Assembly (NCBI RefSeq): GCF_016863015.1
Contig: NZ_BOOB01000036.1
Span: forward strand, 62,001-126,000
Length of the DNA stretch: 64,000 bases
From: Microbispora amethystogenes
Lineage (GTDB): Bacteria > Actinomycetota > Actinomycetes > Streptosporangiales > Streptosporangiaceae
Direction: 5' to 3'
Shown here: in pieces, positions 1-64,000 of the stretch
Numbering within the stretch: position 1 is the first letter of the stretch
How the letters are laid out: each line of letters starts with the position of its first letter
Notes under the pieces: model-generated
What the model saw: only the letters and a program-made list of their open reading frames with translations
Databases searched by the model: none
Told to the model about the DNA's origin: nothing
Translations under genes and position numbers: made by a program

Positions 1-342
1 ACCCGCAAGCCGGCGGTGACGGCGGGACAGCGGTACAAGTTCTTCGCCCGGGTCACGACCGCCACCTCCGGCAACGTCAAACTCCGGCTGTCCTGGTACA
101 ACTCCTCCAACGCGCTGATCTCCAACAGCGACAGCTCGACCTACGCCCTCAACTCCAACTGGCAGGAGTACAGCGTCTCGGCGGTCGCTCCGAGCGGCGC
201 TGCCACCGCGCAACTCTCCGTGGTGAGCCCGTCCGGCCAGACCTTCGCCTACGTGCTGGACAGCCTGCAGCTCAACCACTGCAACAACGGCAAGACCACC
301 GACGGATGCCGGCTGGACGGCCTCCTGCCCTACACCTACTAG
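1..342 (+). CDS. Secreted carbohydrate-binding protein, C-terminal part
   Basis: This is the last 113 codons of a gene that begins before the window; the frame is open from base 1 and ends in TAG. The visible part is rich in Ser, Thr, Asn and aromatic residues. It has the alternating pattern of a beta-sandwich carbohydrate-binding module of the CBM4/9 type (AGQRYKFFARV, LRLSWYN, FAYVLDSLQL) and a closing two-Cys segment. I infer an exported protein, probably with a catalytic part upstream, but no catalytic residue is visible. The family call rests on fold pattern only. It converges on the glycogen synthase gene with a 7-bp gap. Confidence 0.6.
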   Translation, partial: TRKPAVTAGQRYKFFARVTTATSGNVKLRLSWYNSSNALISNSDSSTYALNSNWQEYSVSAVAPSGAATAQLSVVSPSGQTFAYVLDSLQLNHCNNGKTTDGCRLDGLLPYTY

Positions 343-349
343 ACGGCGG

Positions 350-1525
350 TCAGGCCAGACCGGCGTAGAGAGCCTGGGTCCGCTCGGCGATGCGGGCCCA
401 GGAGAAGTGCTCGACCGCGCGCACGCGGCCGGCCTCGCCCATCGAGGCCGCGCGGCCGGGATCGCCGAGCAGCGCGTTCACCCGCTCGGCCAGCGCCGCG
501 GCGAACGCCTCGGGGTCGCGCGGCTCGCCGTCCCGCCCCTGGTCGATCGGGACGAGCAGGCCGGTCTCGCCGTCGGCGACGACCTCGGGGATGCCGCCCG
601 TCGCGGTCGCGACGACGGCGGTCTCGCACGCCATCGCCTCCAGGTTCACGATGCCCATCGGCTCGTACACCGAGGGGCAGACGAACACGGCCGCGTGGGT
701 CAGGATCTGGATCACCTCGGGCCGGGGCAGCATCTCGGAGATCCACACCACGCCCTTGCGGGAGGCCGACAGCTCGCGGACCAGCCCGGTGACCTCCTCG
801 GCGATCTCCGGGGTGTCCGGCGCGCCCGCGCACAGCACGATCTGCGCCTCGGGGGCGAACGACCGGGCCGCGTGGAGCAGGTGGACCAGGCCCTTCTGCC
901 GGGTGATCCGGCCGACGAAGACGACGTACGGCACGGCCGGGTCGATGCCGTGCCGGACCAGCGCCTCGGTGCCGCGCGAGGGCGCGTACTCCTCGGTGTC
1001 GATGCCGTTGTGGATCACCTGCACACGGTCGGCGGGGACGTCGGGGTAGGCCGTCAGCACGTCGCGGCGCATGCCCTCGGAGACCGCGATGATCGCGTCG
1101 GCGGCGTGCAGCGCGGTCCGCTCCGCCCACGACGACAGTGTGTAGCCGCCGCCGAGCTGCTCGGCCTTCCACGGGCGCAGCGGCTCCAGGCTGTGCGTGG
1201 TGACCACGTGCGGCACGCCGTACAGCATCTTCGCGACGTGCCCGGCGAAGTTGGCGTACCAGGTGTGGCTGTGCACGACGTCGGCGCCCTCGCAGCCGGC
1301 CGCCATCTCGACGTCGACGCCGAGCACCTGGAGGGCGGCGTTCGCGCCGGACAGGCCGCCGGGCACCTCGTACGCCCGGACGCCCGGCTCCTCGCGCGGC
1401 GCGCCGAAGCACCGCACCCGGACATCGGCCAGCCGGCGGAGCTCCCGCGCGAGGTACTCGACATGGACTCCGGCGCCGCCGTACACCTCGGGCGGATACT
1501 CACGGCTCAGCAGATCGACACGCAT
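350..1525 (-). CDS. glgM: Glycogen synthase / alpha-maltose-1-phosphate synthase (GT4)
   Basis: A 391-residue GT-B glycosyltransferase of the actinobacterial GlgA/GlgM type. The N-terminus ([19 protein letters not shown]) carries the glycine-rich acceptor-side loop. [11 protein letters not shown] and the [13 protein letters not shown] segment are typical of the family. The C-terminal donor-binding [13 protein letters not shown] motif has the retaining-GT Glu pair (E-x7-E). In mycobacteria this family makes maltose-1-phosphate from ADP-glucose for the GlgE glucan pathway. The divergent neighbour is glgC, which supplies ADP-glucose, so the pair forms a glycogen/alpha-glucan module. The ATG start at 1525 matches the family N-terminus. 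Which of the two activities applies here is inferred from phylum. Confidence 0.93.
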
Positions 1526-1549
1526 ACGAGGAGCTTAGGCCGGGGGCCG

Positions 1550-1566
1550 CCGGGCAGGGTGCCCGG
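1550..1566. promoter_or_regulatory. Inverted repeat in glgM/glgC divergent promoter region
   Basis: CCGGGCA-GGG-TGCCCGG is a perfect 7-bp inverted repeat with a 3-nt spacer. It lies in the 134-bp gap between the two divergent starts, 25 bp upstream of the glgM start codon. It could be an operator controlling both genes or a small 5'-UTR hairpin of glgM. No specific regulator can be named from sequence. Confidence 0.35.
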
Positions 1567-1659
1567 GAGGTCATGCGACGCCCGGTCACGACCGAAATGT
1601 TCACTATTTGCCGGTGCGCATGGTGTTTGTTGGGCGTTCGGCGGGTTAAGGTCCTGCCT

Positions 1660-2886
1660 ATGAAGGTCCTGGCGATCGTGCTTGCGGGTGGTGAGGGGAA
1701 GCGGCTGATGCCGCTTACCGCGGACAGGGCCAAGCCCGCCGTGCCCTTCGCCGGGATGTACCGCCTCATCGACTTCGTGCTGTCGAACCTGGCGAACGCC
1801 AACTATCTGCAGATAGTGGTGCTCACCCAGTACAAGAACCACAGCCTCGACCGGCACGTCTCCCGCACCTGGCGGCTCTCGTCGATGCTCGGCAACTACG
1901 TCACGCCGGTCCCCGCGCAGCAGCGGCTCGGGCCGCACTGGTTCTCCGGGTCGGCCGACGCGCTGTTCCAGAACCTCAACCTGATCTACGACGAACTGCC
2001 GGACCACGTGATCGTCTTCGGCGCGGACCACATCTACCGCATGGACCCGCGCCAGATGGTCGAGCAGCACATCGACTCGGGCGCGGACGTGACCGTGGCC
2101 GCGATCCGCCAGCCCATCGAACTGGCCGACCAGTTCGGGGTCATCGAGGCCGACGCCTCGGGCCGCCGGATCGCGGCGTTCCGCGAGAAGCCGAAGGACG
2201 CGGTGGGCCTGCCCGACGCGCCCGACCAGATCTTCGCCTCGATGGGCAACTACGTCTTCAAGACCCAGTCGCTGATCGAGGCGCTGCGCGAGGACGCGCT
2301 CGACCCCGGCAGCAAGCACGACCTCGGCGGCAACATCATCCCGATGTTCGTCAAGAGCGGCGGCGCCGAGGTGTACGACTTCGCGCACAACGTGGTGCCC
2401 GGGTCCACCGAGCGCGACCGCGGCTACTGGCGTGACGTCGGGACGCTCGACGCCTACTACGAGGCCAGCATGGACCTCGTCTCGGTCCAGCCGGTCTTCA
2501 ACCTCTACAACGACCGGTGGCCGATCTACTCGGGCCACGACCCGCTGCCTCCGGCCAAGTTCGTGCACAACGAGGGCGACCGGGTGGGGCACGCGCTGGA
2601 CTCGCTGGTGTCGCCCGGGGTCATCGTCTCGGGCGGCACGGCGCTGCGCTCGATCCTCTCCCCCGGCGTGGTCCTGCACTCCCACTCGCACGTCGAGGAC
2701 TCGGTGCTGATGGGTTGCGTCAAGGTCGGCAGGGGCGCGATCGTCCGCAAGGCCATCGTCGACAAGAACGTCGTCATCCCCGACGGCGCGCGCATCGGGT
2801 TCGACCCCGAGTACGACCGCCAGCGCTTCGCGGTGACCCGCGAGGGCGTCGTGGTGATCGGCAAGAACGAGATCATCGACCGCTGA
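1660..2886 (+). CDS. glgC: Glucose-1-phosphate adenylyltransferase
   Basis: A 408-residue ADP-glucose pyrophosphorylase, which converts ATP plus glucose-1-phosphate to ADP-glucose and pyrophosphate as the committing step of glycogen synthesis. The nucleotidyltransferase signature [19 protein letters not shown] is at residues 7-25. [11 protein letters not shown] holds the catalytic Asp, and REKP with the SMGNYVF segment forms the sugar-phosphate site. A left-handed beta-helix follows in the C-terminal third ([20 protein letters not shown]). The ATG at 1660 was chosen because the family starts at [11 protein letters not shown] and an AAGG lies upstream; a longer reading to 1573 adds unrelated residues. 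It is divergent from glgM. Confidence 0.97.
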
Positions 2887-2913
2887 CCGCGCTCCGCGCC
2901 CGGCCAGGGGCGC

Positions 2914-3504
2914 TCAGCGGCCGTTGATGCGCCACATGGGCTCGACGACGGTCCACTGGGCCTCCCACACCCGGCGGGCCCGCCTCTGGTTGACCACGCG
3001 GGTGCAGGTCACCAGCAGCGCGAGGAGGGCCGCGGCGGCCAGCGGCACTCCCGTGCCGACGGTCATCGCGGCGACAACCGTGGTCTCCCTGTCCTGCGGC
3101 CGGGGGGCGATCGCCCCGTTGGCGTCGGTCCAGACGCGCACGGTCTCGCCCGCCCGCCGGCTCGGCGAGACCTCGATCACTCCGGACCTGGGCGTGCCGT
3201 CGGGGGCCCGCCACACGGCCTGGGCGTGGCCCACCGCCGCTCCGGCCACCGACAGCCGTGGCGTCGCCACGTCGCCGCTCAGCGTGGCCACCACCTGATA
3301 GCGGTCGTGCGCCTGCCGGGCCTCGGTCTTCAGCCCGGCGCCGTACTCGCGCACGCCCAGCAGCACGCCGAACACGACCGCGGCCACGACGCCCAGCACC
3401 GCGACAAGCCGGACCACCGCTTCGACCCGGTCGCACCGGCGTCGGAGCGGATTCCTGTCGAGGCCCAGCCATCGGGCGAACCTGGCGAATGGATTCTGCG
3501 ACAT
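2914..3504 (-). CDS. Rv1733c-family membrane protein
   Basis: A 196-residue protein with two transmembrane segments (about residues 28-50 and 138-164) and an extracytoplasmic middle domain. The N-terminal RNPLRRRCDRVEAVVRL and the C-terminal AQWTVVEPMWRINGR segment match the Rv1733c-like family found across Actinobacteria, where many paralogues occur and no function is established. The start at 3504 follows the family N-terminus; longer readings run into the enoyl-CoA hydratase gene. It lies 44 bp downstream of that gene on the same strand and may be co-transcribed. Confidence 0.8.
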   Translation of the reverse strand: MSQNPFARFARWLGLDRNPLRRRCDRVEAVVRLVAVLGVVAAVVFGVLLGVREYGAGLKTEARQAHDRYQVVATLSGDVATPRLSVAGAAVGHAQAVWRAPDGTPRSGVIEVSPSRRAGETVRVWTDANGAIAPRPQDRETTVVAAMTVGTGVPLAAAALLALLVTCTRVVNQRRARRVWEAQWTVVEPMWRINGR

Positions 3505-3548
3505 CTCACACCTCACAGGGTCATTACCACTGCGAGTCCCGTTTATGC

Positions 3549-4313
3549 CTATTTTGCATCCCAAGAGAATCCAGGGGAACGCCCCTCCCGATATGCCTGA
3601 AGACCTTCGTCCAATTCGCCGCTCTCCCGGGCCTCCCGCTGCCAGGCGAGCACCTCGGTCTCGTCCGCCCGGCCGTCGACGACCCGCTTGGCCGCCGCCA
3701 GCGTCAGCCGGGACCGGCCCGCCATGGTGGCCGCCAGGCCGTACACGCGCTCGCGCAGCCCGTCCGGCGGGCACACCTCGTCCACGAGGCCCGTACGCAA
3801 CGCCTGGTCCGCGCCGATGAGCTCGGCGGAGAAGAGCAGCAGCTTCGCGGTGGACGGCCCGGCGATCTCCGCCAGCCGCCGGGTGGAGCTGAACGGGTAG
3901 ACGACCCCGAACCTGGCGGGGGTGACGCCGAAGCGGGCCCCGGCCGAGGCGACGCGCAGATCGCAGGCGAGCGCGAGCTGGCATCCGCCGCCGACGCAGT
4001 AGCCCTCGATCATCGCGATCACGGGTTTCGGAAAGGCGCTCAGTGCGCCTTCCGCGAGGATGGTCAGACCGGTGTCATCTCCGTTATCTCCAAGCTCATT
4101 GATTTCCGAAATATCGGCACCGGAGCAGAAATTTTTGCCCGCCCCGGTAAGGATGAGGACCCGCACTTTCGGATCGGCCGCGAGATCCGCCAGGATGGCC
4201 GGCAGCGCCCGCCACATCGCCGCGCTCATGGCGTTGCGCTTCTCCGGCCGGTTGATCGTCAACGTGGCCACGTGCGCGTCGAGACCCAGTTCGTACCCGT
4301 CGGTACCGTCCAC
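3549..4313 (-). CDS. Enoyl-CoA hydratase/isomerase family protein
   Basis: A crotonase-fold protein of about 254 residues. The N-terminal ATLTINRPEKRNAMS strand-helix is present. The CoA-binding ILTGAGKNFCSGADISE and the oxyanion-hole helix CVGGGCQLALACDLRVAS are also clear. In the position of the first catalytic Glu of mitochondrial hydratase the protein has FGVTPARFGVVYP, so the second Glu is not clearly conserved. Substrate and exact activity (hydratase, isomerase or other) stay open. The start is uncertain: GTG 4313 gives the family length, but a GTG at 4379 or an ATG at 4373 would add about 20 unconserved residues, and none has a well-spaced ribosome site. Confidence 0.88.
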   Translation of the reverse strand: MDGTDGYELGLDAHVATLTINRPEKRNAMSAAMWRALPAILADLAADPKVRVLILTGAGKNFCSGADISEINELGDNGDDTGLTILAEGALSAFPKPVIAMIEGYCVGGGCQLALACDLRVASAGARFGVTPARFGVVYPFSSTRRLAEIAGPSTAKLLLFSAELIGADQALRTGLVDEVCPPDGLRERVYGLAATMAGRSRLTLAAAKRVVDGRADETEVLAWQREARESGELDEGLQAYREGRSPGFSWDAK

Positions 4314-4423
4314 TCCTCGATTGTGCGGCTCGCCCCCTTCCGCCCGCCATCGGGGTCCGCCCCCTGATGGCATAATCACCGCGCGACGGGACGATCCCGT
4401 ACGCGCGATCTCAGGGAGTATGG

Positions 4424-5638
4424 GTGTTCGGGATCCTTCGGCCGTGTGCCCGGCACTCCTGCCCGTCGGTCCACGAGGCGTGGCGCGCGCACCTGTGCGG
4501 GCTGTGCCTGACGCTGCGGGACCACCATGGGCAGCTGGCCCGGACGGCCACCAACTACGACGGGCTCGTCCTGTCCGTCCTGACCGAGGCGCAGGTGGGC
4601 GTGCGCCCGGGGGCGAGCCGGCGGACCGCCGGGCCCTGCGCCCTGCGCGGCTTCCGGCCGGCGGAGGTGGTGCCCTCGGCCGACCGAGGCGCCCGCCTGG
4701 CCGCGGTGGTCTCCCTGGCCCTCGCCGCGGAGAAGATCCGCGACCACGCGGCCGACGGGGACGGGATCGCCGGCCGGCGCGTGCGCGGCGCCCCGCTGCG
4801 CGTGGCCGCCGCCTCGTGGACCTCGGCCGCGCGCCGCGGCGGGGAGGCGATCGGCTTCGACACCGCCGTCCTGACCGAGGTCGCGGGCCGCCAGGCGCTG
4901 CTGGAGGCGTCCGCCGGCCGTACGCTGCTCGGCCTCACCGAGCCCACCGAGACCGCCGCCGCGGCGGCCTTCGCGCACACGGCCGTCCTCGCGGGGCGGC
5001 CGGGCAACGCCGAGAGCCTGCGCGAGGCCGGTCGTCTCTTCGGCCGCCTCGCGCACGTGCTCGACGCGGTGGAGGACCTCGCCGAGGACCGGGCCCGCGG
5101 GGCGTTCAACCCGCTCGACGCGACCGGCACCTCCCCGGCCGAGGCGCGGCGGGTGTGCGAGGAGGCGCTGCACGGGCTGCGCCTCGCCGTGGCCGACCTC
5201 GACCTGGAGGAGCGCCACCTCGTCGAGGCGCTGCTGTGCGGCGAGACCCGCCGCGCGGTCGACCGTGCCTTCGGGACGCGCGCCCACGGCGGCGCCTGCG
5301 CGACGCACCGCCCGCGGGCCGGGAGCACCCCGCCGTCCACCGTCTCGACGGAGGAGGCGCCGGGCCCCTTCGGGGAGCACGGCGAGCCGCCGTGCGTCGC
5401 CTTCACGGCGGTGGCCGGGGTGGCGACCTTCGTCACGTGCGGGCTCTACCGGCCGCCGTGGAGCCCTTACCGGCAGGCGCCGTGGACCGACCGCTGCTTC
5501 TGCGACAGCTGCGACTGCCCCGACTGCTCGGGATGCTGCGACTGCTGCAGTGGGGACGGCTGCTGCAGTGGCGACGGGTGCTGCTGCGGTGACGGCTGCT
5601 GTTGCGGCGACGGCTGCTCCTGCGACTGCGGCTCCTGA
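4424..5638 (+). CDS. DUF5685 family protein with Cys-rich tail
   Basis: A 404-residue protein starting at GTG 4424 behind AGGGAG. The first 280 residues are alpha-helical and match DUF5685, known in Streptomyces and relatives without an assigned activity: FGILRPCARHSCP, HLCGLCLTLRDHHGQLART, TNYDGLVLSVLTEAQ. The N-terminal Cys/His cluster (CARHSC, CGLC) could bind a metal. A Pro/Thr-rich linker follows. The last 48 residues then hold 20 Cys in doublets and triplets, with four GDG units encoded by an 18-bp DNA repeat. The tail suggests metal binding or a heavily cross-linked structure; this is inference. No signal peptide is seen. It converges on mscS 6 bp away. Confidence 0.85.
   Translation: MFGILRPCARHSCPSVHEAWRAHLCGLCLTLRDHHGQLARTATNYDGLVLSVLTEAQVGVRPGASRRTAGPCALRGFRPAEVVPSADRGARLAAVVSLALAAEKIRDHAADGDGIAGRRVRGAPLRVAAASWTSAARRGGEAIGFDTAVLTEVAGRQALLEASAGRTLLGLTEPTETAAAAAFAHTAVLAGRPGNAESLREAGRLFGRLAHVLDAVEDLAEDRARGAFNPLDATGTSPAEARRVCEEALHGLRLAVADLDLEERHLVEALLCGETRRAVDRAFGTRAHGGACATHRPRAGSTPPSTVSTEEAPGPFGEHGEPPCVAFTAVAGVATFVTCGLYRPPWSPYRQAPWTDRCFCDSCDCPDCSGCCDCCSGDGCCSGDGCCCGDGCCCGDGCSCDCGS
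5543..5614 (+). repeat. 18-bp coding tandem repeat, four units
   Basis: Four in-frame 18-bp units (5543-5560, 5561-5578, 5579-5596, 5597-5614) encode CCSGDG or CCCGDG hexapeptides in the tail of the DUF5685 protein. A fifth diverged unit encodes CSCDCG before the stop. Slippage could change the number of Cys hexapeptides. Confidence 0.9.
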
Positions 5639-5644
5639 CGCCGG

Positions 5645-6700
5645 TCAGGAAGCCGGGGCGTCGACGCGCAGGCGCGGCAGGCTCTCGGGGTGCTTCTCGC
5701 GGATGAACGTCACGAGGTGCTCCCGGATGTCGCATCGCAGGTCCCAAGCGCTGGCCGAGTCGGCCGCGCTCATCAGCGCGCGCAGCTCGACCAGCCCGTT
5801 CGCGGTGACGTCGGTGACCTGGAGCGTCCAGTCCTTCTGGTCCCACAGCGGGTTGTCGCGCAGCGCCCGGTACAGCTCGGTCCGCACCTCCTCCACCGGC
5901 ACCGACCAGTCCACCCGGAGGTACACGCTGCCGAGGATGCGGCTCTCGTGCCGGGTCCAGTTCTGGAAGGGATTGCTGGTGAAGTGGGACACCGGCAGGA
6001 TCAGCCTCCGCTCGTCCCACAGGCGCAGCGCCACGTAGGTGAGGGTCAGCTCCTCGATGCGGCCCCACTCCTCCTCCACCACGACCACGTCGTCGAGCCG
6101 CAGGGCGTCGCTGAAGGCGAGTTGCAGCCCGGCCAGCATGTTGCCGAGCGTGGATTGGGCCGCGATGCCGCCCACCACGCCGGCGATCCCGGCGGAGGCC
6201 AGCAGCCCCGCCCCCAGCGCCCGCACCTGCGGGAAGGTGAACAGCATCGCGCCCAGCGCGATCACCACGACGACCGCCGCCGACACCCGGCGCACCAGCG
6301 CGATCTGGGTGCGGATGCGCCGGGCGCGGCGGTTGCGCTCGCCCTCGATCCGGGTGAGCCGGTCGAGCACCACGTCCGTCACCGCGTACGCCGCCTGGAT
6401 CAGCAGCCACGTCACGCAGGCGATCAGCAGCAGCGACAGCACCCGCTGGAAGCCGTGGGAGCCCGATCCCGGCATGTCCGGGTCGTAGGCCGCCTTGACG
6501 GTGCCCACCACGGCCGAGGCGAAGCCCGGCCAGGTGCAGCGGCGCGCGAACGGCCCGGCGAGCGCCCACCGGTCGCCGATGAGGCGCGACCTGAGCATCC
6601 GCCGGACCAGTTCCACCGCCACGATCGCCGTCCCCACCGCGATCGCCAATGTCGCCCAGTTCCACGCTGCCGCTGTGACGGCGCCCCCGTTCGTCGTCAT
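5645..6700 (-). CDS. Small-conductance mechanosensitive channel (MscS family)
   Basis: A 351-residue integral membrane protein. Hydrophobic segments occur near residues 12-30, 58-75, 90-112, 145-170 and 175-200. The pore-lining helix and beta domain show the MscS pattern: GGIAAQSTLGNMLAGLQLAFSDALRLDDVV, then WGRIEELTLTYVALRLWDERRLILPVS. The YLRVDWSVPVEEVRTELYRAL segment is the cytoplasmic cage. It would release solutes on hypo-osmotic shock. It is longer at the N-terminus than the minimal E. coli MscS, with extra helices, as in YnaI-like members. It stands alone between the DUF5685 gene and nrdB. Confidence 0.9.
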   Translation of the reverse strand: MTTNGGAVTAAAWNWATLAIAVGTAIVAVELVRRMLRSRLIGDRWALAGPFARRCTWPGFASAVVGTVKAAYDPDMPGSGSHGFQRVLSLLLIACVTWLLIQAAYAVTDVVLDRLTRIEGERNRRARRIRTQIALVRRVSAAVVVVIALGAMLFTFPQVRALGAGLLASAGIAGVVGGIAAQSTLGNMLAGLQLAFSDALRLDDVVVVEEEWGRIEELTLTYVALRLWDERRLILPVSHFTSNPFQNWTRHESRILGSVYLRVDWSVPVEEVRTELYRALRDNPLWDQKDWTLQVTDVTANGLVELRALMSAADSASAWDLRCDIREHLVTFIREKHPESLPRLRVDAPAS

Positions 6701-6742
6701 GGGGTTCCCTTTGCCCGGTGGTGGAACCCCTTTAAACGAGGA

Positions 6743-7747
6743 TCAGAAGGCTTCGTCGAAGGCGACCTCTCCCTCGACCGCCACCTGGTAGGCCGAGACC
6801 CGGCGTTCGAAGAAGTTCGCCAGCTCCTGCACGTCCTGGAACTCCATGAACGGGAAGGGGTTGGCCGTGCCGTACCGCGCGGGCAGGCCGAGCCGGGCGA
6901 GCCGGCGGTCGGCGACGTACTCCAGGTAGCGCCGCATGTTCTCCGCGGTCATCCCGCCGGCGCCGTCGCCGCACAGGTCGCGGGCGAAGGCCAGCTCGGC
7001 GGCGACGGCCTCCTCCATCATCCGCACGACCTGGCCGGCCAGCTCGTCGTCGAACAGGTCCGGCTCCTCCCGGCGTACGGTGTCCACCACCTCGAAGGCG
7101 AACTCCATGTGCATGGACTCGTCGCGGAACACCCAGTTGGTGCCGGTGGCGAGGCCGCCCAGCAGCCCCCGGGAGCGGAACCAGTAGACGTAGGCGAAGG
7201 CCCCGTAGAAGAACAGCCCTTCGATGCAGGCGGCGAAGCAGACGAGGTTGAGCAGGAAGGCCCGCCGGTCCTCCCTCGTCTCCAGCCGCGACAGCTCGCT
7301 GATGGAGTCGATCCAGCGGAAGCAGAACTCGGCCTTGTCGCGGATCGAGGGGATGTGCTCCACGGCGGCGAACGCCTTCACCCGCTCCTCGTGGTCGGGC
7401 AGATAGGTGTCCAGCAGGGTCAGGTAGAACTGGACGTGCACGGCCTCCTCGAACAGCTGGCGGCTCAGGTAGAGGCGGGCCTCGGGCGCGTTGACGTGCT
7501 GGTAGAGGTTCAGCACGAGGTTGTTGGCCACGATGGAGTCGCCGGTCGCGAAGAACGCCACCAGCCGGTTGATCAGGTGCCGCTCCCCCGGCTCCAGCGT
7601 CGCCAGGTCGGCGAGGTCGGAGGCGAGGTCGACCTCCTCGACCGTCCAGGTGTTCCTGATCGCCGCGCGGTACCTCTCGTAGAACCCGGGGTAGCGCATC
7701 GGGCGCAGGGTCAGGTCCATGCCCGGGTCGAGCAGCATCGTTCTCAT
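6743..7747 (-). CDS. nrdB: Ribonucleotide reductase class Ia, beta subunit
   Basis: A 334-residue ferritin-like subunit that houses the diiron-tyrosyl radical cofactor. Metal ligands are visible in LFEEAVHVQFY (EExxH) and RDESMHMEF (ExxH), with a further Glu in the C-terminal EEAVAAELAF helix. The Phe-rich C-terminal tail (VAFDEAF) would dock into the alpha subunit. The start at 7747 overlaps the nrdA stop by 4 bp (ATGA), so the two are translationally coupled. With the alpha subunit it reduces ribonucleoside diphosphates for DNA synthesis under aerobic conditions. Confidence 0.95.
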   Translation of the reverse strand: MRTMLLDPGMDLTLRPMRYPGFYERYRAAIRNTWTVEEVDLASDLADLATLEPGERHLINRLVAFFATGDSIVANNLVLNLYQHVNAPEARLYLSRQLFEEAVHVQFYLTLLDTYLPDHEERVKAFAAVEHIPSIRDKAEFCFRWIDSISELSRLETREDRRAFLLNLVCFAACIEGLFFYGAFAYVYWFRSRGLLGGLATGTNWVFRDESMHMEFAFEVVDTVRREEPDLFDDELAGQVVRMMEEAVAAELAFARDLCGDGAGGMTAENMRRYLEYVADRRLARLGLPARYGTANPFPFMEFQDVQELANFFERRVSAYQVAVEGEVAFDEAF

Positions 7748-9990
7748 TGGCACGCCTCGCAGATCTCGGGGTTCTCCAGGGAGCAGGCGACCGCCCCCTC
7801 GTCGGGGATGAGGGCTTCCTCGGGGGTGACGGCCGGCACGGTCGTCTGGGCGATCCGGGTCGCCGGGCGGGAGCGCAGGTAGTAGGTGGTCTTCAGGCCC
7901 GACCGCCAGGCGTAGGCGTACATCGACGAGAGCTTGCCGATGGTGGGGGCGGCCATGAAGAGGTTGAGCGACTGCGACTGGTCGACGTACGGCTGCCGCG
8001 CGGCGGCGAGGTCGACGAGCGCCTTCTGCGGCAGCTCCCAGGCGGTGCGGTAGAGCGCCTTGAGCTCGCCGGGGATCGCGGGGATGTCCTGGATCGAGCC
8101 GTCGTGGAGCTTGATCGCGTCGCGGATCGCCCGCGTCCACAGCCCGAGGGCCTGAAGGTCGCGGACGAGATACCGGTTGACCTGGAGGAACTCCCCCGAC
8201 AGCGTCTCGCGCTTGAAGACGTTCGACACCTGCGGTTCGACGCACTCGTAGCAGCCCGCGATCGAGGCGATCGTGGCCGTCGGCGCGATCGCGACCAGCA
8301 GGGAGTTGCGCAGCCCGGTCTCCGCGATCCGCGCGCGCAGCGCCGCCCACTCCTCCGGGTGCGCCGGGGCGCACGGGAAGTGGTCGGGGTGCAGGACCCC
8401 GCGCGCCGCCCGCGTCTCCTCGTACGCCGGGTGGCGCCCGCGTTCGGCGGCAAGGCCGGCCGAGGTGCCGTACGCCGCGAGCGCGATCTCCTCGGCGATC
8501 CGGGTGGAGAGGGCCAGCGCCTCCGGCGAGTCGAACGGCAGGCGCAGCGCGAAGAAGACGTCGGCGAGGCCCATGACGCCGAGGCCCACCGGCCGCCAGC
8601 GCTGGTTGGCAGCCTCCGCCTCGGGCGTCGGGTAGAAGCCGAGGTCGATCGTGCGGTCGAGGAACCGTACGGCGGTGCGGACCGTGGCGCGCAGCCGGCC
8701 GAAGTCAACGCCGTCCCCCTCGGGGGTGAGGTGGGCGGCGAGGTTGACCGAGCCGAGGTTGCACACGGCGGTCTCGCCGTCGCTGGTGACCTCCAGGATC
8801 TCGGTGCACAGGTTGGACAGGTGGATGACGTTGCGCGGCAGCGCGGTCTGGTTGGAGGCGCGGTTGGCGGCGTCCTTGAAGGTCATCCAGCCGTTGCCGG
8901 TCTGGGCGAGGGTGCGCATCATGCGGGCGTAGAGGGTGCGCGCGGGCACCTGCCGGACGTACCGCCCGGCCGCCTCCAGTTCGCGGTATCGGGCGTCGAA
9001 CGCCTCGCCCCACAGGTCGGTCAGCTCGGGGGTCTCCTTGGGGTCGAACAGCGACCACACGCCGTCCGCCTCGACGCGGCGCATGAACTCGTCGGGCACC
9101 CAGTTGGCCAGGTTGAGGTTGTGGGCGCGGCGCGACTCCTCGCCCGTGTTGTCGCGAAGCTCCAGGAACTCCTCGATGTCGGCGTGCCAGGTCTCCAGGT
9201 AGACGCAGGCGGCTCCCTTGCGCCTGCCGCCCTGGTTGACCGCCGCCACCGACGCGTCGAGCGTGCGCAGCCAGGGGACGATGCCGTTGGACAGGCCGTT
9301 GGTACCCCGGATCAGCGACCCGCGCGAGCGCACCCGGGTCCAGGCGACGCCGATCCCGCCGGAGTACTTCGACAGCCGGGCCACCTGGCCGTACCGCTCG
9401 TAGATGCTCTCCAGCTCGTCGCGCGGCGAGTCGAGCAGGAAGCACGACGACAGTTGCGGGCGGCGCGCCCCGGAGTTGAACAGCGTCGGCGAGCTGGGCA
9501 GGTAGGCGAGCGCGGACATCAGCCGGTACAGCTCGGCCGCCTCGCCGACGCTCGCCGCCAGGCCGCAGGCCACCCGCAGCAGGAAGTGCTGCGGGCGTTC
9601 GAGCACCCGCCGCGTGACCGGATGCCGCAGCAGGTAGCGGTCGTAGACCGTGCGCAGCCCGAAGTACTCGAACCGGTCGTCGGCCGCCGGGTCGATCAGC
9701 GCGTCCAGCGCCGCGGCCTCGTCGGCCACGAACGCGGCGACGGTGTCGCCCAGCAGCCCGGCGGCGTGGGCCGCCGCGACCGACTCGGAGAAGGCGCGCA
9801 CCCCCTGGCCCGCCGTCTCCTCCTCGATGACCCGGGCGAGCAGCCGCGCCGCCCGCCGTGAGTTCTCCGGGTCGGCGACGACCCCCGCCGCCGCCTCCTC
9901 GATGGCCCGCCAGACATCCGCGGCCGTCTCCGTGCCGCGCGCCCCGGTGCCGGGGCGCGCGGGCGCGGAGACCGGGTCGGTGATCGTCAT
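7744..9990 (-). CDS. nrdA: Ribonucleotide reductase class Ia, alpha subunit
   Basis: A 748-residue catalytic subunit. Visible are NSGARRPQLSSCFLLD with the first active-site Cys, SKYSGGIGVAWTRVRSRGSLI with the specificity-loop region, and NLCTEILEVTSDGETAVCNLGSVNLA with the N-x-C-x-E active-site motif and the second redox Cys. PTATIASIAGCYECVEPQ and the paired radical-path tyrosines (TTYYLRS) follow. The C-terminus ends CEACQ, the swinging thiol pair reloaded by thioredoxin. The ATG at 9990 sits behind GAGGAGGAGAGGG. It precedes nrdB in an operon whose leader carries a cobalamin riboswitch, as known for class Ia nrdABS in Streptomyces. This implies that B12-independent reductase is made only when B12 is scarce. 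Confidence 0.96.
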   Translation of the reverse strand: MTITDPVSAPARPGTGARGTETAADVWRAIEEAAAGVVADPENSRRAARLLARVIEEETAGQGVRAFSESVAAAHAAGLLGDTVAAFVADEAAALDALIDPAADDRFEYFGLRTVYDRYLLRHPVTRRVLERPQHFLLRVACGLAASVGEAAELYRLMSALAYLPSSPTLFNSGARRPQLSSCFLLDSPRDELESIYERYGQVARLSKYSGGIGVAWTRVRSRGSLIRGTNGLSNGIVPWLRTLDASVAAVNQGGRRKGAACVYLETWHADIEEFLELRDNTGEESRRAHNLNLANWVPDEFMRRVEADGVWSLFDPKETPELTDLWGEAFDARYRELEAAGRYVRQVPARTLYARMMRTLAQTGNGWMTFKDAANRASNQTALPRNVIHLSNLCTEILEVTSDGETAVCNLGSVNLAAHLTPEGDGVDFGRLRATVRTAVRFLDRTIDLGFYPTPEAEAANQRWRPVGLGVMGLADVFFALRLPFDSPEALALSTRIAEEIALAAYGTSAGLAAERGRHPAYEETRAARGVLHPDHFPCAPAHPEEWAALRARIAETGLRNSLLVAIAPTATIASIAGCYECVEPQVSNVFKRETLSGEFLQVNRYLVRDLQALGLWTRAIRDAIKLHDGSIQDIPAIPGELKALYRTAWELPQKALVDLAAARQPYVDQSQSLNLFMAAPTIGKLSSMYAYAWRSGLKTTYYLRSRPATRIAQTTVPAVTPEEALIPDEGAVACSLENPEICEACQ

Positions 9991-9997
9991 CGGTCGC

Positions 9998-10040
9998 CCT
10001 CTCCTCCTCGTCTCCTGACCCGGCCGGCCGGAGGGGAGGG
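9998..10040 (-). promoter_or_regulatory. Possible ribosome-site-sequestering hairpin of nrdA leader
   Basis: On the minus strand the leader has CCCTCCCCTC (10040 to 10031), about 20 nt before the purine-rich ribosome binding site GAGGAGGAGAGGG (10010 to 9998). The two stretches can pair with only one mismatch and would hide the start region of nrdA. This fits a translational expression platform for the upstream riboswitch. The alternative pairing partner that would be freed in the ligand-free state was not identified, so the mechanism is inferred. Confidence 0.4.
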
Positions 10041-10134
10041 CACACCGCGGCGCACGCTCGTGACGGCACGGCGTACGGGCGGCGGGCCCTCCCTCGGGGC
10101 ACGGCGCGGGCGCGCGCGGTGGCTCCGCGCGCGG

Positions 10135-10320
10135 TCGCGGGCAGGTCTTCGGGCTCGCGGGCGGCCGGCGGGACACACCCGCCGGACCTACTGGCCGTCG
10201 CTTCCCGGCGCGCTCGCGCACCAGTGCTCCAATGACGGCGGTCGTTCCCGCTCACCGCTGCGGGGCAGCCCCGGATTCACACCGGGTTCCCTCTTGCCTC
10301 ACCGAGGTGAACCAGCGACG
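10135..10320 (-). promoter_or_regulatory. Cobalamin (B12) riboswitch
   Basis: Read on the minus strand, the leader contains GGGAACCCGGTGTGAATCC followed by GGGGCTGCCCCGCAGCGGT (complement of 10265-10303). This is the hallmark core of cobalamin riboswitches. GAGCACTGG comes next and the conserved B12 box AGCCCGAAGACCTGCC closes the aptamer (complement of 10140-10155). The element ends about 140 nt upstream of the nrdA start. Cobalamin binding is expected to switch off the downstream nrdA-nrdB operon, leaving B12-dependent class II reductase to work. Ends are approximate. Confidence 0.9.
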
Positions 10321-10376
10321 CGATGGATCCTACATCTAGTGGGCGATCACGCAAGCAGCCCTACAAGTTGTGTTGC

Positions 10377-11348
10377 TCACCGGATTCCGAGATCGTCGAG
10401 GAGCAGGGCCGTACGACGCACCTCGCCCGTCAGCCACTGCCGGAACTCCTCACCGGCGAGCCACATCGGCGTCCAGCCGTTGCGCTCGCACAGGCGGAGC
10501 CAGGCGGGCGAGTCCACGACGGCCCGGCACAGATCGGTCAGCGCGTCGCGCTCGCGGGCGGTCACCCCGAGGGGGGCGAGCAGGCCGGTCCAGTTCGCGT
10601 ACGCCACCCGCACCCCCGACTCGGCCAGCGTGGGCGCGTCCAGGCCGGGCAGGCGCTCAGGAGACGAGACGGCGAGCGGCCGCAGCCGCCCGGCCCTCAC
10701 GTGGGCGGCGACGTCGCCGCACCCGCCGAAGGCGAGCGCGGTCGTCCCCTCGGCCACCGCCGCGACGGCCCGGGCGGGGCTGTCGAAGGCCTCGTACGCC
10801 GCCAGGCGCGGGTCGGCCCCGAGCCCCCGGGCGGTCAGGCCGAGCAGCAGGTGGCCGGGCCCGCGGTCGGGGCCGCCCGCCACCTTCACCCGCTCCGGGG
10901 TGTTCAGCAGGGCCGCCGCGACCTGCTCGAACGTGCGGTAACCCGAGCCGGGGGAGGCCACGAGCACCTGCCACTCCCCCGCCAGCCTGGCCAGCGGCAC
11001 GGTCCGGGTGACGAACGACCCCACGTCGCCGCGCGTGTCACCGGGCGCGCGACCGAGTGCGCAGTCGGCGAGCAGGAGAGGGTCGGCGACCATCAGCCGG
11101 TCCGTCCGCCCCACGGCGAAGCGGCCGACGGCCGACGCGCCGCTCCGGGCGTCCCGCGTGATCAGCACCCTCTGGGCCCAGCGCCGGGCCTCGATGAGGG
11201 ACTTCAGGCTCCGGGCGACGCCGTCCCCCCAGCACTCCGGCGGGCCGGGGACGAGGAGGGAGATCTCCCCGCGGTACGGAGGCGCCGGGGTGCCGCATCC
11301 GCCCGCCAGGGCCAGGACTCCCAGTGCGAGAACCGTACGGCGTCGCAT
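10377..11348 (-). CDS. TctC-like solute-binding lipoprotein
   Basis: A 323-residue periplasmic-type binding protein with a lipoprotein signal (LALGVLALAGGC, lipobox Cys near residue 18). It has the domain pattern of the tripartite tricarboxylate transporter receptor family (Bug/TctC): ISLLVPGPPECWGDGVARSL at the start of the mature part, then VKVAGGPDRGPGHLL, and LAPLGVTARERDALTDLCRAVVDSP near the end. Such proteins bind carboxylates for TctAB permeases. No TctA or TctB gene is in the window, so it is an orphan here. The only nearby same-strand unit downstream is nrdA, which has its own riboswitch leader. Confidence 0.78.
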   Translation of the reverse strand: MRRRTVLALGVLALAGGCGTPAPPYRGEISLLVPGPPECWGDGVARSLKSLIEARRWAQRVLITRDARSGASAVGRFAVGRTDRLMVADPLLLADCALGRAPGDTRGDVGSFVTRTVPLARLAGEWQVLVASPGSGYRTFEQVAAALLNTPERVKVAGGPDRGPGHLLLGLTARGLGADPRLAAYEAFDSPARAVAAVAEGTTALAFGGCGDVAAHVRAGRLRPLAVSSPERLPGLDAPTLAESGVRVAYANWTGLLAPLGVTARERDALTDLCRAVVDSPAWLRLCERNGWTPMWLAGEEFRQWLTGEVRRTALLLDDLGIR

Positions 11349-11393
11349 GCGGCACCCTCCCCCCGAAGAGTCCCTTATGCGGACACACTATGA

Positions 11394-11564
11394 GCAACCA
11401 CCCCATGTCAGGACATAACGGACGTTACGGATGCGGCGATCGGTGCCGCCTCCTGCCGGGTGGCGGACAAGGCCGGTTTCGCCGTCGAGGGAGTCCTCAG
11501 AGCGGCGCTTCTGCACGCCGACGGCTGGCACGACACGGAGGTCCACGCCCTCCTCAACACCTAG
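11394..11564 (+). pseudogene. GNAT acetyltransferase C-terminal remnant
   Basis: Frame 3 between the TGA at 11391 and the TAG at 11562 reads DAAIGAASCRVADKAGFAVEG (from 11430), VLRAALLHADGWHD and EVHALLNT. This closely resembles the last 45 residues of RimJ/RimL-type N-acetyltransferases, where N-x-AS-x-RVAEKAGF and HADGWHD-x2-VHALL are family features. There is no start codon, ribosome site or N-terminal two thirds, so this is a decayed fragment left in the glmS-tctC gap. It could also be a misassembled or deleted gene end. Confidence 0.65.
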
Positions 11565-11586
11565 CGCGAGCACGCCCAGCACGAGC

Positions 11587-11615
11587 ACGGCTCGCGTCGC
11601 CGGGACGCGAGCCGT
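11587..11615 (-). terminator. Hairpin terminator downstream of glmS
   Basis: ACGGCTCGCGTC and GACGCGAGCCGT form a perfect 12-bp stem with a 5-nt loop. It lies 16 bp beyond the glmS stop codon on the minus strand. The stem is not followed by a clear T-run, as is common in high-GC actinomycetes. It could also serve the acetyltransferase remnant on the plus strand. Confidence 0.75.
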
Positions 11616-11630
11616 GGGTGCCGGACGGGC

Positions 11631-13448
11631 TTACTCGACCGTCACGCTCTTGGCGAGGTTGCGGGGGCGGTCGACGTCGCGGCCGAGGGCGACGGCGGCG
11701 TGGTAGGCGAACAGCTGGAGCGGGATCGTGAGCAGGATGGGGTCCAGCTCCACCTCGTTCCTCGGCACCACGATGCAGTCGTCGGCCGCCTCCGAGGTGC
11801 GGTGGCCGACCATGAGGATGCGGCCGTGCCTGGCCCGGATCTCGCCGAGCGTGGTGAGGTTCTTGTCCAGCAGTTCGTCGTCCGGCACGACCGCGACGGT
11901 CGGCAGCTCGGGGCTGATCAGCGCCAGCGGGCCGTGCTTGAGCTCGCTCGCCGGGTACGCCTCCGCGTGGACGTAGGAGATCTCCTTGAGCTTCTGGGCG
12001 CCCTCGCGGGCCACCGGGTAGCCGCGGACCCGGCCGACGAACATCATGCCCGGAGCGTCGGCGTACTTCTTGGCCAGCTCCCTGATCTGGTCCTCCAGGG
12101 TGAGGATCTCCTTGATCTGCTCGGGCAGCCGCCGCAGGCCGTCGCAGATCCTGCGGCCGTCGGCCGGCGACAGGTCCCGTACGCGGCCGAGGTGCAGGGC
12201 GAGCAGCGCGAACGCCACGGCGGTGGAGGTGAACGCCTTGGTGGAGGCCACCGAGACCTCGGGCCCGGCGTGCAGGTAGATGCCGCCGTCGGTCTCCCGG
12301 GCGATGGCGCTGCCGACCGTGTTGACGATGCCGAGCACCCGGCCGCCCTTGCGCTTGAGCTCCTGCACGGCGGCGAGCGTGTCGTACGTCTCGCCCGACT
12401 GGCTGATGGCGACGTACAGCGTGTCGGGCTCGACGACCGGGCTGCGGTAGCGGAACTCGGAGGCCGGCTCGGCGTCGGCGGGGATGCGGGCCAGCTCCTC
12501 GATGAGCTGCGCGCCGATCTGCCCGGAGTAGTACGCGGACCCGCAGCCGATGATCTTCACGCGGCGGAAGGAGCGGGTCTCGCGGGCGTCCATGTTGAGG
12601 CCGCCGAGGTGGGCGATGTGGAACCGGTCGTCGATGCGCCCGCGCAGGGTGCGGGCGACCGTGTCGGGCTGCTCGGAGATCTCCTTGAGCAGGTAGTGCT
12701 CGTAGCCGCCGTTGTCGTAGTGACCGGCGTCCCAGTCGACCGTGAACGGCTCCTTGGCGGTCTCCCGGGCGTCGCTGGTGAAGGTGTTGAACCCGTCGGC
12801 CTTGATGACGGCGAGCTCGCCGTCCTCCAGGTGGACGACCTGCCGGGTGTAGCGGATGAGCGCGGCGACGTCGGAGGCGGCGAACATCTCCTTCTCGCCG
12901 AGGCCGAGGACGATCGGGCTGCCGTTGCGGGCGACCACGATCTCGCCGGGACGCTGCGCGTCGACGACGGCGATGCCGTACGTGCCGACCACGCTCTTCA
13001 GCGCCCGCAGCACGGCCTCCCGCAGCGAGTCGGTCTCCTTGACCATCCGCCCAATGAGGTGGGAGAGCACCTCGCTGTCGGTCTCGCTCTCGAACTTCAC
13101 GCCGTCGCCCTCCAAGCGGCGGCGCAGCTCGTCGGCGTTCTCGATGATGCCGTTGTGCACGACGGCGATCCGCTGCTCCTGGTCGAGGTGCGGGTGCGCG
13201 TTCACGTCACTGGGCGCCCCGTGGGTGGCCCACCGGGTGTGCCCGATCCCGATCCCGCCCTTGAACTTCGCGGGCACCGCCGCCGCCAGGTCGGCGACCC
13301 GGCCCTTGACCTTGCGCGTCTTGAGACTCCTGGAGTTCACGACGGCGAGGCCTGCCGAGTCGTAGCCCCGGTACTCCAGCCGCTGGAGACCTTCGAGCAG
13401 GATGGGCGCCGCATCCTTCGGCCCGACGTAAGCGACGATTCCGCACAT
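11631..13448 (-). CDS. glmS: Glutamine--fructose-6-phosphate aminotransferase (isomerizing)
   Basis: A 605-residue enzyme that makes glucosamine-6-phosphate from fructose-6-phosphate and glutamine, the entry step to cell-wall amino sugars. It starts MCGIVAYVG, with Cys2 as the N-terminal nucleophile of the glutaminase domain. GHTRWATHG and NGIIEN follow. Two SIS domains occupy about residues 285-600 (CGSAYYSGQIGAQLIEE, SQSGETYDTLAAV, SVASTKAFTS). The C-terminus ends LAKSVTVE as in the family. The start lies 8 bp after the stop of a small upstream gene, so the two are probably one transcript. No glmS ribozyme is present or expected in this phylum. Confidence 0.98.
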   Translation of the reverse strand: MCGIVAYVGPKDAAPILLEGLQRLEYRGYDSAGLAVVNSRSLKTRKVKGRVADLAAAVPAKFKGGIGIGHTRWATHGAPSDVNAHPHLDQEQRIAVVHNGIIENADELRRRLEGDGVKFESETDSEVLSHLIGRMVKETDSLREAVLRALKSVVGTYGIAVVDAQRPGEIVVARNGSPIVLGLGEKEMFAASDVAALIRYTRQVVHLEDGELAVIKADGFNTFTSDARETAKEPFTVDWDAGHYDNGGYEHYLLKEISEQPDTVARTLRGRIDDRFHIAHLGGLNMDARETRSFRRVKIIGCGSAYYSGQIGAQLIEELARIPADAEPASEFRYRSPVVEPDTLYVAISQSGETYDTLAAVQELKRKGGRVLGIVNTVGSAIARETDGGIYLHAGPEVSVASTKAFTSTAVAFALLALHLGRVRDLSPADGRRICDGLRRLPEQIKEILTLEDQIRELAKKYADAPGMMFVGRVRGYPVAREGAQKLKEISYVHAEAYPASELKHGPLALISPELPTVAVVPDDELLDKNLTTLGEIRARHGRILMVGHRTSEAADDCIVVPRNEVELDPILLTIPLQLFAYHAAVALGRDVDRPRNLAKSVTVE

Positions 13449-13456
13449 AACCGCTC

Positions 13457-13732
13457 CTATCCGTAAACGATCCTCCGGAGCTGGCGCAGGGTCAGCTCCG
13501 GTGCCGCGACACGCCTCCCCGCGAGCTCGGCGGAGATCCTGGGGAAGATCTGGTCGTTGGTCAGCCCCCTCGACTTGAGTTCGCCGTGGCGGCGCCGCAC
13601 GTACTCTTCCGCGGGCTCGCCGAAGTACGCCAGGACGTCGGCCACCACGCGGGCCGCCTCACCCGGGCCCAGCGAGGTGGTCCGGGTGAGGTGGCCGATC
13701 AGATCCTCGAAGGGATGCCGTGCCGTGGACAC
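13457..13732 (-). CDS. Small conserved-looking protein upstream of glmS
   Basis: About 91 residues from a GTG at 13732 (VSTARHPFEDLIGHLTRTT); a reading from 13771 would add 13 residues. The protein is charged and helical: LGPGEAARVVADVLAYF, EYVRRRHGELKSRGLTNDQIF, then LRQLRRIVYG at the C-terminus. I do not recognise a family. The central RRRHGELKSRGLTNDQIF segment could be a small nucleic-acid- or ligand-binding helix pair. Its 8-bp spacing to glmS suggests co-expression and perhaps a link with amino-sugar supply. Confidence 0.7.
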   Translation of the reverse strand: MSTARHPFEDLIGHLTRTTSLGPGEAARVVADVLAYFGEPAEEYVRRRHGELKSRGLTNDQIFPRISAELAGRRVAAPELTLRQLRRIVYG

Positions 13733-13914
13733 AGAGCAGGACCCTAACGCAGCGCGGATGCCGACTAACAAGTTTCCTGCCCGTTTTCGGGCAGGATAAG
13801 TGCGAAAGCGGCTCCGCCGAGTCGCGCGGCTCGTGGAGGAGCGGTGTCCACGAGCCGGCGAAAGACTCAGCCCACGGGGGCGGCGGCCCGCGGCGCCTTA
13901 AGAACGCAGCGCCC

Positions 13915-14463
13915 TCATGAGCGCAGCATCTTCATGAACGCGCGCATCCAGGCGGGGTGGTCGGGCCAGGCCCGCCCGGTCACCAGGTTCCCGTCGACGT
14001 GCGCCTCACTGTCGACCCAGGTGCCGCCGCCGTTCTCGACGTCCGTGGCGCAGGCGGGGTACGCACTGCTCTCCCGGCCCTTCAGCACCCCGGCCGCGGC
14101 CAGGATCAGCGGACCGTGACACAGCGCGGCGATCGGCTTGCCCGCGCCGGCGAAGTGCCGCACGATCTCCTGGACGTCGCGGTCGCCGCGGAGGTACTCG
14201 GGCGCGCGCCCGCCGGGGATCACCAGCGCGTCGTACTCCTCGGGGTTCACGTCGGCGAAGGCCACGTCGGCCGCCCACGCGTGGCCCGGCTTCTCGGTGT
14301 AGGTGTCGTAGCCGTCGACGAAGTCGTGCACGACGAACTGGAGCTTCTTCACCGACGGCGCCGCGATGTGCGTCTCGTAGCCCTCCTCGAGAAGCCGCTG
14401 GTACGGATACATCACCTCCAGGTCCTCGGCCGCGTCGCCCGTGATGATGAGCACTTTCGTCAT
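13915..14463 (-). CDS. DJ-1/PfpI family protein (class I glutamine amidotransferase-like)
   Basis: A 182-residue flavodoxin-like protein starting at ATG 14463 behind AGGAG. Family marks are KVLIITGDAAEDLEVMYPYQ at the N-terminus, YDALVIPGGRAPEYLR, and the nucleophile elbow IAALCHGPLILAAAG with Cys around residue 112 followed by His. These residues support a DJ-1/PfpI-type hydrolase, protease-like or deglycase/glyoxalase role, but activity in this subgroup is not predictable. It stands alone between glmS and the tRNA genes. Confidence 0.87.
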   Translation of the reverse strand: MTKVLIITGDAAEDLEVMYPYQRLLEEGYETHIAAPSVKKLQFVVHDFVDGYDTYTEKPGHAWAADVAFADVNPEEYDALVIPGGRAPEYLRGDRDVQEIVRHFAGAGKPIAALCHGPLILAAAGVLKGRESSAYPACATDVENGGGTWVDSEAHVDGNLVTGRAWPDHPAWMRAFMKMLRS

Positions 14464-14659
14464 GGTGGGTAACTCCTCTCGCACGTACGGTCGCGCCTCA
14501 TCCTGTGCACGCCCGCTCCAGCGGGTCAACGCCTCGCGGCGGCCCTGGGCCGCGCCGGGCGCTCTCGGATCGCTCTCCGGGTGGGAACAGATGGCACCGG
14601 CACCCCCGGGGATCCGCTAGAGTTGAGCACGCGTCGCCGGGGAAACCCGAGCGATGGCT

Positions 14660-14731
14660 GCGGAAGTGGCTCAGTGGTAGAGCATCACCTTGCCAAGGTG
14701 AGGGTCGCGGGTTCGAATCCCGTCTTCCGCT
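14660..14731 (+). tRNA. tRNA-Gly (GCC anticodon)
   Basis: A complete cloverleaf: 7-bp acceptor stem GCGGAAG/CTTCCGC, D-arm GCTCAGTGGTAGAGC, anticodon stem-loop CACCTTGCCAAGGTG with anticodon GCC, and T-arm GCGGGTTCGAATCCCGT. The discriminator base is T and CCA is not encoded. It is followed by tRNA-Val 25 bp downstream, probably in one transcript. Confidence 0.97.
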
Positions 14732-14756
14732 CGGAGCCCGGACGACATCCGGGCAC

Positions 14757-14831
14757 GGGCGATTAGCTCAGCGGGAGAGCGCTTCCCTGACACGGAAGAG
14801 GTCACTGGTTCAATCCCAGTATCGCCCACCA
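14757..14831 (+). tRNA. tRNA-Val (GAC anticodon)
   Basis: Acceptor stem GGGCGAT/ATCGCCC, D-arm GCTCAGCGGGAGAGC, anticodon arm CTTCCCTGACACGGAAG with anticodon GAC, and T-arm ACTGGTTCAATCCCAGT. The discriminator is A and the 3' CCA is encoded (14829-14831). It lies directly downstream of tRNA-Gly. Confidence 0.97.
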
Positions 14832-15062
14832 CCCCATCCCAGCACTCATGCAGTGGTGCCTCATCGGCCGCGCGGGCCGTCATCCCACCTCACAGGTAGC
14901 CGATCTCAGGCAGCGGCTCCGTACGGCGATGCATCCGTACGGCGACTTCCCAACCGTGACATCCACGCGGCGACGCCCGTACACAGCAGCAGGCGCGCAC
15001 AGTGGCACGGGTGGCCGCGCCGAGCAGGCGGCAGGGGTGCCGTGCTTACACCGCTCATGGTT

Positions 15063-15162
15063 CTCACCGCGCGGAAACCGCGCTCACCGCGCGGAAACCG
15101 CGCTCACCGCGCGGAAACCGCGCTCACGGTGCGGAAACCGCGCTCACGGTGCGGAAATCGGT
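15063..15162. repeat. 20-bp tandem repeat, five units
   Basis: Five consecutive 20-bp units start at 15063, 15083, 15103, 15123 and 15143. The first three are identical (CTCACCGCGCGGAAACCGCG). The fourth and fifth change CCGC to CGGT near the start, and the fifth also diverges at its end. Each of the first four units contains CGCGGAAACCGCG or a near form, a self-complementary 5-bp stem with an AAA loop, so the array can fold into a row of small hairpins. Confidence 0.92.
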
Positions 15163-15196
15163 GGTGCCGACGCCGGCCGCGGCAGGCGTCGGCACC
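15163..15196. terminator. Large hairpin after the tandem repeat
   Basis: GGTGCCGACGCC and GGCGTCGGCACC form a perfect 12-bp stem with a 10-nt GC-rich loop, directly abutting the repeat array and followed by GATATATATG. It may be a terminator for a transcript through the repeats, or part of a non-coding RNA. It lies 330 bp beyond the tRNAs, rather far for a simple tRNA terminator. Confidence 0.5.
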
Positions 15197-15527
15197 GATA
15201 TATATGAACGACCCGCGGTGCCGGACCCGATTTCCCGGCATTCCGCACCGCCGGTGCGGCCCCCGCCATGAGCACCGGCGTCGTCGATGGGCGCACCCAT
15301 CCCTCGTCGTAATCATTTTCTATCAATTACTGCCATCCCGGCACAATCTAATTTCTGCAACGATCCCGCGACATGATCTCAATATTGTCTACATGGCGAC
15401 ATTTGTCGGTGAATCAGCCCTGCCCCCGCCTGTCGTGAATCGCGACAATGACGACAGACGAGAACGAGACCGCGCCCTCCGGACGATTCTTCTCCGCGTT
15501 TGTATGAATCCGCGCGATATACGGACC

Positions 15528-16136
15528 TCACCAGGACGCGACGACGAGGGCCTGCGGCGCGGCCCGCCGCATCCGGGTCCGCAGCCAGAGCAACTGCACG
15601 GCCGTCTCGGGGGCGCACCGGCCGGCCAGGTCGAGGAGGTCGTCGTCCTTCAGGCCGCGGGCGACCAGTGCGACCACGCTCCAGGAGAGATCGCATTCGG
15701 TCGCGAGAAGATACAACCGGTGCAGCTCGCGCAGCAGGACCAGACCGCCGCCGCTACCGCCGTTGCCGCCGTTCCCTGCGGCGCCCGCGGGCGTCAGCCT
15801 GGGGCGCGCCGACGTCACGAGACCCACCCCCTCGGGGCCCGCCCGCTGGAGCTCCGTCCTCGTCGCGTCCAGGATGACCGGGTCCGGCACCCACGGCTCC
15901 ATCCGATGCTCCATCTGGCGCTCCCCCTGCTGAGGGCCCCGGTAGCGCCGCTGGTACGGCTCAAGCCGCTCCGCGTGCGCCCGGCACTGCGCGGCCAGGC
16001 GCTCGCACACGCCGCACAGGTCGGGTTCCCGGGGATGGCCGCGCCACAGTGCGTGGAACCCGCCGGACAGCTCGTGCTCCGTCCGCACCAGGAGCTCCAG
16101 GTAGTCCGCCAGGTGGACGGTCACCGATCGGCCCAC
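15528..16136 (-). CDS. Uncharacterised helical protein next to molybdopterin oxidoreductase
   Basis: About 202 residues from a GTG at 16136 (a second GTG at 16124 would also serve). It has two helical halves joined by a Gly/Ala/Asn-rich hinge (GAAGNGGNGGSGGG). The first half has LADYLELLVRTEHELSGGFHALW and CGVCERLAAQCRAHAERL; the second has LRELHRLYLLATECDLSWSVV and a trailing helix pair. Scattered Glu, His and Cys make a ferritin-like or cofactor-binding bundle possible, but no motif is decisive and I do not recognise the family. It lies 78 bp downstream of the molybdoenzyme gene, so a partner or maturation role is plausible. Confidence 0.72.
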   Translation of the reverse strand: MGRSVTVHLADYLELLVRTEHELSGGFHALWRGHPREPDLCGVCERLAAQCRAHAERLEPYQRRYRGPQQGERQMEHRMEPWVPDPVILDATRTELQRAGPEGVGLVTSARPRLTPAGAAGNGGNGGSGGGLVLLRELHRLYLLATECDLSWSVVALVARGLKDDDLLDLAGRCAPETAVQLLWLRTRMRRAAPQALVVASW

Positions 16137-16214
16137 CCGGAGACGGCCTTCCCGCCGGCCGTACGCGCGGTGTCAGTGCCCATGGCCCCCACCCCTCTCC
16201 GGTGATCGCGGACG

Positions 16215-18629
16215 TCAGACCTCCTCGTACCGCTCGCGTACGGCGACGCCGTGCCCGAGGGGCGTGGCGGCGGAGCAGACGCCCTCCACGGGCGTGAGCT
16301 CCTCGGCGGGCTCCCCCGGCCGGGGGGCGACCCGCACCAGGCGCACCGCCGCCGCGGTGCGCAGCGGCTGCCGCGACACCGGGTCCCACGAGGTGAGCGT
16401 GAGCTCCGCCGCCGCCCGCGCCTCGGCCTCGGACCGGCCGCCGAGCCGCAGGACCACGGCTCCGGGGCGTACGCCCGACAGCCGGGCGACGGCCTCCAGC
16501 GCGCCCCGGGGCGACTCGGCCCGCACGAGGTCGCCCTCCTCCACGCCGTACGCCGCGGCGTCACCCGGATGGACCTCCAGGTACGGCGGGGCGGGTGAGA
16601 GGCGCGGCGCCCGGCAGACGAGGAGAACCAGCGGATGCGCGTCGTCGGCCACCTCAGGAGACGGCTCATAATCGGCGGCGTGGAGGAACGCCCGCCCCCG
16701 GGGGCCGTCGGCGCGGTACCGCTCCTCGCCGTACTCCGCGCCGGTGGCCAGGTCGGCCCCGAACGTCTGGCAGCGCCCCGGCTCGGTGGCGAACCTCCCC
16801 CCGGCGTACAGCCGTTCCGCGCCGTAGGAGCCGGCCGGCGTGCAGGGCCACTGCACGCCGCCGGCCCGCAGCCGGTCGTAGGTGATGCCGGTGTGGTCGC
16901 AGGGACGGCCCCCGGAGCAGGCCTTCCACGCCTCGAACGCCGACTCGGCGTCGGTCCAGCCGACGAGCGGCAGGCCGTCGCGGTCGCGCAGGTCCATCCG
17001 CCGCGCGTAGTCGAGCAGGACGGCCAGGTCCGCCCTCGCCTCCCCGGGGGGCTCCACCGCCTTCTCGCACAGGTGCACCGTCCGGTCGGCGCCGGTGACC
17101 GTCCCGGTCTTCTCCCCCCAGGCGGCCGCGGGGAGCACGACGTCGGCGAGCAGCGCGGTCTCGGTGACGTACGGATCCTGGACGACAACGAACAGGTCCT
17201 CGCGGGCGAGCACCCGGTCGAGCCCGGGAGTCGCGCTCACGGGGTCGGACGCGGTGATCCACAGCAGCCCGACGGAGCCCTCCTCGGCGTACCCGAAGAT
17301 CTGGGTCGCGTGGGTGGCCGGCCCCCAGTGCGGGATGACGGCGGGGTCGACGTTCCAGAGCGCGGCCAGTTCGCGCACGTGTCCCGGGTCGGCCCAGTTG
17401 CGCAGGCCGGGCAGGTCACCGGCCGAGCCCGTCTCCAGCGCGTCGCAGCCCGGCCCGCCGAGCTGGAACAGCCCGGCCCCGGGCCTGCCCAGCATGCCGA
17501 GCAGCAGGTGGAGGTTGTCGACCTGGCAGGCCGCGGCCGTCGCCTGGTTGGAGCCGAGGAGGGCCGGGCCGACGGTCGACACCAGCCGTTCGGCGGCGCC
17601 CAGGATCTCGGCGGCCTGCTCGATCCGCGCGACCGGCACCCCGCAGATCTCCGCCGCCCGCTTGGCCGGGTACGCCTCGACGGTGCGCCACAGCCGTTCG
17701 ACGCCGACGGTGTGCGCGGCGACGTAGGCCGCGTCGTGCCAGCCGTTCGCGAGCAGCTCGTGCAGCAGGCCGTTGAGCAGGGCCACGTTGGTGCCGCGGC
17801 GCACGGCGAGGTGGACGTCGGCCTCCCTGGCGGCGGGCGTCCGGTCGGGATCGGCCACGATCATCGCGGGCGGCCCGGGGCCGAGTCTCCGGTCGAGCAT
17901 CCGCTCCCACAGCACGGGGTGGCAGGCCGCGCAGTCGTGCCCCCACAGCGCGAGCGCGTCGCAGTGGTCCACGTCGGTGTACGAACCGGGCTGGCCGTCG
18001 GTGCCGAAGCTCGCCGCGAGGGCGGCCGCTGCCGCCGCCGCGCACCCGCGGGTGTCGCCGTCCATGTGCGGGGTGCCGATGCCCGCCTTGCCGATCACGG
18101 CGAGGGTGTAGTGCTCCTCCAGGAACAGCCGGGGGCCCGTGTGGAAGGCGATCCGGCCCCAGCCGCCGGGCGCGGCGAGCAGGTGCCTCGACCGGGTGAC
18201 GACACGGTCCATCGCGACGTCCCACGTCGACTCGACGAGGTGCCCGCCCTCGCGTACGAGCGGGCGGGTCAGCCGTCCCTGGCGCGGCTGCCAGGCGGGC
18301 CACTCGCGCGGATCCAGCCTGCCGTGGTTGACCCGGTCACCGGCCCGGCCGCGTACGCCCACCACCCGCCCGCCGCGCACCGCCAGGTCGACGGCCTCCC
18401 CGTGGGAACCGGCCGCCGAGGCCGCGGGGACCCAGCACTCGACGTCGTCCTCCGTGACGCCGTCCTCCAGGAACACGTCGACCCGCACCGGCCACGGGCT
18501 GCCCAGGCGGATGACCGGGGGAAGCGCGTCGCGCATGCGTCCCGGCAGGGCCGCGGCCAGCCGTTCCACCGCGTCGGGAGGTCCGTACGGCGTGCGCCGC
18601 CCCCTGGGATCGGCGATCCGGTCCAGCAC
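16215..18629 (-). CDS. Molybdopterin oxidoreductase lacking N-terminal Fe-S cysteines
   Basis: An 804-residue member of the DMSO-reductase/formate dehydrogenase superfamily, starting at GTG 18629 behind GGAGG. MGD-binding segments are clear: FLEEHYTLAVIGKAGIGTPH, GSYTDVDHCDALALWGHD, LLWITASDPVSATPGL and the molydopterin-dinucleotide domain near the C-terminus (ELTLTSWDPVSRQPL). Cys196 in TRGCAAA sits where this group carries the molybdenum-coordinating Cys. The usual CxxCxxxC cluster motif is absent: the aligned segment reads WVPAASAAGSHGEAVD, and the fourth-Cys position reads GRLDPRE. A [4Fe-4S] cluster therefore seems missing. The C-terminal domain is also short around residues 685-705. Substrate unknown. 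Confidence 0.88.
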   Translation of the reverse strand: MLDRIADPRGRRTPYGPPDAVERLAAALPGRMRDALPPVIRLGSPWPVRVDVFLEDGVTEDDVECWVPAASAAGSHGEAVDLAVRGGRVVGVRGRAGDRVNHGRLDPREWPAWQPRQGRLTRPLVREGGHLVESTWDVAMDRVVTRSRHLLAAPGGWGRIAFHTGPRLFLEEHYTLAVIGKAGIGTPHMDGDTRGCAAAAAAALAASFGTDGQPGSYTDVDHCDALALWGHDCAACHPVLWERMLDRRLGPGPPAMIVADPDRTPAAREADVHLAVRRGTNVALLNGLLHELLANGWHDAAYVAAHTVGVERLWRTVEAYPAKRAAEICGVPVARIEQAAEILGAAERLVSTVGPALLGSNQATAAACQVDNLHLLLGMLGRPGAGLFQLGGPGCDALETGSAGDLPGLRNWADPGHVRELAALWNVDPAVIPHWGPATHATQIFGYAEEGSVGLLWITASDPVSATPGLDRVLAREDLFVVVQDPYVTETALLADVVLPAAAWGEKTGTVTGADRTVHLCEKAVEPPGEARADLAVLLDYARRMDLRDRDGLPLVGWTDAESAFEAWKACSGGRPCDHTGITYDRLRAGGVQWPCTPAGSYGAERLYAGGRFATEPGRCQTFGADLATGAEYGEERYRADGPRGRAFLHAADYEPSPEVADDAHPLVLLVCRAPRLSPAPPYLEVHPGDAAAYGVEEGDLVRAESPRGALEAVARLSGVRPGAVVLRLGGRSEAEARAAAELTLTSWDPVSRQPLRTAAAVRLVRVAPRPGEPAEELTPVEGVCSAATPLGHGVAVRERYEEV

Positions 18630-18738
18630 CTGGCACCTCCGCGGTGACGATGTGTGAACGACGCTCCCCGTACCCGGCGCAATGTCCTTCTGATCCCGGA
18701 TTCGCCCGAACTGACCGGTTCCTTTTCGAATACTTTCC

Positions 18739-19848
18739 TCAGCGTGATCCGCTCAGTGATCCGTTCAGTGAGCCGCTCAGATAGCGCTCGGCCAGCTCGC
18801 AGCTGTCGCGCGTGTAGCCGGCGCCGAGCCGGGCGGCCCCGGCGGCGGCCGGGTGGGAGCCGATCCAGGCGACGAGGAGGAGGCGGCGGAACAGGATGAA
18901 CGTCCAGATCTCGGCCTCGTCCTCCTTCGGGAGGTCGAGCACGGTGCGGTAGCCGCGCACCCACGACTCCGCCATGTGCGGCACCTCGGGCCGGTGCTCG
19001 ATGAAGCTGACGGCGGCGGCGAGGTCGTACAGGTACCAGCCGAGGCCGCAGTCGTCGAAGTCGATGACACTGGCCTCGGCCTGGCCGTCCACCAGCAGGT
19101 TGGCCAGGCGGAGGTCGGCGTGGATGAGCCCGTACCGGTCCGGGCCCGTGCCGTACCGCTCCAGCCCCCGGCGCAGCTCGGCCTCCAGGCGGGCGAGCAC
19201 GGCGTGCGCCTCCCGGTCGACCCCCACGCCGTCCTGCCACCGGCCCCAGCGGGGCGTGGGCCCGAAGGCGGCGTCGAGGTCCCAGTGGAAGCGGGTGAAG
19301 GAGGCCGGTCTCGTCCAGCCCCGGGCGTGCCGGTGCATGCGGGCGGTCAGCGCGCCCAGCCGCCCGAACTCCTCCACCAGCCGGTCCTCGGCCGGTTCGG
19401 CGCCGGGGAGGAACTCGAACATCACGCAGTGGCGGGGCTCGGCGCCCGGGTCCTCGACCGTGACGACACGGGACCCGTCGCGGGCCGGGATCACGCGGGG
19501 CGTGACGACGCCCGCCTCCTCGCGCAGCGCCTCCAGCCAGGCGAGCTCGCTGGCGATGGCGGCCGGCGACTGGTAGCCGAGCCGGTGCACCCGCAGGATC
19601 GCCCGCGTCGCGCCGTCGACACCGCCAGGGATCCCGCCGGGAACACCGTCGTGGACACCGTCGTCCGGCACGCCGCCCGTTCCGCTCCCCGTCCCGCCGA
19701 CGTCCACGGTGAAGGTGGCGTTCTCCGACACGTTGAGCAACGTCACGGCGGCGTCGGGGGGCAGCCCGTACCGCTCCAGGGCACGGCGGGCGACCCCCTC
19801 GACGCGGATGAGGACGTCTCCGCCGCCGGACAGGTCGTGGACCTGCAT
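18739..19848 (-). CDS. APH/homoserine-kinase-type phosphotransferase
   Basis: A 369-residue protein with the aminoglycoside phosphotransferase/protein-kinase-like fold. The catalytic loop GLIHADLRLANLLVDG (H-x-D-x4-N) and the metal-binding VIDFDDCGLGWYLYDLA are intact. An N-terminal lobe with ENATFTVDVGG resembles the nucleotide loop. The group resembles SrkA/YihE and homoserine kinase II-like enzymes; the substrate is not predictable. ATG 19848 was chosen because AAGGAG lies 5 nt upstream. The last residues (SGSLNGSLSGSR) are encoded by a 12-bp tandem repeat. It has no obvious functional link to the molybdoenzyme gene downstream. Confidence 0.85.
   Translation of the reverse strand: MQVHDLSGGGDVLIRVEGVARRALERYGLPPDAAVTLLNVSENATFTVDVGGTGSGTGGVPDDGVHDGVPGGIPGGVDGATRAILRVHRLGYQSPAAIASELAWLEALREEAGVVTPRVIPARDGSRVVTVEDPGAEPRHCVMFEFLPGAEPAEDRLVEEFGRLGALTARMHRHARGWTRPASFTRFHWDLDAAFGPTPRWGRWQDGVGVDREAHAVLARLEAELRRGLERYGTGPDRYGLIHADLRLANLLVDGQAEASVIDFDDCGLGWYLYDLAAAVSFIEHRPEVPHMAESWVRGYRTVLDLPKEDEAEIWTFILFRRLLLVAWIGSHPAAAGAARLGAGYTRDSCELAERYLSGSLNGSLSGSR
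18746..18781 (-). repeat. 12-bp tandem repeat at the 3' end of the phosphotransferase gene
   Basis: Three units of about GATCCGCTCAGT (18746-18757, 18758-18769, 18770-18781) encode SGSL/NGSL/SGSR at the very C-terminus. The tail looks like a slippage-generated extension rather than a functional element. Confidence 0.8.
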
Positions 19849-20006
19849 GCGCACTCCTTGAGAATCATGTCGGCCGGTCGCCCCTCATCCTCCCCTGCGG
19901 TCTGCGCTCTCCTGATCCGGCCCCGGGATCAGGCCGCTCGATTCCGGCCTTGCAATCTCGCGGGCCGGCCCCGGCGGGATGGGTGCCGGGGCCGGGTCGC
20001 GTCAGC

Positions 20007-20258
20007 TCAGCGGTTGGTCCACAGATGCCAGAACCAGTCGCCCTCGGAGCAGGTGTAGTGCTCCCAGTGACCGCGGTCGATCCCGCCCTGGCCCTCCGCC
20101 ACGCAGCGCGCGTGGCTCGTGAACCAGGTGCGGTACACGTCGTCTCCGGCCGGGCGACCGGCGGCGGCGTGGGCGGCCGGCGCCGCGAGAACCGCCGGGG
20201 CCGCGAACAGGGCGGCGGCGAACGCCGCGAGCCCGGCGCGCTCCAGTGATCTGATCAA
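20007..20258 (-). CDS. Small secreted protein
   Basis: About 83 residues beginning at TTG 20258 with AGAGG 6 nt upstream. The start is a typical Sec signal peptide (LIRSLERAGLAAFAAALF, Ala-rich core, cleavage after AAHAAA near residue 34). The mature part of about 50 residues (DDVYRTWFTSHARCVAEGQ, HWEHYTCSEGDWFWHLW) has two Cys and many Trp, so a single disulfide is likely. I do not recognise a family. It is convergent with nothing and stands between rbsK and the phosphotransferase gene on the same strand. Confidence 0.7.
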   Translation of the reverse strand: MIRSLERAGLAAFAAALFAAPAVLAAPAAHAAAGRPAGDDVYRTWFTSHARCVAEGQGGIDRGHWEHYTCSEGDWFWHLWTNR

Positions 20259-20335
20259 CGGATACCTCTTCTCTGCGAAGCGTTGACGGATGCAACGCAG
20301 AGCTACCCATCGATCACACTCCGTATGCAGAGATT

Positions 20336-21244
20336 TTACGTTCGGTCCCGTACGAGCCGGTCGATGTCGGGCCGGTGCGGCATCGAGGTGCTCGCGCCCT
20401 CGCGCCGGACCGACAGCGCCGCCGCCGCCGAGGCGAAGCGGAGCGCCCTCTCGGGGCCGAGTCCCTCGGTCCTGGCCACCGCGAGCGCGCCGGCGAAGGT
20501 GTCCCCCGCCGCCGTGGTGTCCACCGCCCGCACCGGCACGGCGGGCTCGTGGAGGCGGACACCGTCGCGGGAGCCGTACAACGCGCCCCGGGCGCCGAGC
20601 GTCACGACGGCCTCGGGAACGAGTTCGAGCAGTGCCTCCAGCGCGTCGCACGGGTCGTCCCGGCCGGTGAGGACCGCCGCCTCGTGCTCGTTCGGCACGA
20701 TGACGCCGACCGCGGCCAGCAGTTCGGCGGGCAGCGGCACGGCCGGGGCGGGGGTGAGGATCACCTCCGCCCCCGTCGCGGCACCGGTCACGGCGCCGGC
20801 CAGGCACGCGGCGTCGACCACGGCCTCCATCGGGAGTTCCAGTTGCAGGAGCAGCGCGCGGGACCGCCCGATCGTCTCCGCGTCCTCCGCCGAGGGGCCG
20901 GTGAGCGCGCCGTTGGCCCCCGGCACGACGATGATCGAGTTGTCGCCGCCGTCCTGCACGACGATGTGGGCGACGCCCGACGGGCCGGGGACGGTCCGCA
21001 CCCCGCTCGTGTCGACGCCCGCCCCGGCGAGCGCCGCGCGCAGCCCCGGCCCGAACGCGTCGTCGCCCACCGCCCCGAGGAACGCGACGCGCCCGCCCGC
21101 CCGCGCGGCGGCGATCGCCTGGTTGGCCCCCTTGCCTCCCGGGATGCTGCGGAAGGCCCGGCCCGTGATGGTCTCCCCCGGCTTGGGGGCCTGCGCCACG
21201 TACGCCACCAGGTCCATGTTGGCGCTGCCGAAGACCGAGATCAC
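20336..21244 (-). CDS. rbsK: Ribokinase (PfkB family)
   Basis: A 302-residue PfkB-fold sugar kinase starting at GTG 21244, which overlaps the stop of lacI by 4 bp (GTGA). The N-terminal signature is FGSANMDLVAYV, with PGGKGANQAIAAARAGG as the sugar-binding loop. The C-terminal signature VDTTAAGDTFAGALAVA holds the catalytic Asp and anion hole. Ribokinase is the best fit (GGKGANQA and NE-x2-A motifs), phosphorylating D-ribose at O5. Being cotranscribed with a LacI regulator suggests sugar-induced expression; no ribose ABC transporter genes are adjacent. Confidence 0.9.
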   Translation of the reverse strand: MISVFGSANMDLVAYVAQAPKPGETITGRAFRSIPGGKGANQAIAAARAGGRVAFLGAVGDDAFGPGLRAALAGAGVDTSGVRTVPGPSGVAHIVVQDGGDNSIIVVPGANGALTGPSAEDAETIGRSRALLLQLELPMEAVVDAACLAGAVTGAATGAEVILTPAPAVPLPAELLAAVGVIVPNEHEAAVLTGRDDPCDALEALLELVPEAVVTLGARGALYGSRDGVRLHEPAVPVRAVDTTAAGDTFAGALAVARTEGLGPERALRFASAAAALSVRREGASTSMPHRPDIDRLVRDRT

Positions 21245-22332
21245 GGCCGGTCTCCCCCGGCGAGCGCGAGCGCGCGGGCACTGGCGCGGGCGAGGGCACG
21301 GGTGGCGAACGCGGTCCTCGGCCCGCCTCCGGTCGAGCACCGGACCATCAGGCCCGGCTCGACGGTCACCACGCGCGGCGGCAGCGAGCCGTCCCGCAGG
21401 CGGTCGAGCAGCAGCCGCGCGGCGGCCCTGCCGCGCTCGGCCCAGCCGAGCGAGACGCTGGTCAGCGACGGCCACGCGACCGAGGCGAGCTCGGTGTCGT
21501 CCATGCCGACCACGGCGACGTCGCCGGGGACGTCCCTGCCCTGCTCCCGCAGCACGTCGAGGGCGCCGAGCGCGATCAGGTCGCTGGCGCACATCAGCGC
21601 GTCGAGACCGGGAGCGCGGGCCAGCAGCGCCCGCGCGGCCCGCGCGCCGCGGTCGCGCGTGAAGTCGCCCACCTCGACCAGGCTCTCGTCGTACGGCAGG
21701 CCGAGCAGTTCCAGCGCCTCCCGGTAGGCGGCGGCGCGGGCCGCGCCGGGCGCCGTGCCGAGCGGGCCGTTGAGCAGGCCGATCCGCCGCCTGCCGAGCC
21801 CGTGCAGGTGGTCCATCGCGAGCAGGACGCCGGTCCGCGAGTCGCCCCGCACGGTGTCCACCGGCGTGCCCTCCGGCACCGGGCCGACGACGACCACGGG
21901 GACCCGCGCCGTGGTCACGGCCTCGATGTGCTCCTCCCCGACGCCGCGCAGCGGGCTGATGATGAGGCCGTCCACGTAGCGCTCCCGCAGCCCGCGCAGC
22001 ACGCACACCTCGTCCTCCGGGTCGCCCTCGGTCGAGTGGAGCAGCAGGCGGTATCCGGCCGCCTTCAGCACGGCCTGGATCTCCCGCACCATCGCCACGT
22101 AGACGGGGTTGCCGATGTCGGACAGCGCGAAGGCGATCTGGTGGGTGCGGCGGTTGCGCAGCGAACGGGCCACCGAGTTGGGCACGTAGCCGAGTTCGTC
22201 GGCCGCGCGCATGACCCGGCGCACCGTGTCCTCGCGCGTCGGCAGCCCGTTGAGCACCCGCGACACCGAGGCGATCGACAGGCCGGCGCGTTGCGCGATC
22301 GTGGTGATCGTGGGACCCTCGGTCACGGCCAC
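21241..22332 (-). CDS. LacI family transcriptional regulator
   Basis: A 363-residue repressor. The N-terminal helix-turn-helix reads TITTIAQRAGLSIASVSRVLNG, with the hinge helix VPNSVARSLRNRRT. A periplasmic-binding-protein-like effector domain follows (ALSDIGNPVYVAMVREIQ, DALMCASDLIALGALDVL, VVGMDDTELASVAWPSLTSV). It is the first gene of a lacI-rbsK unit, and a consensus LacI operator lies 54-68 bp upstream, so autoregulation and control of rbsK by a sugar are likely. The last 25 residues are a loose Ala/Arg-rich tail. GTG 22332 or a second GTG two codons later could start it. Confidence 0.93.
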   Translation of the reverse strand: MAVTEGPTITTIAQRAGLSIASVSRVLNGLPTREDTVRRVMRAADELGYVPNSVARSLRNRRTHQIAFALSDIGNPVYVAMVREIQAVLKAAGYRLLLHSTEGDPEDEVCVLRGLRERYVDGLIISPLRGVGEEHIEAVTTARVPVVVVGPVPEGTPVDTVRGDSRTGVLLAMDHLHGLGRRRIGLLNGPLGTAPGAARAAAYREALELLGLPYDESLVEVGDFTRDRGARAARALLARAPGLDALMCASDLIALGALDVLREQGRDVPGDVAVVGMDDTELASVAWPSLTSVSLGWAERGRAAARLLLDRLRDGSLPPRVVTVEPGLMVRCSTGGGPRTAFATRALARASARALALAGGDRP

Positions 22333-22386
22333 CTCACTCTGGGGAGACTCTCGTGTAGTCGTCCACGCGTCGCAGCACGCGGGAGC

Positions 22387-22400
22387 TGTAAACGTTTTCA
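22387..22400 (-). promoter_or_regulatory. LacI-type operator upstream of lacI-rbsK
   Basis: TGAAAACGTTTACA on the minus strand is an almost perfect 14-bp palindrome around a central CG, the typical shape of LacI-family sites. It lies about 55 bp upstream of the lacI start. It is the likely autoregulatory site. Confidence 0.75.
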
Positions 22401-22537
22401 GCGTGGACGGCCCTTATCAAAGCGAGGGCCACCAGCAGCGTCAAGTAACCGCGACGTAAAACGTCTAGATCACCAAGCCGCAACAAGCCGCGCGTTGGTT
22501 CTGCTCTTCGACCGGTTTCGCCCTAGAATCCGCCGAT

Positions 22538-23413
22538 GTGAACGAAGGTCACGAGGACCCGCCCAAGCTCCCCACCCGGGAGCGATCCTCCCGGCCCGGG
22601 ACCGGCCGCCACCGACGGCCGCTGCCGGCCGACCTGCCGGCCGACGCGCCCGCCCTGGTCCTGGCCGTGCCGGGCAGGGCCGGAGATCCGGCGGGCCAGG
22701 GTGCGGACGTGGCCGCCGAGGTCGCCTCCATCGTCCGGATCGACAACCCGCAACTCGACCTTCGCATCGTCTCGCTGGCCGACGGCGGCACCGACCTGAC
22801 CAAGGAGTTCGCCGACATCGCGGCCAGGCGCCCGGCCGGAGGACCGGCGGCGGTGGTGGTGCCGCTCGTCACCGGACCCCATCCCCGCGTCCGGCGCGCC
22901 GTACGGGACGCCGTGACGCAGAGCGGCGCGGCGGTGCGGATCACCGAGCCGCTCGGCCCGCATCCGCTGCTGGCCGAGGCCCTGCACGTGCGGCTGTCCG
23001 AGGCGGGCCTGGCCCGCGCCGACCGCATGCGGCTGTTCAACGTCTCCTCGCCCGTCGACGGGATCATCGTCGCGACCGCCGGGGGCGACGAGGCCGCGCG
23101 CGGGGCCGACGCGACGGCCGTCCTGCTGGCCGCCCGCCTGACGCTTCCCGTCGTGCCCGCCGCGCTGGACGGCGTGCCGACGGTGCGCGACGCCGCCGAG
23201 CGGCTCCGCAAGATCGGGGCCAACCGCCTCGCCATGGTGCCGTACGTCATCGGTCCCGAGGCCGACCGCGAGCGGATCACGACGGCGGCCGAGGCCATCG
23301 GCGCCGGCTGCGCCGAGCCCCTCGGCGCCCACGAGTCGGTGGCCCGCATGGTCTGCGTCCGATACGGCGCCGCCTTCGGCGGTTTCGACGGCTTCGACGA
23401 CCTGTCGGACTGA
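22538..23413 (+). CDS. CbiX/sirohydrochlorin-chelatase-like protein
   Basis: A 291-residue protein with the two-lobed CbiX-like chelatase pattern: VLAVPGRAGDPAGQGADVAAEV, AAVVVPLVTGPHPRVRRAVRD, then a second lobe with IVATAGGDEAARGADATAV, MVPYVIGPEADRERI and ARMVCVRYGAAF. Canonical chelatases read HGS-x-R at the first loop. Here it is VPGRAGD, so the catalytic His is missing, though GPHP in the second strand keeps a His. It may be a non-catalytic or differently acting homologue. A disordered, Pro/Arg-rich N-terminus of about 38 residues precedes it. It stands alone, divergent from lacI. Confidence 0.72.
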   Translation: MNEGHEDPPKLPTRERSSRPGTGRHRRPLPADLPADAPALVLAVPGRAGDPAGQGADVAAEVASIVRIDNPQLDLRIVSLADGGTDLTKEFADIAARRPAGGPAAVVVPLVTGPHPRVRRAVRDAVTQSGAAVRITEPLGPHPLLAEALHVRLSEAGLARADRMRLFNVSSPVDGIIVATAGGDEAARGADATAVLLAARLTLPVVPAALDGVPTVRDAAERLRKIGANRLAMVPYVIGPEADRERITTAAEAIGAGCAEPLGAHESVARMVCVRYGAAFGGFDGFDDLSD

Positions 23414-23445
23414 ACCCCCTCGCCGGCTTCGCCCGGCGGGTGGGG

Positions 23446-23808
23446 TCAGGGGAGCGGGCGGCGGCCGGGGAAGCCGAGGTCGCTGCGGTGATACCAGCCG
23501 AGGGCCGTCTCCCCCTCCAGCCAGCACAGCCGTACGGACACGCCGCCGAGCACGGCGGGGAAGTCGACGAGCAGCGGGGCGACGCCCTTGATCTCGATCT
23601 CCTCGGCGTCGAACCAGCTCAGGATCTCGTCCATCCGCGCCTCCAGGCCCTTGGCCTCGGCGAGGCCGCCCAGGGCGGAGGTCCCGGCCTGCCGCAGGTC
23701 GAAGGTGAGCTCCGCGAGGTCGGCGCGGACGGCGACGAACGCGCGGGCGTGCTCCAGCACCTCCGGCATCAGCGACCCGGCCTCGTCCAGCGTGAAGATC
23801 CTCGCCAC
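23446..23808 (-). CDS. DUF2203 family protein
   Basis: A 120-residue protein starting at GTG 23808. Features of the family are FTLDEAGSLMPEVLEHAR at the start, a central helix ending EARMDEILSWFDAEEIEIKG, and the beta end PLLVDFPAVLGGVSVRLCWLEGE followed by GWYHRSDLGFPGR. The family is widespread in bacteria with unknown function. It converges on the CbiX-like gene and may share a unit with the VOC gene upstream. Confidence 0.85.
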   Translation of the reverse strand: MARIFTLDEAGSLMPEVLEHARAFVAVRADLAELTFDLRQAGTSALGGLAEAKGLEARMDEILSWFDAEEIEIKGVAPLLVDFPAVLGGVSVRLCWLEGETALGWYHRSDLGFPGRRPLP

Positions 23809-23842
23809 GCTCCGGACGCTACCGCATCGGCCCGCCGGAAGG

Positions 23843-24214
23843 TCACAGGCGGCGGCGCAGCAGGCAGAACTCGTTGCCCTCGGGGTCGGCGAGCACGTGC
23901 CACTGCTCCTCGCCGCTCTGGCCCACGTCGGCCCGTACGGCGCCGAGCTTCAACAGGCGGTCGAGCTCGTCCTCCTGGTCGCGGTCGGTGGGATTGACGT
24001 CGATGTGCAGGCGCAGCTTGCCGAGCTTGCGTTCCGGCACCGGCGCGAAGATCAGCGTCGGCTGGAGGCCGCCGAAGCCCACGTCCGGCGGGCCGATCTC
24101 GATCCACCCGTCCGTGCGCTGGATGACCTCGAAGCCGAGCACCTCGCACCAGAAGGCGGCGAGCCGCTCGGGATCGTGACAGTCGACGACGAGTTCGCTG
24201 ATACGACAGGCCAT
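23843..24214 (-). CDS. VOC (glyoxalase/bleomycin-resistance-like) family protein
   Basis: A 123-residue protein with paired beta-alpha-beta-beta-beta modules: ISELVVDCHDPERLAAFWCEVLGFE, RLHIDVNPTDRDQEDELDRL and WHVLADPEGNEFCLLRR. The metal-ligand positions His (CHD, RLHID) and Glu (EFCL) are kept. In Actinobacteria this glyoxalase-like subgroup is very common and rarely assigned. ATG 24214 fits the family; a 4-codon-longer reading overlaps nothing useful. It is 10 bp downstream of the XRE regulator gene on the same strand. Confidence 0.88.
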   Translation of the reverse strand: MACRISELVVDCHDPERLAAFWCEVLGFEVIQRTDGWIEIGPPDVGFGGLQPTLIFAPVPERKLGKLRLHIDVNPTDRDQEDELDRLLKLGAVRADVGQSGEEQWHVLADPEGNEFCLLRRRL

Positions 24215-24224
24215 GACTGCGGCT

Positions 24225-25112
24225 TTACCCGCGGACGGGCTCCCCATGCAGCGGGCAGCGGGCGACCTCCGGATGGAGCGCCAGCCATTCGATCCGCTGC
24301 CTGCTCTCGTCGTCCATGGGCGTGTAGACCACGATGCGGGTCTCCGGCGGCGCGGCCAGCGCCATGCTGGTGGACGCCAGGCGGATCAGGCCCACCGACG
24401 AGTGCTTGAACAGCTTCATCCGGACGCCCGGTCTGGCCACGTCGTGCATCGCCCACATTCGGGCGAACTCCGGGCTGGCCGCCGACAGCCGGGTGACGAA
24501 GCCCGTCCACGCCGGCTCTCCCACATGCCTGCCGAAGGCGGCCCGCAACATCGCGACCATCTGCGGGAGTTCCTCGTCCTTGTTCACGAGCGGGCAGCAG
24601 CAGTCCGGCATGGTGAACACCCGCCACAGGACGTTACGCTCGAGCCGTGGCCGGTCGACCACGGACGCGAAGATCGTGCCGTAGGCGGCGTTCCAGGCGA
24701 GCAGGTCGTAACGCCCGCTGTAGACGCAGGCGGGCAGCGGGTCGAGCTGGCCCAGGATCGTGTGCACCTCGGCGTCGAGGCCCTCCCCGTCGCCCGCCGG
24801 ATCGGCGATCTCCGGCAGGTCCGCCAGCCGGTAGAGGTGCTCCCGCTCGGCCGCGTCCAGCCGCAGCGTACGGGCGATGGCGTCGAGCACCTGCACCGAC
24901 GCGTTGATGGGGCGGCCCTGCTCCAGCCAGGTGTACCAGGTCACGCCCACGCCCGCGAGCTGGGCCACCTCCTCCCGCCGCAGGCCCGGTGTACGGCGGC
25001 GCAGGCCGGGCGGCAGGCCGACGTCCTCGGGCCGGATGCGCTCGCGCCTGCTGCGCAGGAAGGCCGCGAGCTCCTCACGCCTGGTGTTCCTGGTGCGAGT
25101 CCCCGTCGTCAC
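24225..25112 (-). CDS. XRE-family regulator with MmyB-like ligand domain
   Basis: A 295-residue protein. Residues 8-80 hold the helix-turn-helix (RREELAAFLRSRRERI, RTPGLRREEVAQLAGVGVTWYTWLEQGR). The C-terminal domain with CVYSGRYDLLAWNAAYGTIF and RIEWLALHPE is the MmyB-like PAS-type ligand domain. In Streptomyces such regulators often sit beside and control a divergent oxidoreductase or efflux gene. Here the divergent neighbour is an MFS exporter 102 bp away, with a pair of TACCRGTA palindromes in the gap. Confidence 0.92.
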   Translation of the reverse strand: MTTGTRTRNTRREELAAFLRSRRERIRPEDVGLPPGLRRRTPGLRREEVAQLAGVGVTWYTWLEQGRPINASVQVLDAIARTLRLDAAEREHLYRLADLPEIADPAGDGEGLDAEVHTILGQLDPLPACVYSGRYDLLAWNAAYGTIFASVVDRPRLERNVLWRVFTMPDCCCPLVNKDEELPQMVAMLRAAFGRHVGEPAWTGFVTRLSAASPEFARMWAMHDVARPGVRMKLFKHSSVGLIRLASTSMALAAPPETRIVVYTPMDDESRQRIEWLALHPEVARCPLHGEPVRG

Positions 25113-25158
25113 CTCCCCATCTTGGCGAGTGCGTGACCGCGTTGCCAGGTGGTGTCAG

Positions 25159-25192
25159 TACCAGTATCGGCAGGCTCTCGTTACCGGTATCG
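25159..25192. promoter_or_regulatory. Paired TACCRGTA palindromes in the XRE/MFS gap
   Basis: TACCAGTATCG at 25159-25169 and TACCGGTATCG at 25182-25192 are 11-bp near-direct repeats spaced 23 bp (about two helical turns). TACCGGTA is a perfect palindrome; TACCAGTA differs by one base. The pair lies in the 102-bp gap between the divergent XRE and MFS starts, where a dimeric repressor would block both promoters. The XRE protein is the obvious candidate binder. Confidence 0.5.
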
Positions 25193-25214
25193 CGACGGCC
25201 GCATCGTTGCCGCC

Positions 25215-26612
25215 ATGACCACTGTCACCACCCGCGCGCCGGCCGCGCGGCGAACCTCGCCGGGTCTGCTGCTCACCGTCATCCTGGCGGGGCAGTTCAT
25301 GGCCGTCCTCGACGCCACCATCGTCAACGTCGCCGCGCCCACGATGCGCGCCGACCTCGGGGCCACCGGCTCCGGACTGCAACTCGTCATCTCCGGCTAC
25401 ACCGTGGCGTACGCGATGCTGCTGATCACCGGGGCACGCCTCGGGGGGCTGTTCGGCTACCGGCGGCTTTTCCTCACCGGGCTCGTGGTGTTCACGGCCG
25501 CGTCGCTGATGTGCGGACTCGCCACCTCGGCCGGTGTGCTGATCGCCTTCCGGCTGATGCAGGGCGCGGGAGCCGCCCTGATGGTGCCCCAGGTGCTCAG
25601 CCTGATCCAGGTCACCTACGACGGCGCCGCGCGGGGGCGGGCGCTCGGCGTCTACGCCACGGTCATCTCGGCCGGCGCGGTCGTCGGTCAGGTGCTCGGC
25701 GGGCTGCTGGTGACCGCCGACCTGTTCGGCACGGCCTGGCGGCCGGTCTTCCTGGTCAACGTGCCGATCGGGCTCGCGCTGCTGGCCGTCGGCGCCCGCG
25801 CGCTGCCCGCCGTGCACGTGCGGCGTGAGCGGGGGCTCGACGTGCCCGGCCTGGTCACCCTGTCGCTCGCCGTCTGCCTGCTGGTCGTGCCGCTCGTGCT
25901 CGGGCACGAGGAGGACTGGCCGCTGTGGGGGTGGATCGCGATGGGCCTGTCGGTGCTCGCGTTCTGCGCGTTCCTGCTCGTGGAGCGGCGTGCGGCGCAT
26001 CCGCTCGTCCCCGGCCGCCTGCTGCACGCCCCCGGGGTGGCCGTCGCCGCGTCGAGCATCTTCCTCGTGATGGCGGCGTACGGCGGCTGGCTGTTCGCCA
26101 TGGCCCTCCACCTGCAGGGCGGCCTCGGCGACAGCGCCCTGCGGGCGGGCTGCCTGTTCGTCCCCGCGGCCGCCGCCTTCGGGCTGACCAGCCTCAACTG
26201 GAAGCGGCTGCCGGCCGGCCTGCACCGGCCGGTGATCGTCGCGTCCGCCGTCGTCACCGCCGCGGGCGAGCTGGCCCTGGCGGCGGCGCTGGCCGGCGGC
26301 GGCCACGGCGAGCCGCTGCTGGAGATCAGCTTCGTGGCCGTCGGCGCCGGCATGGCGGGCACGTTCAGCCCGCTCATGGCGGTGGCGCTGGCCCGGGTCG
26401 CGCCCGCCGACGCGGCCGACGCCAGCGGCCTGCTGGCGATGATGCTCCAGCTCGGCCAGGTCGTCGGCGTGGCCGTCTTCGGCACGCTGTTCCTCAGCCT
26501 CGCCCCGTCCGCGCACGCCGCCACGGTGACATCGCTGTGGCTGGCCGCGGTGTCGCTGGCCGCGGGCGGGTGCGCGCTTCCCCTCCTGCGCACCCGCCGG
26601 GTCAACCGATGA
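25215..26612 (+). CDS. MFS exporter, drug:H+ antiporter-2 type
   Basis: A 465-residue integral membrane protein starting at ATG 25215. The first helices carry the MFS motif C-like segment GQFMAVLDATIVNVAAPTM, typical of 14-TM DHA2 exporters. GARLGGLFGYRRLFLTGLV is motif A, and GAGAALMVPQVLSLIQ and LGGLLVTADLFGTAWRPVFLVNVP follow in order. Around 13-14 hydrophobic segments can be counted. Substrates of this type are lipophilic drugs or antibiotics. It is divergent from the XRE gene, which is a plausible local repressor. Confidence 0.93.
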   Translation: MTTVTTRAPAARRTSPGLLLTVILAGQFMAVLDATIVNVAAPTMRADLGATGSGLQLVISGYTVAYAMLLITGARLGGLFGYRRLFLTGLVVFTAASLMCGLATSAGVLIAFRLMQGAGAALMVPQVLSLIQVTYDGAARGRALGVYATVISAGAVVGQVLGGLLVTADLFGTAWRPVFLVNVPIGLALLAVGARALPAVHVRRERGLDVPGLVTLSLAVCLLVVPLVLGHEEDWPLWGWIAMGLSVLAFCAFLLVERRAAHPLVPGRLLHAPGVAVAASSIFLVMAAYGGWLFAMALHLQGGLGDSALRAGCLFVPAAAAFGLTSLNWKRLPAGLHRPVIVASAVVTAAGELALAAALAGGGHGEPLLEISFVAVGAGMAGTFSPLMAVALARVAPADAADASGLLAMMLQLGQVVGVAVFGTLFLSLAPSAHAATVTSLWLAAVSLAAGGCALPLLRTRRVNR

Positions 26613-26627
26613 GCACTCGGCGAGTGC

Positions 26628-28025
<1,398 letters not shown>

Positions 28026-28044
28026 AGCTGTGAGAATGACCGTC

Positions 28045-28986
28045 TCATCCCCTGGGACGGACGACGGCCCGCCAGACGTCGATGACCAGGACCGGCCGCA
28101 TGCCGACCGATTCGTACAGGCCGAGCGCCGGGGTGACGTTGTTGGAGTCGACGTGCAGGATCGTCCCCACCCGCCCCCGCCGCTCGTCGGCCGCGAAAGC
28201 CCTGGTGAGCAGCAGCTTCCCGAGGCCGAGGCCGCGGAAGCGGGGCCGCACCGCGAGCGTGCGGACATATCCGCAGTTCTCGTCGGACACGAAGTGGTCG
28301 GTCCCGAGCAGCATCGCCGCCGGCTCGCCGTGGACGCGGGCCAGCAGAAGCTGCCCCCAGTCGTTCGCGCTGGACGACTCCATCTCGGCGGTCCACTCGT
28401 CGAACGTCTTCGGCACGAACCCGAAGTGCTCGGCGAAGCCCTCCTGGTGAACCCGGTGGGCCGCCCGGAGCACCGCCTCGTGACCGTCCTGCCCGGGAGA
28501 GCCGGCCTCGACCTCGACCCCGGGCACGAAGACCGGCCGTACGCCGGAGTGGTCGGTCCGCATGCGGTGGAAGCTGGTGGCCGGGGCGAAGCCGCGCCGC
28601 TCGGCGGCCTCGCGCATGGGCTTGTCCTGCTCGTAGAGGCTGATGTCCACCACCGCGTGGTCGTGCCCCGCCTCGCGGGCGAGATCGGCGGCCCGGCCGA
28701 GCACCATGTCCCACAGCATGGTCGCCGCGCCGGGCTCCCGCGCCTGCACGTCGATGTCGACGTTCTCGCTGGAGCCGTTGCGCCTGGCGTAGCCCCAGCC
28801 GACGAGCCGCCCGTCCGAGCGGACCAGCCAGCTGTCGCGGTCCAGGTCGAGCTCCTTCAGCGTGTCGGCGATGTCATCGAGCGTCCAGTCGGGTCCCCCG
28901 GTCACCTCGATGTCGTGCTCGGCGACCAGTTCGTGCACGGTCGCCGCGTCGGCGACCGCCGGTCGCCGGATTTCGTAGTCGTTCAC
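28045..28986 (-). CDS. GNAT acetyltransferase with two GNAT-like domains
   Basis: About 313 residues from GTG 28986. The N-terminal half is a degenerate GNAT-like domain (NDYEIRRPAVADAATVHELV, LVGWGYARRNG, MREAAERRGF). The C-terminal half has the intact acetyl-CoA motif A, RTLAVRPRFRGLGLGKLLL, and the motif-B end ALGLYESVGMRP. This two-domain layout resembles mycothiol acetyltransferase and other double-GNAT proteins, but MshD identity is not supported. A longer start at ATG 29043 would add 19 residues in an AT-richer stretch; neither start has a good ribosome site. Confidence 0.8.
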   Translation of the reverse strand: MNDYEIRRPAVADAATVHELVAEHDIEVTGGPDWTLDDIADTLKELDLDRDSWLVRSDGRLVGWGYARRNGSSENVDIDVQAREPGAATMLWDMVLGRAADLAREAGHDHAVVDISLYEQDKPMREAAERRGFAPATSFHRMRTDHSGVRPVFVPGVEVEAGSPGQDGHEAVLRAAHRVHQEGFAEHFGFVPKTFDEWTAEMESSSANDWGQLLLARVHGEPAAMLLGTDHFVSDENCGYVRTLAVRPRFRGLGLGKLLLTRAFAADERRGRVGTILHVDSNNVTPALGLYESVGMRPVLVIDVWRAVVRPRG

Positions 28987-29255
28987 ATCGCATTTGTATG
29001 TGTCGTGACTTGTGGGGGACTTGCCGGAGCCTTGTGTTCTCATGAAAGTTTCCCGCGCCCAGGGCGTCACGTGGGCGAAGCGCCCATCGTAGGCGCTGAT
29101 CAGAGGGGGGCGATACCGAAAGACGTCCGCGTCGCGGTTGATCCGGGCGCGAGGGTCCGGATTCCATGGTCCCGCAGTGACAGGCGGTTGCGGGCGGTCG
29201 CCCGCAGCCGCGGGGTTCACGAGCCGCACGGCGGCCCGCCGTCCCGGGAGCATCG

Positions 29256-30800
29256 ATGTCCAAGCATCTCACCGTGCACCTCACCGCGAGTCTCGCGGCG
29301 CGTCTCCGGATACGTCCCGCCGTGGCGCTCGCGACCGCCGTCGCCGCGCTCGCCGCCGGGGCCGCGTTCGCCACGGCCCGCCCGACGGCGGCGGTGGCCG
29401 CGACCGGCGGGTTCGACTTCACGCGGGCCCAGGTCGCCGCCACGGGCCTGCAGACGCCCTGGGGGCTGACCTTCCTCCCGGACGGCAGCGCCCTGGTGTC
29501 CGAACGTGACACGGCGAACATCATGCAGGTGCGTCCCGGTTCGTCGCCCGTACGGGTGGCGACCGTCCCGAACGTGTCCCCCGGCGGAGAGGCCGGCCTG
29601 CTCGGCATCGCGGTCTCCCCCACCTACGCCCAGGACCAGTGGGTCTACGCCTACTTCACCGGCGCCTCCGACAACCGGCTGGTCAGGTTCAGGCTGAGCG
29701 CTCCGCAGACACAGCAGGTGCTCCTCTCCGGCGTGCCCAAGGCGCAGTTCCACGACGGCGGGCGGATCGCGTTCGGCCCCGACGGCATGCTGTATCTCTC
29801 CACGGGCGACGCCGGCACCTCCGCCAACGCGCAGGACCTGAACAGCCTGGCCGGCAAGATCCTGCGGATGCGGCCCGACGGCACCGTTCCGCCGGACAAC
29901 CCGTACGGCACCCGCGTGTACAGCTACGGCCACCGCAACGTCCAGGGGCTCGCCTGGGACGAGGGCGGCCGGATGTACGCCAGCGAGTTCGGCCAGAACA
30001 CCTGGGACGAGCTCAACTACATCGTCCCCGGCGGCAACTACGGCTGGCCCACCTGTGAGGGCGTGTGCACCGACTCGCGCTTCCGCAACCCCATCGTCAC
30101 CTGGAGCACGTCCGAGGCGTCGCCCAGCGGCCTGGCGTACGCCAACGGCACGCTCTTCGCCGGGGCCCTGGCCGGGAAGCGGCTGTGGACGGTGCCGGTC
30201 AGCGGCGGCAGCAGGACCGGCAACCCGGTGGCCGAGTTCCAGGGCACGTACGGCCGGCTGCGCGCCGTGGCCGTCGGGCCGGACGGCTGGCTCTGGGTCG
30301 GCACGAGCAACCGCGACGGCAGGGGGACCCCCGCCTCCAGCGACGACCGGATCCTCCGGGTCCCGCCGGCCGGCGGCTCGTCGCCCAGCCCCTCTCCCAG
30401 CGCCTCGCCCAGCCCGTCGGCCTCCCCGTCGCGCAGCCCTTCGGCGTCGCCGAGCCCGTCTGTCAGCCCGTCCGCGAGCCCGTCGGCCGGCCCCCGCGCG
30501 TGCTCCGCGACGTACCGGATCGTGAACCAGTGGCAGGGCGGATTCCAGGGCGAGCTCGCGGTGCGCAACTCCGGGACGGCGGCCATCACCTCGTGGACCG
30601 TCACCTTCGCCTTCCCCGACGGTCAGCGCGTCACGCAGTCCTGGAGCGGCCGCTTCACCCAGTCGGGCGCCACGGTGACCGTCGCGAACGAGACGTACAA
30701 CGGCGCACTGGCCCCGAACGCCTCGACGACGGCCGGCTTCAACGCGAGCTGGTCCGGCGCCAACCGGGTCCCGTCCCCCATCAGCTGCACCGCCACCTAA
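29256..30800 (+). CDS. Secreted PQQ-dependent sugar dehydrogenase with CBM2
   Basis: A 514-residue exported protein. A signal peptide covers about residues 1-48 (cleavage after AVAA). The catalytic part is a six-bladed PQQ glucose/sorbosone dehydrogenase (GSDH) propeller: LQTPWGLTFLPDGSALVSER, GGEAGLLGIAVSPTYAQD, FHDGGRIAFGPDGMLYLSTGDA, YGHRNVQGLAWDEGG and PGGNYGWPTCEG. A Pro/Ser linker (about 373-410) joins a C-terminal family 2 carbohydrate-binding module (415-514, Cys-bounded). One conserved binding aromatic is Tyr (NETYNG) instead of the usual Trp. This architecture parallels AA12-type oxidative enzymes. It probably oxidises sugars at a polysaccharide surface, outside the cell. Confidence 0.87.
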   Translation: MSKHLTVHLTASLAARLRIRPAVALATAVAALAAGAAFATARPTAAVAATGGFDFTRAQVAATGLQTPWGLTFLPDGSALVSERDTANIMQVRPGSSPVRVATVPNVSPGGEAGLLGIAVSPTYAQDQWVYAYFTGASDNRLVRFRLSAPQTQQVLLSGVPKAQFHDGGRIAFGPDGMLYLSTGDAGTSANAQDLNSLAGKILRMRPDGTVPPDNPYGTRVYSYGHRNVQGLAWDEGGRMYASEFGQNTWDELNYIVPGGNYGWPTCEGVCTDSRFRNPIVTWSTSEASPSGLAYANGTLFAGALAGKRLWTVPVSGGSRTGNPVAEFQGTYGRLRAVAVGPDGWLWVGTSNRDGRGTPASSDDRILRVPPAGGSSPSPSPSASPSPSASPSRSPSASPSPSVSPSASPSAGPRACSATYRIVNQWQGGFQGELAVRNSGTAAITSWTVTFAFPDGQRVTQSWSGRFTQSGATVTVANETYNGALAPNASTTAGFNASWSGANRVPSPISCTAT

Positions 30801-30963
30801 CCGGCACGATTATCAGTCCTACTAATAATTGAATAAAAGACCGACCCGTATATGAATCGCATTGTTCGGCGATGTGAACGGTCCCTCGTCCCGCTAATGT
30901 GGGCTGGCCCTGAACGATCAAGGGCGCATTCCCTATTTCCCGGGCACCGAGGACAACTCAAAA

Positions 30964-32457
30964 GTGACAAAAGGTCACATCGCCGCACTTGCGCTGCTAT
31001 CTGGTATCGCAGGGGTCGTCTACGCCACTCTCGGCCTCGTCGAGCTGCACACCTTCCGCAGTGGCGTCTACGACCTCGTGATCTTCGACCAGGTGGTGCG
31101 CGGCTACGCGGAATTCGCGCTGCCCGGGTCGCTCGTCAAGGGCCAGTGGAACCACATCGGCATTCCCCTGCCGATTTTCAGTGACCATGTCTCGCCGATT
31201 CTCGCCCTGCTGGGGCCGCTGTACTGGATATACGACGGGCCCGCGACGCTGCTCGTCGCCCAGGCCGTGCTGTTCGCCGCCGCGATCCCCGTTCTGTGGG
31301 TCGCCGGGCGGCGCATGCTGGGCACGACGTGCGCCTACGCGATGGCGTGCGCCTACGCCCTCAGCTGGCCGATCGCGGAGGCGGCCGCGTTCCAGTTCCA
31401 CGAGTTCGCCTTCATGCCGCTGCTCACCGCGCTGCTCTTCGAGCGCTGGCAGGCCGGGCGGCGCTCCCACGTCGTCCTGGTCGCCGTGCTTCTGCTCGCG
31501 GTGAAGGAGGACGTCGGCCTCCTGGTCGCGGGGTTCGGGGCCGCCCTGCTCTGGCGGCGGCCCTGGCGGCCCGTCGCCGCTCTGCTGATCATCGGCGGTC
31601 TCGCCTGCACCGTGATCGCGACCCGGGTGGTCATCCCGGCGTTCGGCGGGAGCCCCTACCGCTACTGGGCGTACGGCGGTCTGGGGCGGGACCTCGGCGC
31701 CGCCCTCGGGCACGTCGCCACCCACCCCCTCACGTCCCTCGCCGTGCTGGTCACCCCGGCGGCCAAGGTGGGGACCACGCTGTGGCTCCTCGCGCCCTTC
31801 GCCTTCACCTCGCTCGCGTCCCCGTTCGTCCTGGCCGCGCTCCCCATGCTGCTCACGCGGCTGCTCGACACGGATCTGCCGAGCTGGTGGGGGGTGCATT
31901 ACCACTACAACTCGGCCATCGTCGTCCCTCTCCTTCTCGCGGGCGCCGACGGGGCGCGGAGGATCGCCCTGGTGATCGCGGAGCGAAGGCCGGGCCTCGA
32001 CCATCGCGTCGTCACCAGGGCGTGGGCCGGGTGGCTGGCGATCGCGGCCGCCACGTCGGTGCCGCAGTTCGCCCTGCGCAGCCTGTTCGACCCGTCGTTC
32101 TACTCCGGGACCCCTCGCCAGGAGGCCGCCGCCGGGGCGGCGGCCCTGATCCCGGACGGCGCGCTCGTCGAGGCCGCCAACCAGCTCGGCCCGGCCCTCA
32201 CCGCCCGCGCGAAGGTCGTGATCTGGCGGGACATGCCGTTACGCGCGCCGTGGGTGATCGCGGACACCGGCGGCCCGCAGCCGATGTTCGCGTCGCGGCC
32301 GGCTCAACTGGCCGACGTACGGCTGCTGCGCGACTGCGGCTACGAGCAGCTGTACGACCGTGACGGCTATCTGGTGCTCCATGCCGTCTCGCCGGGATCG
32401 GCCACCCCGGACCTGACACCCCACCGATGCACCCGGGACCCCGCTCACTCCTCGTAG
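30964..32457 (+). CDS. DUF2079 multi-pass membrane protein
   Basis: A 497-residue protein with a GTG start at 30964 and about ten to twelve hydrophobic segments. DUF2079 marks are YDLVIFDQVVRGYAEF, the loop with SDHVSPILALLGPLYWIY, and FHEFAFMPLLTALLFERW near mid-sequence. The extracytoplasmic loop after TM1 and the D/H motifs resemble lipid-linked glycosyltransferase-like GT-C proteins, so a cell-envelope glycosylation role is possible but untested. The last 13 bp overlap convergently with the next gene. Confidence 0.88.
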   Translation: MTKGHIAALALLSGIAGVVYATLGLVELHTFRSGVYDLVIFDQVVRGYAEFALPGSLVKGQWNHIGIPLPIFSDHVSPILALLGPLYWIYDGPATLLVAQAVLFAAAIPVLWVAGRRMLGTTCAYAMACAYALSWPIAEAAAFQFHEFAFMPLLTALLFERWQAGRRSHVVLVAVLLLAVKEDVGLLVAGFGAALLWRRPWRPVAALLIIGGLACTVIATRVVIPAFGGSPYRYWAYGGLGRDLGAALGHVATHPLTSLAVLVTPAAKVGTTLWLLAPFAFTSLASPFVLAALPMLLTRLLDTDLPSWWGVHYHYNSAIVVPLLLAGADGARRIALVIAERRPGLDHRVVTRAWAGWLAIAAATSVPQFALRSLFDPSFYSGTPRQEAAAGAAALIPDGALVEAANQLGPALTARAKVVIWRDMPLRAPWVIADTGGPQPMFASRPAQLADVRLLRDCGYEQLYDRDGYLVLHAVSPGSATPDLTPHRCTRDPAHSS

Positions 32458-34349
32458 TCGTCGCCCCAGTGCGGCCAGGAGAGGCCGAGCCTCTCGGCCA
32501 GCTCCCGGCTGCCGCCGACGACCTCGGCGTGAGACTTGAGGTCGTTGTGGCGCAGCCAGTCCAGCACGCGCGCCGCCTGGCCGCCCGGGTCCGTGTCGTC
32601 GATGGGGACGGTCCACTGAAGCTGCACCCACGGCTCGCCGTCCGGCCGGTCTTCCCCGTCGACCGACGGCTCACGTGGATGCCAGAAGACCACGTGCATC
32701 TCGTCCTGCCGATCGGCCTCCGCGTAGACGAAGCCCGCTTCGCACTCCCAGGCAGCCAGGAGGCCGGGATCCTCGCGCAGCGAGCGGCGCACCTCACGGG
32801 CGACGGAACGGGCGGGCCACTCCCAGCCGTGATCGTCCACGGCCCGGGCGACGACCTCGTCGTACGGGCCGGCGGCGAAGCGGAACGGCTCCAGCCCGAC
32901 CGCCGGCGAATCGGGGTCGCGCCAGCCGCGCCAGACGACCGCGTCACCGTCACGGACGATCGTGACATAGAGGGCCCCGCAGCACCCCTCGGTGCAGTAC
33001 GCCTCGGCCAGCCGTACCTCCCGAGGCTCCCCGGACGCCGCCAGATCGCTCAGCACCTGTTCCGGCGGGTGGGGCCGGCCCTTGCGGAACGCCCGTGCGA
33101 CGACCGGCCGGCCGTTCACCAGCGGCCTCGTCTCCACGCGGCCCGGAAGCGCCGGATCGGAGACGACCACGTGAATCGCCAGCCGGTCCCGCCCGTCCTC
33201 GGGAAGCCGCGAGGGAAACCGCGACACGACCGGCAGGGCGGCGATCGCCCGGCGCGCCCAGGCCGCCCGCCTGCGGGTCACCGGGTCGGGCGACCGTGCC
33301 GCCCCGGTGAGCACCTCCGCCGCGCGCGCCGAGGTGAGCAGGAGGCGCAGCCGCTCCAGCGTCGCCTCCCTGACGCCCGGCAGCCACGGCAGGAGTGCGG
33401 CGTGGCCGCTGGTCAGATCCTCCGCGAGAGCCGTGGCCGACGCCAGCGAGTCCAGCACCGGCCGCACGGCCGCCGCGCGTACGGCGAAGGCCGCGAGGGC
33501 CCGGCAGGCGTCGTCGTAGTCGCGCAGCGCGGAGAAGTCCTCCCCGGCCATCGCCTGGAGGAGCCGGCCCGCCTGGAGGACCACCCCGTCGTCGGCCTCG
33601 CCGTCTTCGAGGACGTCCGCGAGGCGTACGGCCTGGGCCACCCGCAGCGCGTGCCCACCGGCCGCGGGGTCCCGGTCGGTGGCGTGCCGGAGCAGCCAGG
33701 CGACGGCGACGGGATCCTCCGCCCGGCACATCGCCTCGATGGCACGGCTGAGGGTGAGCTGTGCCGACCGCTCCGCCAGCCAGACCAGTGCCCCGGCCGA
33801 GCCGGGGATCGTCTCCAGCACGGCCACGGCCACGGGCCCGAGACAGCGCAGCAGACCGAGCGTGCGGACCAGGGGGACGTCCTCCGGGCGTGCCCTGCCC
33901 GTCAGCAGGCACAGGCCGGTCAGCGCGGGACGGCGGTCCTTCGCGTGCCGGGCCAGCCAGAGACCCGTCTCGCGGGCGGGCTCGGTGGTGAGCCAGGGCA
34001 GCCCGTCCAGGACGTCGGGCCTGATCGCCCACGCGGGCACGTCCAGGGCGCGGAGGTCCTCGTGCAGCTCGTCGAGGGAGCGGCCGGGGCCGTCGAAGTG
34101 GGCGCGGAGCACCGCGGCCAGTGCGGCTCTGGCCTGCTCGACGGAGAAGGAGCCGCCACTGGGCCGGGGACCCCGGTTGTCGGCGTCGTCGGGATAGGGG
34201 TGTCCGCCGTCGGGAAGGGGCGCGTCGGGTGTCAGCGCGTGCAGGCGGGACGCGTGATCGAAAAGGGACGGCCGGTTGTCGAGCGCCCTGCGCTCGGGGG
34301 CCAGGCTCACCGGCCGGAGACGAACTCGATTCTCTCGTTCATGCCGCAC
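32445..34349 (-). CDS. Large uncharacterised protein with CCG motif
   Basis: About 634 residues from GTG 34349, which has GGGGGA some 8 nt upstream. The first half is helical and repeat-like (LDELHEDLRALDVPAWAI, VPLVRTLGLLRCLGPVAVAV, ALVWLAERSAQLTLSRAIEA, HEAT-like). The second half is beta-rich with CTEGCCGALYVTIVRDGD, WRGWRDPDSPAVGLEPFRF and a C-terminal WVQLQWTVP. I do not recognise a named domain, though similar proteins occur in Streptomyces. Its 3' end overlaps the convergent DUF2079 gene by 13 bp. No export signal is seen. Confidence 0.72.
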   Translation of the reverse strand: MRHERENRVRLRPVSLAPERRALDNRPSLFDHASRLHALTPDAPLPDGGHPYPDDADNRGPRPSGGSFSVEQARAALAAVLRAHFDGPGRSLDELHEDLRALDVPAWAIRPDVLDGLPWLTTEPARETGLWLARHAKDRRPALTGLCLLTGRARPEDVPLVRTLGLLRCLGPVAVAVLETIPGSAGALVWLAERSAQLTLSRAIEAMCRAEDPVAVAWLLRHATDRDPAAGGHALRVAQAVRLADVLEDGEADDGVVLQAGRLLQAMAGEDFSALRDYDDACRALAAFAVRAAAVRPVLDSLASATALAEDLTSGHAALLPWLPGVREATLERLRLLLTSARAAEVLTGAARSPDPVTRRRAAWARRAIAALPVVSRFPSRLPEDGRDRLAIHVVVSDPALPGRVETRPLVNGRPVVARAFRKGRPHPPEQVLSDLAASGEPREVRLAEAYCTEGCCGALYVTIVRDGDAVVWRGWRDPDSPAVGLEPFRFAAGPYDEVVARAVDDHGWEWPARSVAREVRRSLREDPGLLAAWECEAGFVYAEADRQDEMHVVFWHPREPSVDGEDRPDGEPWVQLQWTVPIDDTDPGGQAARVLDWLRHNDLKSHAEVVGGSRELAERLGLSWPHWGDDYEE

Positions 34350-34451
34350 ACGATGCCATCCCCCGCCCGCCGACGACAAGATCCGATGGGCGGGCGGTAC
34401 GCGCGACAGCGTCACGGTCCGCGCGCCGGAGCGGCAACGGTCCGGTTCACG

Positions 34452-35501
34452 TCACGCGGTTCGCGTTCCGGGGGTGGCGGCCCTGGCGCGTCCGTATTCG
34501 GCCAGGGCGTGGAAGGCCGCCTTCGGCTCCCACGGCAGTCCCGGATACGCCGTCCCGGTGCGGCCCTCTCCGAGGACCTTGACGACACCGTAACTGGCGA
34601 GGTCGAAGTCGCACTCGGGGTCGGCGGAGGTCGGCAGGTCCCAGCGGGCGAACGTGTAGACGAACGCCGCGTCCACGCCCTCCTCGTCGTATATCTCGAA
34701 CAGCCTCCGCACGTAGCGGGCCTGCTCGTCCTCGTCCCGTACGACCGCCTCGGTGAGGCGGACCGGGCGCGCGCGCTCGTCGTACTCGACGATCTGGTAA
34801 CCGCGAGAGGCACGGTCGCCGGCCCCGAGGTAGGGGGCGCACCCGAACTCGGTGACGGCGAACGGCTTCCCCTGCGCGGTCTGGGCGCGCACTCCGGCAC
34901 GGAAACCGGGGTCGGCGGCCCCGTCGAGATAACCGGCGTCGGTGGCGATCACGTCGAACGGGGTCCAGTCCACGCCCTCGAACGGCAGAGAGGCGTAGCT
35001 CACCGGGCCGCCGAACCGCCGGCGGACCTCGGCGACGGCCCGGGCGAGGAAGGCGTTGACGCGGGCACGCGCCTCGGGAATGGTGACCGTCCTGCGCTCC
35101 GGGTCGGTCAGCGCGCGAAGCCGCTCCTCGTGGGTGTCACCGGGGAGGAATCCCCCGTTGAACAGGCTGATCTCGGAGCCGGTGAGGTACACGACGGAGG
35201 CCCCCTCCCGGCGGAGCCGCTCCGCGCGCTCGGCCCCGTCCGCGAGCAGCTCCAGCAGTTCGTCGGAGGTCGGCCCGTTGGTGAACGGGCAGTACCAGAC
35301 CTCCAGCCCGGCCTCGTCGGCGTGACGTGCCGCGATCTCCAGGCGGTCCGGGGCCGCCCCGGTGACGCGTACGGCGTCGCACCGCAGGTCTTCGCGGATG
35401 ATCCGCATCTCACGGCGCACGACGTCCGGATCGAAGGGTTCGTGGGTTGTCGTCCCGCCGGTCGAGAAGCCGACGTCGTAGTTGATGCCGAACACGCGCA
35501 T
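34452..35501 (-). CDS. TIM-barrel, glycoside-hydrolase-like protein
   Basis: A 349-residue cytoplasmic protein beginning MRVFGINYDVGFSTGGTTT. It shows a beta/alpha-barrel rhythm: AVRVTGAAPDRLEIAARHA, GLEVWYCPFTNGP, VVYLTGSEISLFNGGFLPG, FDVIATDAGYLDGAA, FAVTEFGCAPYLGA and AFVYTFARWDLPTSA. GSE and TEFG at the ends of strands 4 and 7 place two Glu as in clan GH-A hydrolases. Similar actinobacterial proteins have sometimes been called abortive-infection proteins, which I cannot support. No signal peptide is visible. A GGTAC/GTACC inverted repeat lies 28 bp upstream of the start. Confidence 0.68.
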   Translation of the reverse strand: MRVFGINYDVGFSTGGTTTHEPFDPDVVRREMRIIREDLRCDAVRVTGAAPDRLEIAARHADEAGLEVWYCPFTNGPTSDELLELLADGAERAERLRREGASVVYLTGSEISLFNGGFLPGDTHEERLRALTDPERRTVTIPEARARVNAFLARAVAEVRRRFGGPVSYASLPFEGVDWTPFDVIATDAGYLDGAADPGFRAGVRAQTAQGKPFAVTEFGCAPYLGAGDRASRGYQIVEYDERARPVRLTEAVVRDEDEQARYVRRLFEIYDEEGVDAAFVYTFARWDLPTSADPECDFDLASYGVVKVLGEGRTGTAYPGLPWEPKAAFHALAEYGRARAATPGTRTA

Positions 35502-35811
35502 GAAGCCCTCCGGACGCCAGCTTTTTAAGGTACTTACCGTACCCTATCTCCACAGCGGAAAATCATCACCATAAATCCACATATGTCCAAAAAGTGAGTA
35601 TTAGTCAATGGATGCATTGACTCGTGGTTGATTAAAGCTGAAACACATGGTTCGAGAGTGACTGTCTGTTCTTAGTCGTAGGCATGGTGCTACGGTGTCT
35701 GCCTGTTCACGCCCTGCTGTGAAACGGCACCACGTGGCCGTCCCGCCTTACAGGGAGAACAGCAGGTTCGACGCGGCCTTGTCATGCTCTGCCGCCACCC
35801 CGAGGACGCCG
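35502..35811. other. 310-bp AT-richer intergenic region upstream of conservon
   Basis: This gap between the divergent barrel-protein gene and cvnA is much less GC-rich than its surroundings, so it probably holds both promoters. It contains GGTAC-TTACC-GTACC (35529-35543), a 5-bp inverted repeat beside the barrel gene. TTGACT at 35617 has no clear -10 at 17 bp. A possible extended -10, TGCTACGGT, lies near 35690. No coding frame is credible; a reading upstream of cvnA lacks codon bias. Confidence 0.6.
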
Positions 35812-37437
35812 ATGTCAGTAGATGTACACCACCGGGCGCGGAGAAGGTTTTCACCGAGGGAACTGGCGACCCTCGCCTCTCTCGGCACCCTGATCATCAC
35901 AGCCTGCGCGTGGTTGTGGGCGATGGCCGCCGCCCCTTATGAGGCCAGACCGCTGATGGCGCTCGCCGGCGGGGTCTCGGCCGTACTCCTGTCCGGCGCC
36001 GTCGCGGCCGCTGTCCACTACTCCGGCACCGGTCGCCGGCTGCGTGAGCGGGCCGAGTGGGCCGGCGCGCGGTTCGCCTGGCTGGAGCGGGAAACGCTGC
36101 GAACGGCCGAGGAGTCGCTGCCCTCGCTGGGACGTCAGGTGCGGGACGGCGCTTCGGTCGCCGACGCGCTCTCCCAGGTGCCGCAGCCTCCGGACGGCCC
36201 GCTGCGGCACCTGCTCGAAGCGGCCGGGCACGAGCTCGACCTGCTCGAACGCGAGCGCGCCGTCGCCCAGGTGTCCCGCGATGCGACCGAGGACGAGATC
36301 TCCCGGCTGATCGACGAAACGCTGCCGGAGCTGTTCCGGCGGATCCAGACGGACCGGATGCCGGTGAGCGCCGCACTGGCCGAGATACGCCAGCCGGAGC
36401 AGGACCCGCTACGCGACCTGCTGCGCGAGACGGCGCGGCAGCTCTCCGAGAGCGAGCGCAGGGGCACCGCCGTGATGGCGGCGTGCGCCGGGGCCGCGGC
36501 CCGGGTGCAGGCACAGGCCACCAGCCTGCTCGCCCGGCTGCGCGAACTGGAGGAGCAGTACGGCGATCATGAGGAGGTGTTCGCCGATTTGCTGGACCTG
36601 GACCACCGCGTCTCCCAGATGAGCCGGCTGGCGGACAACATCGCGCTGCTGAGCGGCGGCCGCTCCGGGCGGCGATGGACCCGGCCGATCGTCATGGAGA
36701 GCGTCCTGCGCGGCGCGATGGGCCGCATCAGCGCCTACCGGCGCATCCGGCTGCACTCCACCAGCACCGTCGCCGTCGCGGGGTACGCGGCCGAGGGCGT
36801 GATGCACGCGCTGGCCGAGGTGATGGACAACGCCGCGACGTTCTCGGCGCACGGCACCGAGGTCCACGTGTACGTGGACGAGGAGGACGCCGGCGTCGTG
36901 ATCACGATCGAGGACGGCGGCCTGGGGATGCGCCCGCGCGAGCGGCAGCACGCCACCAGGCTCGTGTCCGAGCCGCTCGACCTGCGGACGCTGTCCGGCA
37001 CCCGCCTGGGCCTGGCGGTCGTGGGACGCCTGGTCGACAAGTACGGCCTGACGGTCAGCTTCCGGTCGTCCGCCCGCGGTGGCACGGGGGTCGTGATGCT
37101 GATCCCGCGCCTGCTGATCACGCAGCCCCTGCCGGCCACCGTGCCGCCCGGCGCCGAGGCGTCGGTCCGCCACCCCGTGCAGGCCGCCGTACGGGCCGCC
37201 GTGCAGGCACCGGCCGTACCCGCGCAGGAGGGGCCGGCCGACGAGTCCGAAGGTCTGCTGCCCAGGCGGCGCCGGGGGCAGACGCTGGCCGAGGCGACCA
37301 GGGCGCGGCAGGCATCGCCGGCCAAGCCCGCGCGCGAGGGGCCTGACTCGGCTGCGAGGTTCGCCGCGTTCCGCCAAGCCGGCGGCCGTGGGCGTACTTC
37401 CTCTTCAGCCCCTCCCCCGGCCCCGGGCGACTCCTGA
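35812..37437 (+). CDS. cvnA: Conservon sensor-like ATP-binding protein
   Basis: A 541-residue protein from ATG 35812 behind GAGGA. Two transmembrane helices (about residues 22-45 and 50-72) precede a coiled helical region with two similar tandem segments (about 90-130 and 155-195). A GHKL ATPase domain follows: the N-box EVMDNAATFSAHGTEV, EDGGLGM, and the G2 box GTRLGLAVVGRL. The phospho-acceptor region is the degenerate HR-SQM type seen in Streptomyces CvnA proteins rather than a typical HisKA domain. An Ala/Pro-rich tail follows. It opens the five-gene conservon cvnABCDE, a membrane-linked, G-protein-like signalling module known in Streptomyces. Confidence 0.94.
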   Translation: MSVDVHHRARRRFSPRELATLASLGTLIITACAWLWAMAAAPYEARPLMALAGGVSAVLLSGAVAAAVHYSGTGRRLRERAEWAGARFAWLERETLRTAEESLPSLGRQVRDGASVADALSQVPQPPDGPLRHLLEAAGHELDLLERERAVAQVSRDATEDEISRLIDETLPELFRRIQTDRMPVSAALAEIRQPEQDPLRDLLRETARQLSESERRGTAVMAACAGAAARVQAQATSLLARLRELEEQYGDHEEVFADLLDLDHRVSQMSRLADNIALLSGGRSGRRWTRPIVMESVLRGAMGRISAYRRIRLHSTSTVAVAGYAAEGVMHALAEVMDNAATFSAHGTEVHVYVDEEDAGVVITIEDGGLGMRPRERQHATRLVSEPLDLRTLSGTRLGLAVVGRLVDKYGLTVSFRSSARGGTGVVMLIPRLLITQPLPATVPPGAEASVRHPVQAAVRAAVQAPAVPAQEGPADESEGLLPRRRRGQTLAEATRARQASPAKPAREGPDSAARFAAFRQAGGRGRTSSSAPPPAPGDS

Positions 37438-37528
37438 CACGCGTCCGCCGACCACCGGACATCTTTGGATTCACAGATGAGGAGGCAGGGGCGTCCCTCC
37501 CGCGCCGAAGGGGCACCCCGTCGTTTCT

Positions 37529-37963
37529 ATGAGCACAACCGACGCTTCGCACACCACCGATCGTGACTTCGACTGGCTGCTGGAGAACCTCAAGCAGAAG
37601 ACCCCGGGGATCAGGCATGTGCTGGTGCTGACCAGGGACGGCCTGAAGATGAGCTTCACCGCCGGCCTCGGCCGGGACGGGGCCGACCAGCTCTCCGCTC
37701 TGGCCGCCGGAATCCAGAGCCTCTCGCTGAGCGCCTCCGCCGAGTTCGGGGACGGCATCGGAGCAGGGCAGGCGATGGTGGAGTTCGCCGGCGGACTGCT
37801 GCTCATCGTGCCGGCCGGGGACGGCGCCCACCTGGCCGTGGTGGCCGAGGAGGACGGCGAGGTGGGGCTCATCGCGCACAACATGAACGAACTGGTGGAG
37901 CAGATCGGGGTGTACCTCACTGCGGCGCCGCGGCAGACGGAGAACAGCGACGACCGCGGATGA
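37529..37963 (+). CDS. cvnB: Roadblock/LC7 protein (conservon B)
   Basis: A 144-residue Roadblock/LC7-fold protein: FDWLLENLKQKTPGIRHVLVLTRDGLKM, DQLSALAAGIQSLS and QAMVEFAGGLLLIVPAG. In conservons it binds the GTPase CvnD and may act as a GTPase-activating or scaffold protein. It starts at ATG 37529 after a 91-bp gap from cvnA and overlaps cvnC by 4 bp (ATGA). Confidence 0.95.
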   Translation: MSTTDASHTTDRDFDWLLENLKQKTPGIRHVLVLTRDGLKMSFTAGLGRDGADQLSALAAGIQSLSLSASAEFGDGIGAGQAMVEFAGGLLLIVPAGDGAHLAVVAEEDGEVGLIAHNMNELVEQIGVYLTAAPRQTENSDDRG

Positions 37964-38316
37964 CACGGCGAGCCATCGACCAAGAAGACCCTGACCGGCT
38001 CTACACGGTCACCGGTGGGCGCACCAGCGCCGATGAGAAGACCTTCGACTCGGTCTCCCTCATCGTCAGCGAGTGCGCCCCCACCCCCGGTATGCAGTCC
38101 GAGCACATCAAGATCCTGCGGATGGCCCAGCGGCCGACGGCGGTGGTGGAGATCTCGGCGGAACTGCGCCTGCCGGTCAGCGTGGTGAAGATCCTGCTGT
38201 GCGACCTGCTGGACACCGGTCGCATCACCGTCCGTCATCCGTCGATCGCCGCGCAGGCCGGACGACCGGATCCCGAAATCCTGAGGCAGGTGCTCGTTGC
38301 CCTCCACAACCTCTGA
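37960..38316 (+). CDS. cvnC: DUF742 protein (conservon C)
   Basis: A 118-residue DUF742 protein with a winged-helix-like C-terminal half. YTVTGGRTSADEKTFDSVSLIV and EHIKILRMAQRPTAVVEISAEL are followed by LPVSVVKILLCDLLDTGRITVR. It is the third element of conservons and thought to regulate or bridge the sensor and GTPase. It begins 4 bp inside cvnB and ends within the start region of cvnD. Confidence 0.95.
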   Translation: MTRRAIDQEDPDRLYTVTGGRTSADEKTFDSVSLIVSECAPTPGMQSEHIKILRMAQRPTAVVEISAELRLPVSVVKILLCDLLDTGRITVRHPSIAAQAGRPDPEILRQVLVALHNL

Positions 38317-38920
38317 CCAGACAGCGGACGCCATGCGAACGCCGCTACGCACGACCGCCGCGGACGCCCTGAAGATCGTGATCGTCGGCGGGTTCGGAGC
38401 GGGAAAGACGACCATGGTCGGCTCGGTGAGCGAGATCCGCCCGCTGAGCACCGAGGAGGTCATGACCCAGGCGAGCGTGGGCATCGACGACGCCAGCCGG
38501 GTACGGACCAAGTCGACCACCACGGTGGCCTTCGACTTCGGCCGGATCACGCTGAACGCGAGCAGGGTGCTCTACCTGTTCGGCGCGCCCGGTCAGCAGC
38601 GGTTCTGGTTCTTGTGGGACCAGTTGTTCGCCGGCAGCCTGGGCGCGGTCGTCCTGGTGGACGCCCGCCGCCTGGAGGATTCCTGGTACTCCATCGACCG
38701 GCTGGAGCACCACCGGACCCCGTTCGTCGTCGCGGTCAACCGCTTCACCGACGGGCCCACCCTGGATGCGGTGCGCGAGGCGCTGGCGCTGTCGCCCGAG
38801 GTCCCGCTCATCGACTGCGACGCGAGAGAGCGGGCCTCGGCCAAGCACGTGCTGATCACGCTCATCGAGCACCTCACCCGCACCTACGACCAGTTGCCCG
38901 CCCGAGAGAGCATGCCGTGA
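38297..38920 (+). CDS. cvnD: Ras-like GTP/ATP-binding protein (conservon D)
   Basis: A 207-residue small GTPase-like protein. The P-loop is GGFGAGKTTMVGSVSEIRPL. The switch-II region reads GAPGQQRFWFLWDQLF, and the base-specific motif is NRFTD in place of NKxD. SCTA-like C-terminal features are weak. TTG 38297 overlaps cvnC by 20 bp, in agreement with other conservons; ATG 38333 is an alternative. Its product would be the switch of the conservon, regulated by CvnB. Confidence 0.94.
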   Translation: MPSTTSDQTADAMRTPLRTTAADALKIVIVGGFGAGKTTMVGSVSEIRPLSTEEVMTQASVGIDDASRVRTKSTTTVAFDFGRITLNASRVLYLFGAPGQQRFWFLWDQLFAGSLGAVVLVDARRLEDSWYSIDRLEHHRTPFVVAVNRFTDGPTLDAVREALALSPEVPLIDCDARERASAKHVLITLIEHLTRTYDQLPARESMP

Positions 38921-40257
38921 CGAACTCCGCTCCCCTGCCCGACTCCACAGACCCGTCCGCCGCCTCGCCCGCATCGCGGCATCCCGAGCGGAGACGGGAG
39001 CCGCTGGAGGGATACGACGACCACGCCGATGCCGTACGACTGCACGCGTCACTGATCGGCGACGACCCGACCGCGCTGTTCCAGGAGATGCGCCGCGAGC
39101 ACGGCCCCGTCGTCCCCGTTCTCCTCGACGGCATGCCCGTCTGGTACGTGATCGGTTATCGCGAGCTGCACCATGTCACCAGCCAGCCGCAGTTGTTCGG
39201 CCGCGACCCCAGGCGCTGGAACCTGCAGGACCACCTCCCCCCGGACTGGCCGGCGCGCCCGTACGTGACATGGCAACCGTCCGTGATGTACTCCGAGGGA
39301 GCCGAGCACCAGCGGCGGATCGGCGCCATCAGCGACACGCTGGACAGCGTCGACCGCACCGAGCTCGCCCTGATCTGCGAGCAGATCGCCGACCGCGCGA
39401 TCGACGAGATCTCCGGGAACGGCCAGACCGACCTGATCTCCCAGTACGCCGACCGGATTCCGGCTCAGGTCATCACCCGGCTGTTCGGGCTGGCGGAGAC
39501 CGACCTGCCGGAGCTGGTCGAGGACGTCAACATCGTGTTGGGCGGGGGTGAGGAGGCCCCCTCGGCGATCACCCGGATTCTGGAGAAGGTGAGCCGGCTC
39601 ATCGCCGACAAGCGCGCCCTGCCGGGCCAGGACCTCACCTCGCACATGCTGGCACACCACGCGCGGATCACCGACGAGGAGATCGTCCAGGACCTGATCA
39701 TGACGATGATCTCCTCCCATGACAACTGCTCCAACTGGATCGGCAGCACCCTGCGGCTGATGCTGATGGACGACCACTTCTCCATGAGCCTGCAGGGCGG
39801 CCGCAGCAGCGTCGGCGAGGCGCTGAACGATGTGCTGTGGAAGGACCCGCCCGTGCCGAACATGCCCTCACGCTGGGCCGTGCAGGACTGCGAGCTGGCC
39901 GGGCGGCGCATCCGCCGGGGCGACATGCTGGTGCTCGGCGTCGCCGCGGCCAACGCCGATCCGCAGGTGCAACCGGCCGCCCATGCCGGCTCCGGCGCCA
40001 ACCGGGCGCACCTGGCCTTCGGCCACGGCGAGTACGGCTGTCCCTTCCCCGCGCCCGAGCTCGGCGGGATCATCGCCAAGACGGCCGTGGAGGTCCTCCT
40101 CGACCGGCTGCCCGACGTGTATCTCACCGTGAAACCGGACGCGCTGCGCTGGCGCCCTTCGCTGTGGGTTCGCAGCCTGGAGGCCCTGCCCGTACGGTTC
40201 AGCCCGACCGTGCCGACCGGCCGGGGCCCGTCGAACATCTGGAACGCCTCCAGGTGA
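38917..40257 (+). CDS. cvnE: Cytochrome P450, CYP157-like (conservon E)
   Basis: A 446-residue P450 from GTG 38917, overlapping the cvnD stop by 4 bp. The heme-thiolate loop is AHLAFGHGEYGCPFPAPELGG with the axial Cys. The I-helix segment reads MISSHDNCSNWIGSTLRLML and lacks the usual A/G-G-x-D-T-T signature. In the K-helix no ExxR is found; the position reads VGEALNDVLWKDPPV. This matches the CYP157-type P450s of Streptomyces conservons, where the ExxR motif is also absent. Substrate unknown. It closes the conservon. Confidence 0.92.
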   Translation: MTNSAPLPDSTDPSAASPASRHPERRREPLEGYDDHADAVRLHASLIGDDPTALFQEMRREHGPVVPVLLDGMPVWYVIGYRELHHVTSQPQLFGRDPRRWNLQDHLPPDWPARPYVTWQPSVMYSEGAEHQRRIGAISDTLDSVDRTELALICEQIADRAIDEISGNGQTDLISQYADRIPAQVITRLFGLAETDLPELVEDVNIVLGGGEEAPSAITRILEKVSRLIADKRALPGQDLTSHMLAHHARITDEEIVQDLIMTMISSHDNCSNWIGSTLRLMLMDDHFSMSLQGGRSSVGEALNDVLWKDPPVPNMPSRWAVQDCELAGRRIRRGDMLVLGVAAANADPQVQPAAHAGSGANRAHLAFGHGEYGCPFPAPELGGIIAKTAVEVLLDRLPDVYLTVKPDALRWRPSLWVRSLEALPVRFSPTVPTGRGPSNIWNASR

Positions 40258-40285
40258 GGTCAGGCCGGAGCAATAAGGTGCTGCC

Positions 40286-41260
40286 ATGGAATATGGACGA
40301 CTTGGCACCACTGGTCTGAAGGTCAGCAGGCTCTGCCTCGGCATGATGAGCTACGGGGAGGCCTCCAAGTGGGGCGGCTGGGCCCTGGAGGAGGATCTCG
40401 CCGAGCCCATCGTCCGCAGGGCCGCCGAAGGCGGGGTGACGTTCTTCGACACCGCCGACATGTACTCGGCCGGCGTCAGCGAGGAGGTCACCGGTCGGCT
40501 GCTGCGCAAGATCTTCGCCCGGCGCGACGACTACGTGCTCGCCACCAAGGTCTACTTCCCGATGGGCGAAGGCCAGAACGACCGGGGCCTGTCCCGCAAG
40601 CACATCATGTCTGCCGTCGACGCCTCCCTCACCCGCCTGGGCACCGACCACGTCGACCTGTACCAGATCCACCGGTGGGACGACGAGACGCCGATCGAGG
40701 AGACGATGGAGGCGCTGCACGACGTCGTCAAAGCCGGCAAGGCCCGCTACATCGGCGCCTCCAGCATGCGGGCCTGGCAGTTCGCCAAGGCCCAGCACAC
40801 CGCCGAAAGACGAGGCTGGACCCGCTTCGTCTCGATGCAGAACCACTACAACCTCCTGGACCGCGAGGAGGAGCGGGAGATGATCCCGCAGTGCCTCGAC
40901 CAGGGCGTGGGGCTCATCCCGTGGAGCCCGCTCGCCCGCGGCCTGCTCGCCCGCGCCGGCCAGCCGGCCGACACCGCGCGGCAGACCGGCGACGGCGCCC
41001 GGCAGCGGCAGCTGTACGGCGGACCGGCCGTCGAGACGATCCTGGACCGGGTGGCACGGACCGCCGCCGACAGGGGCGTCTCCCCCGCGACCGTCGCCCT
41101 CGCGTGGCTGATCAGCCGTCCGGGCGTGACCGCCCCCATCATCGGCGCGACCAAGGAGCACCACGTGGACGACGCGCTCGCCGCGGTGGACCTCACGCTG
41201 ACCGAGGAGGAGATCGCCTTCCTGGAGGAGCCGTACCAGGCCAGGTCGCCGCAGTACTGA
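40286..41260 (+). CDS. Aldo/keto reductase
   Basis: A 324-residue NADPH-dependent oxidoreductase of the AKR superfamily. The catalytic tetrad is kept: Asp in FFDTADMYSAG, Tyr in the same motif, Lys in VLATKVYFPMG and His in DLYQIHRWDDE. The coenzyme-binding end includes GVTAPIIGATKEHHVDD. It resembles the plant/bacterial auxin-induced/potassium-channel-beta-like group (YghZ/YajO). ATG 40286 follows the conservon 28 bp after cvnE; cotranscription is possible but any functional link is unknown. Confidence 0.92.
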   Translation: MEYGRLGTTGLKVSRLCLGMMSYGEASKWGGWALEEDLAEPIVRRAAEGGVTFFDTADMYSAGVSEEVTGRLLRKIFARRDDYVLATKVYFPMGEGQNDRGLSRKHIMSAVDASLTRLGTDHVDLYQIHRWDDETPIEETMEALHDVVKAGKARYIGASSMRAWQFAKAQHTAERRGWTRFVSMQNHYNLLDREEEREMIPQCLDQGVGLIPWSPLARGLLARAGQPADTARQTGDGARQRQLYGGPAVETILDRVARTAADRGVSPATVALAWLISRPGVTAPIIGATKEHHVDDALAAVDLTLTEEEIAFLEEPYQARSPQY

Positions 41261-41336
41261 AGCCCGTCCCGGAGCGGCGTGCGGGTCATGACGTAAATCC
41301 GTTGCCCGGGCCGGGGGCGGGCGGCAGGCTGTACGG

Positions 41337-41879
41337 GTGCTGATCCGACGTGAGAACCTCGGCGACGTCGAGGCCGTGCGTGGGGTGGTCGCCGCCGCCT
41401 TCGCTCCCCACCAGGAGGCCCGCCACCCCGGCCGGCCGCAGGTGCCGCCGGTCGAGGTCGTCCTGCTCGACGAGCTGCGTACGGACCCGGGCTGGCTGCC
41501 GGAGCTGTCACTCGTCGCACCGGCGCCGGACGGCGGGATCGCGGGTCACGTCCTGTGCACCAGGGCCCACGTCGGGACCGTGCCCGTGGTCGGCCTCGGC
41601 CCGCTGTCCGTGCATCCCGCCCACCAGCGGCGGGGAGTGGGGTCGGCGCTGGTGCACGCCGCGCTCGGGGCGGCGGAGGCGCTCGGCGAGCCGCTGGTGG
41701 GGCTGCTCGGCGACCCCGCCTACTACCGGCGGTTCGGCTTCGAGCCCGCCTCGGCGCACGGCGTCGCGGCGCCGGACCCCTCCTGGGGCGAGTTCTTCCA
41801 GGTGCGCGTCTTCGGGCGGTCCGCGCCGCGCGGGCCGTTCGCCTACGCCGAGCCCTTTTCCAGGGTTGACGGCGGGTGA
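41337..41879 (+). CDS. GNAT family N-acetyltransferase
   Basis: A 180-residue GNAT protein from GTG 41337. LIRRENLGDVEAVRGVVAAAF begins the fold. LGPLSVHPAHQRRGVGSALV is acetyl-CoA motif A. LLGDPAYYRRFGFEPAS is the motif-B end typical of the YhbS-like acetyltransferases. The substrate is not predictable. It is followed 10 bp later by the lipoprotein esterase gene on the same strand. Confidence 0.88.
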   Translation: MLIRRENLGDVEAVRGVVAAAFAPHQEARHPGRPQVPPVEVVLLDELRTDPGWLPELSLVAPAPDGGIAGHVLCTRAHVGTVPVVGLGPLSVHPAHQRRGVGSALVHAALGAAEALGEPLVGLLGDPAYYRRFGFEPASAHGVAAPDPSWGEFFQVRVFGRSAPRGPFAYAEPFSRVDGG

Positions 41880-41889
41880 TCGGTATGAC

Positions 41890-42816
41890 ATGCAGCTCCT
41901 CGTGAAGAAGATCCTGACGTGGCTCGTCCTCGTCGTCACGGTGACCGGCTGCCAGAGCACCGCCGAGTCCGCGACACCGGCGCCCGCCGACTACCCGGCC
42001 AAGGTCGTCGAGCAGGAGGCCGTGGACGGGCGCACGGACCAACTCGTGATCGACTCCCCAGCCACGGGCGGGCGGCGATCGGTGTGGGTGCTGAAACCCG
42101 CGGCCTGGAAACCGGGTTCCACCGGCTGGCGCGCGTTGTACCTGCTGCACGGCTGCTGCGCCGGCGGCGGCTGGGACTGGCTCAGGACGGGAGAGGTGGC
42201 TCGGCTGACCGCCCGGCTCAACGCCGTCGTCATCGTCCCCGAGGGCGGTTCGATGGGCTGGTACGCCGACTGGCGCGACGGCCTCGCCTGGGAGACGTTC
42301 CACATGACCGAGGTGCCCCGCCTGGTCGAGCCGCGGTACGGCGTCGGGACGCGCCGTGCGGTCGCCGGTTTCTCCATGGGCGGCCTCGGCGCGTTCGGCT
42401 ACGCCGCCCGGCATCCGGGTGTGTTCGAGGCCGCGGCATCGTTCTCCGGGGTGCTCGACACCCGCGAGGACGTCCCCGGATATCGGGCGTTCATGGCGGA
42501 CAACGGCGTGGACACCGAGGACCTGTGGGGCGACCCGGGCGCCTGGCCGGAGCACAATCCCGCCGACCTGGTCGGGCGGTTGAAGGGTGTGCGCCTCTAC
42601 GCGTCCTCAGGCGACGGGGAGCCCGGTCCGCTGGACCGGGGCGACGAGGCGATCGATCGCACCGAGGCCGCGATCATGCGGCAGAACCGGAACTTCGCCA
42701 GGGCCGCGGAGAAGGCCGGGGTGAAGGTGACGACGGATTTCTACGGAAAGGGCACCCACACCTGGCCGTACTGGATACGTTCGTTCGAACGCGCGCTGCC
42801 ACTTCTCCTACCCTGA
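41890..42816 (+). CDS. Lipoprotein esterase, alpha/beta-hydrolase (Ag85/EstD type)
   Basis: A 308-residue exported lipoprotein. The signal ends in the lipobox VTGC near residue 20. An alpha/beta-hydrolase of the esterase-D/antigen-85-like group follows: WRALYLLHGCCAGGGWDWL, VIVPEGGSMGWYADWRDG, nucleophile elbow GFSMGGLGAFGYA, and the likely catalytic His in GTHTWPYW near the C-terminus. The product may hydrolyse esters of the envelope or exogenous substrates. ATG 41890 gives a good lipoprotein signal; an ATG at 41884 is in another frame. Confidence 0.83.
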   Translation: MQLLVKKILTWLVLVVTVTGCQSTAESATPAPADYPAKVVEQEAVDGRTDQLVIDSPATGGRRSVWVLKPAAWKPGSTGWRALYLLHGCCAGGGWDWLRTGEVARLTARLNAVVIVPEGGSMGWYADWRDGLAWETFHMTEVPRLVEPRYGVGTRRAVAGFSMGGLGAFGYAARHPGVFEAAASFSGVLDTREDVPGYRAFMADNGVDTEDLWGDPGAWPEHNPADLVGRLKGVRLYASSGDGEPGPLDRGDEAIDRTEAAIMRQNRNFARAAEKAGVKVTTDFYGKGTHTWPYWIRSFERALPLLLP

Positions 42817-42821
42817 GACTC

Positions 42822-44519
42822 ATGGGACGGGCAAATGACGAGGCGGCCGCGGCGCTGCAGGAGTACGCCGAGCTTTTCGCGCTGAACGGCGGGGACGCGT
42901 TCCGGGTGCGCAGCTACCAGAAGGCGGCCAAGTCGATCGCGGGGTTCCCCGGAGACCTCGGTGAGACCGACGTCCGGTCGATCCCCGGGGTGGGCGAGGC
43001 CATCGCCAAGAAGGTCGAGGAGTTCCTCGCGCGGGGCAGCTTCCGGCAGCTCGACGACCTGCGCGCGCGGGTGCCGGAGGGGGTGCGCAGGCTGACCCGG
43101 ATCCCCTCGCTCGGCCCGAAGAAGGCGCTGTTCCTGTTCCAGGAGCTGGGCATCGACTCCCCCGCCGCCCTGGCCGAGGCCATCCGGGCCGGCCGCCTCG
43201 GCGGCGTGCGCGGCTTCGGCGCCAGGACCGAGGAGAACCTGCTCAAGGGCATCGAGCACATGGAGCGGTCGGGCGACCGGGTCCACCTCGGGATCGCGAC
43301 GGACCTCGCCGAGCGGGTCGTCGCCTCGCTGCCCGCCGAGAGGATCGCCGTCGCGGGATCGCTGCGGCGGATGCGCGAGACGATCGGCGACGTCGACGTC
43401 CTCGCCGTCGGCGACCCCGGCCTGATGGACCTGTTCGCCCGGCAGCCGTACGTCACGGAGGTCGTCGCGAAGGGCGAACGGAAGACCTCGGTGCGGACCG
43501 ACCGCGGCCTGCAGGTCGATCTGCGGCTGGTCCCCGCCGAGTCGTGGGGCGCCGCGATGGTCTACTTCACCGGCAGCAAGGAGCACAACGTCCGCATCCG
43601 GGAGATGGCGGTCAGGAAGGGCTGGAAGCTGTCGGAGTACGGCCTGTTCGACGGCGAGCGGCTGATCGCGTCGGAGACCGAGGAGGAGATCTACCAGGCG
43701 CTCGGCATGCAGTGGGTGCCTCCGGCGCTGCGTGAGGACGGCGGCGAGGTGGAGGCCGCGCTGCGTGGCGAACTGCCGCGCCTCGTGGAGCTGAGCGACC
43801 TGCGGGGCGACCTGCACACCCACACCGATCTCACCGACGGGATCGCCTCGCTGGAGGACATGGTCGCGGCCGCGGCCGCCCGGGGCTACTCCTACTATGC
43901 GGTCACCGACCATGCGCCCGACCTGGTCATGCAGCGGATGACGCTCGACAAGGCCCTCGCCCAGCGGGCCCGCATCGCCGAACTTCAGGCGAAATATCCG
44001 GACATGCGGTTGCTGCACGGCAGCGAACTGAACATCGCCCCCGACGGCTCGGTGGACTGGCCGGCCGAGGTGCTGGCCGGGTTCGACGTCTGTGTGGCCT
44101 CGGTGCACTCGCACTTCACCCAGTCGCGGGAGGAGATGACCCGCCGTTTCGTGGCGGCGTGCGAGAACCCGCACGTCCACGTCATCGGCCACCCCACCAC
44201 CCGGAAGATCGGCAAGCGGCCCCCGGTGGACGCCGACTGGGACGCCGTCTTCCGCGCCGCCGCCCGGACCGGCACGATCATGGAGATCGACTCCTATCCC
44301 GACCGGGCCGATCTGCCCTCCGACCTCGTGCGGCTCGCGCGCCACCACGGCGTGACGTTCTCCATCGACAGCGACTCCCACGCGATCCCGCACCTGGCCC
44401 ACCAGAGGTTCGGCGTGGGGATCGCCCAGCGGGCCTGGCTCACTCCGGACGACGTCGTCAACACCTGGCCGCTCGACCGGCTGCTGGCCCGTCTCGGCGG
44501 GGACCACGCGACGCCCTGA
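42822..44519 (+). CDS. polX: DNA polymerase/3'-5' exonuclease PolX
   Basis: A 565-residue, two-part enzyme. The N-terminal pol-beta-like part (about 1-330) has helix-hairpin-helix motifs (VRSIPGVGEAIAKKVEEFL, IPSLGPKKALFLFQEL, VRGFGARTEENLL). The palm metal ligands lie in GDVDVLAV and VDLRLV. The C-terminal PHP nuclease domain (about 335-565) shows DLHTHTDLTDG, ITDHAP-like VTDHAPDL, HSHF and DSDSH, the metal-binding His/Asp set. Such enzymes act in base-excision repair and gap filling. ATG 42822 follows the esterase stop by 5 bp; the chance of a joint transcript is high. Confidence 0.93.
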   Translation: MGRANDEAAAALQEYAELFALNGGDAFRVRSYQKAAKSIAGFPGDLGETDVRSIPGVGEAIAKKVEEFLARGSFRQLDDLRARVPEGVRRLTRIPSLGPKKALFLFQELGIDSPAALAEAIRAGRLGGVRGFGARTEENLLKGIEHMERSGDRVHLGIATDLAERVVASLPAERIAVAGSLRRMRETIGDVDVLAVGDPGLMDLFARQPYVTEVVAKGERKTSVRTDRGLQVDLRLVPAESWGAAMVYFTGSKEHNVRIREMAVRKGWKLSEYGLFDGERLIASETEEEIYQALGMQWVPPALREDGGEVEAALRGELPRLVELSDLRGDLHTHTDLTDGIASLEDMVAAAAARGYSYYAVTDHAPDLVMQRMTLDKALAQRARIAELQAKYPDMRLLHGSELNIAPDGSVDWPAEVLAGFDVCVASVHSHFTQSREEMTRRFVAACENPHVHVIGHPTTRKIGKRPPVDADWDAVFRAAARTGTIMEIDSYPDRADLPSDLVRLARHHGVTFSIDSDSHAIPHLAHQRFGVGIAQRAWLTPDDVVNTWPLDRLLARLGGDHATP

Positions 44520-44636
44520 AGGACCTCCTCGACCTGAACGAACGCCTCGACCGCGTCGACACCGGCTGACCGTGTCCGCGCCGCCCGACTGTTGGAAGCC
44601 AGGGCATGCGGACGGCGCGGGGATGGCCCTACGCCG

Positions 44637-44978
44637 TCAGGCGAGCGGGTCGTACGCGAACGCCCGCACCTCTTGCGCACAGCGGCAGGAGGCCGCGATC
44701 TTCCTCGCCCACTCCAGCGCCGCCTCGCGGGAGGGCAGGTCCAGGATGGTGTATCCGCCGTTCAACCGCGTGGCCTGCGGATAGGTGCCCTGCGTCACCG
44801 TGCCGTCACCGGCAACGAGGACGGGGGCGACGTCTTCGTCTATCCCGCCGCCGAAGACGTAAACGCCGGCATCCTTGGCCTCCTGGATGACCGCGTGAGC
44901 GTCGCGAACCACGTCAGGAAAGTCCTCGTCCGCGACCACCATGGCGGCGCTGGGGAAGGAGATGAGAAAGTGCGTCAT
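44637..44978 (-). CDS. YCII-domain protein
   Basis: A 113-residue protein with the YCII (DGPF) fold: FLISFPSAAMVVADEDFPDVVRD, VFGGGIDEDVAPVLVAGD and GGYTILDLPSREAALEWARKIA. His/Asp catalytic-like residues of this ferredoxin-like fold vary; no activity is assigned. ATG 44978 starts it. It lies 44 bp downstream of the XRE-DUF5753 gene on the same strand and may be controlled with it. Confidence 0.88.
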   Translation of the reverse strand: MTHFLISFPSAAMVVADEDFPDVVRDAHAVIQEAKDAGVYVFGGGIDEDVAPVLVAGDGTVTQGTYPQATRLNGGYTILDLPSREAALEWARKIAASCRCAQEVRAFAYDPLA

Positions 44979-45022
44979 CCCTCGATCCTGCCGCGCGCCA
45001 CCGACATTTCCGGAATGCGCTC

Positions 45023-45928
45023 TCACAGCTCCCGGAGGATCGCGTGGAGCAGGGACTCGGTGTTCCTGGCGGGCTCGGCCTGCACGCTGAGCTCGCTCAT
45101 CACGAGGGTGTAGTCGTCGACGTCTTCCTGCTTGTCGAGGTAGAGAGCGCCGCTCAGCTGCTCCAGATAGACGACGTCGGAGAGGTCGGGCTCGGCGAAG
45201 CGCAGGATCGTGAAGGAGCCTCCGGCGGCGGCGTGACCACCGGCCTGGAACGGCAGGATCTGCAGGGTGACGTCCGGGCGCGCGGCGACCTCGATCAGGC
45301 GCTCGATCTGGCCGCGCTGCACGGCGTGGCCGCCGACGGGACGGCGGAGCGCCGCCTCGTCCATCACGGACCACAGCCGGGGCCCGTCGGGGTGGTCGAG
45401 CAGCCGCTGGCGCCGCAGGCGGAGGCTGACCCGGCGCTCGATGTCGTACGCCGACGCCCTTCTGTGGCGTACGCGGAAGACCGCGCGGGCGTACTCCTCG
45501 GTCTGCAGCAGGTCGTGGACGAACTGCGCCTCGAAGGTGCGGATGGTGGAGGCGGCCTCCTCCAGCCCGACGTAGGGCCCGAACCAGCTGGGCAGCAGGT
45601 CGTTGTACTGGTGCCACCAGCCGGGCACGCCGGCCTGCCGCGCCAGCGCCTGCATCGTCTCCCGCTCGGAGCTGTCGGTGACGCCGTAGAGGGTGAGCAG
45701 TTCGGCCAGGTCGTGCTGCTTGAAGGGAATGCGGCCGAGCTCCAACCGGCAGATCTTGGAGTTGGAGGCGCGGATCGCCCGCCCGGCCTCGTCCCGGCTG
45801 ATGTTCCTGCTCTCGCGCAGCCGGCGTAACTGCCCGCCGAGCATGATGCGCAGAACCGTCGGTCCGCCCCGCGGCTGCGCCGGTCGTCCGTCCGGGTAGG
45901 TCGCAGACCCCGCTCCGGCCGAGATCAT
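45023..45928 (-). CDS. XRE-family regulator with DUF5753 (Scr1-like)
   Basis: A 301-residue protein. The helix-turn-helix is LGGQLRRLRESRNISRDEAGR and RAIRASNSKICRLELG. The C-terminal DUF5753 region holds GPYVGLEEAASTIRTFEAQFVHDLLQTEEYARAV, HPDGPRLWSVMDEAALRR and DDYTLVMSEL. The actinomycete family usually pairs with a small DUF397 protein, but none is adjacent here. The ATG at 45928 follows GAGGAGAGG. It is divergent from the WS/DGAT gene, with a perfect 18-bp palindrome in the 287-bp gap. Confidence 0.9.
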   Translation of the reverse strand: MISAGAGSATYPDGRPAQPRGGPTVLRIMLGGQLRRLRESRNISRDEAGRAIRASNSKICRLELGRIPFKQHDLAELLTLYGVTDSSERETMQALARQAGVPGWWHQYNDLLPSWFGPYVGLEEAASTIRTFEAQFVHDLLQTEEYARAVFRVRHRRASAYDIERRVSLRLRRQRLLDHPDGPRLWSVMDEAALRRPVGGHAVQRGQIERLIEVAARPDVTLQILPFQAGGHAAAGGSFTILRFAEPDLSDVVYLEQLSGALYLDKQEDVDDYTLVMSELSVQAEPARNTESLLHAILREL

Positions 45929-46030
45929 CTCTGTCCTCTCCTCGGTTCACATGTGGTTCATGGTCAAGTGATGCGCTTGTACACGCTTTCGAACACCATG
46001 CCACATCGGATCACTGTTCGTGGGGTGCCG

Positions 46031-46048
46031 GATGCAACCGGTTGCATC
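46031..46048. promoter_or_regulatory. 18-bp perfect palindrome
   Basis: GATGCAACCGGTTGCATC is fully self-complementary. It sits in the 287-bp gap between the divergent XRE-DUF5753 (103 bp from its start) and WS/DGAT (168 bp from its start) genes. The central TGCAACCGGTTGCA has the shape of LacI/GntR-type operators. The regulator is not identified; it may control one or both genes. Confidence 0.6.
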
Positions 46049-46215
46049 GGAACGGGCCCGGGGGCCGATCGTCTGGCGCGGGTCACGGCCGCACCTCGAC
46101 ATCCCCCGGCGGCACGGGGGAGAAATGCGGCGGTAACGCGCCGCTGCCATGATGGTCACGGTGCGCAGGCGGACGATCGCCGAGCGCCGGGGAGGGGTGC
46201 CAGGAGGATGACGAG

Positions 46216-47769
46216 ATGCGCCAGCTGACGGCACTCGACGCGCAGTTCCTGTCCGTGGAGTCGGCGACGACCGCGGCCCATGTGGCGGGCGTGGCCGTCT
46301 TCGACCCGTCGACCTCGCCCTCCGGCGGCCTGACCCGCGAGGCCCTGCTCACCCTGCTGCGGGAGCGGCTGCACCTCGCCGCGCCGCTGCGGATGCGGCT
46401 GGCCGACGTGCCCCTCGGCCTGGACCGGCCGTACTGGATCGACGACCCGGACGTGGACCTCGGCGCGCACGTGCACGAGACCACCCTGCCCGCGCCCGGC
46501 GGCGAACGGGAGCTCGCGGCATATGTGGCGGACGTCCACGCGCGGCGGCTCGACCGGACACGTCCGCTGTGGGAGGCGCACCTCATCCACGGCCTCGCGG
46601 GCGGGCGGGTCGCCCTCTACATGAAGGTGCACCACTGCGCGATCGACGGCGTGACCGGGTCGGAGATCCTGACGGCGCTGCTCGACCCCTCGCCGCAGCC
46701 GCGTCTCGCGCAGGCGCCCGCGCCCGCGAGCCCGCGCCCCGAGCCGCCGCGGCCGCCGGGGCTGCTCGCGATGCTCGCCGGGGCGATCACCCGCACGATC
46801 GTGCAGCCGGTGGAGGCATTGTGCTCGCTCGCCCGCGCCGCCGCCGACCTGGACACGATCCCGGTGGTGTCGGCGCTGCCCGACGCGCGGCTGGTGGCCC
46901 AGGCCGCCCGCGCGCTCGCGGGAGACCCGCGCAGGCTGCCGGAGACGCCGCCGCTGGCCGCGCCGCGCACGCCGTTCAACGGCCCGATCTCGGGGGCGCG
47001 CGCGGTCGCCTTCGGGTCGGTGCCGCTCACGGAGGTCAGGAGGGTGGCCAGGGCCTTCGGCATGGGCCCGAACGACGTGGTCATGACGCTGTGCGCCTCG
47101 GCGCTGCGGCGCTGGCTGCTCGCGCACGACGCGCTGCCCGACCGGCCGCTGGTCGCCGCCGTGCCGGTCGCGCTGCGCGCCGCGGGATCGCCGCCCGGCC
47201 CCACCGACGGGCGGGTCGGCAACCGCATCTCGGCGATGATCACGCCGCTCGCCACCGACGTCGCCCGTCCCGGAGAGCGCCTGGCGGCCGTACGCTCCGC
47301 GCTGGCCGCCGCCAAGCGGCGTTTCGCCGTCTCCCACCGCAGCTGGCTGGACGACGTGTGCGCGCTGGTGCCGAACGCGTTCGCCGCGCTGGCCACGCCG
47401 CTCGTGTTCCGGCTCGCGGGAGTGGCGGGGGCGGGCGTGAACCTCATCGTGTCGAACGTGCCCGGCTCGCGCGTGCCGCTCTACCTGTGCGGGGCGCGGA
47501 TGCTCTCCTATCACCCGCTGTCGGTGGTCACCGACGCCACCGGTGGGATCAGCATCACCTGCGCGTCGTACGACGACCGGCTGGACTTCGGCGTCGTCGT
47601 GTGCCCCACCCGGGTGCCGGACGTGTGGAGCGTGACCGGCCACCTGCGCGAGGCGATGGACGAGCTCGTCACGCTGCTCGACGAGGCGCCGCCGCACGGA
47701 AACCGCGAGCGGGAGTCGCCGGAGGAGCTCGAACAGGTGGAGGAGCGCGAGGAGAAGGTGCCCGCCTGA
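46216..47769 (+). CDS. Wax ester synthase/diacylglycerol acyltransferase (WS/DGAT)
   Basis: A 517-residue membrane-associated acyltransferase making triacylglycerol or wax ester from acyl-CoA. The catalytic motif is HHCAIDG (HHxxxDG). Other family marks are RQLTALDAQFLSVES at the start, PLWEAHLIHGL, and near the C-terminus NLIVSNVPGSRVPLYLCGARM with ITCASYDDRLDFGVV. It includes an Ala/Pro-rich insert around residues 158-185. In actinomycetes these enzymes store carbon as TAG. It converges on a TetR gene. Confidence 0.93.
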   Translation: MRQLTALDAQFLSVESATTAAHVAGVAVFDPSTSPSGGLTREALLTLLRERLHLAAPLRMRLADVPLGLDRPYWIDDPDVDLGAHVHETTLPAPGGERELAAYVADVHARRLDRTRPLWEAHLIHGLAGGRVALYMKVHHCAIDGVTGSEILTALLDPSPQPRLAQAPAPASPRPEPPRPPGLLAMLAGAITRTIVQPVEALCSLARAAADLDTIPVVSALPDARLVAQAARALAGDPRRLPETPPLAAPRTPFNGPISGARAVAFGSVPLTEVRRVARAFGMGPNDVVMTLCASALRRWLLAHDALPDRPLVAAVPVALRAAGSPPGPTDGRVGNRISAMITPLATDVARPGERLAAVRSALAAAKRRFAVSHRSWLDDVCALVPNAFAALATPLVFRLAGVAGAGVNLIVSNVPGSRVPLYLCGARMLSYHPLSVVTDATGGISITCASYDDRLDFGVVVCPTRVPDVWSVTGHLREAMDELVTLLDEAPPHGNRERESPEELEQVEEREEKVPA

Positions 47770-47828
47770 GGGACCGGTGCCCGGCCGATGACAGACCAGC
47801 GGCTGATCAGCGGCCGATCGGTGGCTGA

Positions 47829-48428
47829 TCAGTGCAGGGCGCCCGCGATCAGCTCCGCCACCGCGTCGGGGTCGATGTGGTGACCGGTGAGCAGGCAGAT
47901 GCTCTCCTGGTACAGCAGCACCGCGGCGAAGGTGGCGGCGGCGGCCTCCACCCGGGCGGCGTCGCCGCGCCCGCCCGGCAGGGCGAGCTCCAGGGCGAAC
48001 CTCGCCCTGCGGATGATCTCGCTGTTGAGCCGGCCCAGCCGCTCCCGTACGGACAGGTGGGTGTCGGCCTCGCGGAACAGGATGCGCCGCATCGCGGGGG
48101 ACGCCCGCAGCGGCAGCCGGCGGGCGAGCCGCGACAGCGTGCCCGCCGCGTCGCCGGGCAGAGCCTCGACCTCCTCCTCCGTGACGACCGTGCGCTCGTC
48201 CACCAGCGAGACCAGCACGTCGATCTTGCGCGGGAAGTAGTGGAAGACCAGCCCCTTGGGCACCCCGGCGAGCTCCGCGATCCGCGCCGTCGGCGTCGCC
48301 TCGTAGCCGCCGCCCGCGAACAGCTCCTCGGCCGCGTCGAGGATGCGGGTGCGGGCGTCGCCGTCCTGCGGGCGCGCCCTTCTCCGGGTACGCGACCAGG
48401 CCTTGGCGGTCTGGAGGGGGTGGTCCAC
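47829..48428 (-). CDS. TetR family transcriptional regulator
   Basis: A 199-residue repressor. The N-terminal domain has ILDAAEELFAGGGYEATPTARIAELAGVPKGLVFHYFPRK, the TetR helix-turn-helix with the YFxxK cap. The C-terminal ligand domain is weakly conserved. A basic, Arg-rich N-terminus precedes it (AKAWSRTRRRARPQ). It is convergent with the WS/DGAT gene and lies downstream of the acetate symporter operon behind a hairpin terminator; its targets are unknown. Confidence 0.9.
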   Translation of the reverse strand: MDHPLQTAKAWSRTRRRARPQDGDARTRILDAAEELFAGGGYEATPTARIAELAGVPKGLVFHYFPRKIDVLVSLVDERTVVTEEEVEALPGDAAGTLSRLARRLPLRASPAMRRILFREADTHLSVRERLGRLNSEIIRRARFALELALPGGRGDAARVEAAAATFAAVLLYQESICLLTGHHIDPDAVAELIAGALH

Positions 48429-48488
48429 GGACCGAACCCTAACCAGAGCGGGTGCTCCAGCACCATGACGCGAGGGACAGGGCAGTCA

Positions 48489-48527
48489 TACGCCCGGCCG
48501 CGGGCGGGTGGCCCGCGGCCGGGCGTA
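48489..48527 (-). terminator. Strong hairpin between the symporter operon and tetR
   Basis: TACGCCCGGCCGCGGGC and its exact complement GCCCGCGGCCGGGCGTA form a 17-bp stem with a 5-nt loop. It lies 88 bp beyond the actP stop on the minus strand and about 60 bp before the tetR start. It is a strong, GC-only terminator-like structure. Confidence 0.8.
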
Positions 48528-48562
48528 CGGGGGCGCCGGCGGGGTGCCGCCGGCGTCCCGTG

Positions 48563-48619
48563 TCAGTGGTTCGCCTCAGTGGCTCGCCTCAGGGGTTCGC
48601 CTCAGGGGTTCGCCTCAGT
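48563..48619 (-). repeat. 13-bp tandem repeat at the 3' end of the symporter gene
   Basis: Four units of about GGTTCGCCTCAGT/G (48568-48580, 48581-48593, 48594-48606, 48607-48619) run across the actP stop codon. On the minus strand each unit carries TGA, and 13 is not a multiple of 3. The four TGAs, plus one more at 48563-48565, therefore fall in all three frames. Confidence 0.9.
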
Positions 48620-50213
48620 GACCGGTGGCCTGCTCGGCGCCGATGCCGGTGAGCGAACGGACCTCGATCTCGGCGTACTTCGACGCGTTGTACTCCTTGC
48701 TCAGGATCGTGCCGAGGTAGCCGCACAGGAAGCCGATCGGGATCGAGAAGATGCCGGGGTTCGACAGCGCGATCAGGTGGAAGTCCACGTCGGGGAACAT
48801 CGCCGTCTTGGCGCCGGAGACGACCGGCGAGAAGATCACCATCACCACGGCGGAGATCAGGCCGCCGTAGATGGCCGACACCGCGCCTGCCGTGTTGAAC
48901 CTCTTCCAGAACAGGCTGTAGAGGATCGCCGGCAGGTTGCCCGAGGCGGCGACCGCGAAGGCCAGCGAGACGAGGAAGGCCACGTTGAGCGACTGGGCGA
49001 AGATGCTCAGCGCGATCGCGACCGCGCCGATCACGAAGGCGGCGACCCGGGCGACCACCAGTTCCTGCCGCTCCGTGACGTCCCCGCGCTTGAACACGTG
49101 GGCGTACAGGTCGTGGGCGAAGCTGGAGGACGAGGCGAGCGTGAGCCCGGCGACGACCGCGAGGATCGTGGCGAACGCGACCGCCGCGATGACCGCGAGC
49201 AGCACCGTGCCGCCGACGTCGCCGAAGACCTGTGCGCCGATCTCCTGGGCGAGCAGCGGCGCCGCCGTGTTGCCCGACTTGTCGATCTTGCCGTGGACCA
49301 GGGCCGCCGCGCCGAAGCCGAGGACCAGCGTCAGCAGGTAGAAGACGCCGATGATGCCGATGCCCCAGAGGACCGACTTGCGGGCGTCCCTGGCGGTCGG
49401 CACGGTGTAGAAGCGGATGAGGACGTGCGGCAGACCGGCGGTGCCGAGAACCAGGGCCAGGCCGAGGCTGATCAGGTCGATCTTGCCCCAGATGCCCTGG
49501 GCCTCGGTGCCGTACTTGAGGCCGGGGGTGAGGAAGGCCTCACCCTTGCCGCTCGCCGTCGCGGCGTCGCCGAGCAGGCCGGACAGGTTGAAGCCGAACT
49601 TGCCCAGCACGAGCAGGGTGATCAGGGCGGCACCGACCATCAGCATGACGGCCTTGACGATCTGCACCCAGGTGGTGCCCTTCATGCCGCCGAAGACCAC
49701 ATAGATGATCATCAGCAGGCCGACCGCGATGATCGTCCAGATCTTGCCGGCCTGCGAGGTGATGCCCAGCAGCAGCCCGACCAGGGCGCCCGCGCCGACC
49801 ATCTGCGCGAGCAGGTAGAAGATGCTGACGACGATCGTCGACACGCCGGCCGCCGTACGGACCGGGCGCGGGGACATCCGGAACGCCAGCACGTCGGCCA
49901 TCGTGTACTTGCCGGAGTTGCGCATGAGCTCGGCGACGAGCAGCAGCGCGACCAGCCAGGCGACGAGGAAGCCGATCGAGTAGAGGAAGCCGTCGTAGCC
50001 CGACAGCGCGATGATGCCGGCGATGCCGAGGAACGACGCGGCCGACATGTAGTCGCCGCCGATCGCCAGGCCGTTCTGCAGGCCGCTGAACGAGCGGCCC
50101 CCGGCGTAGAAGTCCGCCGCGCTCTTGGTGTTGCGGCTGGCCCAGAACGTGATCCCCAGCGTGAGGGCGACGAAGACCACGAAGAGGATCGTGGACAGGG
50201 TCTCGTGACTCAC
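48615..50213 (-). CDS. Cation/acetate symporter (ActP/MctC type)
   Basis: A 532-residue sodium:solute symporter with about 13-14 membrane helices. SSS-family marks are FYAGGRSFSGLQNGLAIGGDYMSAASFLG, VFGGMKGTTWVQIVKAVMLM, GTAGLPHVLIRFYTVPTARDARKS and LTLASSSSFAHDLYAHVF. It imports acetate, propionate or pyruvate with Na+ or H+. GTG 50213 overlaps the stop of the DUF485 gene by 4 bp. It ends in a 13-bp tandem repeat. A paralogous symporter lies at 52425-53900. Confidence 0.93.
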   Translation of the reverse strand: MSHETLSTILFVVFVALTLGITFWASRNTKSAADFYAGGRSFSGLQNGLAIGGDYMSAASFLGIAGIIALSGYDGFLYSIGFLVAWLVALLLVAELMRNSGKYTMADVLAFRMSPRPVRTAAGVSTIVVSIFYLLAQMVGAGALVGLLLGITSQAGKIWTIIAVGLLMIIYVVFGGMKGTTWVQIVKAVMLMVGAALITLLVLGKFGFNLSGLLGDAATASGKGEAFLTPGLKYGTEAQGIWGKIDLISLGLALVLGTAGLPHVLIRFYTVPTARDARKSVLWGIGIIGVFYLLTLVLGFGAAALVHGKIDKSGNTAAPLLAQEIGAQVFGDVGGTVLLAVIAAVAFATILAVVAGLTLASSSSFAHDLYAHVFKRGDVTERQELVVARVAAFVIGAVAIALSIFAQSLNVAFLVSLAFAVAASGNLPAILYSLFWKRFNTAGAVSAIYGGLISAVVMVIFSPVVSGAKTAMFPDVDFHLIALSNPGIFSIPIGFLCGYLGTILSKEYNASKYAEIEVRSLTGIGAEQATGH

Positions 50214-50554
50214 TTGGCGCCCTCCCCGACCTCGTCGCGGCTGTCGGCCGCGGTGCGCAGCTCGTCGGCGAGCGGGTCGAGCTTCGCCGCCGCGTGCCGC
50301 GAGTACGCCCAGGCGATCAGGAACGTCGAGACGAACTGCAGCACGCCGAAGACGAGGGCGACGTTGATGTTGCCGAACAGCTTGGTGCCCATGAAATCCC
50401 GGGCGAAGCCCGACAAAAGCACATAGAGGAGGTACCACACCAGGAAGGCGATGGTCATGGGGAAGGCCCAGGACCGGTAGCGGCGGCGCAGCTCCTGGAA
50501 CTGCTCACCCGCTTGTATACGCTCATAGACCGATGGATCGTGCTGGACGGTCAC
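50210..50554 (-). CDS. DUF485 membrane protein, symporter partner
   Basis: A 114-residue two-helix membrane protein. YERIQAGEQFQELRRRYRSWAFPMT is followed by a hydrophobic segment (AFLVWYLLYVLLSGFA) and a second one (LVFGVLQFVSTFLIAWAYSRHA). It matches DUF485 (YjcH), which is coexpressed with acetate symporters. It is the first gene of the two-gene operon, overlapping the symporter gene by 4 bp (GTGA). Confidence 0.92.
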   Translation of the reverse strand: MTVQHDPSVYERIQAGEQFQELRRRYRSWAFPMTIAFLVWYLLYVLLSGFARDFMGTKLFGNINVALVFGVLQFVSTFLIAWAYSRHAAAKLDPLADELRTAADSRDEVGEGAK

Positions 50555-50827
50555 AAGATCTCCTTGGGCAAGTGATCTGAATCACCACAACGTAGGAGCG
50601 TGGTGCACCCGCCGACGAGCCCCGGGGACCGCCGCATCGCCCAGCCGTGTCGCCGGATCGTTCACATGGCGCGACAATGCGACGAATGGTCGGTTGCGCG
50701 CGCCGAACGGTCACGCCACCGCGGTACGTGAAACGCTTCAGCCGTCGCGGTGCGAAGGCGGGGTGAGCGAGCGCAAGCCATACCCGAGCGATTCACCCGA
50801 CGAACGGTGGACCATCGGCAGCAACTG
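50555..50827. other. Gap between DUF485 promoter side and TIKI-like gene end
   Basis: This 273-bp gap has no credible gene. It should hold the promoter of the DUF485/symporter operon. Its GC content is normal to slightly low, with GATCTCCTTGGGCAAGTGATC just upstream of the DUF485 start. No clear terminator for the convergent-side TIKI-like gene was seen. Confidence 0.5.
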
Positions 50828-51667
50828 TCACATCAAGGCCGGCTCTATCACTACGGCGTGACTGGAGCCGCAGATCACGAACACTCGTTCGCCTTGGGCG
50901 CTGAGATGGGAGACAAGGCGGACCAGATACCTGTTGCGTTGATCATTGGAATCCTCGGTCAGTCGCTCGAGATAACCGGGGAGAACGGTCTCGTCGGACA
51001 CGTCCCGCCAGTCTTTGCCGCCGGCGAAATCGCGCCGCCAGATGCGGTCGATGTCGGCGACGCTATTGATCTCTCCGCGTATCGCCGGGTGATCCGCCCG
51101 GCCGAGGAACTCCTCCACGAAGGCCTCCGGCGACTCAGGTTTGCCAAACCGCAGCTTACTGAAGTAGGGCCTTAACACCATGAAGAGCGCTACCCGGTCC
51201 TTCGCGTGCACGCGGGCGAGATAGGCGATGTGCTCGTCAAGCGGCTGCTCCCACGTGTACGCCTGCACATCGTCCTTCTTGGCCAGCGCGTACACGTGAC
51301 CCGACTCGCCATAGTGCTCCACCGGATCCATAAAACCCGGCGCGAGGAATCCCAACCTGCCTTCGACCAGGGCAACGGTGGGGCGCAGCTCCCGCCACAT
51401 CTCGTCGATCTGCCGGAGCTGCCGATCGACGGATGCGGGCTTGTGCTCAGCCCCGAAGACGACCACGTTGCCATGGCGGTAGGTGTAGGGACGGCGGTGC
51501 TCTTCGGAGTACTGCGACCGTGGAATGATGCGCGCTTCCGCGGGGGATGTCGCCGGCGGCTGCGGGTAATAGGCCGGCGACCGCCAGAAGTAGGTGAACG
51601 TCAGCAGCGCGAGCGTTGAGGCCGCCACCAGCAAGGACACGACCGCCCATAGCAGAACTCCTCGCAT
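50828..51667 (-). CDS. Membrane-anchored TIKI/TraB/GumN superfamily protein
   Basis: A 279-residue protein with one N-terminal transmembrane helix (residues 4-26) and an outward domain. The domain has the marks of the TIKI/TraB/PrgY/GumN superfamily: a first GxxH at residues 72-75 (VVVFGAEHKPAS) and Glu102 in ALVEGRLGFLAPGF. RNRYLVRLVSHL at 245-256 and a second GxxH at 267-270 (FVICGSSHAVVIEPAL) follow. These two GxxH motifs and the Glu are the proposed metalloprotease-like active site of the superfamily. The fold assignment is inferred. It is the last gene of an ArsR-coiled-coil-TIKI operon. Codon use and GC are slightly lower than in the neighbours. Confidence 0.78.
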   Translation of the reverse strand: MRGVLLWAVVSLLVAASTLALLTFTYFWRSPAYYPQPPATSPAEARIIPRSQYSEEHRRPYTYRHGNVVVFGAEHKPASVDRQLRQIDEMWRELRPTVALVEGRLGFLAPGFMDPVEHYGESGHVYALAKKDDVQAYTWEQPLDEHIAYLARVHAKDRVALFMVLRPYFSKLRFGKPESPEAFVEEFLGRADHPAIRGEINSVADIDRIWRRDFAGGKDWRDVSDETVLPGYLERLTEDSNDQRNRYLVRLVSHLSAQGERVFVICGSSHAVVIEPALM

Positions 51668-51668
51668 G

Positions 51669-51962
51669 TCAGCTCACGCTGCGGAGCAGCTCGTGTATAC
51701 CGCCCGTGTCCGCTTTGACCGCAGCCAACTCTGAGCGCAGCGCAGCTATCTCATCCGCCTGTGCCTGCTGGGCGGCGAGGGACTTCACCGCGAGATCACG
51801 CAACGCGTTGTCGCGGTCGACCGCGGCCCGGGCCTCCCACGCGCGGCGCCACTGCCTGGTCACGTAAACCGCCAGCAGGGCTACCACGGCGAGTGTGATC
51901 ACAAATCCGAAGGTGCCCTGCCAAGCAACCAGATCAATGCTCTCGTCCACCGATTGAGTCAC
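51669..51962 (-). CDS. Small membrane protein with coiled coil
   Basis: A 97-residue protein with one transmembrane helix (about residues 17-37) followed by a basic stop (RQWRRAW) and a cytoplasmic coiled coil (DEIAALRSELAAVKADTGGIHELL). It resembles small accessory membrane proteins with no assigned function. It overlaps the ArsR stop by 4 bp (ATGA) and is 1 bp from the next gene, so the three genes are one operon. It may anchor or multimerise the TIKI-like protein; this is inference. Confidence 0.8.
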   Translation of the reverse strand: MTQSVDESIDLVAWQGTFGFVITLAVVALLAVYVTRQWRRAWEARAAVDRDNALRDLAVKSLAAQQAQADEIAALRSELAAVKADTGGIHELLRSVS

Positions 51963-52255
51963 TTCTCCTCCATTGTTCGTACCGCGTCCTGGATCGCTTC
52001 CGGGGTGAGCTGAAAGGCGAACGGCGCGACATCGAAGAACCGCATCGCCTTGCCGTCAGCGGACAGCTCCATCCGGCCGACGACAAGCCCCACCTCTTCC
52101 AGCCGGCGCAGGTGCATGTGCACCAACGGCCGGCTCAGCTGGAGCTCACGAGCCAACTGACTGACGTAGTTGCTGCCACCGGCCAGCGCCGCGATCAACC
52201 GCAGCCGCTGCGGGCTCGCCAGCACTGCCAGCACCCCAACAAGATCGGAGCCCAT
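51959..52255 (-). CDS. ArsR-type winged-helix regulator
   Basis: A 98-residue winged helix-turn-helix protein: LAVLASPQRLRLIAALAGGSNYVSQLARELQLSRPLVHMHLRRLEEVGLVVGRMELS. It lacks the CxC/metal-site cysteines of classical ArsR sensors, so the inducer is unlikely to be a thiol-bound metal. It starts at ATG 52255 behind GGGAG. It opens the operon with the coiled-coil and TIKI-like genes. Two matching palindromes lie 22-55 bp upstream and are the likely autoregulatory operators. Confidence 0.87.
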   Translation of the reverse strand: MGSDLVGVLAVLASPQRLRLIAALAGGSNYVSQLARELQLSRPLVHMHLRRLEEVGLVVGRMELSADGKAMRFFDVAPFAFQLTPEAIQDAVRTMEEK

Positions 52256-52276
52256 GACGCTCCCTTCTAGCTCGTG

Positions 52277-52310
52277 CTGACACGTGTCAGTCGTAACTTA
52301 CACATGTAAG
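52277..52310 (-). promoter_or_regulatory. Twin palindromic operators of the ArsR-TIKI operon
   Basis: CTGACACGTGTCAG (52277-52290) is a perfect 14-bp palindrome. CTTACACATGTAAG (52297-52310) has the same layout with 6-bp arms around CA. They share CTkACA-N2-TGTmAG and their centres are 20 bp apart (about two helical turns), 22-55 bp upstream of the ArsR start. This is the arrangement expected for two stacked winged-helix dimers that block the operon promoter. Confidence 0.75.
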
Positions 52311-52424
52311 TGTGTTTGGAACAGCCTCGTACACCGAACGGCGGGGCGTGATCGTGCGAAACCGGTTTTCGTTGCGATGTCCCTCAGCCCCCAGGAGAAC
52401 GCCGGACCACAGGGAAACGCCGGG

Positions 52425-53900
52425 CTACATGTGCCGGGGACGCCAGTCGCCGCGGTCGACGTTCAGCGTCTCCGGCGTGTGCAGGCGGACCATCGTGCGG
52501 GCCACGCCGCGCGGCACCCGCGAGGGTGTCAGCAGCGACACCGTCACCATGACGGTGAACGACACGGGCACCGTCCAGGCGGCCGGCTCGGCCAGCAGCG
52601 ACCCCGCCCAGCCGGTGTGCGGGCCGCCGCTGATCGTCACGACCACGGCGGTGCAGGCGAGCCCTCCCCCGGCCAGCAGCCCGGCGAACGCCCCCGTCGT
52701 GGTCAGCCTGCGCCACCAGATGCCGAGCACGAGCAGCGGGCAGAACGACGAGGCGGCCACGGCGAACGCCAGCCCCACCACGGTCGCCACCGGCAGCGAC
52801 CTGGCCACCCCCGCCAGCGCGAACGGCACGACCACCGCGAGCACGGTCGCGTAGCGGAACGAGCGCACCCCGCCGCGCAGGATGTCCTGCGCGATCACCC
52901 CGGCGACCGACACCGTCAGCCCCGACGAGGTGGACAGGAACGCCGCGAACGCCCCCGCAGTCACCAGCGCGGTGAGGAACTCCCCCACCGGGCCGCCCAC
53001 CAGCCGCCCGGGGAGCGTGAGGACGACCGTGTCCCCCGCCGGCACGCCGTAGACGTGGCCGAGGTAGCCGTACACGGCGGGCATCACGTAGAAGGCGCCG
53101 AGCAGCGTGAGCACGACGAGCGTGGTGCGGCGCGCGGCCCGGCCGTCAGGGTTGGTGTAGAAGCGGACGAGCACGTGGGGCAGTCCCATGGTCCCGAGGA
53201 ACGTCGCCAGGATCATCGAGTACGTCTCGTACACCGGGTGGTCGCGGCCGTGCAGCGGCAGCGCCCACTCGTCTCCGGCGGCGAGCCCCGGCGCGCCGCC
53301 GGACCACCAGGCCATCAGCATGAACACCAGCGGCAGCGCCAGCGCGGTGAGCTTCAGCCAGTACTGGAACGCCTGCACGAACGTGATCGACCGCATGCCG
53401 CCCGACAGCACGTTCGCCGCGACCACCGCCGCCACCAGCAGGCTGCCCGCCCACGGCGGCGCCCCCGTGATCGTACGGAAGACCAGCCCGGCGCTCTGGA
53501 ACTGCGGCATGAGGTAGAGCCAGCCGATCAGCACGACGAGGACGCTCGACAGCCGCCGCACGGCCATCGACTCCAGCCGCGCCTCGGCGAAGTCGGGCAG
53601 CGTGTAGGCCCCCGAACGGCGGAGCGGCGCCGACACCAGCACCAGCAGCACGAGGTAGCCGCCGGTCCAGCCGACCGGCAGCCACAGCATGTCGGCGCCG
53701 AACGTGAGGATGAGCCCCGCGACGCCGAGGAACGAGGCCGCCGACAGATACTCCCCGCCGATCGCCGAGGCGTTCCACAGCGGCGAGACGGTGCGGGACG
53801 CGACGTAGAAGTCCGAGGTGGTGCGGGACATCCGGATGCCGAACGCGCCGATGAGAACGGTCGCCAGCAGCACCACGCCGACCGCGGTGATCTGACTCAC
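52425..53900 (-). CDS. Sodium:solute symporter (ActP-like)
   Basis: A 491-residue symporter with about 12-13 helices, paralogous to the 48615-50213 gene: DFYVASRTVSPLWNASAIGGEYLSAASFLGVAG, VLSGGMRSITFVQAFQYWLKL, FLGTMGLPHVLVRFYTNPDGRAARR and STSSGLTVSVAGVIAQDIL. It probably carries a monocarboxylate such as acetate, propionate or pyruvate. GTG 53900 is the start. It is the last gene of a unit with LytS-like kinase, LytTR regulator and a small membrane subunit, suggesting that the substrate controls its own uptake. Confidence 0.92.
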   Translation of the reverse strand: MSQITAVGVVLLATVLIGAFGIRMSRTTSDFYVASRTVSPLWNASAIGGEYLSAASFLGVAGLILTFGADMLWLPVGWTGGYLVLLVLVSAPLRRSGAYTLPDFAEARLESMAVRRLSSVLVVLIGWLYLMPQFQSAGLVFRTITGAPPWAGSLLVAAVVAANVLSGGMRSITFVQAFQYWLKLTALALPLVFMLMAWWSGGAPGLAAGDEWALPLHGRDHPVYETYSMILATFLGTMGLPHVLVRFYTNPDGRAARRTTLVVLTLLGAFYVMPAVYGYLGHVYGVPAGDTVVLTLPGRLVGGPVGEFLTALVTAGAFAAFLSTSSGLTVSVAGVIAQDILRGGVRSFRYATVLAVVVPFALAGVARSLPVATVVGLAFAVAASSFCPLLVLGIWWRRLTTTGAFAGLLAGGGLACTAVVVTISGGPHTGWAGSLLAEPAAWTVPVSFTVMVTVSLLTPSRVPRGVARTMVRLHTPETLNVDRGDWRPRHM

Positions 53901-53929
53901 CTACGCACCGTCCTCACCGGCGCACGTCC

Positions 53930-54301
53930 TCACCGGCGTTCCATGAGGTCGGCGAAGTCGCGTTCGTTGCGCTCGGCCTGCCGGACGTACAGCCAGGCCC
54001 CGACGACGAGCGCGGGATAGATCAGCCCGGCCAGGACCACCCACGGCAGCGGCAGCCCGAACAGCTCGGCCGCGCGCAGCTCGGGGGCCAGCAGGAACAG
54101 CAGCGGCAGCCCGCCCACGACGCACGCCAGCACCGTGCACACGAAAAGGGCCAGCCGGAACTGCGTACGCACCAGGGAGCGCATGTAGACCTCACCCAGG
54201 CGGGTCTGCTCGTCGATCTCCCGGGTGAGCGGATGGCGGGGCCGGCGGGCCGCCGCCGTGCGCGGGCTGGTCACCGTCACCCGGCGCGGCCTGCCCGTCA
54301 C
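53930..54301 (-). CDS. Small symporter-associated membrane protein (DUF485-like)
   Basis: A 123-residue protein from GTG 54301, which overlaps the LytTR regulator stop by 4 bp. It has two hydrophobic helices (about residues 46-67 and 79-101) and the ending VRQAERNERDFADLMER. It plays the part of the small DUF485/DUF4212-type subunit that accompanies acetate symporters. The spacing to the symporter gene is 29 bp. Confidence 0.85.
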   Translation of the reverse strand: MTGRPRRVTVTSPRTAAARRPRHPLTREIDEQTRLGEVYMRSLVRTQFRLALFVCTVLACVVGGLPLLFLLAPELRAAELFGLPLPWVVLAGLIYPALVVGAWLYVRQAERNERDFADLMERR

Positions 54302-55047
54302 CGGGCCTGGCCCTTGCGGGCCCGGCGGACGAGCAGGTCGCGTAACTCCCGCGTGTGCCGCCGGCTCACCGGGATCTCGGTGTCCCCCACGCGCACCACG
54401 CACTTGCCCGAGTCGATGTGCAGTTCGTCGATGTGCCTGACCGCGACGAGATGGCTGCGGTGCACCCGCAGGAACCCGGCCGTCGCCCAGCGCTCCTCCA
54501 GCGTCGCCAGCGGGATGCGGACCAGATGGCTGCCGGTCGCGGTGTGCAGCCGCGCGTAGTCGCCCTGCGCCTCGACGTACCGCACCTCGGTGCTGGCCAC
54601 GAACCGGGTCACGCCGCCCAGCTCGACCGGGATGGTGTCGGCCTGCGGCCCCTCCCCCGGCTCGCCGCGGCTGCCGCAGACCCGGCGGATCGCCTCCGCG
54701 AGCCGCTCCGGCCGTACGGGTTTGAGCAGGTAGTCCTCGGCCTTGAGCTCGAACGCGTCAACGGCGTGGTCGTCGTACGCCGTGACGAACACGATCTTCG
54801 GCGGACGGGTGAACTGGGTCAGCAACCGGCCCAGCACCACACCGTCGAGCCCGCGCATGCGGATGTCGAGGAACACCGCGTCGACCGGCCTGCCGTCCGC
54901 GATGGCGCGGTCGAGCAGCTTGAGCGCCGCGGCGCCGTCGCGGGCGGTCAGCACCTCGCCGATGCGGGGGTCCGCTCTGAGCAGGTAGGCGACGTCCTCC
55001 AGCGCGGGCTGCTCGTCGTCCACCGCCAGGACCCGCAGGCCGCTCAC
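54298..55047 (-). CDS. LytTR-type response regulator
   Basis: A 249-residue regulator from GTG 55047 behind AAAGGGG. The receiver domain (about 1-120) has the acidic pocket VDDEQ, phospho-acceptor Asp in AVFLDIRMRGLDG, switch Thr in VFVTAYDDHA and the Lys in YLLKPV. The C-terminal LytTR DNA-binding domain reads VRYVEAQGDYARLHT, GFLRVHRSHLVAVRHI, and RRHTRELRDLL. It pairs with the LytS-like kinase upstream and should regulate the symporter operon. Confidence 0.94.
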   Translation of the reverse strand: MSGLRVLAVDDEQPALEDVAYLLRADPRIGEVLTARDGAAALKLLDRAIADGRPVDAVFLDIRMRGLDGVVLGRLLTQFTRPPKIVFVTAYDDHAVDAFELKAEDYLLKPVRPERLAEAIRRVCGSRGEPGEGPQADTIPVELGGVTRFVASTEVRYVEAQGDYARLHTATGSHLVRIPLATLEERWATAGFLRVHRSHLVAVRHIDELHIDSGKCVVRVGDTEIPVSRRHTRELRDLLVRRARKGQAR

Positions 55048-55132
55048 GATCACCCCTTTCACCGGCCGATGCTCTAGAGAGTGATGACCAGGACGACCGG
55101 AAGTCAACGTTTGCGCGTGTCACGAGACGGTG

Positions 55133-56314
55133 TCAGAGCACCGACACTCCGGGGTGGTATTTGGGGATGCGCACCGTGACCTTGGTGCCCGCGCCGGGGC
55201 CGGTCTCCACGACCAGCCCGTACTCGTCTCCGTAGACCTGGCGCAGCCGCTCGTCGACGTTGGCGACGCCGATGCCGCCCGCCCCCGAGCGGTCCTCTCC
55301 GGCCAGCACGCGCCGCAGCCGTTCGGGGTCCATGCCGACGCCGTCGTCCTCGACGGTGATGCCGCACTCGGCTCCGTCGTCCTCGGCGATGATCGTGATC
55401 CGGCCGGCGCCGGGCTTCGCCTCCAGCCCGTGCCGTACGGCGTTCTCCACCAGCGGCTGCAGGCACAGGAACGGCACCGCCACCGGCAGAACCTCCGGGG
55501 CGATGCGCAGCGTCACCAGAAGCTGGTCGCCGAACCGGGCCCGCTCCAGGGTCAGGTAGCGGTCGATGGACCGCAGCTCCTCGGCCAGCGTCGTGAAGTC
55601 GCCGTGCCGCCGGAAGGAGTAGCGGGTGAAGTCGGCGAACTCCAGCAGCAGCTCCCTGGCCTGCTCCGGGTCGCTGCGGACGAACGACGCGATCGTGGTC
55701 AGCGAGTTGTAGATGAAGTGCGGCGATATCTGCGCCCGCAGCGCCCGCACCTCGGCCTCCATCAGCATCGTCCGGGACCGGTCGAGCTCGGCCAGCTCAA
55801 GCTGGGAGTCGACCCACCGCGCGACCTCCTGCGCCGCCCGCACCAGACCGGCCGAGGCGTGGTCGCCGTACGCCGCGAGCGAGCCGACCACCCGGTCGTC
55901 CGTGGTGAGCGGGACGACCACGGCGTGCCGGACGGGACACTCGGGCAGCGCGCAGGCGAGCGCCCGCACCTGGGTGCGGCCGTCCTTCAGCGTCTCCGCG
56001 GCGTGCTCGAACGCGTCGGCGGCGTGGTGGTCGCCCGCGCCGTCGTACACGAGCAGTTCCTCGCCGTTGGTGATGGCGATGGCCGGGGAGCCGAGCAGCT
56101 CGCGCAGGTGCCGCGACGCCTTGAGCGCGCCGGCCTGGGTGAGCCCGGCCCGCAGCGGCGGCGCGGCCAGCGACGCGGTGTGCAGCGTCTCGAAGGTCGC
56201 CCGCTCCGCGGGGCTGCTGCCGAGGTCGCGCCGGCCGCGCAGGACCCGCCAGAGCACGACGGCCGGCACACTGACGAGGACGGCGACGACGAGCGCCGTG
56301 ACGACCGGTTCCAC
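55133..56314 (-). CDS. LytS-like sensor histidine kinase
   Basis: A 393-residue kinase from GTG 56314. One N-terminal transmembrane helix (about 3-25) is followed by a GAF-like region. The His_kinase (pfam06580) box holds the phospho-acceptor in RAQISPHFIYNSLTTIASFV, then LEFADFTRYSFRRH. HATPase motifs are LQPLVENAVRHGLE (N-box), EDDGVGMDPE and GIGVANVDERLRQVYG. It matches the LytS/YehU/BtsS group known to sense pyruvate and related carboxylates. With the LytTR regulator and the symporter it makes a carboxylate sensing and uptake operon. Confidence 0.94.
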   Translation of the reverse strand: MEPVVTALVVAVLVSVPAVVLWRVLRGRRDLGSSPAERATFETLHTASLAAPPLRAGLTQAGALKASRHLRELLGSPAIAITNGEELLVYDGAGDHHAADAFEHAAETLKDGRTQVRALACALPECPVRHAVVVPLTTDDRVVGSLAAYGDHASAGLVRAAQEVARWVDSQLELAELDRSRTMLMEAEVRALRAQISPHFIYNSLTTIASFVRSDPEQARELLLEFADFTRYSFRRHGDFTTLAEELRSIDRYLTLERARFGDQLLVTLRIAPEVLPVAVPFLCLQPLVENAVRHGLEAKPGAGRITIIAEDDGAECGITVEDDGVGMDPERLRRVLAGEDRSGAGGIGVANVDERLRQVYGDEYGLVVETGPGAGTKVTVRIPKYHPGVSVL

Positions 56315-56435
56315 GCCGCCGCAGCCTACCCCCCGTCTACCGGGCGCCCGCTCGCGCGGCGGTGAGCGGTCCTCATCGGTCGCCGGAACGCCCGGACGAG
56401 CACGCCGGAGCCGCGTGCCTTCTAGGCTCGTCCTC

Positions 56436-56795
56436 GTGAAGACAGGCGGGTTCATCGATCGTGTCGTCACCGCCGTCGCGGTGCTCATCATGGATCTCGT
56501 CCTGCTGATGACCGCGGGGTTCGCCATCCGCCGGGCACGCGACCGCGGCGTGCTGTGCGACGGCGGCACGGTGTTCTGCTCGGGCGGGGACCCTGCTTTC
56601 GCGCAGTGGCAGGCGGAGATGGCTTTCCGCTCCGCCGTCGCCTACGGTTCCTTCGCCGTCATGGCCACGATCCTGATCGCCAGTCTGGTCGCCGGCCGGC
56701 GGCGTGGACGCGACGAAATCGTGATCATACAGCTCACGGCCCTCACGACCGTGGCGGCGCTCGCGGTCCTGTGGGAGCCGTACAGGCAGTGGTGA
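56436..56795 (+). CDS. Small three-helix membrane protein
   Basis: A 119-residue protein from GTG 56436. Three hydrophobic helices are visible (about residues 9-33, 68-88 and 97-113). Between the first two lies an extracytoplasmic segment with two Cys (CDGGTVFCSGGDPAF). I recognise no family. It is divergent from the LytS gene, sharing a 121-bp gap. Confidence 0.7.
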   Translation: MKTGGFIDRVVTAVAVLIMDLVLLMTAGFAIRRARDRGVLCDGGTVFCSGGDPAFAQWQAEMAFRSAVAYGSFAVMATILIASLVAGRRRGRDEIVIIQLTALTTVAALAVLWEPYRQW

Positions 56796-56827
56796 CAGAT
56801 CCGCGCGCGACGGCGACCAGCGCGCGG

Positions 56828-57433
56828 CTACTCGTCGTTCTCGTACGTCTCCCGGCACTGCTCCGTGCTCATGTCGCCGGGGGCGCACAGCCACACGTCC
56901 AGGGCGAGGTCGACGGTGCGCCGGCGGCCCGCCGACGTGTAGTGGACGCGAACGCCTTCGGCGTGCGCGGTGGCGTCACCGGTCTTCCCGTACTGCAGGC
57001 CGAGCTCCGTGCCGAGGGACTCCCCGTTCTTCGCGCAGACCGTGGTGACGGCGGAACCGCGGGCCGGGAAGCCGAGCTCGGTCAGCGGCCGCTCGGAGTT
57101 GCCGAGCATGGGGTGGTCACCTCGCCGCCGGAACGAGAACGCCTGTAAGGCGATTCCACCACTTGGGTTGATCAGGTCGATCCTGTCGATGACGGCCGCA
57201 CCGGGCCCGTCCACGCACATGACCCAGCCGCCCAGTGAATAGGGCCGGTGGGCGACGACGCCGGGAAGCACGACACCGATCGAGACCTCGTCGTCCGTAT
57301 AGGGGGAGTTGCTCAGATACAGACGTGGGCCGTCGGCCACGCTTCCGGTCGTCGTGACCACGACCACGACGGCCGTCAGGATCAGGCGGACGAGGGCGCG
57401 CACGGACACCGTCCCGTCCGGCACCTCACTCAC
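56828..57433 (-). CDS. Uncharacterised exported or membrane-anchored protein
   Basis: A 201-residue protein starting at GTG 57433, overlapping the HIT gene stop by 8 bp. One hydrophobic helix (about residues 12-32) precedes a beta-rich domain: PRLYLSNSPYTDDEVSIGVVLPG, GGWVMCVDGPGAAVIDRIDLI and VHYTSAGRRRTVDLALDVWLC. Four Cys in the outer part (CVD, CAK, LCAP, QCRE) could make two disulfides. The family is unknown to me. It is probably translated with the HIT gene. Confidence 0.75.
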   Translation of the reverse strand: MSEVPDGTVSVRALVRLILTAVVVVVTTTGSVADGPRLYLSNSPYTDDEVSIGVVLPGVVAHRPYSLGGWVMCVDGPGAAVIDRIDLINPSGGIALQAFSFRRRGDHPMLGNSERPLTELGFPARGSAVTTVCAKNGESLGTELGLQYGKTGDATAHAEGVRVHYTSAGRRRTVDLALDVWLCAPGDMSTEQCRETYENDE

Positions 57434-57857
57434 CGGCGTCCAGCGCGGCGCGGATGCGGGCGGCGTAGTCCGCGATCTCGGCGTCGCCGTCGTACTTCAC
57501 CCGAGGCCAGAAGAAGCCGCGCAGGCCGTCCTTGCGGTTGCGCGGCACGACGTGGACGTGCAGGTGGGGGACGCTCTGGCTGATCCGGTTGTTCATCGCG
57601 ACGAACGTGCCGGCCGCGCCGGTGCCCGCCTCGACCGCCCGCGTGACGGCCCGGACCCGGGCGAAGAACGGCCCGACCTCCTCCGGTGGAAGATCCGCGA
57701 GGGTCTCGACGTGGCCGCGCGGGACGACGAGCACGTGTCCCTTGAACACCGGGCGGGTGTCGAGGAAGGCGGCGGCGACCTCGTCGTCCAGCACCACCCG
57801 CGCGGGCCGCTCCCCCGCCGCGATCTCACAGAACACGCAGCCGTCCACGGGGTCCAT
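57426..57857 (-). CDS. HIT family nucleotide hydrolase/transferase-like protein
   Basis: A 143-residue histidine-triad protein. CVFCEIAAGERPARVVLDD begins the fold with a Cys pair that may bind zinc. HVLVVPRGHVETLADLPP follows. The catalytic triad motif is VPHLHVHVVPR (H-x-H-x-H). It would hydrolyse dinucleoside polyphosphates or nucleoside phosphoramidates. ATG 57857 is the start. Confidence 0.93.
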   Translation of the reverse strand: MDPVDGCVFCEIAAGERPARVVLDDEVAAAFLDTRPVFKGHVLVVPRGHVETLADLPPEEVGPFFARVRAVTRAVEAGTGAAGTFVAMNNRISQSVPHLHVHVVPRNRKDGLRGFFWPRVKYDGDAEIADYAARIRAALDAGE

Positions 57858-57953
57858 TCTGGGTCAACCGCCGGGGGCGCCGCGCGGAGGCCGGGCATCC
57901 GCCGCCGTCTCCGTGCGGCCGGCGTACGGCGGATGCCCGGCACCCCGAGGGAT

Positions 57954-58475
57954 CTACTCCTGGGCGTTCTTCGCGGCCCGCTGAGCGTCCTTCTGGACCC
58001 GCTCGATCTGCGCCTGAGTGACATTCAGCGCGCCGAACTGCTTGACCGCCTGGTAGTAGGTCCAGGCGAGGCCGTCGCAGGTGCTCTTGCTGACGCCGGA
58101 GTATCCCGCGCAGACCTGCTTCATGTCGAAGTAGAACGCGTCGTCCACATGCGACTTGTTGCCGGAGAACTGGTTCACGGCCTTGTAGTTGCGGTAGCCG
58201 AAGTCGTGCCGGCGGCAGGGCATCCTGAAGTCGAACCCGAGCGGCTGGTCGGGGCTGCTGGAGCACAGGTCCGTCGACCAGTCGAAGGCGTAGTCGGCCC
58301 AGCCCGACTGGTTCTGCCAGGCCGAGCGCCAACTGGCGGCGCTGGAGGCGGTGGCCTGGGTGAAGGTGGACAGTGCCGCGAGCTTCTGTTCGAGGGTCAC
58401 GGCGTGTGCGGGGAGAGGCGACGCGAGCAACGCGGCGAAGGAGAGGGCGGCGGCGGTGAGGGCGCGTTTGACCAT
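57954..58475 (-). CDS. Secreted prokaryotic phospholipase A2
   Basis: A 173-residue exported enzyme from ATG 58475. The signal peptide runs to residue 25 (cleavage after PAHA). The catalytic core matches the prokaryotic PLA2 fold: TDLCSSSPDQPLGFDFRMPCRRHDFGYRNYK, with the catalytic His-Asp dyad (RRHDFGYR) and a preceding Cys; HVDDAFYFDM supports the second helix. Two disulfides are likely. It would cleave phospholipids outside the cell. It stands alone between the HIT operon and the envelope operon. Confidence 0.93.
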   Translation of the reverse strand: MVKRALTAAALSFAALLASPLPAHAVTLEQKLAALSTFTQATASSAASWRSAWQNQSGWADYAFDWSTDLCSSSPDQPLGFDFRMPCRRHDFGYRNYKAVNQFSGNKSHVDDAFYFDMKQVCAGYSGVSKSTCDGLAWTYYQAVKQFGALNVTQAQIERVQKDAQRAAKNAQE

Positions 58476-58737
58476 GGGCTCTGCCTTTGGGTGGGGGGTG
58501 CTCTCACGGCAGGAATCTGCCACCGCCCAACAATGAGCCCATGTATTCGGAAATTCTCGCGCCAGACCAGATCGAGATCACGGCGCACGTTCGTGAACAA
58601 TCGCTCTTTACAGCAAAAACGTGTTCTTGTAAGTGAGCTCTGCCTTCTTCTGAGCCTTTCCCCATCGCCGGGGCGCGACGACCGTATCCCGGCCTGTCAC
58701 ACCCCGGCGACGGCGGCCCTTGTGCGGACGCGCCCCG

Positions 58738-59709
58738 TCAGCCCGTGCGGGACTCGCTCAGGCCCTCTTCCGGGACGGGCTCCTTGGGGGGATCCCGGGG
58801 ATCGACGTACGGCTCCGCGGGGGACTCGCCGTCGGCGATCCTGCGCCCGCGCTGGAGCTCGGCGTCGAGCTGGGCTCCGGTCAGGATGACGATGTTCGAC
58901 AGCCACAGCCAGATGAGGAAGACGACCACCGCCGCGAGCGTGCCGTACGTCTTGTTGTAGGAGCCGAACCGCGCGACGTACAGCCCGAAGCCCGCGGAGA
59001 CCACGACCCACGCCACGACGGCCAGCAGGCTGCCCGGGCTGAGCCAGCGCACACCGGGCTGGCGCACGTTGGGCGCGGCGTAGTAGAGCAGCGTGATCAT
59101 GCCGGTCGCGAGCAGCACCAGGACCGGCCACTTCACGATGCCCCAGATCGTGACCGCGGCGGGCCCGAGACCGAGCATCCCTCCGGCGATCTCGGCGAGG
59201 CGGCCGGTGAAGGTCACGGCGAGCACGGAGGCCGCCATCAGGACCACCAGCAGGAGCGTCAGCCCGACCCGGAGCGGGGTGACCTTCCAGAACGGACGGC
59301 CCTCCCTGATGTCGAAGATGGCGTTGGTCGCCCGGATGAAGGCGCCCATGTAGCCGGAGGCGGCCCACAGCGCGAGCAGCAGACCGCCGATCGCGAACAC
59401 GCCGGCGGTCCCCTGGTGCTGCTGCACGTTGGCGAGGCCGGTCTGCAGCAGTTCCTGGACCGGCCCCGGCGTCAGCGACTTGACGTTGTCGAGCAGCGGG
59501 CCGATGGCGTCCTGGCCGAGCAGGCCGAGGATCGACACCAGCACGATCAGACCCGGAAAGATCGAAAGGACGGCGTAGTAGGTCAGCGAAGCCGCCCAGT
59601 CCTGGACGTTGTCCTCCTTGAACTCCTTGGCCGTGCGCTTGGCGACCCCGATCCAGTCGCGTCGCGACAGCCTCTCCAGCGGCCCCTGCTCGTCCTCGGG
59701 GTCGGTCAT
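58738..59709 (-). CDS. YihY/BrkB-type inner-membrane protein
   Basis: A 323-residue protein of the YihY/UPF0761 family with six to seven membrane helices. Marks are NVQDWAASLTYYAVLSIFPGLIVLVS, AIGGLLLALWAASGYMGAF, RATNAIFDIREGRPFWK and YNKTYGTLAAVVVFLIWLWLSNIVILTGAQLDAEL. The long-standing ribonuclease BN name is not supported. A Pro/Glu-rich C-terminus follows. It overlaps the DUF3618 gene by 4 bp and is the third gene of that operon. Confidence 0.93.
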   Translation of the reverse strand: MTDPEDEQGPLERLSRRDWIGVAKRTAKEFKEDNVQDWAASLTYYAVLSIFPGLIVLVSILGLLGQDAIGPLLDNVKSLTPGPVQELLQTGLANVQQHQGTAGVFAIGGLLLALWAASGYMGAFIRATNAIFDIREGRPFWKVTPLRVGLTLLLVVLMAASVLAVTFTGRLAEIAGGMLGLGPAAVTIWGIVKWPVLVLLATGMITLLYYAAPNVRQPGVRWLSPGSLLAVVAWVVVSAGFGLYVARFGSYNKTYGTLAAVVVFLIWLWLSNIVILTGAQLDAELQRGRRIADGESPAEPYVDPRDPPKEPVPEEGLSESRTG

Positions 59710-60653
59710 CGGTGGGCGAACCTCCGGGTGAACGTGCTGTTGTGCTTCGCGGCCGGGAACATCCGGGCTCCGCGCGTCGTGCGGCTCCCGCCGAACACGC
59801 CCTTGCCGGACGCGCTCTTCCCGAACATGCCCTTCCCGCCGAGCATGCCCTTGCCGAACATGCTCTTACCGGACGTGCCCTTGCCGAACATGGCCTTTCC
59901 GCCGAAGACACCGCCGCGGCCGAACATGCTCTTCCCGAACACGCCCTTGCCGGGCGTCGTGCGGAACATCGCCGGGCGGCCGCGCATGCGGGTCTTCTTG
60001 CCGTACAGACGGATCCGCGCCGGCAGGCCGGCCTTCGCGGAGAGGCTCCGCCTGACCATCCCACCCCGCTTGCCCAGCCCGCCCGGTCTGCTCAGGAAGA
60101 TCGGCATGCCGAGCCCGGTGGTCTTCGCCGTACGGCCCCCGCCCCGGGTGACCCGGCGCAGCAGCAGCACCGCGCCCCCGGCGGCGGCGACGGCTCCGGC
60201 GGCGGCCAGGAGGTCCGGGCGGTTCCTGACCTGCTCACCGGCCCGGCCGGCCGCCTCGCGCATGTGCGGCGGGGCGGCTTCGCGCACCCGCCCGGCCACT
60301 CCGGTGGCCCTGGCCCGCGCCGCGGTCATGGTCGCGTGCACGCGCTCCTGGGCCCGCCCCTTGATGTCGGCCTTCGCGGCCAGGGCCTCGATCGTGTCGC
60401 CGAGGTCGTCGCGGGTGCGCTCGATGTCCCGGCGCACCTCCGAGATCTCGTCGTGGCCCTTCTCGTGCTCGCCGGTTCTCTTCCCCGTCTCGGTCCTCGT
60501 GTCCCTCGCCGTCTCGACGGGCTCCGGGCCGGGCCTGGCCTGCCGTACGGCGTTGAGCGACTCGGGCTCGGTGACCGGCTCTGACACGTCCTGTCTGTGC
60601 ACTCCCACGGTCCCGGCGTTGGGCCGGGCCGCACCGGGGTCGGTCTCGGTCAT
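59706..60653 (-). CDS. DUF3618 protein with MFGKG repeats
   Basis: A 315-residue protein. The DUF3618 region (about 70-110) reads ISEVRRDIERTRDDLGDTIEALAAK; a transmembrane or hydrophobic helix (about 149-164) follows. The C-terminal third (about 210-300) is rich in Gly, Lys, Phe and Met with repeats of MFGKG (GVFGKSMFGRG, KAMFGKGTSG, KSMFGKGMLGG). Highly basic and low in complexity, this tail might bind an anionic surface or nucleic acid. It overlaps the next and previous genes of the operon by 4 bp each. Confidence 0.88.
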   Translation of the reverse strand: MTETDPGAARPNAGTVGVHRQDVSEPVTEPESLNAVRQARPGPEPVETARDTRTETGKRTGEHEKGHDEISEVRRDIERTRDDLGDTIEALAAKADIKGRAQERVHATMTAARARATGVAGRVREAAPPHMREAAGRAGEQVRNRPDLLAAAGAVAAAGGAVLLLRRVTRGGGRTAKTTGLGMPIFLSRPGGLGKRGGMVRRSLSAKAGLPARIRLYGKKTRMRGRPAMFRTTPGKGVFGKSMFGRGGVFGGKAMFGKGTSGKSMFGKGMLGGKGMFGKSASGKGVFGGSRTTRGARMFPAAKHNSTFTRRFAHR

Positions 60654-61048
60654 CTGCGCGCACTCTCCTTCATGACGTCGATGTCTGCCTTGAGGCTGCG
60701 CATCGCCTCGTCGGGAGTGGGCGGCGCCGCCCGGGACATCTGCTCCTTGCCCACCAGGGCGAGCAGCCCGGCGATCGCCAGCAGCGCGGCGCCCACGATC
60801 AGCGCGGCGGCCCAGGCCGGCAGGATCAACGCGAGCGCCAGGATCGCCGTGGCCACGAGGGCACCCCCGCCGAGCAACGCGACGACGCCGGCGGCGCCGA
60901 GCAGGCCGGCGCCCATGCCGGCGCGCTTGCCCTTGCGAGTCATCTCCAGCCGCGCCAGTCGCAGTTCGTCGCGGATCAGCCGGGAGACGTCCTCGGACAA
61001 CCGGCGGACGAGATCGCCTGTGGACGGCGACTCCTTCTGGATGGTCAT
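60650..61048 (-). CDS. Phage-holin-like superfamily III membrane protein
   Basis: A 132-residue protein. DLVRRLSEDVSRLIRDELRLARLEMTRKGK is the amphipathic start. Two hydrophobic helices follow (about residues 46-70 and 77-99). It matches the actinobacterial phage_holin_3_6/DUF1469 group, common next to DUF3618 and YihY genes and not a real phage holin. It opens the operon (132 aa, DUF3618, YihY), linked by 4-bp overlaps, and probably has an envelope-stress or envelope-structure role. Confidence 0.92.
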   Translation of the reverse strand: MTIQKESPSTGDLVRRLSEDVSRLIRDELRLARLEMTRKGKRAGMGAGLLGAAGVVALLGGGALVATAILALALILPAWAAALIVGAALLAIAGLLALVGKEQMSRAAPPTPDEAMRSLKADIDVMKESARR

Positions 61049-61413
61049 GGCCTGCCTCCCTTCCAGGTTGGGAAGCGCCTACCCACAGCCAAGAGCCCTA
61101 ACCACCGCCGTCCCCGGGGTGAACGGTGAGGCCGGAACAGATGAAAGTTTCAGTTCCGTACGCACACGTTTTTTGTCACGGACCGGCAAAAGGCCAGCAA
61201 GGGGCCTCGGCTCACCGCACCGCACGGTTACAGCGTGAGGCTCCCGCAACGCGTCATTGACATACGGGGGGCCCAATCCACAATCCTGAGGTGGGAGCGC
61301 TCCCATCGTATCGGTTCAGATCCACCCCTGCCCGCATCGGCTGTCGAATCCGCTACCTGGCATTTCTTCATCCGATGCTTCCCACCCCTATTCTTTTTGG
61401 AGACCCCCCGCAA
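61049..61413. other. GH48 upstream region
   Basis: This 365-bp gap between the divergent phage-holin-like gene and the GH48 gene has no coding frame of its own. It contains the perfect CelR/CebR palindrome (61292-61305). An AT-rich stretch (GTTTTTTGTC) near 61170 may hold a divergent promoter. Nothing else is supported. Confidence 0.65.
61292..61305 (+). promoter_or_regulatory. CelR/CebR box upstream of GH48 gene
   Basis: TGGGAGCGCTCCCA is a perfect 14-bp palindrome 109 bp upstream of the GH48 start. It is identical to the operator of CelR (Thermobifida) and CebR (Streptomyces), LacI-type repressors released by cellobiose. It should put the cellulase under cellobiose induction. The regulator gene is not in the window. 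Confidence 0.93.
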
Positions 61414-63897
61414 ATGCGAACGAGAGCTCTTAGCACGGGAGCGCTCCCACGATCGCGGAGACGGATCGCCCTGCTGGCGGCCGCCACCGTGTCCGGTGGC
61501 CTCCTCGTCGGGCTGACGCAGACGCCTGCGTCCGCCGCCGTGGCCTGTGATGTCCAGTACGCGCTCAACTCCTGGGGTTCGGGCTCCGGCGGTTTCACCG
61601 CCAGCCTTGACATCAAGAACCTGGGCGACCCGATCAGCAGCTGGACGCTGAAGTTCAACTTCCCCAACGGGCAGAAGTTGTCGAACGGCTGGTCGGCGAA
61701 CTGGAGCCAGAGCGGCACGACCGTCACGGCAACGAACATGTCGTGGAACGGCAACCTCGGGTCCGGCGCGACGACCAACGTCGGGTTCCAGGGAACGTGG
61801 ACCGGCAGCAACAACAAGCCCGCCTCGTTCTCCGTCAACGGGGTGACCTGCGGGGCTACCCAGAGCCCGTCGCAGTCGCCGTCCCAGTCGCCCTCGCAGT
61901 CCCCGTCGCAGTCCCCGTCGCAGTCCCCGTCGCAGTCGCCGTCCCAGTCCCCGTCGCAGTCGCCGTCGCAGAGCCCCTCCGCGTCGCCGTCGACGAGCCC
62001 CGGGACGGACAACCAGTACGTCAAGAACTTCCTCACGATGTACAACAAGATCCACGACCCGGCCAACGGGTACTTCTCGCCGCAGGGCGTGCCGTACCAC
62101 TCGGTCGAGACGCTGCTCGTGGAGGCGCCGGACCAGGGCCACGAGACGACGTCCGAGGCCTACAGCTACTACCTGTGGCTGGAGGCGATGTACGGCAAGG
62201 TCACCGGCGACTGGTCGAAGTTCAACACCGCGTGGCAGTCGATGGAGAAGTACATCATCCCGGCGCGCGCCGACCAGCCGACCAACGACAAGTACGACCC
62301 CAGCAAGCCGGCGACGTACGCGGGTGAGTGGAACGACATCTCGGGGTACCCGTCCAAGCTGGACAGCGGCGTCAGCGTCGGCACCGACCCGATCGCGAAC
62401 GAGCTGAAGAGCGCGTACGGCACCTCCGACATCTACGGCATGCACTGGCTGCTGGACGTCGACAACACCTACGGCTTCGGCCGCTGCGGCGACGGCACCA
62501 CCAAGCCGGCGTACATCAACACCTACCAGCGCGGCCCCGAGGAGTCGGTCTTCGAGACCATCCCGCAGCCGTCCTGCGACACCTTCAAGTTCGGCGGTCC
62601 GAACGGGTTCCTCGACCTGTTCACGGGTGACGCGTCGTACGCGAAGCAGTGGAAGTACACGAACGCGCCGGACGCCGACGCCCGCGCCGTCCAGGCCGCC
62701 TACTGGGCGCTGACCTGGGCGACCGAGCAGGGCAAGCAGTCGCAGATCTCCACCTCCGTCTCGAACGCGGCGAAGATGGGCGACTACCTGCGCTACTCGA
62801 TGTACGACAAGTACTTCAAGCAGCCCAACTGCACCAGCACCTCCTGCCCTGCGGGCACCGGTAAGAACGCGTCGAACTACCTGCTGTCCTGGTACTACGC
62901 CTGGGGCGGCGCGTACGACACGTCGGCCGGCTGGGCGTGGCGCATCGGCTCCAGCCACAACCACTCGGGTTACCAGAACCCGCTGGCGGCCTGGGCGCTG
63001 TCGAACGTCAACGCGCTGAAGCCCAAGGGCTCGACCGCGGTCACCGACTGGTCGACCAGCCTCACCCGCCAGCTGCAGTTCTACAAGTGGCTGCAGTCGG
63101 CCGAGGGCGGCATCGCCGGCGGCGCGACCAACAGCTGGGAGGGCCACTACGCCGCCCCGCCGTCCGGTCTGCCGAAGTTCTTCGGCATGGCCTACGACTG
63201 GCAGCCGGTCTACCACGACCCGCCGTCCAACCAGTGGTTCGGCTTCCAGGCCTGGAGCATGGAGCGCGTGGCGGAGCTCTACTACGCCAGCGGCAACACC
63301 GACGCCAAGGCCATCCTCGACAAGTGGGTCGCCTGGGCGCTGGCCGGCACCACGGTGAACTCCGACGGCAGCTTCCAGATCCCCTCGACGCTGGTGTGGA
63401 CCGGTCAGCCGGACGCCAGCTTCAGCGGCACCGGGATGCCGCCGGCCAACTCCGGCCTGCACGTGAGCATCCGGGACTACACCGACGACATCGGCGTGGC
63501 CGGCTCCTACGCCAAGACGCTGATGTTCTACGCGGCCAAGTCGGGCAACGCCCAGGCCAAGGCCACGGCCAAGGCTCTCCTGGACGGCATCTGGAAGAAC
63601 AACCAGGACGCCAAGGGCGTGTCGGTCAACGAGACCAAGGCCGACTACAACCGCCTCGACGACCCGATCTACGTCCCGTCCGGCTGGAGCGGCAAGATGC
63701 CGAACGGCGACCCGATCAACAGCAACTCGACCTTCATCTCCATCCGGTCCTGGTACAAGAACGACCCGGACTGGCCGAAGGTCCAGTCGTACCTGAACGG
63801 CGGCTCCGCGCCGGTCTTCCGCTACCACCGCTTCTGGGCGCAGACCGACGTCGCCACCGCTCTCGGACAGTACGGCCTGCTCTTCCCGAATGGCTGA
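61414..63897 (+). CDS. Secreted GH48 cellulase with N-terminal CBM2
   Basis: An 827-residue exported enzyme from ATG 61414 behind GGAGA. The signal peptide runs to about residue 42 (ASAA). CBM2 (about 45-145) has CDVQYALNSWGSG, ISSWTLKFNFPNGQ and NMSWNGNLGSG. A QSPS repeat linker (about 150-190) precedes the GH48 catalytic domain: VETLLVEAPDQGHETTSEAYSYYLWLEA with the likely catalytic Glu in TSEA, INTYQRGPEESVFETIPQP, FGFQAWSMERVAELYYASGN and a C-terminal YHRFWAQTDVATALGQYG. GH48 enzymes are processive, reducing-end cellobiohydrolases or exoglucanases. Two CelR/CebR boxes indicate cellobiose-controlled expression. Confidence 0.96.
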   Translation: MRTRALSTGALPRSRRRIALLAAATVSGGLLVGLTQTPASAAVACDVQYALNSWGSGSGGFTASLDIKNLGDPISSWTLKFNFPNGQKLSNGWSANWSQSGTTVTATNMSWNGNLGSGATTNVGFQGTWTGSNNKPASFSVNGVTCGATQSPSQSPSQSPSQSPSQSPSQSPSQSPSQSPSQSPSQSPSASPSTSPGTDNQYVKNFLTMYNKIHDPANGYFSPQGVPYHSVETLLVEAPDQGHETTSEAYSYYLWLEAMYGKVTGDWSKFNTAWQSMEKYIIPARADQPTNDKYDPSKPATYAGEWNDISGYPSKLDSGVSVGTDPIANELKSAYGTSDIYGMHWLLDVDNTYGFGRCGDGTTKPAYINTYQRGPEESVFETIPQPSCDTFKFGGPNGFLDLFTGDASYAKQWKYTNAPDADARAVQAAYWALTWATEQGKQSQISTSVSNAAKMGDYLRYSMYDKYFKQPNCTSTSCPAGTGKNASNYLLSWYYAWGGAYDTSAGWAWRIGSSHNHSGYQNPLAAWALSNVNALKPKGSTAVTDWSTSLTRQLQFYKWLQSAEGGIAGGATNSWEGHYAAPPSGLPKFFGMAYDWQPVYHDPPSNQWFGFQAWSMERVAELYYASGNTDAKAILDKWVAWALAGTTVNSDGSFQIPSTLVWTGQPDASFSGTGMPPANSGLHVSIRDYTDDIGVAGSYAKTLMFYAAKSGNAQAKATAKALLDGIWKNNQDAKGVSVNETKADYNRLDDPIYVPSGWSGKMPNGDPINSNSTFISIRSWYKNDPDWPKVQSYLNGGSAPVFRYHRFWAQTDVATALGQYGLLFPNG
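61436..61449 (+). promoter_or_regulatory. Second CelR/CebR box inside the GH48 signal-peptide codons
   Basis: CGGGAGCGCTCCCA differs from the consensus TGGGAGCGCTCCCA by one base and lies 22-36 bp into the coding sequence. It is 144 bp from the first site. Two sites could allow repression by looping or roadblock. Its codons encode TGALPR in the signal region, so the site may be under dual selection. Confidence 0.75.
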
Positions 63898-63913
63898 GCA
63901 CGCCCTGTAGACC

Positions 63914-63990
63914 GGGGTGCGGTGTCGCCTGACCCTTCACCGCACCCCCAGTAAGCCGGGGCGCGGCGGCGCCTGACCCGCCGCCGCGCC
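63914..63990 (+). terminator. Two tandem hairpin terminators after the GH48 gene
   Basis: GGGGTGCGGTG/CACCGCACCCC (63914-63924, 63938-63948) is a perfect 11-bp stem. GGCGCGGCGGCG/CGCCGCCGCGCC (63960-63971, 63979-63990) is a perfect 12-bp stem. They lie 17 and 63 bp after the GH48 stop. Both loops contain CCTGACC, so the second may have arisen by duplication. They should block read-through beyond the window. Confidence 0.8.
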
Positions 63991-64000
63991 ACCGATCCCC

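Follow-up and report, generated by a model that had tools for sequence, protein, structure and literature searches.

A putative operator, an ArsR-type repressor, and a small membrane protein form a conserved module in Actinomycetota and Bacillota that may link the membrane to DNA

Results

A compact gene trio with one putative operator

The window analyzed here, a stretch of 64,000 nucleotides from Microbispora amethystogenes, carries on its minus strand three closely packed genes preceded by a putative operator. The features, in window coordinates, are as follows.

51959 to 52255, minus strand: gene for an ArsR-type winged-helix repressor of 98 aa, with a match to HTH_5 and with Phr (2p4w) as the closest solved fold.
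51669 to 51962, minus strand: gene for a small protein of 97 aa with a single transmembrane (TM) segment (residues 16 to 34), a predicted N-out/C-in topology, and a conserved C-terminal tail.
50828 to 51667, minus strand: gene for a 279-aa protein with an N-terminal anchor (TM residues 4 to 22), a remote TraB/GumN/TIKI-like candidate and a rare cargo.
52280 to 52307, no strand assigned: putative operator dyad of 28 bp, ACATGTGTAAGTTACGACTGACACGTGT in the minus-strand reading, 24 bp ahead of the ArsR start codon.
50765 to 52329, no strand assigned: unit common to other genomes (50765 to 52311 with G010, M. triticiradicis; 50827 to 52329 with G203).
Approximately 50737 to 52412, no strand assigned: stretch missing at the orthologous site in the genus (11 of 11 other loci; edges accurate to within tens of bases).

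The tight layout described in the original prediction is borne out by the open reading frames on the minus strand, with a 4-bp overlap between the ArsR and one-TM genes and a 1-bp gap between the latter and the 279-aa gene. The second product likewise answers to its description as a one-helix membrane protein with a coiled coil, having one hydrophobic segment and a predicted coil. Twin palindromes had been placed ahead of the repressor; they are present there, but as the half-sites of one 28-bp dyad rather than as two elements.

The repressor belongs to HTH_5 (PF01022; E value of 2.7e-13, 50 bits against a gathering score of 22), and its structure model (pLDDT of 91.8) gave Foldseek matches to SmtB, CzrA, and NolR. 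It stays below the cutoffs of narrower models, scoring 42.5 bits against 55 for the ArsR/SmtB metalloregulators (NF033788), 19.7 against 100 for SdpR (NF033789), and 29.6 against 320 for Phr (NF053602). By profile (4.2e-14) as well as by fold (2p4w_A; E value of 2.3e-5, 34% identity), the nearest solved structure is that of Phr, an archaeal stress repressor, a longer protein of about 200 residues that carries an additional C-terminal part; the window repressor has 98. The available sections of PMC10746257 describe Phr of Pyrococcus furiosus as a palindrome-recognizing repressor of heat-inducible genes and mention no membrane partner, in contrast to the coil protein of the module. As predicted, metal-binding cysteines are missing: the window repressor contains no Cys, nor does any of 40 relatives. 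Cys-based metal sensing was therefore discarded. Forty aligned repressors (the window plus 39, with L051 omitted, as its coil protein is nearly identical to that of L061) form 35 clusters at 90% identity.

The repressor travels with a small membrane protein

Of 297 host-family genomes, 88, spread over 31 of 68 genera, have a match to the repressor at an E value of ≤1e-15. One locus apiece was fetched from 40 of these 88 genomes, and every one of them has, at an offset of -8 to +4 nt from the stop of the ArsR gene, a frame for a protein of 72 to 121 aa with a strong TM segment; the offset is -4 nt in 26 loci and -1 nt in 8. The same pair is present in the shorter loci of three further genomes among the 88 (G210, G238, and G307). 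As a control, 29 further HTH_5 genes from the window genome were examined, and not one precedes a small TM gene, whereas the window ArsR gene does; the control took 30 of the 36 HTH_5 matches in the genome (those with loci, window included), and pairing was scored as the presence of a small TM open reading frame, with limits that differ slightly between the family loci and the control.

Beyond the family, the pair is present in two of three Actinomycetota genomes, G760 and G384, the latter with, by eye, an MMPL-like start next. In the third, G390 (L078:1495-1900), the ArsR gene is present, but the frame behind it stops within a few codons; among the 56 loci read, this is the sole exception. 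ArsR matches were tallied in at least 4 of 396 genomes of the phylum; scoring was limited to 11 candidates per genome, so the true number may be higher. At the best place in each plasmid record, the pair was found in 8 of 8, with gaps of up to +29 nt; the hosts are three Streptomyces strains and five Bacillota (Peribacillus, Paenisporosarcina, Niallia, and two near-identical Exiguobacterium). A contig from the virus collection, L161, also has it, bringing the total to 55 of 56 loci. A phage origin was considered and rejected: no phage record matches a family ArsR protein (that of L040) at 1e-10, and one virus-collection contig, L161, does.

The Bacillota plasmid copies have no evident cargo, in records whose annotation is incomplete. 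The Paenisporosarcina pair lies near Hachiman and Pycsar-effector annotations, and the Exiguobacterium pair lies near macrolide-resistance genes (L084, L086, L087 set).

A conserved dyad precedes the repressor gene

A dyad, nCAcnTGtaAantttTncTTaCAtGTGn, stands before the ArsR gene, and a dyad with CANNTG ends is found ahead of it in both phyla. With a leave-one-out model, from which sites more than 80% identical were excluded, and against first-order random sequence as the background, the dyad was recovered at a P value of <0.01 in 44 of 45 sequences, the window among them; L083 of Streptomyces decoyicus gave no significant dyad. L041 was omitted from this analysis, since its contig ends there, and the range for L056 was lengthened by hand past the chosen start. 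A model built without Bacillota placed its top site across the ArsR ATG in all five plasmid loci from Bacillota (one strand scanned, roughly 8.3 kb per locus), with sites that fit or nearly fit CANNTGTAA-N8-TTACATATG and P values of 0 to 0.0055; the best site of L161, scored without shuffles, likewise overlaps the ArsR ATG. Taken together, these comparisons indicate that the predicted operator dyad, the ArsR-type repressor, and the small TM protein belong together as a module of three parts that is conserved in both Actinomycetota and Bacillota.

Within 539 kb around the 40 loci, scores of >12 bits away from ArsR fronts were reached at three places only (L057, L058, and L074). The match in L057, of 20.5 bits and about 6,880 bases after the ArsR start, is a possible second target. 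In the 8.13-Mb genome, the pattern CANNTGTMAG-N6-CTKACANNTG has one exact place, 52281 to 52306 of the window, and two more with two mismatches. This single exact place makes it most likely that the repressor serves, and through the dyad controls, its own operon, so that the self-regulation originally proposed gains the backing of a conserved predicted operator.

The small protein resembles PspB in outline

The window protein, like 47 of the 49 members overall, has a single hydrophobic segment; L051 and L061 each have two. K and R are commoner after the strongest hydrophobic segment than before it in all 49 members, as they are in E. coli PspB, added as a 50th row, and hence the coil should face the cytoplasm in the predicted topology. 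Counted from a basic anchor column, whose position depends on the alignment, to the C terminus, 29 of 40 members have 52 residues, 6 have 45, 2 have 59, and the other 3 have 42 or 47. The length is thus 52 or 52 ± 7 in 37 of 40, i.e., it changes in heptad steps, as in a continuous heptad coil. A heptad shuffling test gave a P value of <0.05 in 35 of 50 rows (the PspB row counted). All 40 members fit a C-terminal tail motif that was widened after the sequences were inspected and is therefore descriptive; a narrower motif fits 21.

Searches of Pfam and NCBIfam gave nothing above the cutoff for the window small protein or the 279-aa protein. PspB profiles do not touch the window small protein; Pfam PspB (PF06667) touches 12 of 40 members (best, 7.5e-4), and TIGR02976 (PspB) touches 10 of 40 (best, 6.2e-6). 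Numerous unrelated TM or coil models touch the members as well, DUF4381 for instance 13 of 40. An hhalign comparison of the family with PspB covered 24 columns only, at a probability of 71. The resemblance lies in the architecture: a lone hydrophobic segment is followed, on the side rich in K and R, by a short predicted coil with an IxxLExIL-like stretch. In the sections of PMC3068692 available, PspB, which has a leucine zipper motif, is proposed to transduce membrane stress together with PspC; the partners of PspB named there are PspC and PspA, whereas the proposed partner of the small protein is an ArsR repressor.

Cargo differs from locus to locus

A gene of an MMPL-type cluster (about 718 aa, assigned by Pfam from two scanned members, L040 and L063) lies next or next but one to the pair in 21 of 41 loci, preceded in L071 by a PF13796 gene. 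The other same-strand next genes belong to an oxidoreductase cluster (six loci; the one member scanned is a zinc-type dehydrogenase) or encode VTT/DedA proteins (two), a ketoacyl-synthase III (one), a protein with a beta-lactamase fold (one), or the 279-aa protein (three: window, G203, and G010). A same-strand next gene is thus present in 34 of 41 loci, in 29 of which it is of one of three recurrent types; it is on the opposite strand in 6, and one locus is at a contig end. Neighboring genes were called with a simple script, so lengths and starts are rough. Judged by these gene orders, the cargo is different at different loci, and the 279-aa gene is a rare cargo here. Of the co-occurrence expected for the trio, the part that holds is the pairing of ArsR with the coiled-coil protein; the full trio was found in only three genomes. 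One fixed system of three obligatory parts was therefore rejected, and the third gene is regarded as an optional cargo.

Membrane cargo (MMPL type, VTT, or the 279-aa protein) is present in 26 of 41 loci, which suggests that the module answers envelope stress or membrane-active compounds. The remaining 15 lack adjoining membrane cargo (6 oxidoreductase, 1 ketoacyl-synthase, 1 beta-lactamase fold, 6 opposite strand, and 1 contig end).

The cargo also bears on the idea that the ArsR protein is a ligand-sensing autorepressor that acts without a partner, the coil protein being merely a coexpressed effector, e.g., an accessory subunit of an exporter. Many ArsR proteins do sense small ligands directly, and the MMPL-type product of 21 loci could be assisted by a small protein. 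However, the small protein is kept at loci with oxidoreductase, VTT, or 279-aa cargo and at those where no cargo is evident; it tracks the regulator and not the cargo. In addition, all 40 repressors lack the Cys residues with which a metal or redox site could be built. We consider this explanation unlikely.

A 1.5-kb unit most likely gained at the window site

The window (64 kb) can be aligned with the 16-kb stretches from the other two trio genomes only over 50765 to 52311 (G010) and 50827 to 52329 (G203). The module and the 279-aa gene thus form a unit of 1.5 kb whose three sites are unrelated to one another, with flanks unlike those of the window. For the window-G010, window-G203, and G010-G203 comparisons, dN/dS is 0.37, 0.21, and 0.25, respectively, for the 279-aa gene; 0.28, 0.29, and 0.20 for the ArsR gene; and 0.07, 0.48, and 0.49 for the coil gene. 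The trio is not a chance arrangement, because the G010 and G203 copies match the window only over the trio, with dN/dS values of 0.37 and 0.21 for the third gene.

In the window, the unit lies between a DUF485-plus-sodium:solute symporter pair (48615 to 50554) and a second symporter gene (52425 to 53900). The neighboring symporter gene is present in 15 of 15 genus genomes searched, the own genome included, and in 11 of 11 other loci (14 genomes), that of G010 included, the symporter and DUF485 sides abut without the 1.7 kb. These comparisons make it most likely that the unit was gained at the window site. By eye, its edges show no clear target duplication or terminal repeat.

Such transfer as a unit, together with two small overlapping genes, predicted autoregulation, and plasmid copies of which those in Bacillota carry no evident cargo, is what might be expected of a toxin-antitoxin-like or plasmid-maintenance pair, in which the TM protein harms the membrane unless an autoregulating HTH protein restrains its synthesis or action. 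The regular presence of a same-strand next gene, mostly of the recurrent types, and the long conserved coil predicted to be cytoplasmic argue against such a pair, as does the lack of any PADLOC match for the window small protein, and we regard it as quite improbable.

The 279-aa protein and the TIKI/TraB superfamily

The 279-aa protein carries GxxH at residues 72 to 75, E102, R244, and a second GxxH at 267 to 270. G72-H75, E102, and G267-H270 are invariant in the three known copies, all of which thus have the GxxH-Glu-GxxH order; two GxxH motifs with a Glu between them make up the motif list of TraB/GumN/TIKI. The kinship with this superfamily that was originally proposed stands in part. Like TraB/PrgY/GumN proteins (TIKI, PF01963), the protein has these motifs and an RN..GxxH C-terminal stretch, and PF01963 touches all three copies. 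The best E value, however, is 0.027, below the cutoff, and IFRD, an unrelated family, does better at 0.003; the window protein scores 13.2 bits against a gathering score of 26.8, with about 40 C-terminal residues aligned and the N-terminal part outside the alignment. DUF5694 (PF18950), a family related to TraB/GumN/TIKI, has a match below significance in the window copy, located where PF01963 matches. A homemade profile of eight TraB proteins ranked the three copies 1 to 3 of 381 (E values of 0.2 to 0.53), aligned on RN..GxxH, and hhalign against E. coli YbaP alone gave a probability of 0.2. The PF01963 model found no member in 25 relatives and the PF18950 model none in 31, the own genome included in each; for the latter, control genomes matched nothing either. 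AlphaFold2, run on the only three sequences of the protein, gave a mean pLDDT of 40.8, too low for a usable model. On these motifs and profiles, we regard membership of the TIKI/TraB kind as an even question. The TM segment at residues 4 to 22 with R2 ahead of it suggests that the domain is exoplasmic, and the membrane-anchored protein may be a hydrolase.

Among the 297 family genomes, strong matches to the 279-aa protein are confined to G000, G010, and G203; a fourth match, G288, is an IucA/IucC protein, and L005 likewise proved to be an IucA/IucC synthetase. In a class sample, the own genome alone matched (1 of 394). Among genome contigs, the only relative is in M. triticiradicis, whose QFZU02000050.1 match and G010 were counted as one copy. 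Plasmids gave none to an E value of 1e-5 (four weak records, E values of 2 to 8), and phages and virus contigs gave none. Besides the own genome, 28 of 396 phylum genomes have weak matches (E values of 7.6e-4 to 0.77), the best of which, L134, is a long open frame judged by eye to be noncoding.

Discussion

SdpR is an ArsR-type protein, and the SdpR/SdpI system of Bacillus subtilis is like the module in that an autorepressor shares a two-gene operon with a membrane protein. According to the available sections of PMC1626106, SdpI, a putative polytopic protein, sequesters SdpR at the membrane; the module partner, with one TM segment and a predicted cytoplasmic coil, is in contrast not polytopic. 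By analogy with this system, with PspB in its membrane-stress circuit as a second precedent, and from the gene arrangement, we lean slightly toward a regulatory cassette in which a membrane coil captures the autorepressor and so frees the operon and its cargo. We infer that the repressor binds its own predicted operator, keeping the operon low; that a change in membrane state or another signal would lead the coil of the partner to bind the repressor; and that the coil would then hold it off the DNA, allowing the operon and cargo to be expressed. The 279-aa protein, displayed outside the membrane, would be a hydrolase-like effector of the response. Points against capture are the score below the SdpR cutoff, the weak and scattered PspB matches, the 15 of 41 loci without membrane cargo, the Bacillota plasmid copies without evident cargo, G390 without a coil protein, the failure of L083 in the operator test, and the two segments in L051 and L061.

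The same anatomy is compatible with an effect of opposite sign, in which the coil tethers the repressor at the membrane and strengthens repression near membrane-attached DNA until a signal releases it. In the precedents of SdpI and PspB, as far as the available sections of the sources go, membrane capture or contact leads to induction, and we consider tethering very improbable. Capture of the repressor could be extended, tentatively and at somewhat less than even confidence, to a minimal membrane-to-DNA switch that crosses phyla, with one operator, a Phr-like repressor, and a PspB-like capturing coil; such a control head would be interchangeable, placed in front of transporters, VTT-type membrane proteins, oxidoreductases, and an exoplasmic TIKI-like hydrolase, and would move between genomes as a 1.5-kb unit. 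If this is true, the logic of SdpRI, a membrane-held autorepressor, exists with a much simpler PspB-like sensor in two phyla. Small genes that now carry the labels "ArsR family regulator" and "hypothetical protein" would gain a definition as one module, for which the DNA site, the partner, and the signal route are all predicted, and this would open to experiment how many membrane genes, MMPL-type ones among them, are controlled.

Among the matches listed from the open-license literature, there was no description of an ArsR-plus-coil module, which is weak support for its absence there. The available sections of PMC5898192 concern another setting, Thermococci, in which an ArsR gene is named in the vicinity of a coiled-coil protein that is secreted.

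It is of note that in G203 (L036:4635-11885) and G010 (L037:8645-13614) the trio has as neighbors a regulator gene of the BTAD (SARP/AfsR) type and a gene for the ATPase of an ABC transporter, unlike the window copy with its symporters. The order of these genes differs between the two genomes, the stretches are 67 to 68% alike in DNA, and the G010 ATPase has a DrrA-like C terminus.
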